The notes under the pieces: model-generated
What the model was told of the DNA's origin: nothing
What the model saw: the letters and a program-made list of their open reading frames with translations, nothing else
Database searches by the model: none
Translations under genes and position numbers: made by a program
Shown here: positions 1-64,000 of the stretch, piece after piece
How positions within the stretch are numbered: position 1 is the stretch's first letter
Layout of the letters: each line of letters opens with the position of its first letter
Assembly: GCA_030248225.1 (NCBI GenBank)
Contig: JASANE010010148.1
Coordinates: 24,866 to 88,865, forward strand
DNA: 64,000 bases
Direction: 5' to 3'
Source: Trileptium ribeirensis
Taxonomy: Eukaryota; Nematoda; Enoplea; Enoplida; Thoracostomopsidae

Positions 1-200
1 TCGTTTGCGATTAATTTAATGAATTTCGATCGCGTTAAAATAAAAAATGTTGGGTCGCGTTTAGCCTAACGAATTTCGATTGAGTTCAAAAATTAATTTA
101 TAAAAATGTGAGTTTGCGTTTAGTTGCGTCATTTAAAAATGTGAGTTTTGCGTCATTTAAACGAAGATCGATCGATTCCGACATCGGTCGATTTCATTTG
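1..200. repeat. Degenerate ATTTCGAT-type short tandem repeats
   Basis: Several loosely repeated blocks of the type gaatttcgatyg and gcgtttagc/gcgtcattta occur here. Very similar blocks recur at about 11750-11915, 48715-48795 and 49060-49255, so this looks like a dispersed family of short tandem arrays with a period near 25-30 bp. No coding signal is seen. Confidence 0.4.
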
Positions 201-630
201 TGTTCAATTTTATGTCCACTTAATTCTGATTGTAAATGTAATAAATTATTACAAGTCCACTCATCGATATATTCAAAAACTTACAGGTGAATAAATCAAG
301 TCAACGCACAAAATAATGCACTGTATATAATACACCCAAAGAACAAAGTTGCATTCTCCTTTCAGTCCACACCCCAAACTGTATTCGTACACGTATACGT
401 TCGTTTATGGGTAGACGCGTTTATAATCTGTTTCCGCCCGCTAAAAGCACAATGTTTCCGGCAACGTCTGCATCCGAAATACATGCGGACTACCTGTATT
501 TTCACCCTAATTTTGTGATTCTGGCCCAGAAAATATTTTCATCCCTTATTTCGCAGCAACGTCTTAAACCGAAATGCGAACGGATTTCCGAAAAAAATAT
601 GAGAACTGCTCACCGCAAGAAGCGAGCATG

Positions 631-1120
631 AAACGGAGGGAGCGTTGTATCATTTTTAAGTTATCACTATGTTTAATCATCTATAGCAGGCTATGTTTGA
701 TGCTTGATATCACCATAACACCTCTTGAACACTGAACCCATTAAAAACCTAAAACCTTGTCAACCTAAACACATAAAAAACAACTGACAATGTATCAAGT
801 ATTTGTACTGAACTTTACATAGCCAAATCATCGTGTTCAACCTACCGGAAAAGCTATGTAATAATGCTTCATGACCTGCGCGCAATATGTAACCAAACAA
901 CTGAAGACTGACTATATGCTGGAAAACTGGTTCATTGACCCTAAACCCATTGAAAACTTTAGAGAAGGCATGAAATATGGACGCTGGACTCTAAATTACC
1001 AAATCATTGCATCCAGCCTTATATCTATTTATAGACCATTGTTGAAAATCAGACATATGAAACCACACATTTTGGAAATCAGGTTCGTCGACCGTAAAAC
1101 GCTTGAAACCCCATGAAAAG
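631..1120 (+). repeat. Dispersed repeat, copy 1 of a pair
   Basis: This segment starts aaacggaggg and carries blocks such as gaacccattaaaa and gaaggcatgaaatatg. It aligns by eye over its whole length with 5801-6290 in the same orientation, with many substitutions and small indels. It is probably an old transposon family; no ends or target duplication could be fixed. Confidence 0.55.
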
Positions 1121-17630
<16,510 letters not shown>

Positions 17631-18353
17631 TTAAAGAAATAGAAATCAGAAGTATTTGATACGATGTCGACTCACGTGTCTGATCAGATATTGCTACAGT
17701 GTTTGTCGCAACTTATTGCTGAAAAATCGTATGTGTTGATAATATTAAAGCATTTTAGGCGTAACTAATGGACAACCTTTGTATGTGTGCACACGATGCA
17801 CTAACAAAACAAAATAACTTATCAAAATGTTGATGCCATTAGTATACCTTACGAAACACGATGGCAACCTAAAACAATTTCAGACAATCCTCCAGGGAAG
17901 CATTGATTGCTTTATTTTATTTTTGACCTTATTATCTACACACTCCGGAACAGCTAACCAAAACAGTCATATTTGTCTCTTAGGGATTTTCAGCCAACAT
18001 TCATGGGATACGGCCACTATTATTTAGCCAGTCCAAACAATATTCCCTGAGTAATTTTCTGACACAATTTCTCTTCTATCTTCCGAGTTCCACATAATAT
18101 TGCAGTACTCACCAGAAATGAGTGTCACCTTTCGAACGAATGATCGTCGAACAGAAATCCATCAAAATTTATATATGTTCGAACAACAGTCGAACACTTT
18201 TGCAACAAACTTCGAACATATTTAAAAAACACAACAAAATTTCTAACACGTCTCAAACAAAATTCGGACAATTCGTCGTACGAACAACACTTATTTCAGG
18301 CGACTACTGTACCTGTTCGGCGAATCGGAATGACAGCGAGTACTTTTAACAGC

Positions 18354-20072
18354 TACTAGTAACTCTATCGAGATTGCAGACCGTAGTAAAGCATAGATAC
18401 ACATACGCCTTTTGCATGCACAGCCGATCAGCTCTCGATGGCATATGTCGATATGCTATATGAGGATATCACACAATACCGCGCAAGTTAGAATAAAATC
18501 AACACCGGCAATGAGTTCCCATGCCCGTAAAGCTTTTCTGCTGTCCTTTTCGAATTTTGGGTCGAAGAACCACGAGGGAGCCATACCTCAAACCCCGTAA
18601 CTCCAGAACCGGAGCCTTAATCGAAAAACAAAAATCGGCATTTATCATTTTACTATGAAATTATACCAACTAGAGCAAAAAAATTCCCATATTAAGATAA
18701 AATAACCTTGCTTACATGCACGGTTCTAAAATTGGGTAAAAAACCCTCATTTTGACTTCTGACCCTAACGAAGGGAGCGCCATGCCCTCGTACCCATCGA
18801 ACCATAGGTCACAGAGTAAAACCAACACCAGCAATGAGTTTACCATGCCCGAAAACCCCCAAGTGGATCCTTTCAGCCGCCCAGAACGTCAGAACAAATT
18901 TTGGGTCGAGGAACCATGATGATGCCATACCTCAAACCCCATAACTCCAAAACAGGAGACTCAATCGAATAACAAAAAAGAAACATCAGAATTTATGATT
19001 TTACTTTGACAAAACCATCCAGAGATAATGTTAAGATGAAAATAAACTTGCTTCCGTGAATGGTACTAAAATGGGGTAAACAACCGTCATTTTGACCTCT
19101 GGCCCCGAATCAAGGGGCGCCGTAGCCCCGTAACCATGGAACCATGGGTCGCAGAGTTAAACCAACACCGGAAATCAGTTTCCAATGCCCGAAAACCCCC
19201 ATGTTAAACTTTTCAACCGTCCAGGACGTCAGAACAAATTTTCCAATTTTGGGTCGAGAAACCATGAGGGTGTCAAAACTCAAACCCCATTACTCTAGAA
19301 CCGGAGCGTTAATCGAAAAAAAGAGGCACCGGCAATTATCATTTTACTTTGAAATAAAACCATCCAGATATAATGTTAAGATGAAAATAAACTTGCTTCC
19401 GTGAAGGGTACTAAAATGGGGTAAAGAACCCATTTAAGGCTCCGGTTCTGGAGTTGCGTGGTTGAGGTATGGCACCCTCATTGTTCCTCGACCCATTAGA
19501 AAATTTGTTCTGACGTTCTGGACGGCTGAAAAGTCTGTCCTGGCCTCAGGCCTCGAATCAATGGGCGCCATACCCCCGTACCCATGGGTCGCAGAATAAA
19601 ACGAACAACGGCAATGAGTTTACCATGCTCGAAACCCAACAAATGAAACTTTTCAGCCGTCCAGGACGTCAGAACAAATTTTCTAATGTTGGGTCGAGGA
19701 ACAATGAGGGTTTCATACCTCAAACCCCGTAACTCCAAAACCGGAGCCTTAATCGAAAAACAAAAAGGAGGCATCGGCATTTATCATTTTACTATGAAAT
19801 AAAACCATCCAGAGAAAAAATTCGAAAATCAACCTTGTTTCCGTGAAGAGTACTAAAATGGGGTAAAAACCCCACCCCTCGGAACCAGACCGCAAATCAA
19901 AAAACGCTCGGGGATATTCACGGTAAATTATGCCGCTTCGGATGAGCCAAAGATCGTGAAAATCTGTTACGTCTTTCCCGAGTTATCGTCGCTCACACAC
20001 GCAGAGACGGCATTTAAAAGATTTCACCCCTGCAACACACAATCTTCACTGTTTCACTACGTTCTGATAACA
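18354..20072 (+). repeat. Dispersed repeat family, copy A, with internal tandem units
   Basis: It starts ctactagtaactctatcgag and ends near cactacgttctg. A unit of about 320-340 bp, marked by caacaccggcaatgag at 18500, 18823, 19162 and 19600, is repeated about four times. Each unit carries ccgtccaggacgtcagaac, gggtcgaggaaccatgagg and aaaccccgtaactcc. Shorter copies lie at 41199-41832 and 59075-59258. There is no coding frame of its own and no reverse transcriptase. The open frames at 19144 and 19496 are repeat sequence. Confidence 0.8.
19436..19750. repeat. 100-bp inverted repeat inside the dispersed array
   Basis: Positions 19436-19533 are the reverse complement of 19649-19750 (aaggctccggttctgg against ccggagcctt, and so on), with a spacer of about 115 bp. 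One unit fragment was evidently inserted backwards, giving a long potential hairpin. Confidence 0.8.
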
Positions 20073-20929
20073 AAAACTTTTTCGAATATTATGCGAGACT
20101 GCAGATAGCCCGCACCCACTGTGTTATTTTAGGAAATTTATTTAACAGAGATTACTCAACCCAAAAATTGGCCGTGAACGTCAAAATTGTTTGTGAATGG
20201 AATTTCATCGCATTTGATTTAAAAAGGTTATGTTCGAGAACAATAGCCTATAAACTATAGTGCAATTTCGTGAGTTTTTTGCGAACAGAGACTAATTCAA
20301 AACTAATGATCACTATGGAACTGCCATTGATTGATAGCAAAGCGATTCTTCTAGGCTAGCAATAAATAGATTATTCCACAACAATGAATGTGGGTCTAAT
20401 ATCAGGTTTTATAAAATTCGATAAGTGTGCGCACTTTAGTTTATATAAGTAGCGCATCAATATTTATTACGTTCAAACATTGCGCTTAAAATGTTTCGCT
20501 TTTGCGTGAGTCCACTGTAGCTGCGTACACTTGGGTTGTTCTTTTAATAAGTCACTTCACCATCGTACAAGCGATGAATGCACTCAAATCGCTAATTTTC
20601 ATTATCATAAAGATAATAAACGAGAATAAAGATTTATGATACATCAACTACGTAGTAGCTATTCACGGCTGTTATTTTGCGATTTAGTATCGCATTAGTG
20701 CGTACACGGAAAAACACGATTAACTAACGCGTAATAATAGACACAGACCACGAACGAGCTTGCGAAATGTGCATACAAATTCGGTTCGTACATCACAGAG
20801 CCCTTGCTCGCATTTACTAAAACACGAATATCGATGGTATAATGTAAAACAAACGAATTTTGACAACCATGGTGTACGCACCTAACCTGGACTCACACAT
20901 TTTATTATTCGTACTTTGCGAGTGCAAAA

Positions 20930-21150
20930 TCAAGCGAAGATAGTTAATACGTGTAGTCCGAAATTTGAAAGCTTTGCAGTGGAGCTAAAGCCTGTAACGC
21001 TTAGGTATCGATGGGGGTATCCCGTTAGCCCTTTCATGCCCCAATTAATTTGTGTATCGTGCAATGTTTGACAAACCCAAGCCTGCGCCAGGGATCGAAC
21101 CCGAAACGTACGGGGGAAACTTGTGTACGTAAACCACTGAGCTATTTCAG
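20930..21150 (-). mobile_element. tRNA-derived SINE
   Basis: On the minus strand, an A-box-like ATAGCTCAGTGG (21145-21134) is followed 32 bases later by a perfect B-box-like GGTTCGATCCC (21101-21091), the layout of an RNA polymerase III promoter in a tRNA. The flanks do not pair into an acceptor stem, so this is not a working tRNA gene. The 3' limit is uncertain. Confidence 0.6.
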
Positions 21151-23131
21151 AGTTGTTGCTCGGTTCCTTAAGGAAGCTCACAAATATGAACGAATAACGC
21201 TCGTTCAAACGTACGATATACGACAAACTCAGTAAACACAACGAGTCGCAATGTGCGTTTTGTCCAATTGGACCTAGTGGGCATGAGAGGCTTAAAGCCA
21301 AATGTTATCTCCTGAACCCTCCGCAGCCCCTTAGAATTAGTCTAATGCCGACGGGAGGATTTTAGTTTAGGTTAAGGATCATGTTTACTGCATCGAGGAC
21401 GGGCCTATGTGCGTATAACGTACGGCTTGAATTTGACATTGGCCTAGCCATATTAAGCTGAGGTCTGGTACATCGAGGACGACATAAAAACCTGCATATA
21501 GCCTGCGCCACTCACATTAACCTGGACCATCTACTAAATGAGCAGAATACTTATACGTTTCTGATGCAATCTATATAGGAAAAGTGTACACATCATCCTG
21601 TTCCAGAAAGTAATTCCTTTTATGCATAGTGTACTTTATATAGCGTGGAACAATTGAACCTTTATCATTTCGCCACTACAAAGCAGAGTACACCTTGCTG
21701 GACAATCATGCCGGTTTCTCAAAATATGGTCCCCAGGTATATCAATCCTTCCAATTCATGCCTCAGAAAAATTTTGGCTTCCCTCTAGTTCAAGCCCCAC
21801 ATGCTTGCCTGTATGGCTAAAATTAGCGTTTTCTATGTTGGCCTAAAAATACAACTTTTTCACTACCTTGGCTAAAAGATCCCGAAGTTTTTCAATTTCT
21901 AGACCAAAAACAGCTTAAATCTTACCTTATTTCACACCCATAATTGGATCCACGTCACATTTAGAACGTTGTAAAAATAACAGCTTAGTGCAAGAGCTCA
22001 TATACAAACTTTAACTTAGGACACAGAGAATAGCATATCATGTATTTCACTGCCGCCCTTAAAGGTTGGATTGTCCCACAATTGTAGCCAATCTTTAAAT
22101 AATCCACCAGCTTATTTTGATAATTTGGAAAAGCTAGTGAATCACAACTGAGATTAAATACGCGACAAACTAAATTTACGCAGATTCATAAATGCACAGT
22201 ATATACTCCCCAAACATGACTCGCTCGAGATTTTTAAAAACTATTTAAATAGCAAATTCTATTTTTAGAACAAAGCTATTTCGAGCGACAGTCATTATTG
22301 GCGGGTAGTGTACGACGAATTTTTTTGCACCAGTTGTCAAAGTAATGCGTGGTTAACATGCTGCACGCTCAAACATACCCGGTTATTTATATTTAGCTGG
22401 TAGATACAGTGGTATATACAGAAAAGTCTGAGTAGAGACTGTATTACTTGAGAAAAATTTACTAGTAAGAAATTATGTACACAAGAATAAAAACGTCATG
22501 AAGCCCTAAATAGGAAACATATAAATCTGCTAGTATAAGCCAAATGTTCAAAAAGACACACAATCAAGAAACGGTGAGAAATGAATCACTAATAACATTA
22601 TATATAAATTTAATCGAAAACCCAGAGGTGTGATTGTCGGTTCAACAATTTTACTGAAATATTTAAAAACCTCAGATCTCAGCCTAGTTTTAGGCACCGA
22701 AGTCTCAGCACAAGCTATCTGACTTACTACTTCGCCCAAATCAAATATCAATTATCTTGGCAAGCAAACAGGATAAAAGGCTGGTTGCCTGGCGGCGGAA
22801 CAAACCATGGCATAAAACTGACCGACTCAGAAAATTGTAGACGCACACAATACCGCTATCAACACAAATACAACAGGATATACATGTACCTGCCAGAAAA
22901 CGCAAATTTAACACATTTGTGAAATTTCAAAAATTTATTCGGATATAGAGCTGATACAGTCATGATGTTTAATCACAAAAATTCATTGATGAAGCCCAGC
23001 TTACATTAATCAGACTACAATTTTGCACCAAATAATCAAAAAACGAGCAAGATTAAGAATTTACTGTGCAAACAAAACATATAATATTAATAGCAAATAC
23101 TACAGGTATAAGTACCTATATAACTACCAAT

Positions 23132-23180
23132 AGATAGAAAATGGGGGTTTTACCCCCCCCCATATGTGGTGGTGAGTAGG
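23132..23180 (+). repeat. Polinton left terminal inverted repeat
   Basis: It reads AGATAGAAAATGGG, a short T-rich step, a run of nine C, then catatgtggtggtgagta. It pairs with 39622-39674 reversed, differing mainly in the length of the C run. Weaker similarity continues about 50 bp inward. Confidence 0.88.
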
Positions 23181-23918
23181 ATGGACATATGGTCAACCGA
23201 CCTGGTGTTGGACTTGAAAAATTAAATATGTAATACATATTTGTATGTTTAATCCCATAAAAATATAATTGTTACATGAGAATTATAGATATCATTTTAG
23301 TCTGTCAAATGGTATAATTATTTTTCTGGTTTTAGCACATAAACGCTGTATTAAATCACTGTTCTCTTGCCTCATAATTATCCGCACTCAATTATTTTAC
23401 TACCACAAACGTGAATAAACAATTTTTGTATCAGTAGTATGGTCATACTATATGACCTCATAAAACACGGAATGTTGCGGATGTAGTTTAGCTTAGATGA
23501 TGGCAGGTGAGTGGGAGAGATCAAACGCAACCCATGACATATTTAACCTCAATTAACATAATACGAGTGTAGGATCGTGTGGGTTGACATATGTTTATAT
23601 AATTTTATCAAATAGTTTCAATTGTTGCTAGGTAACAAAACAATCATATATTATGTGTTCCAGTGTAACTGAAACATTTTCATGCATAATTTAGATACAT
23701 AAAAGCAATCTGATCATAGTGAATTTACAATTTCAAAAGTAGACATGACTAGGTGAATCATATCACTGGAATTTAGATCTAGACTAACCGCAATTTTTGA
23801 AGGTCTTGGCTCCAAACAAATATTTTGATACATTAGACATATATTTAACAGCAGTTTAATGTTATTTACAATTTAACATATATTTACAAATAATTTACAG
23901 GTTATTTACATTAGCTTT

Positions 23919-24690
23919 ATAATATTATTGTCTTCTAACTAGTAATTGGTTATGAGATCGATGAATTTGAATTTTGTTCCGTCGCGGTTCATACGTTCCA
24001 CCTTGCAGCGTCGATGCTAAAAATATTATACAATTACTAAGTAGTAACTGGTTTTTTAAGTTAACTTTAACAAATACAATTATAAGTCGGGGTTATAATA
24101 TATTTTACCAAATAATGTAATTAACAATTATGAAGTGTACTTACCCTGCGAAACTCTTTGTTAAACTCGCGATCGAGTTCTGCTCCAGAAGAAACCACGA
24201 ATCTCGTCTCTACCAGATTCCCCTTAACGATCAGAACGACGCGTTCTTCGAGGGTGTTGTAATAACCACGAACACCAACGGGAACCTGGAAAGTGGCGAA
24301 GTCCACGCATAATATTATTGTCTTCTAACTAGTAATTGGTTATGAGATCGATGAATTTTGTTCCGTCGCGGTTCATACGTTCCACCTTGCAGCGTCGATG
24401 CTGAAAATAATATAGAATTACTAAGTAGTAACTGGTTTTTTAAGTTAACTTTAACAAATACAATTATAAGTCGGGGTTATAATATATACTACCAAATAAT
24501 GTAATTATTTAACAATTATGAAGTATACCTACCCTGCGAACCTCCTTGTTGAACTCGCGATCGAGTTCTGCTCCAGAGGAAACCACGAATCCCGTCTCTA
24601 CCAGATTCCCCTTAACGATCAGAACGACGCGTTGTTCGAGGGTGTTGTAATAACCACGAACACCCACGGGAACCTGGAAGGTCGCGAAGA
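23919..24690. repeat. 390-bp tandem duplication covering the left-arm gene
   Basis: Unit 1 (23919-24308) and unit 2 (24309-24690) both begin taatattattgtcttctaac. The unit covers exon 2, the intron and the 3' part of exon 1 of the minus-strand gene. Differences in exon 1 are mostly at third codon positions, and exon 2 differs by an in-frame 6-bp insertion. Confidence 0.88.
23939..24298 (-). pseudogene. 5'-truncated tandem copy of the left-arm spliced gene
   Basis: It contains an exon 1 fragment (about 24298-24145, donor gtaagt), an intron, and a complete exon 2 (24016-23939, acceptor atttttag, stop TAG). The first 19 or so codons, including the start, are absent because the duplication break fell inside exon 1. 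The remaining frame has no stop. Compared with the full copy I count six synonymous and three replacement changes in exon 1, and an extra Lys-Phe pair in exon 2. Confidence 0.65.
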
Positions 24691-24745
24691 AGACTCTTCG
24701 CGTATAACTTCCAACCCGACTTGTTATTGTTATAGCATTTTCCAT
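24329..24745 (-). CDS. Unrecognised spliced 94-residue protein in Polinton left arm
   Basis: Exon 1 (24745-24533, 71 codons) starts at MENAITITSR and ends at donor gtaggt. Exon 2 (24400-24329, 23 codons and stop) follows acceptor attttcag after a 132-bp intron. The protein is compact and mixed in charge. It contains FQVPVGVRGYYNTLE, a hydrophobic VVLIVKG strand and a basic HRRCKVERMNRDG segment. I do not recognise it. A GGTTTTTAAAC box lies 24 bases before the ATG, like boxes upstream of other genes of the element, which suggests it is element cargo. An in-frame ATG further up (24892) could add 49 residues but would run through that box. A tandem truncated copy lies just downstream. Confidence 0.6.
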
Positions 24746-24769
24746 AACAGCTATAACAGTGAACAGTGA

Positions 24770-24779
24770 GTTTAAAAAC
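24770..24779 (-). promoter_or_regulatory. TTTTTAAA box, left-arm gene
   Basis: On the minus strand it reads GTTTTTAAAC, with 24 bases to the ATG at 24745. It is the inverted form of the TTAAAA box, as is the left box before the polymerase gene. Confidence 0.45.
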
Positions 24780-25239
24780 CAGCTCCGGTTTGTTTCAGAG
24801 GGTTGACTGTGACCCTCCACAAAATGGTTGGACAACCCAACCACTTGTGCAAAGCGAGTGCAGAAAAACCAAAAAATTGCAAATCGATCCATAACAAAAT
24901 CAAGGTAACAAAAAAGTAAACTAAACGTTGAATACTGTTTAATGATAATGAAACCCCACCATTATCCTAATATTAATTACCCCATCTGGCTATTTTTATA
25001 CGTGCAATTCGTGTTCAAAGTGATTTTCACCTTATTTTTTGCAAAAAAATGGCAATGTCCTCCCAATACGATTCCACTATTATAAGGTTTAACTTAACAT
25101 TATCTTTTGCATTTAAGTTAACTACATTTAAAATTCTTCATTAAGTGTAACTGTTTAATCCATAATCTTTCACTCTCTAGCAGCATATAAATTAGGTATA
25201 AAAGCTAATAAATTTCAGATTATTCGTTAATCACTAAGT

Positions 25240-27040
25240 CGAAAAGTTACCAAATAGGTAATAAGTTATAAGTAATATAGAAATAACTTGTAAACTAATA
25301 GTAGCAAAGCTTCCAAAATTTATAACTATAGGTATTCTAGCACGAGGATTTCATTTTTGCTACTTAAATAAAGTTAAGTTACATAGCTAATATGTAATTA
25401 TTACATAACTAATAATATATAAGTTATATTTTAATAATTTTTAACTATCAACTGCAGGCTTGCAACAATTACTAGCTATAGGTTTTCAGCTACGTTAAAT
25501 TTATTTATTCTACTTAAAATAAGTTATGTCACATAGCTAATATGCTGTGATTACATAGCAAATACTTTATAAGTTATAATATTAATAACTTTCTAACTAA
25601 TAGCAGTAAATCTACTAAAATGTATGACTACAGGTTTACAAGCATGCTCATTTCATTTTTAAATTATTTTTATAATAATTTTAATAATTTAAATTTCATT
25701 TCACTTAAATTAAGCTAAGTTACATAGCTAATAAGCTAGCTAATTATTAATACGTTATAAATTAATAACTTTATAACCAACAGTCATAAAATAATAAAAA
25801 TTCATAACTATAGGTTTCCAGCAGGGAGTAACCGTAATTCCGGTTCCGGCGAAAATCGTGTTCCGGTTGCGGTTCCGGCAAAGGGTAAAAACCATACCGG
25901 AACCGGAATTCCGGTTTAAAAATTTTGTTTGAAATTTTCCAAGTTTTTTGCTTCATCTGTGATCCAAACATATGTAATATATATTGTACAATGATCAAGC
26001 TCCAATACAACCAAGCAAAAGAAAAGATTAACTACGCAATTTGACGTTTGAAACGTAAGTAGTGCACATAATTTCAGTTGGAATTTTTCATAACAACCTG
26101 CAAGAGTTTGTTAGCAAATCAAAGCCACGTCGATGCTTGTACCAGCTATTTTACACATCCAGAAGTCTCTGGGGTACGTTTCAATTAAACCGGTCCAACT
26201 CGGTAACAGAGTATGGCTTACGCAGAAGTACTTAGGGTATGCTTGGCTAACATAAATTGCTTCAAGAACCAGCCAATGCGCTTGTAAACTTGGTAAATCA
26301 GTCTAAATTGAAGTAAACTAACGTTATCTCTAACGCAGTTAGAAACTGCTTTCTTGGCAAAGAACTGTATTTATTGAAACTGTGCGAGCAGTATCACAGT
26401 GTGTCTCATTTATAGCATTCTGATTAGAAAGTTATCATCATTATCATCTAACTTACGGGCACTGTTTGTCCAAAACTTACGGGCACTAGCCTAAACAGTG
26501 TCCCTCACCATTGATCAGAAAATTATCTTCTATCTATTATTTTGTCTTAGAATCATATAAACCAATAATTTCAAGTTTCCTACAGAAGATCATGTAACAA
26601 ACGTACGTGTAGTAAAGGACGGCGACTGGAGACGCAATGGTGTATACTGGAAGGCATTTTTTGCTCTGGGTGTCCAAAAATCGACATATTTGATCCATAA
26701 ATAAACATTATTACTTCCTCAGTCTCTTTAAAGTTTCAGAAAGGCAATAATACCACCGCAATACATTAAGTTTAATGTAAAAGTTATTTTCAATGTATTT
26801 TAAATCCACTATACATTGATTTCTTCATTCATCTGTTTTACTATATATAAATTTCGAAGACCAGGTTCCGGTTCCGGGTCCGGTTTAAATGGACGGTTCC
26901 CGTTCCGGGTATTCCCTGGTTTCCAGCTATGCTGATTTCATTTTTGCTATTTAACTAAAACTAGGTTACATTGCTAATAAGTTATACTTACATAAGTTAA
27001 TAATTAATACGTTCTACTTTAATAATTTTTAACTAATGGT
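25240..27040. repeat. AT-rich tandem array, unit about 152 bp, split by a hAT element
   Basis: The landmark ataactataggt recurs at about 25322, 25472, 25624 and 25803. The last unit carries a 28-bp insert. Each unit contains cttaaataaagttaagttacatagctaat-type sequence, quoted here only as cttaaa and gttacatagctaat. The final unit continues at 26919, after the hAT insertion. Confidence 0.8.
25822..26918. mobile_element. Non-autonomous hAT-type transposon, copy B (inverted)
   Basis: It starts CAGGGAGTAACCG, ends ATTCCCTG, and is flanked by a perfect 8-bp duplication, GTTTCCAG (25814-25821 and 26919-26926). Throughout it is the reverse complement of copy A at 10208-11366, about 60 bp shorter. 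It sits within a unit of the Polinton's tandem array, so it arrived after that array formed. It has no transposase. Confidence 0.93.
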
Positions 27041-27170
27041 TGAAGGGTAGGGAAAGTTAGCACCGTTGGGATTTCTACTATTGTGTTTCATTTTTTTTCA
27101 ATAATATGATTATTATTATTTTAACTACTTGCTGGATTTTACCAAACAGTTTTAGCTTATTCTGGTATTA

Positions 27171-27208
27171 TCTTTTTAAGAGTTTTATTTTAGAATCTCT
27201 TAAAAAGA
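27171..27208. promoter_or_regulatory. Perfect 12-bp inverted repeat ending at the polymerase ATG
   Basis: Left arm TCTTTTTAAGAG (27171-27182) and right arm CTCTTAAAAAGA (27197-27208) are exact reverse complements around a 14-base spacer. The left arm ends 26 bases before the ATG at 27209. The arms carry the same TTAAAA-type box found before other genes of the element. Confidence 0.7.
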
Positions 27209-30200
27209 ATGGCACTTCAATGTAATAAATGTAATAAGAGTTTTACTAGACGTGATCATGTTATACGTCATATTCACACAATTCACACTATGCAACTAAA
27301 TTGGTGTGAGCAGTGTGGTAAAGTGTTTTCACGACATGACGCGCTTATCAGGCACCAAAAGAACATTGTAAAGCGCGTCAACATAATACCACCGCAAGCA
27401 TTGTGGAAGCTCAAGCCTCCACCTCCACGAATATTGCTGATCATCTCAATAAATTATACCAAATGGGGCAGGAGATGGTCGACGATCAACACCAACGATC
27501 ATCAATTGTTGAGTAATGTGATTCCGTCACGCTACGACAATGGATCAAGGCGCTAAAAGGGTACCTATGCAGCTACTACTTGATATCCAAGCAGCACGTC
27601 AGAATCTTTCCGTTTTCCTGGCGCAATCAGGTCAGATGTTGGAGCGATTGGTCGAAAGTCAACTCTAGTGTGGAATCAAGCTCTGGATCTCCGTCAAATG
27701 TGTACTACATAAGCTCGACGGTACACAGTTGACTACACACATCAACAGCAAATCCCATGCAATCCTTCACGGGAACAACATCGATGTCGAGCTGACCGAA
27801 TTTTTCAACGAGTTGACGAAGAAATTGGACGATTTTCAACGCTTAGGATCCGGATGGGTCCTAGAAGACGTGCAACATGCTGATGTACATATCAGCAAGT
27901 ATCGACCGCTGTATGCGTCTTCCTATATCGAACTTCCAACGTCGATGCGCAACAAGCATGCGGTGCTCAATATCTAGAACCGCGATAATAAATGCTTTTT
28001 ATGGTCGGTATTGGCGGCGCTGCACCCTCTCAATTACAATCAACATGATGAGAGAGCATCAAACTATGAACCATATATTAATGAACTTAATATGAATGGC
28101 ATTGAATTCCTCGTCAAGATTAAAGATGTACCCCGATTCGAACGTCAAAATAACATTGCTATTAACGTATACGGACTGGAAGATGCTGTTATTTACCCGT
28201 TGTACATATTTAAATCCCTACATCAGCAATATATACACCTACTGCTGTATAAAGATCATTATTGTTTGGTTCGCAGTCTGGATTCGTTGTTAGATAACCA
28301 ACGTCGGCATAAAATCAAAAAGTACTTTTGTGATAAATGTCTCGTCCCGTGCTACAGTAAAGCTAAACGGGATGACCATTTACAACGGTGTCGACATGAT
28401 AAATCATCTCGCATCGAGACACCTCCATCCAATTCTCTCCAGTTTGCAAACATTCAACGAATGTAGCGATCCCCCTATGTCATATATGCTGATTTCGAGT
28501 GTATACTCGAAAAGGTTTCAACCTGTGAACCTTCAACATCCACCTCATTCATCAATCCCTACCAGCGTCACACTCCCTGCGGTTATGGACTTTTGGATTG
28601 TTTTGGTTGCTGTAACGATAAAGTGGAAATTGGCGAATCTCATATATATCGAGGTGACAATACAGTCAAACATTTCTTTAATAATGTAAAGGAACTTTCT
28701 GAGCAATATCAAAAAATACCTCATAAACCCTTAAACCTGTCTGATGTTGAACAGACTCAATTTAACGCTGCAGCAGAATGTTATTTGTGTAATAAAACGA
28801 TGGATTCTGACGATAAAGCGCGTGAACATTGTCATTTTTGTGGTCGCTACAGAGGTGCGGCTCACCTGAAATGTAACATTGGATATCGGCTTAATCGGGA
28901 TGTAACGGTATTATTTCACAATTTACGCAGATAAGGTGGACATCCCATAATGCAAGAACTTGGATCTATAAGTAAGAACAAGGGGTTGGAGATCGAATAT
29001 ATAGCGAAAGGGATGGAAGACTATATGACGTTTTCCATCAAACGGAAATCAAAGAAAGCTAGTAATCTGTTCATAATAGATGATGTGGATGATGATGATG
29101 AATGCTGGGACGAAGATGTGGACGGTGTTGATTTTATATTGGGCAACGATGATACCGACGACAATGAGGAGATTGGATGGAAGATCCGCTTTATCGATAC
29201 CATCCAATTCCTCCAATCATCTCTCCAAACGTTGGTCGACAATTTGAAGAAAACGGGTGTCGATCAATTTCAAGCTATAAAGCATGTATTTGGAGATGAA
29301 CTCAATTTAATGCTGCGTAAGGGTATATACCCTTACGAATATATGGACTCCGCTGACCGCTTCAACGAAACAGCGTTACCCCCTCAACAAAACTTTTATT
29401 CTAGTCTCACCGACAGTGGTATTGATGATGAAGATTACCAACAAGTTCAAGCTGTTTGGTGTAAAATGAACGTTCACAACTTAGGTCAATACCACGACCT
29501 ATACCTGAAAACCGACGTCCTGCTACTTCGCAACGTCTTTGAAAACTTTTGATTGTTTTATCTAGACAAATTCCATCTAGACACTGCTCATTACATTACC
29601 CTCCCCAGCTTCGCGTGGGACGCTTGTCTTATGAAGACAGGCGTCAACCTGTATCTCATCTCCGACCCCGACATGTGCGCGGTCTCCGTAATATCCCCCC
29701 GATATGCAAAAGCGAACAATCCATACGTTGACGGTTACAACGCTGCAGAACTCATCAATTATATAATGTACCTCAACGCAAACAATTTATACGGGTGGTC
29801 GATGGTAAAGAAACTCCCCTGTAACAAATTCAAGTGGCTCTCCCAAGCTCAAATCGGGTTAATCGATTGGAGCTGTGTTAACCCAAATGGTGATACTGGA
29901 TATATATTGGAAGTCGATTTGCGCTATCCATATCATCAGCACAACCTTCGTAACGATTACCCGCTGGCTCCCGAACGTTTAAAGACCTCCGATGCGATGT
30001 CGTCCCCATATTGCAGTGCGATCAAACAAGGTCGTTCTGCACCAGTTGAAAAACTGGTCCCCAATAACGATAAACAGCGATATATAGTTCATATTCGCAA
30101 CCTTCAACAATACCTTGCACTTGGGTTGGAACTCAAAAAAGTACATAGAGTAGTTTCCTTCAATCAATGTGCATGGATGGAACCATATATTAGTTTTAAT

Positions 30201-31062
30201 ACCGAAATGCGAAAGAACGCAAACAGTGATTTCGAGAAAGACTTGTATAAACTTCTCAACAACGCTGTATTCGTGCGAGCTTATGTAGATATTAAACTTA
30301 TAACCAACGAAAGGAAATTTGAAAAAGTTAGTGGTGAACCCCCGATACTCCATGTCCTCAATGTTGAACGAAGACCTGGTTACGGTTAAAATGCACCGCA
30401 AAACTATCAAACCGCGTAAACCCATATAATTTGGCTTTATGGTTTTGGGACTAATAAAGTTAATAATGTACAATTTCCATTACAATTATATAAAATCATT
30501 GTATGGTAATAAATGTAAACTACTATTTACGGATATTGACTCATTGTGTTATTCTGTGGAAACTAAAGACATTTACGAGGATATGATTGAAAACATAACT
30601 TTCTTCGATACCGCTGATCACCCACTATTCTCAACTACGAACAAAAAGGTGCTTGGGAAAGTGAAAGGCGAGACTGCTGGTAAACCCATCGAGGAATTTG
30701 TTGGACTGCGGTCGAAGATGTACAGTATAAAGTGTGGCGGCGTGGAAAAGAAGAGTGCAAAGTGTATAAAAAAGGGTGTTGTGAAAAAAGACATTCGTCA
30801 CCGAGACTATTACAACATTTTGTTCAGCGGTAATAACATGAAACATAAAATGAATATAATTCGCAGTCATAAAAATGTGTTGAATACGGTGACACTTAAT
30901 AAGACGAGCTTATCTGCATATGATGGTAAGAGATATATACTAGATGATGGAATCAGTTCTTATGCTTACGGACATTATAAAGTGTACGGTGTTAGCGATG
31001 AAGATTTTATTGAATTGTTGAGTGATATTTCTTATGATGATCTTATGCATATTGATGTTTAA
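27209..31062 (+). pseudogene. polB: Protein-primed family B DNA polymerase, broken
   Basis: This is the Polinton replication polymerase. It opens with two C2H2-like fingers (CNKCNKSF, CEQCGKVF), followed by an N-terminal region of about 400 residues. Exonuclease motif I (ADFE at 28488) comes next, then a Cys/His knuckle (HCHFCGRYRG) and the region up to the second exonuclease motif. The YHDLYLKTDVLLL and NNLYGW motifs follow, and finally motif C (TDIDS at 30529) with FVGLRSKMYS and YILDDGI. In-frame stops occur at 27975, 28464, 28932, 29550 and 30427. Frameshifts lie near 27360, 27520 and 30340. The catalytic Asp of motif A is Asn (29775-29777), and a short conserved block near 30270 is missing. 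The second exonuclease motif is also damaged at 28932. It cannot make a working enzyme as read. Confidence 0.95.
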
Positions 31063-31067
31063 TAAAG

Positions 31068-31077
31068 TCTTAAAAAG
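31068..31077 (+). promoter_or_regulatory. TTAAAA box, integrase gene
   Basis: TCTTAAAAAG, with 26 bases before the integrase ATG at 31104. Confidence 0.5.
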
Positions 31078-31103
31078 AAACGTGTTTATTGATAAAGTTA
31101 AGA

Positions 31104-32124
31104 ATGAATTCTAAACTTAAAGATATATACTACAACCCTACAAGCATTGCAGGTTTTTTAACTGCTCCTAAACAACGAGGTTATAACGTAAAGTTTAATG
31201 AAGTACAAGATTGGTTACGTGGTCAGGAAACATATATTTTACATAGACCTAGAAGACTAAGATTTCAGCGTAGCCGTACTGTTGTTAAAGGTTTAAATGG
31301 TTTATTTCAGGTCGATTTAGCTGATATGAGTAACTTGTCATCATATAATGATGGTATAAATATTTACTTGTTGTTATTGACTGCTTTTCCAAATATGCTT
31401 GGGTTATACTTGTTAAGAATTACACAGCTTATACTATTCTAAATGCATTAAAATCTGTCTTTGAGCAAGTTAAACCTCAAAATTTTCGAACAGATAATGG
31501 TAAAGAGTTATTAAATAACCTGTTATATATATGATTATTGTAAGGAAAATGGTATAAATGTTTATACTGCTATGAATAAGGAAATAAAAGCAAGTATTGC
31601 CGAACGTTTTATACGTACTTTGAAATCAAAAATTTATAAATATTTAACAGCATACAATTCCCGTAGATATATTGATAATCTTCAATCACCTGTAGAAAGT
31701 TATAACAATACAGAAAACAGTTATGGTTTCGCACCTTCAAAGGTTGATAATGAGGATGAAATTCGGGAAAAGTTATTTCCAGCCCAAGATGTGGATGTTC
31801 GATATAAATTTCAACTAGGCGATATTGTACGTGTTTCCATTGAACGACTTCCTTTTGAACGTGGATTTCACCAGTTGTGGTCACGTGAAGTGTCCATACG
31901 AGCTTGAAGATGCAAATAAGGAAACTATATTGGGAAGATTTTATAAGCAAGAGATGCAAAACGTTGAAGTATTCGGTGATTCATATAAAATTGAGAAAAT
32001 TATATGCAAACGCAAGACCGGTACAGAGTACCTTGTAAAGTGGCTTGGATACCCTAAATCAATGAATTCATGGGTACATGAAAAGGATTTACAATCACCA
32101 GGGGTACAACATACGGCTACATAG
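31104..32124 (+). pseudogene. int: Retroviral-type integrase with chromodomain, broken
   Basis: The integrase inserts the element into host DNA. An N-terminal region leads to WLRGQETYILH and the rve catalytic core. The acidic triad is present: Asp in FQVDLADM (31314), Asp in FRTDNGKE (31493) and Glu in SIAERF (31602). The Arg-Tyr-rich YNSRRYIDNL segment and an SH3-like end (YKFQLGDIVRVS) follow. A C-terminal chromodomain carries YLVKWLGYP and NSWVHEKDL, which in other integrases guides insertion to chromatin marks. The frame shifts near 31425, 31530 and 31890, so the catalytic core is in at least three pieces. No intact HHCC finger is seen at the N-terminus. Confidence 0.93.
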
Positions 32125-32126
32125 TA

Positions 32127-32345
32127 GTAAATGTAAGGGATATACGGGTATAATACGTACCCGTATGGTACAGAATATAGGTACACAGTGGTAAATGTAT
32201 AGGGATATATGGGTACAATAGGTACCCGTAGGGGTACAACAGGAGTATAAAGTGGTAAATGTAGGGGATATATGGGTACAATACGTACCCGTAGGTGTAC
32301 AGAATAGGGATACACTGGGTTACAAAATAGGGGAACACAGGGGTA
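32127..32345 (+). repeat. Minisatellite, unit about 63 bp
   Basis: The units start gtaaatgta(agg)gatat at 32127, 32191 and 32254. They are GT-rich on this strand and contain tacccgta palindromic steps, then decay into ggggtacaa repeats. The Tyr/Pro-rich antisense frames at 31941-32362 are products of this array. Confidence 0.85.
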
Positions 32346-32365
32346 CAATATGGTGGTGTCAAAGT

Positions 32366-32375
32366 TCTTAAAAAG
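32366..32375 (+). promoter_or_regulatory. TTAAAA box, ATPase gene
   Basis: TCTTAAAAAG, with 26 bases before the ATG at 32402. Confidence 0.5.
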
Positions 32376-32401
32376 GTTTAATCATGTAATTCATGATAAT
32401 T

Positions 32402-33112
32402 ATGGATCATGTATGTAACAAGTGCGAACGATCTTATACTTCCCGTCAACATTTACATAGACATAAGAAAAGTTGTACAGTACAATCTATATCAAGCTGT
32501 GATAAAGTACTTTTGCCTCAATAGTTACCGTTCACATGTGTTGTGAGTGGTCAAACTGGAAGTGAAAAAACACTTTGGATTTATAGATTACTTAAACACA
32601 TGTACTTTGATGAAAAGGTGTTGAAAATTTTATACTGTTACAGTATTTTTCAAGATATATATGCTAAAATGTTGAGATAAATGCCCAACTTTGAACTACA
32701 CGAAGGTATACCCTCTGAATTTCCCACAGGCGCAGGACACGTTTTATGTGTTGGACGATTTAATGATTGAGGCCTCAAATGATAAAAAGCTTGCAGCAGC
32801 ATTTTCCCGTATGCGTCATAATAAGTTAAGCACAATTTTTGTTACACATAATTTATATCATGAAGGTAAATACATGCGAACAATAACTCGGAACGCACAG
32901 TATATGGTTCTATTTCCCAATTTCATTGATACATACCTTGGGAAGGCAAATGTGGCCGGCAAAACCTGATTTTCTTTCAAGCATATTTGAGCAAGCAACA
33001 AGTGAATCGCATGATCATTTCTGGATCTAAAACCAGCAACATAGAGTGTGTTCAGGGCGAGACAATGTATTTTCCCCGATGACCGTCAGATATTTGTTTA
33101 TTCTTAAAAATG
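32402..33112 (+). pseudogene. FtsK/HerA-type packaging ATPase with N-terminal zinc finger, broken
   Basis: This protein is thought to pump the element's DNA into capsids. It starts with one C2H2/C2HC-like finger (CNKCERSYTSRQHLHRHKKSC). After an in-frame stop at 32522 comes the P-loop region, LPFTCVVSGQTGSEKTLWIY (Walker A at 32546-32572). The second Gly of the loop is Glu, which should impair ATP binding. Walker B is VLDDLM (Asp pair at 32754-32759), followed by the conserved TIFVTHNLYHEGKYMRTI. A second stop lies at 32678, a frameshift between 32715 and 32745, and further shifts near 32930 and 33030. The zinc finger may be a fused domain or a small separate gene. Confidence 0.88.
33102..33111 (+). 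promoter_or_regulatory. TTAAAA box, small basic protein gene
   Basis: TCTTAAAAAT, with 23 bases before the ATG at 33135. Confidence 0.45.
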
Positions 33113-33134
33113 TTTAATTTTAGATTTATTAAAC

Positions 33135-33410
33135 ATGTCTCGAACGGTTGAACGTAATCTAACAGCAATGCAGTTTCTTGAGGGATCATCAGCTAAACTT
33201 ATATCTACTGTAATTAAAGTTGCACCTAAGTCTTTACTGAACACATTTGCAGACTTTGCACATAATATCATACAAAATACTAAAACTAAGAGTAAAGTTC
33301 TTAAAAGTATTGCAAGCAAACATATTTCAATTTCTAAAAAGAAAAAGTTACTTAAATCTACTGTGGTCAAGCATTTGATTAATTATTTTAATAAACATTA
33401 TGGCACGTAA
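33135..33410 (+). CDS. Small basic Polinton protein, intact
   Basis: A 91-residue open frame from MSRTVERNLT to a stop at 33408. The N-terminal half is mixed. The second half has the pattern LxSIxxKxxSxxKKKxLL, then a basic tail. The same pattern occurs in a short conserved protein next to the ATPase in other Polintons and their viral relatives, where its role is not settled; a core or DNA-condensing function is possible. The stop overlaps the start of the next gene by 11 bases, suggesting tight, virus-like packing. No break is visible, unlike the large genes around it. Confidence 0.75.
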   Translation: MSRTVERNLTAMQFLEGSSAKLISTVIKVAPKSLLNTFADFAHNIIQNTKTKSKVLKSIASKHISISKKKKLLKSTVVKHLINYFNKHYGT

Positions 33411-33798
33411 GATGGCAGTGGTACGGGTTAGCTGGTTGGATATAATTAAGAGTGGAGGATTACAGGATAAAGAACCAATAAAAAGTGAAGTGACAGTTTA
33501 TGAAACTAGAGAAAAACCAGAATTGTCGCTCATGTTTCCTAAAAATTTACGATCTAAAGCTAAATTAATGTTGAACAATATTAAAGATTTAAAACTAAAT
33601 GATAATAACGTAATTTATTCGGATAAGACTGTGGGTTTCAATATTTTTGATTTGGTAAAGTATTTTGTCTCAGATGTCACCTTTTCACCTCCAAGACCTC
33701 TTGACTCTGATAAATTTGAATCTCTTCTTAGAGGAGTTCCTTTGTCAGCTTTTGGAAGAGGCAGGAAAGGTAAAGTAGCTGAGCAGAAAACCAAATAG
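33400..33798 (+). CDS. Conserved Polinton protein of unknown function, intact
   Basis: A 132-residue open frame. After MARKMAVVRVSWLDI it has RSKAKLMLNNIKDLKLNDNN, a GFNIFDLVKYFVSD helix-like segment, a PPRPLDSDKFESLLRGVP stretch and a Lys/Arg-rich end. Proteins with this layout (a segment of Lys/Leu helices, a short beta turn with IYxxK, then DLVK and PPG/PxR motifs) follow the small basic gene in related elements. I do not know its role. It is read from the first ATG, which overlaps the upstream gene. Confidence 0.7.
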   Translation: MARKMAVVRVSWLDIIKSGGLQDKEPIKSEVTVYETREKPELSLMFPKNLRSKAKLMLNNIKDLKLNDNNVIYSDKTVGFNIFDLVKYFVSDVTFSPPRPLDSDKFESLLRGVPLSAFGRGRKGKVAEQKTK

Positions 33799-33841
33799 AG
33801 AACTTTGTGGGGTATTTACTAATATATAAAGGTTCACAAAC

Positions 33842-34247
33842 ATGGATATCATCATTACCGAAACTGTATCAAACAGTATTGCGTTAGCACTGATGGGAAA
33901 CCACTTGTTTTATTCCGATTTGGATGGAGTTTATTTAGTAATTTTAATATTGCTAAAATAACTATTAATGGAGTACCTACAACTGCGTTGAACAATGGTA
34001 TCAAAGCGAAAAGGCTCGGTACTTTAAGGACGATATCACATATTATCATATTATGAACTCTTATAAACAGTCAATACACAAGCGACGTGGACAACAGAAC
34101 GCAAATTTTGATATTGCAGAATGGATAGCAAATGACCGCACTGTAAACGTGATGAAAGTGGGGATGAAAGCGAAATTTCATCAACTACCTCACGTACGTG
34201 CTGCAGTAATGGGAACTGAAAATGCGATAATAGCGGAAGCGTCGTAA
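33842..34247 (+). pseudogene. Unrecognised Polinton gene, broken
   Basis: An ATG at 33842 (MDIIITETVSNSIALAL) opens a frame that stops at 33959. The coding-like sequence continues in other frames: one with VLFRFGWSLFSNFNIAK and NGVPTTALNNGIKAK, then one from about 33970 ending in NFDIAEWIANDRTVNVMKVG and AVMGTENAIIAEAS at 34247. At least two frameshifts are needed to link them. Its position between the small conserved gene and the TBP-like gene gives no clear clue. I found no cysteine-protease motif in any frame. The final stop (TAA) overlaps the ATG of the next gene. Confidence 0.5.
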
Positions 34248-34906
34248 TGGGACTTCTACTGGGAAATAAGAAAAAGCGTGTTCGATGCAAAAAGTCAAGA
34301 CGTGAGCGAATGGAAGGGACTAAACAAGTTGGGTGGGTTATGGATGGAAATTCTAGACAAAAACAAATGATAACAAATATGACAATAACATCAAACATTG
34401 GATGCAACGTTGATTTGTTATATTTATCTTGTATACTTGATAATTTTGACTCTGATATTTCAAGATTTAATGGTGGAATATGGAAATGCAAACCGAGGGC
34501 AACGATTTTACTTTTTTCCAATGGAAAGATAGTAGTACTGGGGGTGAAGTCAGAAGATGAAGCAAAAAAAGCACATTAGCATTTTTTGCTCATTTTGCAC
34601 ATAGTTTACGAAAAATTAAACGATTTGGGATATTTATGCATTCAAAAATTTGACGTACAACTTAAAAATGTTGTTGGAATGTTGAAATGTGAATTTAACT
34701 TAAATTTACCTTTCATATATGAAAGCCTAAGATCCAAATACACTGTAATGTATGAAGCTGAGCTGCATAATAGTATGAAACTTAAGGTTGAGAAGTGTGT
34801 GGGTTTGATGTATGGCATTGGTAATGTAGTTATAACTGGTTGTAAGTGTATAAATGATTTCTATTTGTCTTGCAATACTGTATATTATATCCTTAAAAGA
34901 CTTTAA
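34247..34906 (+). pseudogene. TATA-binding-protein (TBP)-like protein, one internal stop
   Basis: The frame spans 219 codons and a final stop, in one register, with a single internal TAG at 34577-34579. A basic N-terminal tail (residues 1-40) precedes two related repeats. Repeat 1 (about 45-110) has TSNIGCNVDL, a KPRATILLF strand and FSNGKIVVLGVKSEDEAKKA. Repeat 2 (about 120-219) has the linker helix EKLNDLGY, then FDVQLKNVVGMLKCEFNL, YTVMYEAEL and YGIGNVVITGCK, and ends YYILKRL. This order, with the FSxGKxVxTGxKSEExA signature in repeat 1 and a VGxxxxxF start and VVxTGxK strand in repeat 2, is that of the saddle-shaped TBP core of about 180 residues. It lies between two element genes on the same strand. 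It is strongly diverged from host TBP. Confidence 0.85.
34890..34899 (+). promoter_or_regulatory. TTAAAA box, minor capsid gene
   Basis: TCCTTAAAAG, with 26 bases before the ATG at 34926. It overlaps the last codons of the TBP-like gene. Confidence 0.45.
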
Positions 34907-34925
34907 TAAAATGTAATCAGCAATC

Positions 34926-35337
34926 ATGGAAGTTGTAGTTGTTTGCAATCAGAGCGAACCGGTTGTTGAGTTTCCGACAGAATTTTGCGCTACTAAAGAT
35001 AAAGTTTTAGATGCTCAACTTCCCACCAAATACAAAAATATTGAGGGTGGTGTTGTTGAATATTTCACAAATAAATCTTGGAAACGGTTTCCTATTGATA
35101 AAGGCTACTATAATATCAGCAGTTTGTTATCTTACCTAAACACATTTAGTCAAGACATTGAGTCTACAGTTTAACCCCATCTGTGATCGTGTCAGTGTAT
35201 ATATCTTAGGTAAGGCAGAAATTAAGATATTTCCGGAAATACAACAATTATTTGGATTCAACGCTTTACACCTGAAAAACGGTAAACATGTTGGCAACAA
35301 GTGTTTAGTTGGAATAATCTCCCATAAAGTTATGTGA
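34926..35337 (+). pseudogene. Minor capsid (penton-like) protein, N-terminal part
   Basis: The first segment (34926-35174, MEVVVVCNQSEP) is open for 82 codons. A +1 shift near 35170 is followed by more of the protein (RVSVYILGKAEIKIFPE, QLFGF) up to a stop near 35335. The pattern QLPxxYxxxGxxVE, YFTNKSW, then GYYNISSLLSYLN and LFGF, matches the single-jelly-roll minor capsid protein of Polintons and related viruses. The C-terminal part lies about 960 bp further on, beyond a block of foreign AT-rich DNA. Confidence 0.72.
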
Positions 35338-36297
35338 ATTTATGTTAATAATATTAATAATATGTGTTATTAGAATTTCCTATCAAGAACAGTTAAACAT
35401 ATATACCATATATAACTCTAAACTGACCCATCAATGTATCTTTCCTCTTGCGGTTATCGGTAGCCGGACCTTGTGGTAATATGTCAATAATCGACTGAGG
35501 TGTTGCCACAAGTCTTTTCCGATCCTTTAAATCCAACGAATGAGTAGCCTTTCTTGATCGTTTGTCAAGACCGGCAGATGATTCAGAACTAAAATTAAGT
35601 GCAATTTAAAATGCAAATATTAATCCAATTTTTTTGCATACATATACATTATTAGCCAATCAAACACCTCAGCACAAAACTTCATATTAAATATCCTATA
35701 CTAGAATACAAACATATATCCGCATATACTCATATCCGAATTTAACCGATATATAAGTGCAACAGCACCCAGGCACATTTTATTATGTATACCTAAATTG
35801 GACAATATGTAAATGCAATATGTACCCAATTTATGATACATATACCATATATGGCTCAAACATACAACTATATATTATATATTATTGAGATTCAGCCGTG
35901 CAACCTTCGCGCATATTCATGCAATACACGTTGCCCGGGTGCGCCACGTGGAGGCATCTCATACACCCACTAATAAATTAAATAATATCTATAAAATATT
36001 AGCTAAATTAAAAGGAATAAGTTAAGATAGAAGCCTTATTTATTAATTTAATGCATCAATTAATTTAAATTTGGTAAAATATATTAAAAAATTCTGAATA
36101 TAATTTATAATATTTATAATATAATATATTTAATATTATATTAATTATAATAAGCCAATAATGTTAATGAGAATAAATATTAAAATTATCAAATAATTTG
36201 ATATTAAAATTATAGTAATAAGTTAATATATTAATAGTTATAATTGAAGTAATATAATATAATATAATACAATAATAATTTAATATTAATAATAAGT
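35338..36297. other. AT-rich insertion splitting the minor capsid gene
   Basis: About 960 bp with no capsid coding content. The left part holds an exon-like minus-strand frame (35393-35588). From about 35960 to 36297 the sequence is almost pure A and T. Both edges carry taatattaataata-type sequence, which could be a target duplication but is too simple to trust. I could not identify element termini. Confidence 0.65.
35393..35588 (-). other. Exon-like minus-strand frame, possible captured host exon
   Basis: On the minus strand, acceptor ttaattttag (AG at 35590-35589) is followed by an open frame starting SESSAGLDKRSRK. The frame includes LVATPQSIIDILPQG and RKRKDTLMG and ends at a TAA (35393-35395). 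Weak donors (gtttag, gttata) lie before the stop. Base composition is markedly less AT-rich than the surroundings and the residue mix looks like a nuclear protein. I do not recognise it. It enters in phase 2 if spliced. Confidence 0.4.
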
Positions 36298-36560
36298 ATG
36301 CTAATAAGTATAAAATGTGTTGACATCATGCATAATAACCCCATGATTATAATTAGTTCCTTTGTAAAACAACGATTAGTAAATGGAAGATATAAACCAG
36401 TACTACACGTTATTTCATCTAGTGTAAAAAATACAGTGAACCTAGAATTAAACAGCTGTATGTTAAAGGTATTCCAATTTGAAGTGTTTGATTCAGAATT
36501 TCAAAGTGTTGAGTTCTTTCCAAATACAAAGATGATATTAAGATTATGATTTAGTTATTA
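36298..36560 (+). pseudogene. Minor capsid protein, C-terminal part
   Basis: The open segment begins SIKCVDIMHNN and includes VNGRYKPVLHVI and FEVFDSEFQ, continuing past a shift near 36545. In the family, the C-terminal half of the minor capsid protein has a strand of the type YCDIVE, a block with xxPLLRxV, then a final FDTIEIxIxDxxG strand. The same spacing is seen here. It starts right at the edge of the AT-rich insertion. Confidence 0.6.
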
Positions 36561-36766
36561 AAAAGGATGAATACAATCAGCAAATATCATTTTCAAAAAT
36601 GTTACCTCTATAGTTAAATTCGACAAAGATTGTAAAAGCAATTCCAATTGTCAAAAAAAGTCTTAAAAAGCATCGTAAACCAGCAAAGAAAAAGAAAATA
36701 TCAAACGTATGCGGCGTCGAAAAACATAATTGGCGCGGTGATGAGTACCCTGCTCAAGACTCAATC
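36561..36766 (+). other. Basic coding remnant between the capsid genes
   Basis: In the reading frame of the major capsid gene, a Lys-rich stretch (VKKSLKKHRKPAKKKK) leads into the capsid ATG without a stop from about 36620. Related elements often carry a small basic core-like protein here. It is too short and broken to name. A TCTTAAAAAG sequence at 36661 lies inside this frame. Confidence 0.35.
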
Positions 36767-37956
36767 ATGTCGACACAGTTGGTTGAAGTCGCTTGTGAAA
36801 CAACGTTACCAAGTAGTGATACTGACGATTCATTTCATTTTAAAATTGGTGAAAGCGCTTTTGATTTAATCGATTTATCTGAAATATTTGTTAATATTGA
36901 ATTTCAAATACTGAAAAGTGATGGTAAAGAGATTAAAGATGTAGCTCTTAAAATTGCACCATGCAATATGTATGGGTATGCACTGTTTTCATCCGTTGAG
37001 ATGAAAATAAATGGGGAACCAATAACTTTTAACCAAAAACATTACCCATGGACGTCATATATATTATACATATGAGTCAGCAACAAAGAAATCAATATTT
37101 ATCTGGATGTCTATAAACCGGATGAACCATATATGTTTGATGACCTAGAAGATAATGTAGGTTTCGTTTATCGAAATGCACTAGTAATGGGATCACAAAA
37201 ATGTGAAATGTATTTTCCACTAATTATCGATGCACTCCCAAATACTTACCACCAAAAACAAAATTGGAATTTAAATTTACACGCAGCACACCATCTCTAA
37301 TACTATTGCATGAACCAGCTAATAAATTTCAAATTAGAATTAATGATTTCAAGCTCTATATACCTAAAGCACGACTAACAAAGCAAGCTCTTGAAATTCG
37401 AGATAGAATAGGAGCTGTTATACTTCCTGCAATAAGATATAAAATACACTGTCTGTAAATAAAGGTCTACAAAACGTAGATTGGACAATCTTCGATGGTA
37501 TGTTACCTCGATCAATATACATTTGGGGAATAACACAGGACGCATTATACAGCTGCAAATGTGTTTAAGCTAACTTTACCTGATATGAATAGCTTTACAG
37601 TATTTACGAATGATGACAGATACGCATTTAAAATCTCTCTACCGTGTAAAGCTGGTAATGATATGAGGCTGTTTTATAATACATTATATGCGTTAAATGG
37701 TAGAATTGAAAACTTATGTTAGACTGAAGTTGGGTTTACATATGGTGCAGGATATCAAATATTTTGTATAGATTTAAGTAAAGATCACAGTAGTGATTGT
37801 AATTATATTTCAAACCCACCAGATGGACAAGTAAGACTATCAATAGATTTTGTAGAGGAATTGAAACAAGCAATTGTAATATTTGCTATGGGAGAGTTTA
37901 TCTTTGAACTACATATTAACTCAAATAGGGAAGTGTTTTGGAATAAAATGCTTTAA
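36767..37956 (+). pseudogene. Major capsid protein (double jelly-roll), broken
   Basis: The first segment (36767-37075) has MSTQLVEVACETTLP, FKIGESAFDLIDLSEIFVNI, and a strand ending VEMKINGEPI with YPWTSYI. The order and spacing (a DLxxxxxxV strand, then SSVExxxNGxxI and YPxxxYI) are those of the Polinton major capsid protein. Later pieces are MEFKFTRSTPSLILLH (37264, another frame) and DLSKDHSSDC with QVRLSIDFVEEL and AMGEFIFELHINSNREV, ending at 37956. Shifts lie near 37065, 37260, 37445 and 37560, and a stop lies near 37722. The length of about 395 codons is somewhat short of the usual size. Confidence 0.85.
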
Positions 37957-37960
37957 AAGG
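37951..37960 (+). promoter_or_regulatory. TTAAAA box, membrane protein gene
   Basis: CTTTAAAAGG, with 24 bases before the ATG at 37985. It overlaps the end of the major capsid gene. Confidence 0.4.
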
Positions 37961-37984
37961 TCTAAAAATACATTTGTATTAAGT

Positions 37985-38244
37985 ATGGATAAAAACGTTT
38001 TATTGCATTATATGTTGTATTACTTATAATTGTTGCTGAGACGGTTATATTGTTCTTAATTGTAAAGCGTACCGATATATGTAAAACCCAAAATTGTACG
38101 AAAACTGTGTGTTTCGAAGACGGGACAAACGGTTCAAGTGAAAAGTGGAACCCATCAAACAGTTACAATATTCTACGGATTAATAAATCATCATCAAATT
38201 TGCATTTTAACGTTCGATTGAAACCACCGAAACGTCTTAAATAG
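37985..38244 (+). pseudogene. Small single-pass membrane protein, one-base shift
   Basis: The frame from about 38000 to 38244 encodes a strongly hydrophobic segment (LYVVLLIIVAETVILFLIV) followed by a short outer or luminal part with three Cys and a Lys/Arg-rich end. The only suitable ATG (37985) is one base out of register with it, three codons upstream, so a single-base loss near 37998 probably broke the gene. No family is recognised. The box upstream and the position after the capsid gene suggest a virion or assembly membrane protein; this is a guess. Confidence 0.5.
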
Positions 38245-38253
38245 AGCGCACAA

Positions 38254-38478
38254 ATGGTTTATCTATTCGATGTGCTTGAACATTTATTTAACAAGTTATC
38301 AATACCTTATGAACACGGACTTATTACTACTGGTACGATCGGTTGGTATTTATCGTGGGTATACATTCACCAACCATTATAGGGGCGCGAGATTTATGAA
38401 CATCTCGTATTGTATGATTTGGACAAAGTGCTTCGTCAGCAATACATTGGAATCAATATTCGCGAAGCGTATCAATAA
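38254..38478 (+). pseudogene. Unrecognised small Polinton gene with one internal stop
   Basis: One reading frame runs from MVYLFDVLEHLFNKL through a stop at 38383 to REIYEHLVLYDLDKVLRQQY and ends in IREAYQ. Its final stop overlaps the ATG of the next gene. It is rich in Leu, Tyr and charged residues and looks helical. No motif is recognised. Confidence 0.5.
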
Positions 38479-38789
38479 TGGATCAATATGTGCACAATGT
38501 ATATCTACATGCAGAAATTAAATATTGGCTAGCAAAGGTCGATAAGTTTCGTAGTCAGTGTCAAATAACGGGCGATTACATTGATGGTCGCTCAAAAGAA
38601 GAGGACAGTTTAATACGGCTGCAAAAACAACGGCGGGTAATGATCAAATTGGTTGATCATATTGTCAAAGAAATGAAGAAAGGACAATCATTTGATTATA
38701 CATTGTATAAATTGTCATGTATATACCCTGTATTGTTTGCTATTTATAATCGTGAAATTGTAAAATTGTATTTTATCAATAAAAAATGA
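38478..38789 (+). CDS. Unrecognised 103-residue Polinton protein, intact
   Basis: The open frame begins MDQYVHNVYLHAEIKYWLAK. It is helical and charged, with SKEEDSLIRLQKQRRVMIKL and a C-terminal half richer in Tyr and Leu. The start overlaps the stop of the preceding gene in virus-like fashion. I see no family signature. It has no break although the larger genes of the element are ruined. Confidence 0.55.
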   Translation: MDQYVHNVYLHAEIKYWLAKVDKFRSQCQITGDYIDGRSKEEDSLIRLQKQRRVMIKLVDHIVKEMKKGQSFDYTLYKLSCIYPVLFAIYNREIVKLYFINKK

Positions 38790-38958
38790 AAAAACATAAC
38801 GGTAGCCGCTAAGCCGTCTGATGATTCCTTTGGCAAGGATGAAATGTTTTATTAAAAACTTAATACAGTTTATCAATAACAGCACAATACAGTTTTGTAT
38901 TAAATTCAATGTTTAGCATTGTACATGCGTCAATAATGTCACATCGGTTGTATCTGGA

Positions 38959-39369
38959 CTATTCCATGCATCCACCAAACGCCATATGAGCCGCTTGACT
39001 TGGTTGATCGTTGAAGCGAGCGTCACATTCATCGTAATATTGTCGCTTCAACCTCTGAATTACCTTCTCAGCGTTGTCACCGACTTGCCGTCGATCGTTG
39101 AATCTTGCTCGGACGAGTTGTTGCACTTTCTGGATATCGAGCGATAAGATGGTCGTCAATACGCACCAGAAACGATCCTCGCTGAAATCGTTGCAGTCGT
39201 CCATTTGGTCGTACACGCGATCCGCAAATTGATGCGTATTATCCATTTGATTCAAAGACGCGTCCAGCTGATCCTCCACGTTGTCCCGGAACAGTGTTGG
39301 TGAAGGAAGATCCATTTCAGCAAATATATCCGTATTAATAAATAAATCTAACGATTGAGAAGCCACCAC
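38959..39369 (-). CDS. Unrecognised 136-residue minus-strand protein at Polinton right end
   Basis: The open frame starts MVASQSLDLFINTDIFAEMD (an alternative start is the MDLPSP Met at 39312). It is acidic in the first half (NQMDNTHQF, YDQMDDCND) with a helical, Arg-rich second half (RARFNDRRQVGDNAEKV) and ends FGGCME. Base composition is clearly less AT-rich than the rest of the element. It is convergent with the other genes of the right arm and lies 250 bp from the terminus. A TATA-like ctttatataa lies 27 bases before the ATG. It has no break, and no family is recognised. Confidence 0.6.
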   Translation of the reverse strand: MVASQSLDLFINTDIFAEMDLPSPTLFRDNVEDQLDASLNQMDNTHQFADRVYDQMDDCNDFSEDRFWCVLTTILSLDIQKVQQLVRARFNDRRQVGDNAEKVIQRLKRQYYDECDARFNDQPSQAAHMAFGGCME

Positions 39370-39621
39370 TGATGGGAATGAGTCGAGGTTAGTTGTTATA
39401 TAAAGTCAAACCACCTGTTTCTTCCATATGTCACCCCACATATATATTATTTACCCAACACCAGTACCCCACAAATATATATTCTCACACAAATACCCAC
39501 ATATATATTGTATTCATGATACAATGGAAATTGTTTAGTCATTGTGTGTTTTGATTACAGAACCACATCGAATAATGCCAGAAACTCGACACCACATGTT
39601 CAAGTGGGGCGTATATACCCA

Positions 39622-39674
39622 CCGTACTCACCACCACATATGTGGGGGGGGGGGTAAAATCCCATTTTCTATCT
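39622..39674 (-). repeat. Polinton right terminal inverted repeat
   Basis: Read inward it begins AGATAGAAAATGGG and continues through a run of C to catatgtggtggtgagta, matching the left terminus at 23132. The C run is longer here. Confidence 0.88.
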
Positions 39675-40751
39675 ACTACTACCGTTAGGTATGTTTTAGG
39701 CGTACATAGTCACTTACGTATGTTAATAGACGAAATTGTGTGCGTGTGCAAAAGCAAGGACTATTCTTAAGCCAATCTGAATATTTGACAAAATGTAAGG
39801 TTGACACAAACATGGTTTGTCTATCGGTGTAAGGCGGTTTAACAAAAATTGCTACATAGAATCTTATAGCTGAGGACGACTACAGGTCACGAAGTGCAAG
39901 TCAGTGTGAAATGTGAAATTTTTCATCAACATCGTATAGTCTAATAGGATAACCTGCAGCTCTAAGATACCACCTTTCTTTACCTGCTGCGTAAGGCACA
40001 TTTATTAAATGACTGCAAAAACACGTGGTTGAGATCTTATAACAGAATAAAAATAAAGCTTGAAAAAATGGTCACGTGGCCGGATCGCCACCACAATACC
40101 ATTTCATACAAAAAAATCAAACATGTATATATAGAAATTTGGTGAAGCGAAAGTAGTAGGTGTAACTTGATTTTTAGTCCAAACCATAACTCGCACGTCC
40201 CAAAAGGTTAGCTGCGCACCCAATATTGGCTTAAAACAACGAACCCAGTGTGATTACAGAATTAAACAAACATACAATATATCGATCACCCGAAACAAAC
40301 GGAAACTTACTTTGCTAAAATATAGAAAATTTCACATTTTTTGGGCATATTTTAAATTTTGACTCATAGCTGGACTACAAAAACAAACAAAAATATTTAA
40401 CAGCAAAGTTGTATAGCTTTCGAAGACAAGATTCCGCGTATAGTGGTCTCATTTTCCGATGCAATGCGTACGGCAAGAGTTATAACCTACATGTTGGCTG
40501 ACCCCAAATGGCCAAAATCAAAGGTTCCAATTCGTGTTAATTTTGTAAGAATTTAGGTACGAAATAATGAGAAAAGTTTTGGGATCAACAAAAGGACAAA
40601 AAAAATTTTGTCGCAATTATACGTTGCTTGAGAAAACTCTGCTCGCTTTATTTCAAGCAGTCCGTTGAACAAAGCCTATTTCCTCCTATGTTGCCTTCCA
40701 ATTGCATGAGTCAATTGGTTCAATACAATCTCACATTTATTTCAATTCAGT
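39675..40751. other. Host DNA between the Polinton and the OSGEP 3' end
   Basis: AT-rich DNA. No gene, shared repeat or clear polyadenylation cluster was identified beyond scattered AATAAA-like sequence. Confidence 0.45.
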
Positions 40752-40997
40752 CTAGTCTCTCCACGTTACTTCGACCTCATCGGTTCGGTAACGCTGAGTG
40801 CAAAATGTCTCGCTCCAGTTTGTCGCCGCCTGTCCATTCGACTCATACATCCTGGCACCGGCGACAGCAATCATCGCTCCGTTATCGATAGCATATCGCT
40901 CGTCGATTGCAAACACACGAGCGTTGCGCTCACCGGCCATCGTTGCCATCATCTCCTGGAGACGTTCGTTACAACCAACACCACCGACTATCAGAAC
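40752..40997 (-). CDS. OSGEP: OSGEP exon 4
   Basis: The acceptor is gttttcttag. The exon encodes [17 protein letters not shown] to the stop after [10 protein letters not shown]. It holds the [13 protein letters not shown] metal-ligand motif. Confidence 0.97.
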
Positions 40998-43900
40998 CTA
41001 AGAAAACCAAATAAAAATCATAGTGAAAGCACATACGCTGAAACAGTTTAGAATAACACTTAGTTGTTATACATGCTTTAAGCACACCAGCGGCCAGAAA
41101 TGAGGGCTGTTTAGCTGGATAATTTTAAAATTCAGTTGATAATATGATGAAATTGAGGTCTTTTCTTTTAGACCTGAGGCCGCATTTGATCAATTTTAAA
41201 CTAGTAACTTTATCGAGATTGCATAACGTAGTGAAGCGTAGGTACACCTACGCATTTTGCGTGTGCAGTCAATCATCTCTCGATAACATACGTCGATATG
41301 CTATATGTGGATACCACACAAGTTACCACAAAACTAACATCGGCAATACGTTTCCCATGCCCAAAAACCCACAAGTAAAACTTTTCATCCGCCCAGGACG
41401 TCACAACAAGTTTTCGAATTTTGGGTCGAGGAACCATTGGGGCGCCATATCCCCGTACCTCAAACCCCATAAATCCAGAACCGGAGCCTTAATCGAAAAA
41501 AAGGCATCGGCATTTATCATTTTACCATGAAATAAAACCATGCAGAAAAAAATTCGAAAGTTAAGATAAAAATAACCTTGCTTCCGTGAAGGGTACTAAA
41601 ATGGGGCAAAATGGAGCCAAAAAACCCACATTTTGACCCCTGACCTCGGAAGCAGTCCCCAAATCAAAGAACGCTCGGGGATGTGTACGGTAAATCGACT
41701 ATGCCGGTTCTAATGAGACCAATATCATGAAAATCGGTTAAGGCGTTCCCGAGCTATGGCCGATCATACACACAGACGGAATTTAAAAGATTTCACCCCT
41801 GCAACCCACAATCTCCACTACGTTCTGAAAATAAGACCAAGTTGTATCCATTCGACTCAGCTCAATGGCCTGATTCAGAAAATACCCATTGTGTTAAGTT
41901 TTATAACATTTTTTCGTTTTCCGATCGTTCCCATCACAATCGGTTGATGGGTTAACGATGGCTTAGCCTGAGGATACAACAGAAATGGGAATAACACGTT
42001 AACTAAGAACCGACTCAGGTAATTTTACATTATTTCACTCAACTCGTCAATGAGGTTCGAATGATATATATCATATAAAATTATATACTTGACGAGAAAA
42101 TTTTTTTTTTCGAAAATTTTAGGTACAGAGAGGAATTGAAACAAATCTAAAAAATGTCATAAAATTTGGCAAACTGGATATTTTCGGAACTAGCTCGTCA
42201 AGTTGAGTCGAATGGTACCACAATTATCCCTGCATCTTCAAAATCGACCAAATTTGGCCTGGAGGATAAAGGATAAGACCCGATCTGTAACTGAGATTTA
42301 TTCGACATTCGCTTGATGTTCGTTCCAGAAATTTTGAATTTTTTTCGTAAGCGTCAATGTTTGTTCGGTAACGTCTCGCCTTGTCCACGGATTCGTAAAC
42401 TCGTTCAACAGTATTTGTGGTGAATTGACATAAGTTATTTAAAATACGACTAGAATTATGTAAACATTAAGTCAGTAATAATCGACAGACAATTTTAGCT
42501 TCAGCTAAATTTAGAATTATGCGCGATTGTTTTAAATGCACTGGAAAAATTTTAAAGGTTATTCCGTCACGCTGAATAATAAAAGTTTCAGGACTTGCTC
42601 GCAATAACAAATTATGTAAACAATGTTAAAATAATGTATATAATTATTTATTAGTGGATTGTTAGCGCATTTCTGGCACTCAGAAGAGTGAGAGAGTCTC
42701 TACAGAAAACGATAAGCGAAGAACAAGCTATACCAACCGTTCTCGGTACCCTAAGCTTCAAATTTTATAGAAGAGTTATACAAGGACTAAGACAGGGGCT
42801 GCAGTTTGAAACACCGGCTCTAAGCTGTTCTTTCCTGTAAACTTATATTTTAATACTTGTGAGTTACTGTAGAGCCTTTCTCTAAACGAGGTCCGAATTT
42901 TCTGCATCCATGCGAGGAAGAATTATGTTCAACATTTTTACTTCTGAGCTAGACATTTTACTATAAACTGTAAATTTTGCTAAACAGCAATGTATGGTTC
43001 TACACACCAAAATTAATTTCGAATATTACAATATCGTATATACATTATTCCAATAGGCATGTAGTTACGCTCGAACATAAAGCATACATTTGTAAAAGCA
43101 GGTTTCGACGAAGGCCATCAGAAACAAATTAGTTTGCATCGCTAGGACTCATTCAACCGTGCATTAATCGACCAAAAAGAACTAGCCGCGTCAATAATAT
43201 CGAAAATTTGTAGTAGCACGGCGGTACAGCACCTTAGCAAAATTACTGTAATACAGCTAGCTACCAGTGTGGATGGCGCAGTGTATATAGAACGTCTACA
43301 TCTAGTTCTAAAATCTCTAAGACAAATACAGTGTACCGCCAGGAATGGCGGCGGTTGAATGTGGTATGTTATAACACATCTGTTCCTTCGAAAAACGAGA
43401 GTATGAAATTTCTGGCGCGTAGTGCACAATTATTATGTCTGGCTATTCCAACTGAGCAAAGAATAATATAAAATTTAGAATTTTCATGAGTGAATGTTAC
43501 CGGTGTACTGTTGTCGCACAAAGACGCAGGCAAACGTAACGAATCATAGATGACGAAGGTCCGTCGGCTTACGGTAGCAAATGGCCGGCGGGGTAGGCTA
43601 GGTGACGTAATTTATTGAAATTTTAAAAACTCAAAATTTTTCCAAATTCTGTTAAAATGAAAAATTTTCAATTTGAGATAAAATTTTATTGATTTCACCT
43701 ATTTTTGTCAATTTTACAATATTTTTGCTGAAATGTTTGGCTCAGGAAAAGGTTTCAAGAAATGCCTTTCATAGACAATTAGCCCAAATTTAAAAGCCCA
43801 GCACTACCATATTATTTATTCTGTAAGTAGTATGAATACGAATACGACGCCTGCTCGTTGACAGCTATCGTTTACGCAATAACTGCCAATGATAGTTTCT

Positions 43901-46900
43901 GCCATGTGTTTGGTCTCGTTGGGTCCAACACTGACATATGCGCAGAGTTTAAACCCAATAGCATTCAGATAATTTGACGATTTCGAATCTTCCATTGAGT
44001 AAGTGCGACCATTTCTTATAAACGTGTCTTCTCAACTTGGGGCGACGCGGAGCCTTCTGGGTAAATTTGGCTCGAAGGAGAGGGGTGCCCAACACTTACG
44101 GTGTAACTCCTATCGACGCTCCATATAACGATTAAATCTCCATAATGTATGTAACAAAATATATGGTGTTTCAACGAACAGATATAGCCATTTTTAATCA
44201 ATTCAAATAACGGTCCGTTTTCCACCAAGAGTGTGGAAAATCATACAACTAGGATCTTGGCGACATGCCAAGTGTATGAAAGCGGGAAAATGAGAAACTG
44301 TAACGTTAACATACAGTGGAACAACTCATTAAAAATATATTCCTGTTACGAAACAAAGATGTAACTCACCAAAAAATATTTATTAATCTGGTGTTCAATA
44401 AGGCATAGATGCAGCAAAACTGATAGTCAGATATCTAACACGCATCCTACGAGGGTTAACTCTACCTCAGAACTGCTTACAAATCGTGAACAACATAATG
44501 TATGTAATCTATGTATATATAATAACCTTAACAAAAGCACAGTAGCACAGAAAACATAAACAGAATTTGCTACAGACCGCATGACACTCGTCCCTTTGGC
44601 ACCATTCGCCTTGTCTCACCCATTGATATAACTAACTCTACACGAAGAAATACGTTTAAATACAGTTAAGATTTGAAATCAGCATCCACGGAAACCCATA
44701 TGCACTTATTCTGAGCCACAAATTATTAATATTTCCATATGGTAAAGTCACCGGTGGCCAGGGTTTTTTTCAAAATTCATGTTCTGCTAAAATGTGTTTT
44801 TTGAAATTTAGGTGTTTTTTGACATTTAGGTGTGTTTTTGACATTTACCTGTGTTTTTTAATTAACCCGCAAATGCCCTGTTTTAGCGTTACAGGGAAGG
44901 TCAAGCAATGATAATTAACCGGCTACTAGCAATTTTATATTAATGCATGCATTATATATTTATACAATGGACCAATCAGTTATATTTAGCACTAATTTTT
45001 TCATAATTCAGAATTTATAGAGTTAGGTTCCACAGTCATAAACATGGTCAGTTTATAAGCATTCAGCGTTTAAAAATTTTGCTTTTTGTAGCCTTTTAAT
45101 TAGTTCAGGTTCAGGTGTGCTAAATTTTGTGTTTTTTTAAATTTAGGTGTGTTTTTTGAAATTTCGCTGTGTTTTTGCACTAAAAACACAAAAAACCCTG
45201 CCGATGACTATATGGCGTCGGACCCAACTTTAGGCCTCAAATACCAATTGATCCAGGGGTCCCACATCAATTCTCTTGACACCGTACAAAATTTCGTTCG
45301 ATTCGCTTAAGTGGTTACATAGCTACACCTCGACAAAGTTTGACCAAAATTTTGGAAATTTGACCATTTTCTAATGTCCTCATGCCCCATAGGGACCCGA
45401 CCAAAACAATAATTTATATACTCATAAATAAAGCTTCTTAGGGCACATATTTTCATATCAAAATGATCTAAATCAGCCCTGGGTACCGCCCTTTTGACCC
45501 CCTGTGGTGGGACCTGGGTGTATCGAATCGGAATAAAACCTCCAAAAGGCACATCTAGAGTATTGTAGCTTTCATGAGCATTGACACGTCCATATCGGTT
45601 TACGTTGAGATAACGAAGTCTTGTTTACAGGAAAAGAATAAACGGACGCCCATCTTTATCACCATAGTGCTGTCTACTGAGAATTCTTCGACTCCGAAGC
45701 TAGCGCTTCTCCATCTTCGAATTCAATAAGTTAAAGAAAATGTTAGACAAAACACAAAATTTCGGGCTAAAAAAATCAAAGAAGCATTAGAATTAAGCAG
45801 AATTCATACTTATTATTACAGGGTTAAACAGCAACAGCTCATATTTTTAAGCAAACTTGGTTATACTGAGGTTGCTTTCAAATTTCGTTAATTTTCAGCA
45901 GAACATTATTCACAGCTCGCCTCGGAAACGACTATCACCTTTGCAGCGACCAAGCATCGAACGAGCAGTAATATATCATTTTTTGAGCAGCGAGCGAACA
46001 GCGATCATGTTTGAATTCTGCTGTACGTAAACGTAAGATATTATGCAATTATGTACACTGAAACACAAGGGCACAAATAACGTCAAATAAAGTATTATAT
46101 TTTTTGCAATAGCGCAATGGCATAATTTGTATAAATATCGGCATATTCTCCAATGGTTGGTATAAACACAGCACACACCTGAAATGGCTGTCGTCTTTCA
46201 AGGGAGCACTACTTTAACGTTTGGAGGTGCGAGGGAACATAGGATGATCAGCAGTCATTTGTAGCGATTGCTGCACAATATTTAGTAGGACTGCTACCCT
46301 GCTCAAAAACTGGTGCTATTACTAAATAGCTCCATGCAGCTATAATATCAATATGACAACCAAGGCTTTGCCAGAACTGCACTTTTATTAGGAAAACTGA
46401 GTTCTCCAAACTGACAGAATCATACCTGAAAGTATGAGCAGGGACCCACAGTAGGAAGTGGCGGGAAATGAAAACACAGAGAGGGAATTTCCAAGTTTAT
46501 CTGTCGATTGCTAGTTGAACTGGGGGAACATAAAGCACTATAACTCTATCGGATAACGTCAAATATGCATATTATTTAATGACTGAATGTAATTATGGAT
46601 GTCTAGGCATCGAAAATTTTAATGATTTCTAGAATTTAAGATGCAAACATTGGTGATTATTTTGCCAAATTGGGAAAAATTCTCACACTAAAATATGCGA
46701 ACTTTTAGCAGCGCATAAAACTGAATGAGGTATCGACTAAGGGTGGGGGCACGGACCGACGCAACATGGGGGACGTATGAATACCTGCCCTCCTATTTGA
46801 AGAATCCAAATTATTACGATTTTTCAGCAAAAGTTAGAAATTTCGGCGTATTGGTCATAATTAGCAAATTATCCGGTCAAATATTAATGATCACTTCATT

Positions 46901-49900
46901 ACAGATTAAATCCTTACTTCTGTCATTCAAGTGTCAGTTCAGGTACACAGACCCGAAGTAAAAACGACACAAAAATTTTATTTTCGAGGTAGCATGAAAA
47001 CATTTTAGCCAAAATGCTGTTTCAAACACAAAGTGCAGGGCGTCCCAAACTATGCCTCACCGGCATAGTGCCTCCTGACGTAAATCGACCCCGTACCACA
47101 TTCACCCTGGAATTTTTAAAATTCTCATGGGCAATTTTAAAATAGATTCTATACCTATTGTAGTCTATTATCATAACAACAAAGATCTAAAAATTGTCAT
47201 TTTATAACATTTGCCAATAGTGCCTGCAAAAGTGTTATTTGGCAAACAATTTTCCTAAAATTTTACTAATTGCAACATTTTTGGATCACCGTTTTTAATT
47301 TTTGCATTTAGCTAGCCCCACGCCTAAAGTTCTCCTGCCCTAAGTACCGGGAGGGTGTTTCCGCTCTCTCCTCTAGCTGAAATATGCCTAGCGAAAACCC
47401 AGATTGACATTACAGGTGGCAAGATGTCGATATAAGGTAGCGCGCGAGATGCCGCTTTGATAACAAACGGCTTCAAAATTATGACCCGTAAACATAGAAT
47501 AAAATTTATTATAGGAAAATACTTGTATGAATGTCCACGCCCGTAGTACAATATTGCTGATACTCACTTCATCCGAACCGCAGTGGGCCATGGCTCGCTC
47601 CGTTATTTCGACCAGCATCGCAAAGACTGTCTCTTGAAGTGAAAAACACAAATCTGCCACCGTGTAAGCTTTGTCACAATCAGTTTCGTTTAACAATTTG
47701 GGCGCTTTGTCTTCAATGAACGACAACAAACCAGAAAACGATACGTCCATACCCTTAACACCATAAGGCAGTGCCAGAAATTTGCAACCTTTTTTCGCTT
47801 CTTGTTCTATATTATACCCAGGAGATGGGTCATTCGAGAGTCGGATGGCTCTGGCGAAGCGATCCAGGCAATTTCCCACAGCTATATCGATAGTTTCACC
47901 AAATATTCGGTACCTTCGCTCGAGGTAGGCAACGATTTGAGTATTGCCGCCACTAACATACAGAATTACAGGATTTTTGGCACCGGTAACTAAGCGTCCC
48001 ATTTCAATATGACCAATGCAGTGGTTGACAGCAAGAAGAGGCTTGTCTAAGAGGTAAACAAGTTAAAATCAAAATTGTGTTAGCACTTAATTGTACAAAG
48101 TCGACATCAATAATTAGCTGTCTGTCCTCTAATATTCGATCAAACTATTGCAACATGGAATGTTGCGGAACCAGGGAGCGCCGGATTTCGCAAAAGGTAG
48201 ACATGAAACAAAGGCACCGTCTCCCGTTCAACCGACAGCCATTGAAATAAAAAATATTAAAATTTAGGATTTCTAATAAATAGTTAAAAATGGCGTCAAA
48301 ACACTGCAATGAGTGTACCTCGATATTAAGGTTAAAAACTACTTTTAAGTTGCTTTTTACGTATTTAAAATTTAGCCAGAGATTAGCACTGATATTTCAA
48401 CTGAGAAGAGATTTTAGCGTTGTAAGCAAACATTTGAATTGTGGAATTTGACCAGGAGAGCCAAAAATTTAGCCCGGGCTAACATAAGAGGGGCACCTGA
48501 TTTTCGTGAGGTGGAATTGAAAATTTTCGAAAAATGTTAATAAAGCCCCCACCCCACTTTGAAGAACGCAGGTACTTTTCTGAATCGACATGAACAGCCA
48601 CAATCGCACATCACGATACTGTAGAACGACAACAATACTTAATTACAGATACGACTAAACAGCAAAATCCAAATGGCGAAATTCTGCTTGACCGCAATCA
48701 ATCCCAACTGTAATTCTATAAAATTTGAAATGTCTTTAATTGCATCGAAATCGATCGTAATTTCGTTTAATTTCGACCGATCACATTTCGTTTATATTCG
48801 GGCAACCCGTACGACATACTGCAATTTACTTGACTGTCGTGAACCACGAGCTAGTTATAAAATTACTATGTAAATGTTCAGCATGCTTCTTCACAAGGTC
48901 CACTAAGCGAATATACCGTCAATGTTACGTTACAACTACTATTATAAAGAGCTAAAATGTCAGTCGTTTGGTTCATGACATTAATGCTAACTGTGGTTGC
49001 TATACGTCAATATGTTGAACCAGAAATAAAAGTGCAAAATAATCGATTAAGATGTCGTTAGATTTCGATCAAAAGAATTTCGATCGATTTATACTTTAGT
49101 GCAATTTGAATAATTTTTCTATTTTATAAAATTTCGATTAGTTCTGTGTAAGCGAAATTACGATTGCGATAAAATAAAATTTTGATTGATTGCGATTAAA
49201 CGAGATTTCGACTGATTATGAGTAAACGAAATTTCGATTGACTGCGATTCCATCTTTCGACTGTGCTTATTTATGAACGGGACTGTATCTGCAACTCTGT
49301 GTAAAGCTAAGCGTCAGCATCGATTTAAATAATTTACACAATCTAAAACACAATGAATGCTCGCGTCAAGAAACCTAAATAGAAAATTACGGTGTTACTG
49401 GAACAGAAAATGGCACCGAAAATCTGATTCTACTCACACGTGGTCGTAGCTAAACAGACGCCATTAATCAAAACTGAAATCATATCTGCAAACAAGGTAA
49501 AAAACACCGGAATGTTTTTACTACGAAATTGCAATTTAACACTAGGCAACGTTAGGTTGTCCCCTTAAATTTGGGCAAAAAAATTTCTAAAACATAAAGG
49601 CATAATATGGTTTTAATTACGTTTTTCAAAAATTCATACAAAAGGATCACACTATCTTCGAAATGGTTTTCAAATTTAAAAAAAATTACTCCAAAGCTGA
49701 GCAACAGTACGCGCCACGACCGCCACCGTTGTAAGCGGAGCCCCCATTCCAGGACCTTTCGTAAAACAAACGATATCGATTTGTGTTCTTGGATCGCGAA
49801 TTTTTGCTTCGACCAAAGCTTGTCGAAGTACCTAAAATTAGTGTCCGTCTGCAGCAAGGAAAAATTGTATCAGTCCGCGTCCAAATGCAACCTCGTCTGG

Positions 49901-52262
49901 TCGCGGCTACTCTTACTTTTATTCGTGACTGTACATACATTGCATAATAATCAAGATGTTTATAATCATAATCGTAATTTTTATTTCAACCGCCATGATG
50001 CTGCATTGGTTTTACGTTCACGTAGTAAAGCAAAATTCTTTATTGCATTGCATTTAATTGCATTAACAATGGAATGATGAAACATGCGGTCGCAAGATTC
50101 CGGTATCTAAGGTGAAAGCGTTTCGTCTGACATTTTAAGCGAAACGGAAATTTTTAAATACGATCTTTTCAACAGAAAAATTAACAGCGACATAAATTTA
50201 TTATTAATATATAACACTATGTTGGTGACGCGACCTTATCAAGTTTTGACATAAAGAACATGGAGAACATAAATCTAGCAACCACGATGTAACACATAGA
50301 GGTGTATAAATTTGAGGCATGATGGTAGAGAACTGGGGCAGCAATGACTGCAACTTGAATGCCGAATGCGCAAGCACTGATATCAAGACAAGGCTCGGTC
50401 AACGTTATGCTGTCAGGATATTGGTCCAGTGGGGCAACACTGGCTATAACCATGGGTCGACACTGACTATAACGAGTGGAATAATATTAGTTACGGATTA
50501 AAAGAAATAATGTGAGCTCAAATGCTGCTAACTAAATAATATATAAAGATCCTTTATGAAGGACTTCTTGTGTTAAAATTGCGACATATATTGGATACAC
50601 TATGTCACCAAGTCAATGTTACCCCATTAGTCGAAGTTAAATGAGCCGAAATATATTATAAACATCTTAAAATGAGCGGCATTGATTTGGCAGCAGTGGC
50701 GGGACAATGTGCCGTGCAAACACTTGCGATAAATTCTGTAAATTTCGCAATGACGGCCTTGTTTTGATAGTCGCGATAGAATTCTAGATATATATTGTCA
50801 GTTCCTAGTAATAAAACCCAAAAATGGTGTCACTAAATTAAAAGCTATAAATTCAACTTAATTCATTACGTAAACATGTATAGCATAAGAGTTAGTTATC
50901 TCGCCTAAATTAACCTATACATTCGTACCCGTAGGTTGTTTTGTTTATCTATTCGCTTAGCTAATGATGACTATAACTCACAAAGATAACGCTGATGTAT
51001 CAAAACGATAATAATAATGGTTTGAATTGAAAAAAAATATTAACATAAAAATGAGCCAACTGAGCAAACGTATCAATATCGCGGAACTTACTGTGTAGCT
51101 GAACGATATTTCACGAAGAATTACTCCCATGCATCCCTGACTCGGGCACATGCAAAGCGCCAATCATAACAAACCACTATCAGCTTTATGTTCAAACCTA
51201 TTTTGTTACGATTACGAAACTATTGAAATTGTTCCCCAGGATAATAAACTAGTAGCTTATCTCAACGCCTAGGAGGTGAATAATTCTGAGTGTTGAACAA
51301 TATGTAATTTAATGAGATGTACCCAGCTTGCGTTGCATTATATAATAGTTGATCAGATAATATACCAGCTTATTGAGTATTTAGGGACATACAATGTGCA
51401 TCGCCATATAGGATAAATTAATGTACAAAATGAGATCAATAATGTCCATACAGCTAGAGTGGTTGTGGATATATTGCTGATTTTGTGTTTTTAGTCTTTC
51501 GGACCCATTCAAAACCCAATTTGACCCAACCCTGCAGAATAATTAATGAAATCAGAGGCATACCATATATACATAGTTATATAAAGGGTGTAATGAACTA
51601 CAAAACGAGACAAAAAAAACCCACAACTACGGAGGTATCGCCATTTTCGTGTATTTTGGGCGATCAAAACTCAATTTTAACCCAACTTTAAAGCGTAAAT
51701 AATGACAACTGCAGCGCATCAGCAGCAGCTACATAGAGACTACTGCTCAACAAAATGGGTCCAATAACACCCACAGTGCGCAAATCGAGATTTTAAGCTT
51801 TCGTATGAGGTATCACGCGAGCCAATCATCCCAGACACAGTTGAGGTTAAGGTTGCTATGTCCGAGAAGGTCCAGAAACAGAAACCGTTGAAATTTAGCA
51901 CTCTGGCCAGTGAGAATTCTTAGCTACGCTCATTGCTACCACAACTCAGAATTCAATAAAGTGCGACATGACATACGCGCAAATATTATGACGCAACAGG
52001 AATAGAACGATATACTCGTTCAACGCTATTTACATTCATAGATCGTTAATATCATTACTCGAGTAACTAACTACCAAAAAATCAAACTTACATCCAAAAC
52101 ACATTTTTGATGATGTTCGGCAGTTTCACGAGGCAAAAATCCCTGTCCAAGAGGTGCGCAATAAGTTCGTCGCGGATTCGAAAGGATTTCGTCACCGCGC
52201 ACCACACCAATGCCAATTTTATTAGCACTTCCTTCGAAGCCGATTGCTGTAATGGCAGGCAT
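40752..52262 (-). CDS. OSGEP: OSGEP/KAE1, tRNA N6-threonylcarbamoyladenosine synthase subunit, complete
   Basis: This is the catalytic subunit of the KEOPS complex. It transfers threonylcarbamoyl to A37 of ANN-decoding tRNAs in cytosol and nucleus. Four exons are read: 52262-52092, 49831-49690, 48046-47568 and 40997-40752. Their lengths and phases (0, 1, 0) join without a break into 345 residues, against about 335 in vertebrates. It opens [15 protein letters not shown], the eukaryotic/archaeal variant of the family's GIExSxxx start. Metal-binding His113 and His117 lie in [35 protein letters not shown] and GMDVSFSG follow, with the third ligand Asp302 in DNGAMIA. It ends [13 protein letters not shown]. 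The large last intron (6.6 kb) carries several transposons. It looks functional. Confidence 0.97.
41199..41832 (+). repeat. Dispersed repeat family, copy B
   Basis: A single unit with the same start (aactagtaactttatcgag) and end (cactacgttctg) as the array at 18354-20072. It carries ccaggacgtcacaac, gggtcgaggaacc, aaccggagccttaatcg and ttccgtgaagggtac in the same order. It gives the best view of the undivided unit. Confidence 0.8.
44759..45200 (+). mobile_element. hAT-like MITE, copy B
   Basis: It starts CAGGGTTTTTTTC and ends AAAAAACCCTG. Flanks ccggtggc and ccgatgac agree at six of eight positions, an eroded 8-bp duplication. Subterminal AAATTTAGGTGTGTTTTT motifs repeat at both ends. It is the reverse of 12575-12950. 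Confidence 0.8.
47568..48046 (-). CDS. OSGEP: OSGEP exon 3
   Basis: The acceptor is cctcttag and the donor gtgagt. It encodes residues 105-264: the metal-binding [16 protein letters not shown], the [17 protein letters not shown] loop, the [18 protein letters not shown] segment and [20 protein letters not shown]. Confidence 0.97.
48047..49689. repeat. OSGEP intron 2 with ATTTCGATTG-type arrays
   Basis: Short degenerate repeats of the type aaacgaaatttcgattgayt occur at 48715-48795 and 49060-49255, with a period of about 27 bp in the second block. Nothing else is seen. Confidence 0.5.
49690..49831 (-). CDS. OSGEP: OSGEP exon 2
   Basis: The acceptor is ctaattttag and the donor gtaatt. It encodes [20 protein letters not shown] and the conserved [11 protein letters not shown] and ARTVAQLW. 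It leaves in phase 1 and the next exon completes an Asn codon. The antisense-shifted frames at 49552-49940 are shadows. Confidence 0.95.
49832..52091. other. OSGEP intron 1, nothing recognised
   Basis: AT-rich intronic DNA without a shared repeat or gene that I could identify. Confidence 0.45.
52092..52262 (-). CDS. OSGEP: OSGEP exon 1
   Basis: 57 codons from [15 protein letters not shown] to CVLD, donor gtaagt. It holds the N-terminal nucleotide-binding signature [10 protein letters not shown] and NPRRTY. The ATG at 52262 was chosen because the family starts directly before this motif. An upstream in-frame ATG exists (52352) but would add an unrelated Cys-rich leader. Confidence 0.95.
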
Positions 52263-54182
52263 TTTTTGGGATGAATCTAACGTTGAACTAATGACGTTAC
52301 AGGCATTGCTTTCGCAATGATCACGACAATTCATTACGCGTTGATGACCCAATCACGAAAAATTTCTTTCACAAATCAACGCGCCGGAATCAAATCAGAC
52401 GTTGATTTTGCAAAAACACCACTCCTTTCTAAAATAAAATGGTATAATATAAACGCAACCGTCCCATGACAAACCTATTAAAATTGCAATCCCTGCCATA
52501 AATTACTGTCGCGGTTCGGTCTACTAAACTTCGAACGAACGTCACACACTTTATTAGATTCTCAAACGACAAATATCTTGTAACGCAATCGAACATTAAT
52601 ATTTTTATTATATTAAAATTTTGTTATTCTAGTTATTTTTTAAAACCATCGAATACTGTTTAAACATATTGTCGATCACATTCAAACACATCCACTAGGA
52701 TAAATTCCAATACAAATGGAACAAAAAATAAAGCGTTTGAACAAACATAGATCAAGTTTCGAACAGGTAGATGTTCTTTCTTACCCGAACTGCTAGTCTC
52801 AGCCAAAAACTAGTGATGAAATCTTTGTGCCATCAAAAATCGCAATCGATAGAACTTTAGTTTAACCGCAATAGAACGAGGTATTTCGGCCTCCACCCAG
52901 GTTAAGGCCCAAGATATTTTTATGCACGGCTGCGAGGTAAAAATATGCCAATTTTTCTTAAAAAATAACTAAATTTTTGCTTGTAGGGATAAAATAACCA
53001 TAATACTGTCGTCAATAAGGCTTCACTATATAATGCTCGTTATTATTGTATATTTACTGCGAACCGAGAATTTATGCTATTTTGGCGTTTCAGTCCAAAA
53101 TAGCTTGTTTAGCTGGAGGTACCCCATTTCGACGTATCACAAACTGAATTTCTCAACCCTAGATGCCCCCAGCTTGACCTGGAGGACATTGACGCATATC
53201 CTTCCTTAACATTGGGGTGGGGGCGTGGGCAACAGCAATTCTTATACGCGCGTAGAATAGATGTTAAGTTTTCTGTGAAAGTATTGGGGGGCCCGGGCCC
53301 CTCTCCTCCCACCTCCCGGGATTTGCGCCTATGCTGGTGGTCCCCAGTTCCGTTCCCCCTAGGTACTTTGAAGACAGTTTGGGAAAGCCAGTAAATAATA
53401 GTGAAAAATGCATCTCTTTATTATTTGTATCATGATTATTATTGTAAATACCATAGCTTAACCACAACCTCCGAAAATGTACACGAGTTGCTTCACACTT
53501 GATGCATTACTAACAGTCTGTCCGAGAAAAGCTAAATTTTTAAGACACAGAAACAAGCTATATTTTAAAATACACGCAGCTGTCTAACATAATGTTACCA
53601 ACAATTGAGTCTTTGACCCTGCTTGTAACCCACTAACAGAACAATAATTGTCTTGGCTGAATTTGAGATACAATGATTTAACAACAACAATCTGAACTTA
53701 CTATGAACACTATCGTAATCAAGCTACACACATGTATTTTTGCAGCTAACTGCAACATGAGACTTCAAGACTGATTATATGTATGTACATAATGTTCGCT
53801 TCCAAAACACGGGAAATATCAAAATTTTACCGCCCAAGAATAACAAAAACTTGGGAAATAAAGCTTCCGAAACCGAGAACCTAATCACCACATTTCTTCC
53901 AATTTCAATGATTAAAAAAATTTAACATATTTTTTGAAATGAAAAGAGTACATTATTTCTGATTAGCATTAAATAAAAGTTTGAAAATTCATTCACGAAT
54001 AAATAAGCTACGGTAGTATTATCATGCGAACACTCACGTTTCCTTCTATTTCCCGACCACAGAAATGGAGCGCTATTAGCGCACAACTCTGTCCATTTGC
54101 GATGGATTGATACGAAATAGGATATTTAGGTGCCACAGCGCATATTTTTTAATCCCAAACACAAAATATGAAAATCACTCAC
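52263..54182. other. Intergenic region, little recognised
   Basis: It holds a GC-rich palindromic patch near 53280-53335 (ggggggcccgggcccc) within a block that resembles transposon ends elsewhere in the window (gacctggagga, gggtgggggcg). A second exon of the LYR protein should lie left of 54183; several weak candidates near 54020-54085 could not be decided. Confidence 0.4.
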
Positions 54183-54380
54183 CTTAAACACACGTACAAT
54201 CTCTGTTTCGTCGGTTAAATTTCGGTGATTCCGAAACTCCCACCGTATCCAGTTGGTATAATATTCTGGATCAGTTAGGGTAAGCCGAGACCGGTAACGT
54301 AGTAGCTGTTTGTAGAGCAACAAAATATCGCGACGCGCGGGAACTGAAACACCGGTTGCCACGACAGAAGCAGGGTTCAT
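54183..54380 (-). CDS. LYR-motif (Complex1_LYR-type) mitochondrial protein, first exon
   Basis: 66 codons from MNPASVVATGVSVPARRDIL to a strong donor (gtgagt), ending in phase 0. The LYR signature appears as LLYKQLLRYRSRL. It is followed by DPEYYTNWIRWEFRNHRNL, the helix with Arg-x-x-Phe typical of small LYRM proteins that act as adaptors for Fe-S, acyl-carrier or ribosome assembly in mitochondria. The basic, Tyr-rich layout is nearest to the small protein encoded upstream of MIEF1, but I cannot separate the subfamilies. The C-terminal exon was not found. Confidence 0.72.
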
Positions 54381-54896
54381 TTAGGCAAATAAGATATTGT
54401 CAAATTCAATGTTCCTAATTTATTAAAAAAATTATTACGTACGTACTTTGTTAATAATTATGAATGAAGCTGTATTACTTATAGTTTAAACAATATTAAC
54501 CAAGATGTTACATGTTTAAGATTATTTACATTACTATTAAGATATTAAAGCGGAAATGTTTTTGTTCGTTTAGAGCAAATCCGGCGTAGTTAGATGCCTT
54601 TCAGTTTCTTATTAATATTATACTCTATTACTCTCGTATAATATACAATTATGACAATAGTAAGTTTTAAGTAAGGTATTAACCAATATTAAATATATTT
54701 TAGATTGTACTATAACGCCGTTTACATAATTGCCTAAAATATTTTTTGATTTTTATTTAAACGTTACACAGATAACACACAACATAAAGCAATATATTTA
54801 CAACAATTATAATTACACAACAATATAAAATCAATAAAAACAAATCGTTACAAATTATACACAAAAATACTCGACAAACCAATCATTAACAATGCT

Positions 54897-55390
54897 GGAA
54901 ATGACTGTCACCTTTCAAGCGAACGAACAGTGTTAAGTTTCTACAGAGTAGCGAACTAATATCAAGAGAACGCGAAGCTAACAGCGCTTATTTCTAGATG
55001 GTAATGTACAACAGTTTTCAACAAAACTGACTGTCACATTGCTTCGCACCCGAGTTTTGTTGAGTGTTAGCAGTTTTCATTTTGTACAAACGTGCAAAAT
55101 TCCAAACACTTTGGAACATCACAATGGTCATTGTGTGCGTTTTGCCGCACGGTACTATAATGATAGAGTCTCCGTGCAAACTTACTGTTATGATGCCATA
55201 ACGACCAAAAACAGCCTAAAAAGCAGCCGCAAAAACAACATTTATATACCTACAGTGCTTGTCACAAATCACTCGAAAGAAATTAGTTCAAAAATTGAAT
55301 TTATTTAAATAATTTCGAAACCTCGAGAGACATACTTGGTCCCGACTTGCTTGGGGCTCGCTCGCTCGAAATACAACAGTCATTTCTGGT
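54897..55390. mobile_element. Candidate MITE with GAAATGACTGT ends
   Basis: The left end gGAAATGACTGTCACC and right end ACAGTCATTTCtgg are inverted repeats about 490 bp apart. Similar ends occur near 18116 and 46182, arguing for a family. No target duplication was fixed. Confidence 0.4.
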
Positions 55391-56360
55391 GCGTTGTGTG
55401 CCCGTCTTGTGTAATTCAGTCCAGGACAATCCAGCATAATTAACATTAATTTTGCATATGTCTAAGGTAAACCCAACGATATTTTCGTTTTACTAATACC
55501 CTTAGCGCATAAGTGTACGTCGGTACGCATACTAATCCGACAAACGAACGCTAAATATTGAATGTAATGTGATTATCTGAAAATCTGATGGTTTTATCCG
55601 AAAAAGCCGTAAAAACACACATATTAGTTTATTGGTTTTGTATTATTAACAAACAGAATATAATTTGACAAAGAGATCCGTTCATTTTCTTACTATTAGC
55701 TGGTCTCTCCACAGATCCAAACTTTTTACCAGGCTCCAAACGGATTAACACTCTCTAGATATTTCCGGATTTTTATCAGAAATACCTAGGGACTGACCAG
55801 ATTAGCCATAATCAGTCCGAATTTCAACAATTTAAACTTTTCGCAACAAATATAATTAAAAGTGTGGCAATTTTTAGTTAAATATATTGGATCGTATTCG
55901 TAGTATCTTATATGCATTATTGCTACTTTTACTATAATTATATTTTACTTAGCTTATGCAAATAAAATATTATATTAAAACATAACTGAAATAAAGCAAG
56001 CGGATTTACCTCAAGTTGTGGTGAAATGTTCAAACAATTCTTTGCCAGCATGTGCAAAGAATAACGCGCAATAAATTATTAGTTAATGATTTTCCTCAGT
56101 TTTTTGACTCATGGTGGATTCAAAGGGTATATTTAACTTCGGTTTGGTGTTACTCCAAAATCGTGCTGCCCAAAATGTAATAATATATTGTGAAATTTGT
56201 GGTTTTGATCAGACAACGCCCAATGCCATTTTATATTGTGACTCTTTCCCGAGACAAATCAAAATCGCAAACCACTATGTATAATAGCCTCACCGAGAGT
56301 ATGACCGCAAAATTATTTCAAAATATTTTTGTGACCGCAGCCCTTTTGATCTACATATTA

Positions 56361-56689
56361 CTGGCCTGGCCACAGTGGGGCTGTGGGACCCGCACTTTAT
56401 AAAATCCCCCCCATGCTCGTGAGACTTTCACCCATGCCCAATCGGCCGAAACACCCCACGTTCAACTAATTCCAAAATTTTTTGTGTCTGAAAATTTATG
56501 TTTTTTTGTTTGCAAATTGTTTTTTAAAATTAATTACCACTATTTATAATGCTAAAATATCTTTTTTAGCTTGAAAATACAGTACTCGCCAAAAATGACT
56601 GTCGCCCCCACTTTTAATTTCCCCGGAGAATGAACATGAGTGCCCCCAGAAGTTCCCACCCCTTTTTCGGAGGGCTGTGGACAGGCCAG
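56361..56689 (+). mobile_element. TA-flanked MITE, best copy
   Basis: The 329-bp element has ends CTGGCCTGGCCACAG and CTGTGGACAGGCCAG (inverted) and a TA on each side, as in Tc1/mariner-type MITEs. The centre is AT-rich with GC-rich subterminal blocks. Other copies lie at 8525-8880 and 6400-6600. Confidence 0.75.
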
Positions 56690-59074
56690 TAATATACACC
56701 AAACACCTAGGTTATAGATATACCCAAAAACGATATTTTCAAAAATAATGTCTATATTACTCGAATGCCGATCTTAGTGTCATTATATTTTCAAAAGCTT
56801 TTTATCATCCACGGTGACCGGAAAACTGGAGCATAGAAATCACAAAAGTTTTCTTTTTTTAAACATCGTTTAGCTGCTGCTCATGAAAATATTTAGGTTA
56901 CAATTAAGGTTATATTATATATTTAGGTTGTTATTAATAGGCGCTCAAATATATAGCGCTTGTGCCATTTCAAATATGAGGACGGGATATTTGGTATTAA
57001 CGAAACAGTTTCAGTTTTTACTAGCACGACAGAAATGTATTAACTAAATATTGTTTACATTTCAAATAATAATTATACAAGGAAGGGACACAAAATTTTA
57101 GGAACTAAAACCGTCCAGACCGAAAATTCTTTGTCTACATATATTCATTAAAAACTAAAATTATATTGATACTTCATGTGTTATGTATTTTGTTACACTG
57201 CTGCTAGCTGTCAATATACTGGCAAATAGTGTTCTCTGAAACTGTCAGAAAACTTAAGAATACGTATACGACTTACGTAAGCATGTAATATGCATAATTT
57301 CTGGTATATAACCATTTATACTGCAATATTACGAGACTATTTTGACTTCTATGTTTCTATGGAAGTAAGAGGCCACTGAGTAAATCAAGACCGATCTGTA
57401 TACAATGTTGTGTTGTGCCATGTCCCAAAGATTCAAGTTTCCCCTGTGATGTAAAATAACTACTCAGTCTGACCAGGTTGCCTCAATCGCCTTAGTAATC
57501 TGCCAAAAACATAATACAATAAATATTTATAACTTGTATATACAACCAATACATCCTAGAGTTTCCAACAAACCAATAATCCAACACTAAGAGTAAAAAG
57601 TTTCCAACAAACCATAATCTAACTGAATTATCTACAACACCATGGTCGCAAATTGTTCACAAATGATAAAAACACAAAATTAAATACAAATAATCAGTTG
57701 GTCCTGAGACATATAGCCGCAACGAATATGAAACCTTGTCTTGTTTTCACCTAAAACAGAAATAGCTACTACAGTTGTGTATATAAACATAATGGGATAC
57801 CAAACAAGACTTATCTTGAAAATCGTACAGTCAAACTGTTACGAAATCCAAGGCAGGCTAAAACGGAATGTAGATATAAATCAATTGTGACAAATTTTGA
57901 ATACAATGCCAAAATAACAATTTCTTAATTTCCTAATCGCAAAATGTAGCAAAAATAAAATTGCGAAGATTTCTTTTATTACCGATTAAGACAGTGGACA
58001 CTGTGTATAAGCTCTGGTCTCTTCATAATGCGGGAGAGTCCATCCACCCCCAAGCATTTTTGCAATTCCTTAAGGCAATTTTGGCTTACAACAAATTACG
58101 AGATTTTGTTTCAATACCGGAACCATCAATTACACGATATAGTGCCTTGGATTCTGCAGATAAATAATTACTGAAAAGAGATTCACCCTGAACGTAGCAA
58201 TTATTGACGAAGCGAATGTGGTAAATATATCGACGGTATCAGGGTTTTGAAACTCAGATCAGGGGATCCGGATGTGATCTTTGTATATACATATCACACT
58301 GTTACTAAACTTTGCGAGTTTATAGACCAGAATACCGAGACAAAACCAAGCGTTGTAAAAAGCCGCTAAAGAAAACTTAAATAATCTGTGCGATATGCTT
58401 GGTACGTAATGCATAATTCCGGAACTATTGTATGCAATGTATTTATGCTAACCAAAAACTTTCAATGTAACAGGAGTTCGAAATGGCAAAGCATACAGAT
58501 TTTTGCCCGAAATTCATGAGCAAAGAAGTGAGATTAATTCAGTATTGAATTATTGTGATCTTACTTTGTATTAATGTTCCAACGTCGATTGCTAAGTGTC
58601 AGAGTTACGTCATAAAATACCTAATGCGTCGAGACTTCAGAACAGAAAATATTTATACTGCAAGTATTATTATTTATCTAATGCATAGGTAAATACAAAA
58701 GAGATGAATATTTTATAAATTATAAAATATGGCGCAATGTTTGTGTTCCCCAACCTCAAAATAACCAGCAAAGGTGTATATTAAATAAAAAATTTTGCTT
58801 AAAGTGACATTAATATTAAAATTTACAACAAAATCTTGCCGGGTTCTGTTTTGGTTTGATTTAAAGATTTTGGACCTGTGCCCAAAAACACCCAGAGTTC
58901 AGCTATGTTACGATTGGTTCATGCATGGAATTTATGATTGATTCATGCATGGAATTAACTTATGTGATCAGGTGGAGAATGATATGTCAAACCATGAATG
59001 GATATATTATGCCTAACATATTAACCATTATTAATACCATTCCATCAACAATTATTACGTATTATTCAGCATTA

Positions 59075-59258
59075 AACTAGTAACTCTATCGAGATTGCAG
59101 AACGTAGTGAAGCATAGGTATGCTTACGCCTTTTGCATGCACAGGCAATCAGATCTCGATAGCATACGTCGATATGCTATACGTGGATATCACACAATAC
59201 CGTACAAGTTAGAACAAAACTAACACCAGCAATAAGCTTCCCACGCCCTAAAACCTCA
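59075..59258 (+). repeat. Dispersed repeat family, 5' fragment
   Basis: Only the first 180 bp of the family seen at 18354 and 41199 is present, beginning aaactagtaactctatcgag and ending in cccacgccctaaaacc. Confidence 0.75.
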
Positions 59259-59349
59259 ATATAAACTATAATACTTGGCATAGTCAGCAGTAACTCTAGT
59301 AAAAATTTTAGAAACTAACTTCATCTTGAAACGCACATATATGTTGCGC

Positions 59350-60987
59350 TTATTTGTTTAACCTTTTACGTATACTTCCTATTAGAGCTTGAGCTCGGTT
59401 TGTTGATTCCATAATGCTAATCGGAGACTCGTCCACGTATTCAAACGGAGTGATCGATGCCGCAAACTTGTCCAAGGAAGGAACACTATCGGATTTGTTC
59501 AGAGGACCGACACCATCGCTGTTAGAGTCTGGCGTTGTGCCCAAACTCCCACGGCCCGGTGAATTGTTGCTTAGACCCAAAACTAAAGGCGAACCTGACA
59601 TGACCGATTTAGACAAACTTCTGCGTAATGACAACTGCGTAGGTGTCCCGGGCCCGCTTTTGGTGCCATTTGCATTTCCATTTATAGTTTGACTTTTCGG
59701 AATTTTAATTGGAAGCGAAGATTTCAAACCCGCTGGCCGACTCTTGCCGCTATGGCCTGGAGTGCTGTCAATGCCTTTGCTGGTTTTGTCATGCTTCGGT
59801 TTCTTTTCAGCGGGCACATCACCGGACTGGTTATCTTCGTCAGTTAATTCACCATCTTCCAAGACTTCGACACCTTAAAACATCATTAACAAAAATTTGG
59901 TTAAAGTTCTGATATGAAACAGGAACAGATGACAGTAGTGTAATAAAGGCATTTGCTGTAAAGAAATTTGAATTGACATAGACGTCAAACCCCTGCTATT
60001 TATAGTAAAACATGTTCGGAAGGTATTCGCGTGTTTAAGCTATAGCTACAAATTTAAACCAAAACGGTGTCTGCTACGTAAGTCTAGTTTGAAGAAGCTA
60101 CAGTGGCTTCCTAAGTTTCAACGCAACATTAAGTTTTGGAACGAAATAAAGTTGTACTTTTAAAGATAAGCACTTAACGCATGACAGTTACGAAATGCTT
60201 CGTTTCACCATTATATATATTGTATAATTATTAAGAAGTTTAAACATTTTTAGGTCTGCATACCGATTACAAAATGCTTATAAAGCGTTCAGAAACACGA
60301 GTCAGATGCTAAGGCCACAAAGGAAGCCATTCCAAAACTAAAATGAAATTATAGAAATTAATGAAATATTAGCTATAAAGCTTGCGCTGTTCATCGGTGA
60401 AAACACATTACAGAATTCTAAAACCACACTCTGGCTTTTCCAAATGAAGAATCACACACTGGAGTCGATTTGCACACCAATGAGAATAAATTTTGGCCCC
60501 ACCAAAAGCATCGTTTCGCACTAAACCCCTTTCCCATAGTCTATTTTAAAATAAATATGGACAAACTAGAGGCACGTTTCCAGCACCGCCCTTGTGTATA
60601 CGAACATCCCAGTTGGCAAAGGCTGACATGACGGCTGCGAACTTTCATATTTTCTACACTTTTCAGCTACGGAACAAGTCAGATGCAGACCTTTTTCCAA
60701 AGAACATACTCCCGAAATGGTGTGTAGCCATATTAAGTATTGGGCACAGCACAATCAGTAGCGTCAACGCGCGTCGAATTTTCGTCATATTCGGGCCCTA
60801 AAAATCGCGCTTAATAACCTGAACTTGATGACGATGTGTGGCGTTCTATCACAGGATGGCAGGTGTCGTCCTCAGAATCAATTGTCACGACCACTTGATC
60901 TGGTCCCGTTTCATCCAAAACTTGAAAATTTGATTGGTTCAATTCTTCAACGCTAAAACTATTAGCATCAAACTTGATGACGTCCAT
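59350..60987 (-). CDS. Unrecognised 230-residue disordered protein, two coding exons
   Basis: Exon 1 (60987-60819) starts MDVIKFDANSFSVEELNQSN and ends TSSSSS at donor gttatt in phase 1. Exon 2 (59873-59350, acceptor gttttaag) continues VEVLEDGELTDEDN. It runs through a Ser/Gly/Pro/Lys-rich region (PIKIPKSQT, SLRRSLSKSVM) to a conserved-looking end, DKFAASITPFEYVDE and STNRAQALIGSIRKRLNK. The acidic start and basic Ser-rich middle suggest a nuclear phosphoprotein, but no family is recognised. The start is taken because a stop lies just upstream in frame and no acceptor precedes it. The phases agree. The donor is non-ideal. Confidence 0.7.
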
Positions 60988-61608
60988 AATAATTGTGTTA
61001 TTGATAAAAAAGTTTCAGGCTATAATGTTACATTCATTTACCCAAACCTCTATATACGGAGCACCCAAAAATTATTTTTGTAATCGTAACTGTCGAGCTT
61101 ACTGTGAGTCTTCCAATCATATGACTGTATAATGTATTTATTTAAATCATAAAAACTACAGTGTCTACACTTTACTGCATCTAGATAGTTTCCAAAACGT
61201 ACCACATGGATTTCGTGCTAATTTTAAGCGGGTTATATTAAATCCCTGTGTTAAACAGAAGACAACAATTTCGTCCGATTACACACTATTATAATTCTTG
61301 TGAAAATTATACTTATTAAAAACATTGTTGCTCACACATGAAGATCGAACATACAACCATGGTGAATGCTGAGAAAACTTCGAATGCTTGAGAACACTAT
61401 ACGGAAAATTGTAAAAACAGTGCCAGTAGTACGAACTGTAATTGAGAGCTGCTCCAAGAAGAAAGCTTTTATCAGTTGCGGGTGCTCCTTAAATGATGTG
61501 AAGAACGAGAATAACTGATCCATTTACGTCAGTTTTTTTTCAAAAAGTCAAAATATTTGTATATCACTAACAGATAGCCCAAACTTGAACAACAGATAAT
61601 GTGCTTAC
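60988..61608. other. Upstream region of the 230-residue gene
   Basis: AT-rich. It may hold its promoter and 5' untranslated exon, or the end of the gene whose exons lie at 61609-62954. No clear signal was read. Confidence 0.4.
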
Positions 61609-61705
61609 CCATATGTCGACGAATCCTGCGAAGTCTCCGTGTCGTATGACGCTCGTAGCAAAACATTTCCTGACCCAGAAGTTCGAAGTACATTATTTTG
61701 CTGCT
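61609..61705 (-). CDS. Internal exon of an unrecognised gene
   Basis: Acceptor gtatttcag, donor gtaagc, 97 bp. Entering in phase 1 it encodes QQNNVLRTSGSGNVLLRAS and YDTETSQDSSTY and leaves in phase 2. It follows in phase from the exon at 62867-62954. The next exon was not found. One possible continuation starting after atggatcag near 61515 gives a short Ser/Arg/His tail and a stop. Confidence 0.6.
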
Positions 61706-62866
61706 CTGAAATACAAATTAGTGTACTTACGCTTAAAAATATGGTAAATATATCTTATAAAAAATAATCATTACAAAAACCTTGATAGCAACAAAATATA
61801 ATTTTCAGCTGTTCCGCTATAGATGTCCAAAAATACATATGTACATATACCAAACACATTGGAACATGAGTAGATAGCAAAAAAATATGCTGGCTTTTCC
61901 AAAGCAAGGCCCCAGGCAAAATTATTGGCTTCCGCCTATAACACCTCCGGATCGACAAGTTTTTTTCATAAAATTCCCCATTTGCAATTAAAAATTTGAT
62001 TAATGTCAGGGTTGAAAATTGGTTTTAACATCAGCAAACACGTTTTTGAGGCCGTTTTTAGCATTTTTCGGAAAAACATTACAATTTCGAAAATTTTTGC
62101 ATTTCAACCGCCTACGTCGTCCCAATATTCAAACAAGAGGAGCCCTGATTCATGCCCTGGCAAAATTTTAGCAATTGGAGAAGCTAGCTATATATGAAAG
62201 TTCGAGACTCTGGACTATCTACATGTGCTCCAGCTATTGGGGTGCTCCCAAACCGTAGTTATGGCTCGGTGCCCCCACCCCTCTTCATACAAATTTTGCC
62301 TCGGGGAATTTTATAATTTATTAAGCAATTGCGGCTATATACATCAAAATATATTTCTTCATTTAGTAGCCTAATAGTATAGAGGATCTGGGCTAAAATG
62401 ATCTATTATTTTTTACACTACTTCAAAGTTGTGCTATCACAAGGCTTTCCCATATTACTTATAACTTCAAAATCACAAAATGTACCGTTCAGAATTTTTG
62501 AATTTTAAAATTTTTGCTTAGTGCACTACCTAGCTAAAGAATCCACATTACGAAAATATATATGGATACCACAAAATGTAAAGTATAATAAAAATAACTA
62601 AAGCATCAATAACTTACCTTGACTCTATACTTTTGACACATAGGCTTCTTAGGGTAGCGATCGACATTTAACCCAAGGCATTTAAAGATTGCCCGAAAAC
62701 AGTCTCAACGGAAAACACATGCCACAGTAAAAGGTTTTCAAGTGCTGATTCCGTAAACATCAATATGACGTTTCTTGTTTAAAAGCAGACTTGTGTTGTT
62801 TAATTCTATTATCATATAAATAGACTGTCTCTTATAACCACCAATGACATCACAAATACCGTTTAC
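61706..62866. repeat. Intron with a fragment of a dispersed family
   Basis: Positions 61915-62190 resemble 14100-14420 (aaaattattggcttcc, ttggttttaacatca, cacgttt, ccctggcaaaattttagc). Nothing else is seen. Confidence 0.5.
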
Positions 62867-62954
62867 CTTTCAGAACTCGTTCCTTTTCTTCTTTTAACCG
62901 TTTCTGCATTATCTCCGCATGTTCAGCAAGTTTTTGTTGACGCTCATCATATGT
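62867..62954 (-). CDS. Internal exon encoding a charged helix
   Basis: Acceptor cgttttcag, donor gtaaac, 88 bp. It encodes TYDERQQKLAEHAEIMQKRL and a Lys/Glu-rich continuation, a likely coiled coil, leaving in phase 1. It belongs with the exon at 61609-61705; the upstream exons are beyond the right edge. No family is assigned. Confidence 0.65.
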
Positions 62955-64000
62955 CTGAAAACGAAATCATCAGTCATCGTTTACTTTATAACTGATCTTC
63001 GACCAACTTAACCTAGAATATGTATTGTATACTTTAACATACAAGCGGATTTCATCAACATTACAGTAGAAAATAAAAGTCTTCTATTATTCGATGTGTT
63101 TGACAGTAACAAAATGGCCGTTTCCATCAGCACTTTGCGCGCCTGAGTACTCTACGCAATGAATGTTCAACAGCTACACAAAGGCAACAGTCGATGATGC
63201 TAGACTCTGCTGAAAAGTGTAAAACACTCTTCAGCTTTAATATATTTATCGCCCATGGTACCTTGCGGTCGTGTTCGCCTCTCACACCGTTTCAACCCAC
63301 CAAGTGAATCGAAAACATGACCCACCTCACAGATTTCTTGAACCACAACAACCAACCCCCTCCTGGTTTTTGAACCACGGACTTATATACCCCACCTAGG
63401 TTTTTAATCACTTATTAAGACCACTCCCAGGTTTTCGACACACTACTGAATTTAGAGGGTCAAAAATCAGGGAAGGGGTAAGAAAACGTGGGTCGAAAAC
63501 CTGGGAAGAGACTGAAAAAGTGGTTCGGAACACTGTGGGTGGGTCTGAACTTCTGGGCTCTCCAAATTGTGGAGGTAGGGGTGCCTGACATTTTTCAATT
63601 CCCCCTGGTTCAAAACAGGTGCCCCCCGGTTCGTGCCCCCTGGCAAGATTTTGGGCTCCCCCTGGTTCGATACCGCTAGGAAATTTTTTTGTTTATAATG
63701 CATCCAAAGCATGTAAAATTTGATCAAAACTTGTACTAAAATTGCGTTCTGAAGCCAAAAATTTCGTAAAATTTGTTTCAAAACTTTTTCTCTCCATCAA
63801 ACGTGTTTTGGCAGTGATGTTGATACGATTTTTAACCGTTTTTCTCTCGGGAAAATTGTAACCTGGCAAAATCGGGCGCCCCTCCGTTCGGAACCAGGGG
63901 GCAGTGATTCATGCCCCCTGGCAAAATTTTCAGCGCATGGAGAGCCCAGAACTTAGTGGTCCAAAACCCTTGCTAGAGTATACTAACTGAACGAAGAGCA
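62955..64000. repeat. Right edge: inverted and dispersed repeats
   Basis: Inverted pieces cccaggttttcgac (63427) and gtcgaaaacctggg (63492) could form a hairpin. From about 63590 to 63960 there are repeated blocks of the type ccccctggttc and ccccctggcaaaattt, related to the family at 14040 and 62000. No gene is seen. Confidence 0.5.

Follow-up and report, generated by a model that had tools for sequence, protein, structure and literature searches.

To our knowledge, the general promoter-recognition factors of eukaryotes hardly ever change their DNA target, owing to the large number of genes that depend on them, and neither TBP nor NADAR is known to belong to the gene list of Polintons. A TBP-like reading frame among the genes of an integrated element, as found in a 64,000-nucleotide stretch of Trileptium ribeirensis DNA (the window), raises the question of whether such an element carries a promoter-recognition factor of its own and, if so, which promoters this factor would read. 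A literature search by titles and the beginnings of abstracts, which covered few subscription papers, found no report of a TBP in a Polinton/Maverick and no paper on a Polinton together with NADAR. The frame in the window is a decayed copy of a divergent two-repeat TBP, which is a core gene of a Polinton-like lineage. Both the identity as TBP and the status as a core gene are held with far higher confidence than the scheme of promoter usage that is proposed below.

A TBP gene in a Polinton-like element

The frame at positions 34247-34906 of the plus strand encodes a TBP in two pieces with one TAG in between (Table 1), just as an earlier note, made from the letters of the sequence, had described it, including two related repeats and the end at 34906. 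The profile search proposed at that time gives a strong TBP match for both repeats: against Pfam TBP (PF00352), the first piece reaches E 2.3e-13 (50.2 bits, residues 42-109) and the second E 2.4e-12 (47 bits, residues 26-108), each separately above the gathering cut-off of 22.9 bits, and in a PDB sequence search each piece alone retrieves TBP chains, with best E-values of 1.9e-17 and 2.4e-07 respectively. A chance match is rejected on the basis of the Pfam E-values of both pieces and of the box counts in comparison with random windows (see below). Of the two-repeat saddle that structure prediction was to look for, one half is seen in the second piece, the AlphaFold model of which, derived from an input alignment of eight viral TBPs, has a pLDDT of 82.9 and shows the saddle half-fold, the first 44 PDB rows returned by Foldseek being, by their titles, TBP entries or complexes that hold TBP; the model of the first piece is weaker (pLDDT 67.6). 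In piece 1, the residues corresponding to yeast F99 and F116 are still Phe, and N69 is still Asn; piece 2 keeps the TFIIB stirrup pattern YE.EL, with His at the F190 and Tyr at the F207 position. Among 20 fetched copies, L034 is the closest for both pieces, and its intact TBP shares 78.5% identity over 107 aa with piece 1 and 86.7% over 105 aa with piece 2. What had been taken for a basic tail of the protein (34247 to about 34366) is probably no TBP tail; the equivalent stretch of L034 lies inside the 3′ end of the NADAR gene, in another frame.

All recognizable element genes in the window are located on the plus strand, with Pfam domains at 27.2 kb (C2H2), 28.5 kb (EndoVII), 31.8 kb (chromodomain), 32.5-33.0 kb (ATPase, weak) and 34.0 kb (NADAR). 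The observation of same-strand element genes on both flanks of the TBP frame is correct, the adjoining upstream gene being a broken NADAR. In the intact relative L034, NADAR is recognized with a Pfam E-value of 1.2e-35, the integrase with 1.9e-13 (rve) and 2.1e-11 (Chromo) and the ATPase, above the cut-off, with 1.4e-06 (Pox_A32); in the window integrase, the chromodomain alone passed the Pfam cut-off. The RVE integrase and the A32-like ATPase of L034 are features of Polintons/Mavericks. Presumptive PolB motifs in the polymerase-like region were recognized by eye; in Pfam, PHROG and PDB, the large ORF did not match PolB, and the one domain identified in it is EndoVII. For what is presumably the major capsid protein, intact relatives gave no match in Pfam or PDB and none better than E 0.26 in PHROG; a Pfam search with the MEVVVV... 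gene was without match, and no convincing terminal inverted repeats were found around the window copy. Since the names of the polymerase and the capsid protein are presumptive and terminal repeats were not found, the element is called Polinton-like.

Table 1. Positions of the TBP pieces, neighbouring element genes and candidate promoter boxes in the window (private boxes are introduced in the following section)
Feature	Position	Strand	Remarks
Private box CTTAAAAA just before the C2H2 ORF, first of the polymerase-like region	27199..27206	+	
C2H2, endonuclease VII, protein-primed PolB-like region, broken	27209..31062	+	C2H2 E 5.5e-11; EndoVII E 4.2e-05
Private box CTTAAAAA, 35 nt before the integrase start	31069..31076	+	
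RVE integrase with C-terminal chromodomain, broken	31104..32124	+	Chromo E 2.5e-09
Private box CTTAAAAA before the ATPase gene	32367..32374	+	
A32-like packaging ATPase, pieces	32525..32969	+	weak Pfam match, below cut-off
Private box CTTAAAAG, 100 nt before the start of small ORF P15	33300..33307	+	same distance in 15/15 main-clade copies
P15, intact small ORF (MARKMAVV...), adjoins NADAR	33400..33798	+	
Host-type TATA box TATATAA before the NADAR-TBP unit	33823..33829	+	as in 14/17 main-clade NADAR starts
NADAR remnant, two frames, directly upstream of TBP	33842..34247	+	Pfam NADAR E 1.1e-15 on 33969-34244
TBP-like piece 1	34247..34576	+	repeat 1 at about 34370-34573; Pfam TBP E 2.3e-13
TAG stop separating the two repeats in the window copy	34577..34579	+	
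TBP-like piece 2	34580..34906	+	repeat 2 at about 34655-34903; Pfam TBP E 2.4e-12
Private box CTTAAAAG before the MEVV gene, inside the TBP 3′ end	34892..34899	+	17/17 main-clade MEVV starts
MEVVVV... gene, two frames	34926..35337	+	possible minor capsid (unproven)
Private box CTTAAAAA before the putative major capsid gene	36662..36669	+	16/16 main-clade starts
Putative major capsid protein gene, broken into several frames	36614..37956	+	name presumptive

The earlier note held that the element once carried its own promoter-recognition factor. Carriage of a TBP by a Polinton-like element is supported, as TBP has element genes for neighbours both in the window and in the copies fetched, but the past tense understates the situation, since many copies are intact. 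The window's own genome (687 Mb, 20,229 contigs) was searched such that best-scoring matches are favoured, with the best 150 of 975, 150 of 645, 95 of 1618 and 150 of 2317 candidates scored. Among the best 150 of 975 candidates for Pfam TBP, 149 single-repeat matches are without a stop; two are the host TBP exons, both ordinary, of which one is the best match of the entire search. With the L040 TBP as query, 77 of 150 matches cover 160 or more of the 173 residues and contain no stop (best 150 of 645 candidates, hand count), and 25 of these 77 are TBPs of the main clade. All of the 20 TBP loci fetched hold one open frame across both repeats, and the intact TBPs of L025 and L040 score 110.2 and 99.4 bits against Pfam TBP as whole proteins, with two stretches each. 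Two of the loci, L039 and L040, represent a second TBP family (the divergent clade), which shows 28 and 31% identity to L024 of the main clade and keeps the pair of NADAR and TBP.

The usual gene order is polymerase-like, integrase, ATPase, small ORF, NADAR, TBP, MEVV ORF, putative capsid and TM protein; L023 is a copy in which ORFs of at least 150 aa for integrase, ATPase and capsid were not found. Upstream of TBP, an ORF of at least 150 aa with the NADAR signature is present in 18 of the 20 TBP-chosen loci and was not seen in L033 and L038; the NADAR ORF of L022 ends early, and the assignment was tested with Pfam in L034 and L040 and made by signature in the other fetched copies. From the NADAR stop to the nearest Met of TBP, the two genes range from an overlap of 134 nt to 2 nt apart in 15 of these 18 loci and are 86-350 nt apart in L022, L027 and L029. 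A fusion of NADAR and TBP, to which open frames of 267-408 aa might have pointed, was rejected, as in the fetched examples, which do not comprise the 408 aa case, the TBP frame extends upstream inside NADAR in another frame. A NADAR locus of another kind, L075, showed neither TBP nor a private box in 3 kb (single locus).

The position of TBP was tested independently in elements that had been chosen by a gene other than TBP. A search with the capsid protein (best 95 of 1618 candidates scored) provided 20 copies on contigs absent from the Pfam TBP list, of which about 1.2 kb was taken at the expected place of TBP, and 18 of these 20 capsid-chosen elements hold a TBP match upstream of the capsid gene, partial in L055, L057, L064 and L074. 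In L056 and L067, no TBP match was found in the about 1.2 kb examined.

A TATA-like box before the element genes

A TATA-like string, here called the private box, precedes most genes of the element; it reads CTTAAAAR in main-clade elements and CATRAAAAG in those of the divergent clade (L039, L040). Compared to TATAAAAR, the main-clade box differs at the first two bases and the divergent-clade box at the first and often the fourth, with the AAAAR end kept in both. CTTAAAAR lies at most 120 nt before the start in 80 of 89 main-clade starts, which comprise six gene classes (integrase 10/11, ATPase 14/16, small ORF 15/15, MEVV 17/17, capsid 16/16 and TM 8/14), the distance between box and start being mostly 33-41 nt and exactly 100 nt for the small ORF. 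Of 17 main-clade NADAR starts, three have CTTAAAAR, but 14 have TATATAA at a distance of at most 250 nt. The two divergent-clade loci show CATRAAAAG before seven gene classes including NADAR, in 14 of 14 cases, and TATATAA was not found within 250 nt of NADAR in either of the two.

Random 120-nt windows contain the box of the respective clade in 41 of 11,500 cases on the other strand and, with the true sites included, in 1077 of 11,500 on the gene strand; for TATATAA in random 250-nt windows, the figures are 881 of 11,500 on the gene strand and 395 of 11,500 on the other. Over 18 main-clade loci, 139 boxes on the gene strand face seven on the other, with about 20 expected from shuffles. Between 27 and 39 kb of the window, the plus strand holds the stricter form CTTAAAAA?G six times and the looser CTTAAAAR eight times, with one occurrence on the minus strand; beyond the element, the remaining 50 kb of the window hold CTTAAAAA?G once, on the minus strand, and CTTAAAAR five times on the plus and ten times on the minus strand. 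Several boxes are located inside the coding sequence of the upstream gene, one such case being the final codons of TBP; conservation of the string thus extends to coding as well as non-coding settings.

As the box had first been noticed by inspection of the sequence before start codons, in the 20 loci that also provided the first count, it was tested on six loci fetched later. These held-out loci (L047, L048, L049, L051, L052 and L053) carry 10, 3, 8, 8, 7 and 7 boxes of their own clade, without exception on the gene strand; all six were chosen by TBP, some are close relatives of the first set, and five of the 10 boxes of L047 are part of a tandem repeat. Similarly, the 18 short capsid-chosen stretches with TBP have one box or two boxes each, always on the gene strand, and the two capsid-chosen stretches without TBP (about 1.2 kb each) have no box. 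L023 has one box and L038 three. In L022 and L027, TBP has a private box of its own, which suggests that the gene may activate itself in these copies.

A candidate promoter code of the element

Repeat 2, the C-terminal one, of TBP contacts the 5′ half of the TATA box and repeat 1 its 3′ end. In yeast numbering, N69 and F99 are kept in all 20 element TBPs, the F116 position holds F in 18 and W in the two divergent copies, and the F207 position F in 16 and Y in four. At the F190 position, the 18 main-clade copies have H (15), Y (two) or N (one) and both divergent copies F, so that the full set of the four intercalating Phe (F99, F116, F190 and F207) is present in neither clade. Valine 71 is replaced by T in 18 of 18 main-clade copies. 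Of the TFIIB stirrup, E186 is kept in 19 and E188 in 20 of the 20 copies. TBP kinks TATAAAAR between base pairs 1-2 and between base pairs 7-8 via two pairs of Phe, and the stirrup residues E144 and E146 of plant TBP touch TFIIB (PMC10005294).

In the main clade, the protein is thus altered at a kink residue of repeat 2 and the box at its 5′ end, which is suggestive of a match between protein and box as far as it can be read from one deep split between two clades. Since the link of TBP type with box type is based on this single split, covariation has little power, and it counts against the match that the divergent clade keeps F190, with W at F116, yet the 5′ end of its box is changed too.

The reading favoured here, with a probability of about 0.62 for the scheme as a whole, is that in the main clade host TBP would start transcription of the NADAR-TBP unit via the host-type TATATAA, upon which the element TBP would bind the private box through its altered repeat 2, a step deduced from sequence, and would recruit TFIIB by the conserved stirrup and with TFIIB the host RNA polymerase II. 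The remaining element genes would thereby be switched on, with a promoter code partly separate from that of the host. That the element TBP may recognize promoters, as the earlier note had proposed, is supported indirectly by the private TATA-like boxes. The chances are about even for the more demanding proposition of a self-contained code, in which a reader rebuilt for the 5′ half and a matching TATA-like box with C at position 1 before most of the other genes, switched on via one host-type TATA box before NADAR-TBP, would have diverged together as TBP and box, with at least two such codes in one genome. Counting against the scheme, the box is found before only 8 of 14 TM starts and is missing at one of 11 integrase and two of 16 ATPase starts, and host TBP might bind CTTAAAAR weakly. 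The two capsid-chosen elements without a TBP match, the low box counts of L023 and L038 and the private box of TBP itself in L022 and L027 also speak against it. As the divergent-clade NADAR possesses the private box and no TATATAA (2/2), the order with host TBP first does not fit there.

The divergent clade, with a single box type before seven gene classes, NADAR included (two of two loci each), is also what speaks for control without two stages, whereby NADAR and TBP are constitutive and all element genes fire together when the chromatin allows it. This is unlikely in view of the main clade, which separates NADAR with its TATATAA (14/17) from the other genes with their private box (80/89).

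A selected, but host-directed element TBP is a quite improbable explanation, in which the protein would sequester TFIIB or compete with host TBP and so damp host or antiviral transcription, the boxes being read by host TBP as weak TATA. CTTAAAAR does resemble TATAAAAR, the stirrup is conserved and DNA-contacting positions are changed as in a decoy, and the use of host TBP by viruses is known (PMC11410667), but this explanation accounts neither for one non-consensus box before most element genes, with the exception of main-clade NADAR and its usual TATATAA, nor for the different boxes of the two TBP clades.

Very doubtful is, finally, that the box is read by another factor of the element, such as the C2H2-like stretch with which the ATPase ORF starts, with TBP serving only some promoters or a different step, for instance replication or packaging. 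C2H2 stretches are indeed present in the same elements (by Pfam in the window, by eye in other copies), but the box is TATA-like in sequence as well as in position, mostly 33-41 nt before the ATG, as would be the case for a target of TBP.

Under the favoured two-stage scheme, Polinton-like elements may have a means of preventing expression of the capsid genes before the element factor has been made, a small parallel to late transcription of herpesviruses. The divergence of this TBP took place inside a selfish element, many intact copies of the gene are available, its likely target box is visible before most of the other genes and a variant of this box exists in the sister clade, so that a change in TBP specificity becomes directly testable.

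Selection, descent and known TBP systems

The element TBP has been subject to purifying selection, is intact in many copies, located at one place in the elements and inherited together with them. Identity among the 20 copies ranges from 22 to 97%, and 161 of the 190 pairs of their genes are too diverged for an estimate; in the 29 usable pairs (dS <1.5), dN/dS is 0.13-0.26 in 21 and 0.28-0.61 in the other eight, with 0.55 for the closest pair (dS 0.026) and 0.61 for the most distant usable one. Divergence of TBP tracks divergence of the putative capsid protein, with a Mantel r of 0.935 (n 14, p 0.0001) and of 0.921 (n 12) in the main clade alone.

A tree was calculated from the 20 element TBPs, the TBPs of host, yeast and human, TBPL1, an archaeal TBP and seven viral TBPs. 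The viral sequences were taken from 18 viral TBP loci, 12 of which had been found in viral contigs via cellular TBPs and seven via the element TBP alignment, with one in common; the TBPs of nimaviruses, ASFV and mirusviruses were left out of the tree. A branch with a support of 100/100 and a stem of 1.35 changes per column separates the 20 element TBPs from all other sequences, including host TBP, the row of which consists of one exon. As sister of the element TBPs, none of host TBP (p-AU 0.17), TBPL1 (0.371) and the viral L002 (0.09) is rejected, and the best tree does not group TBPL1 with the element TBP. A recent retrocopy of host TBP or TRF in one element and without a role for it, a host retrocopy being one of the two outcomes by which the earlier note would have seen its reading overturned, has nothing specific in its favour beyond the p-AU values that keep host TBP or TBPL1 as sister, and with a single, fully supported clade on a long stem, the wide range of identities at low dN/dS, co-inheritance with the putative capsid, a TBP match in 18 of 20 capsid-chosen elements and ordinary host TBP exons, it is out as a credible explanation. 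An ancient capture of TBP from a host is possible. No close relatives of the window TBP were found with either piece in a set of 5.8 billion proteins, nor were any found in viral contigs, and viral contigs gave no relatives with the polymerase-like piece, the polymerase motif or the capsid alignment as query (50 stretches for the capsid).

With Polintons/Mavericks and virophages, the elements have in common an integrase with chromodomain, an A32-like ATPase and a putative capsid protein. Promoter motifs have been reported for virophages. Among cellular TBP relatives, TBPL1 presumably has His at the F190 position, as most main-clade copies do, and V and W at the two Phe positions of repeat 1. 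Unlike TBPL1 with these residues, the element TBPs keep F99 in 20/20 and F116 in 18/20 copies. In PMC10005294, metazoan TRF2 (TBPL1) is described as having lost one intercalating Phe and still being a TBP paralogue, and the absence of the full intercalating set is shared with the element TBP.

That TBP homologues exist in large DNA viruses had been stated before and agrees with the literature: TBP is encoded by 59% of mirusvirus genomes (PMC10132985), TBPs are known from seven families of large dsDNA viruses, four of which were added to three known ones (PMC11410667), and a nimavirus TBP is wsv303 (PMC10871703). Mirusviruses, ASFV (B263R) and nimaviruses thus resemble the elements in that a TBP is encoded by a eukaryotic DNA virus, those viruses being large, and the available parts of PMC10132985, PMC11410667 and PMC10871703 do not describe a matched private box for these TBPs.

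The proposed function resembles that of the vTBPs of beta- and gammaherpesviruses (KSHV ORF24, EBV BcRF1 and HCMV UL87), which serve late promoters with TATT instead of the TATA box found in early promoters, by means of host RNA polymerase II (PMC7498053). As in those viruses, a TBP-type protein goes along with a variant TATA box before the genes that it serves or, for the element TBP, would serve; this likeness would be one of convergence and not of membership. KSHV ORF24 extends to residue 752, and its TBP domain was found by fold threading; an additional domain at the N-terminus binds Pol II, and the system requires six or more viral proteins (PMC7498053). The element TBP, unlike these herpesvirus proteins, has a core of about 175-185 aa which is recognizable by sequence and is without the Pol II-binding N-terminal domain, and its private box is different from the herpesvirus TATT.

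NADAR genes and the neighbouring small ORF

Overlap of the NADAR-domain gene with the TBP gene is frequent in these elements, as represented by the window copy and the TBP loci of the same genome (L021-L040). NADAR copy number in the genome is very high (2317 candidates in a genome search, 150 of them scored). A second class of NADAR gene is represented by locus L075, where neither TBP nor the private TATA-like box was found within the 3 kb around the gene, at this one locus. The small ORF P15 of the window has a relative of 81% identity, a JGI metagenome protein (P0002) on a 968-base contig, and related elements are therefore present in environmental DNA.

Polymerase-like and ATPase ORFs

Within the large polymerase-like ORF, an Endonuclease VII domain is recognized by Pfam in the window and in the main-clade copy L023. 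GTACCC repeats resembling those before the window ATPase gene precede the ATPase in some other element copies, and in many main-clade copies a C2H2-like stretch, MDHVC..C....RQHLHRHKK, noted by eye, opens the ATPase ORF.

Features of the element copies and of the window
Feature	Position	Remarks
Endonuclease VII domain, polymerase-like ORF	window 28467-28931	E 4.2e-05
Endonuclease VII domain, polymerase-like ORF	L023:6645-9896 (-)	E 3.7e-05
54-nt repeat, three imperfect copies	window 32137-32318	GTACCCGTA units; before ATPase gene
ATPase ORF with C2H2-like start	L034:6630-7358; L025:6705-7481	
P15	window 33400-33798	intact
NADAR-domain gene	window 33842-34247; L021-L040	usual upstream neighbour of element TBP
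Second NADAR class	L075 (G000:C2766:3600-6600)	open frame, 257 aa
Head-to-tail pair	window 23919-24689	near-identical ~388-nt units, 93-100% identity; outside element
TsaD/Kae1-type ORF	window 47388-48002 (-)	Pfam E 2.1e-31

Window outside the element

Besides the head-to-tail pair, the window carries an ORF with a TsaD/Kae1-type domain, which is probably a host exon.
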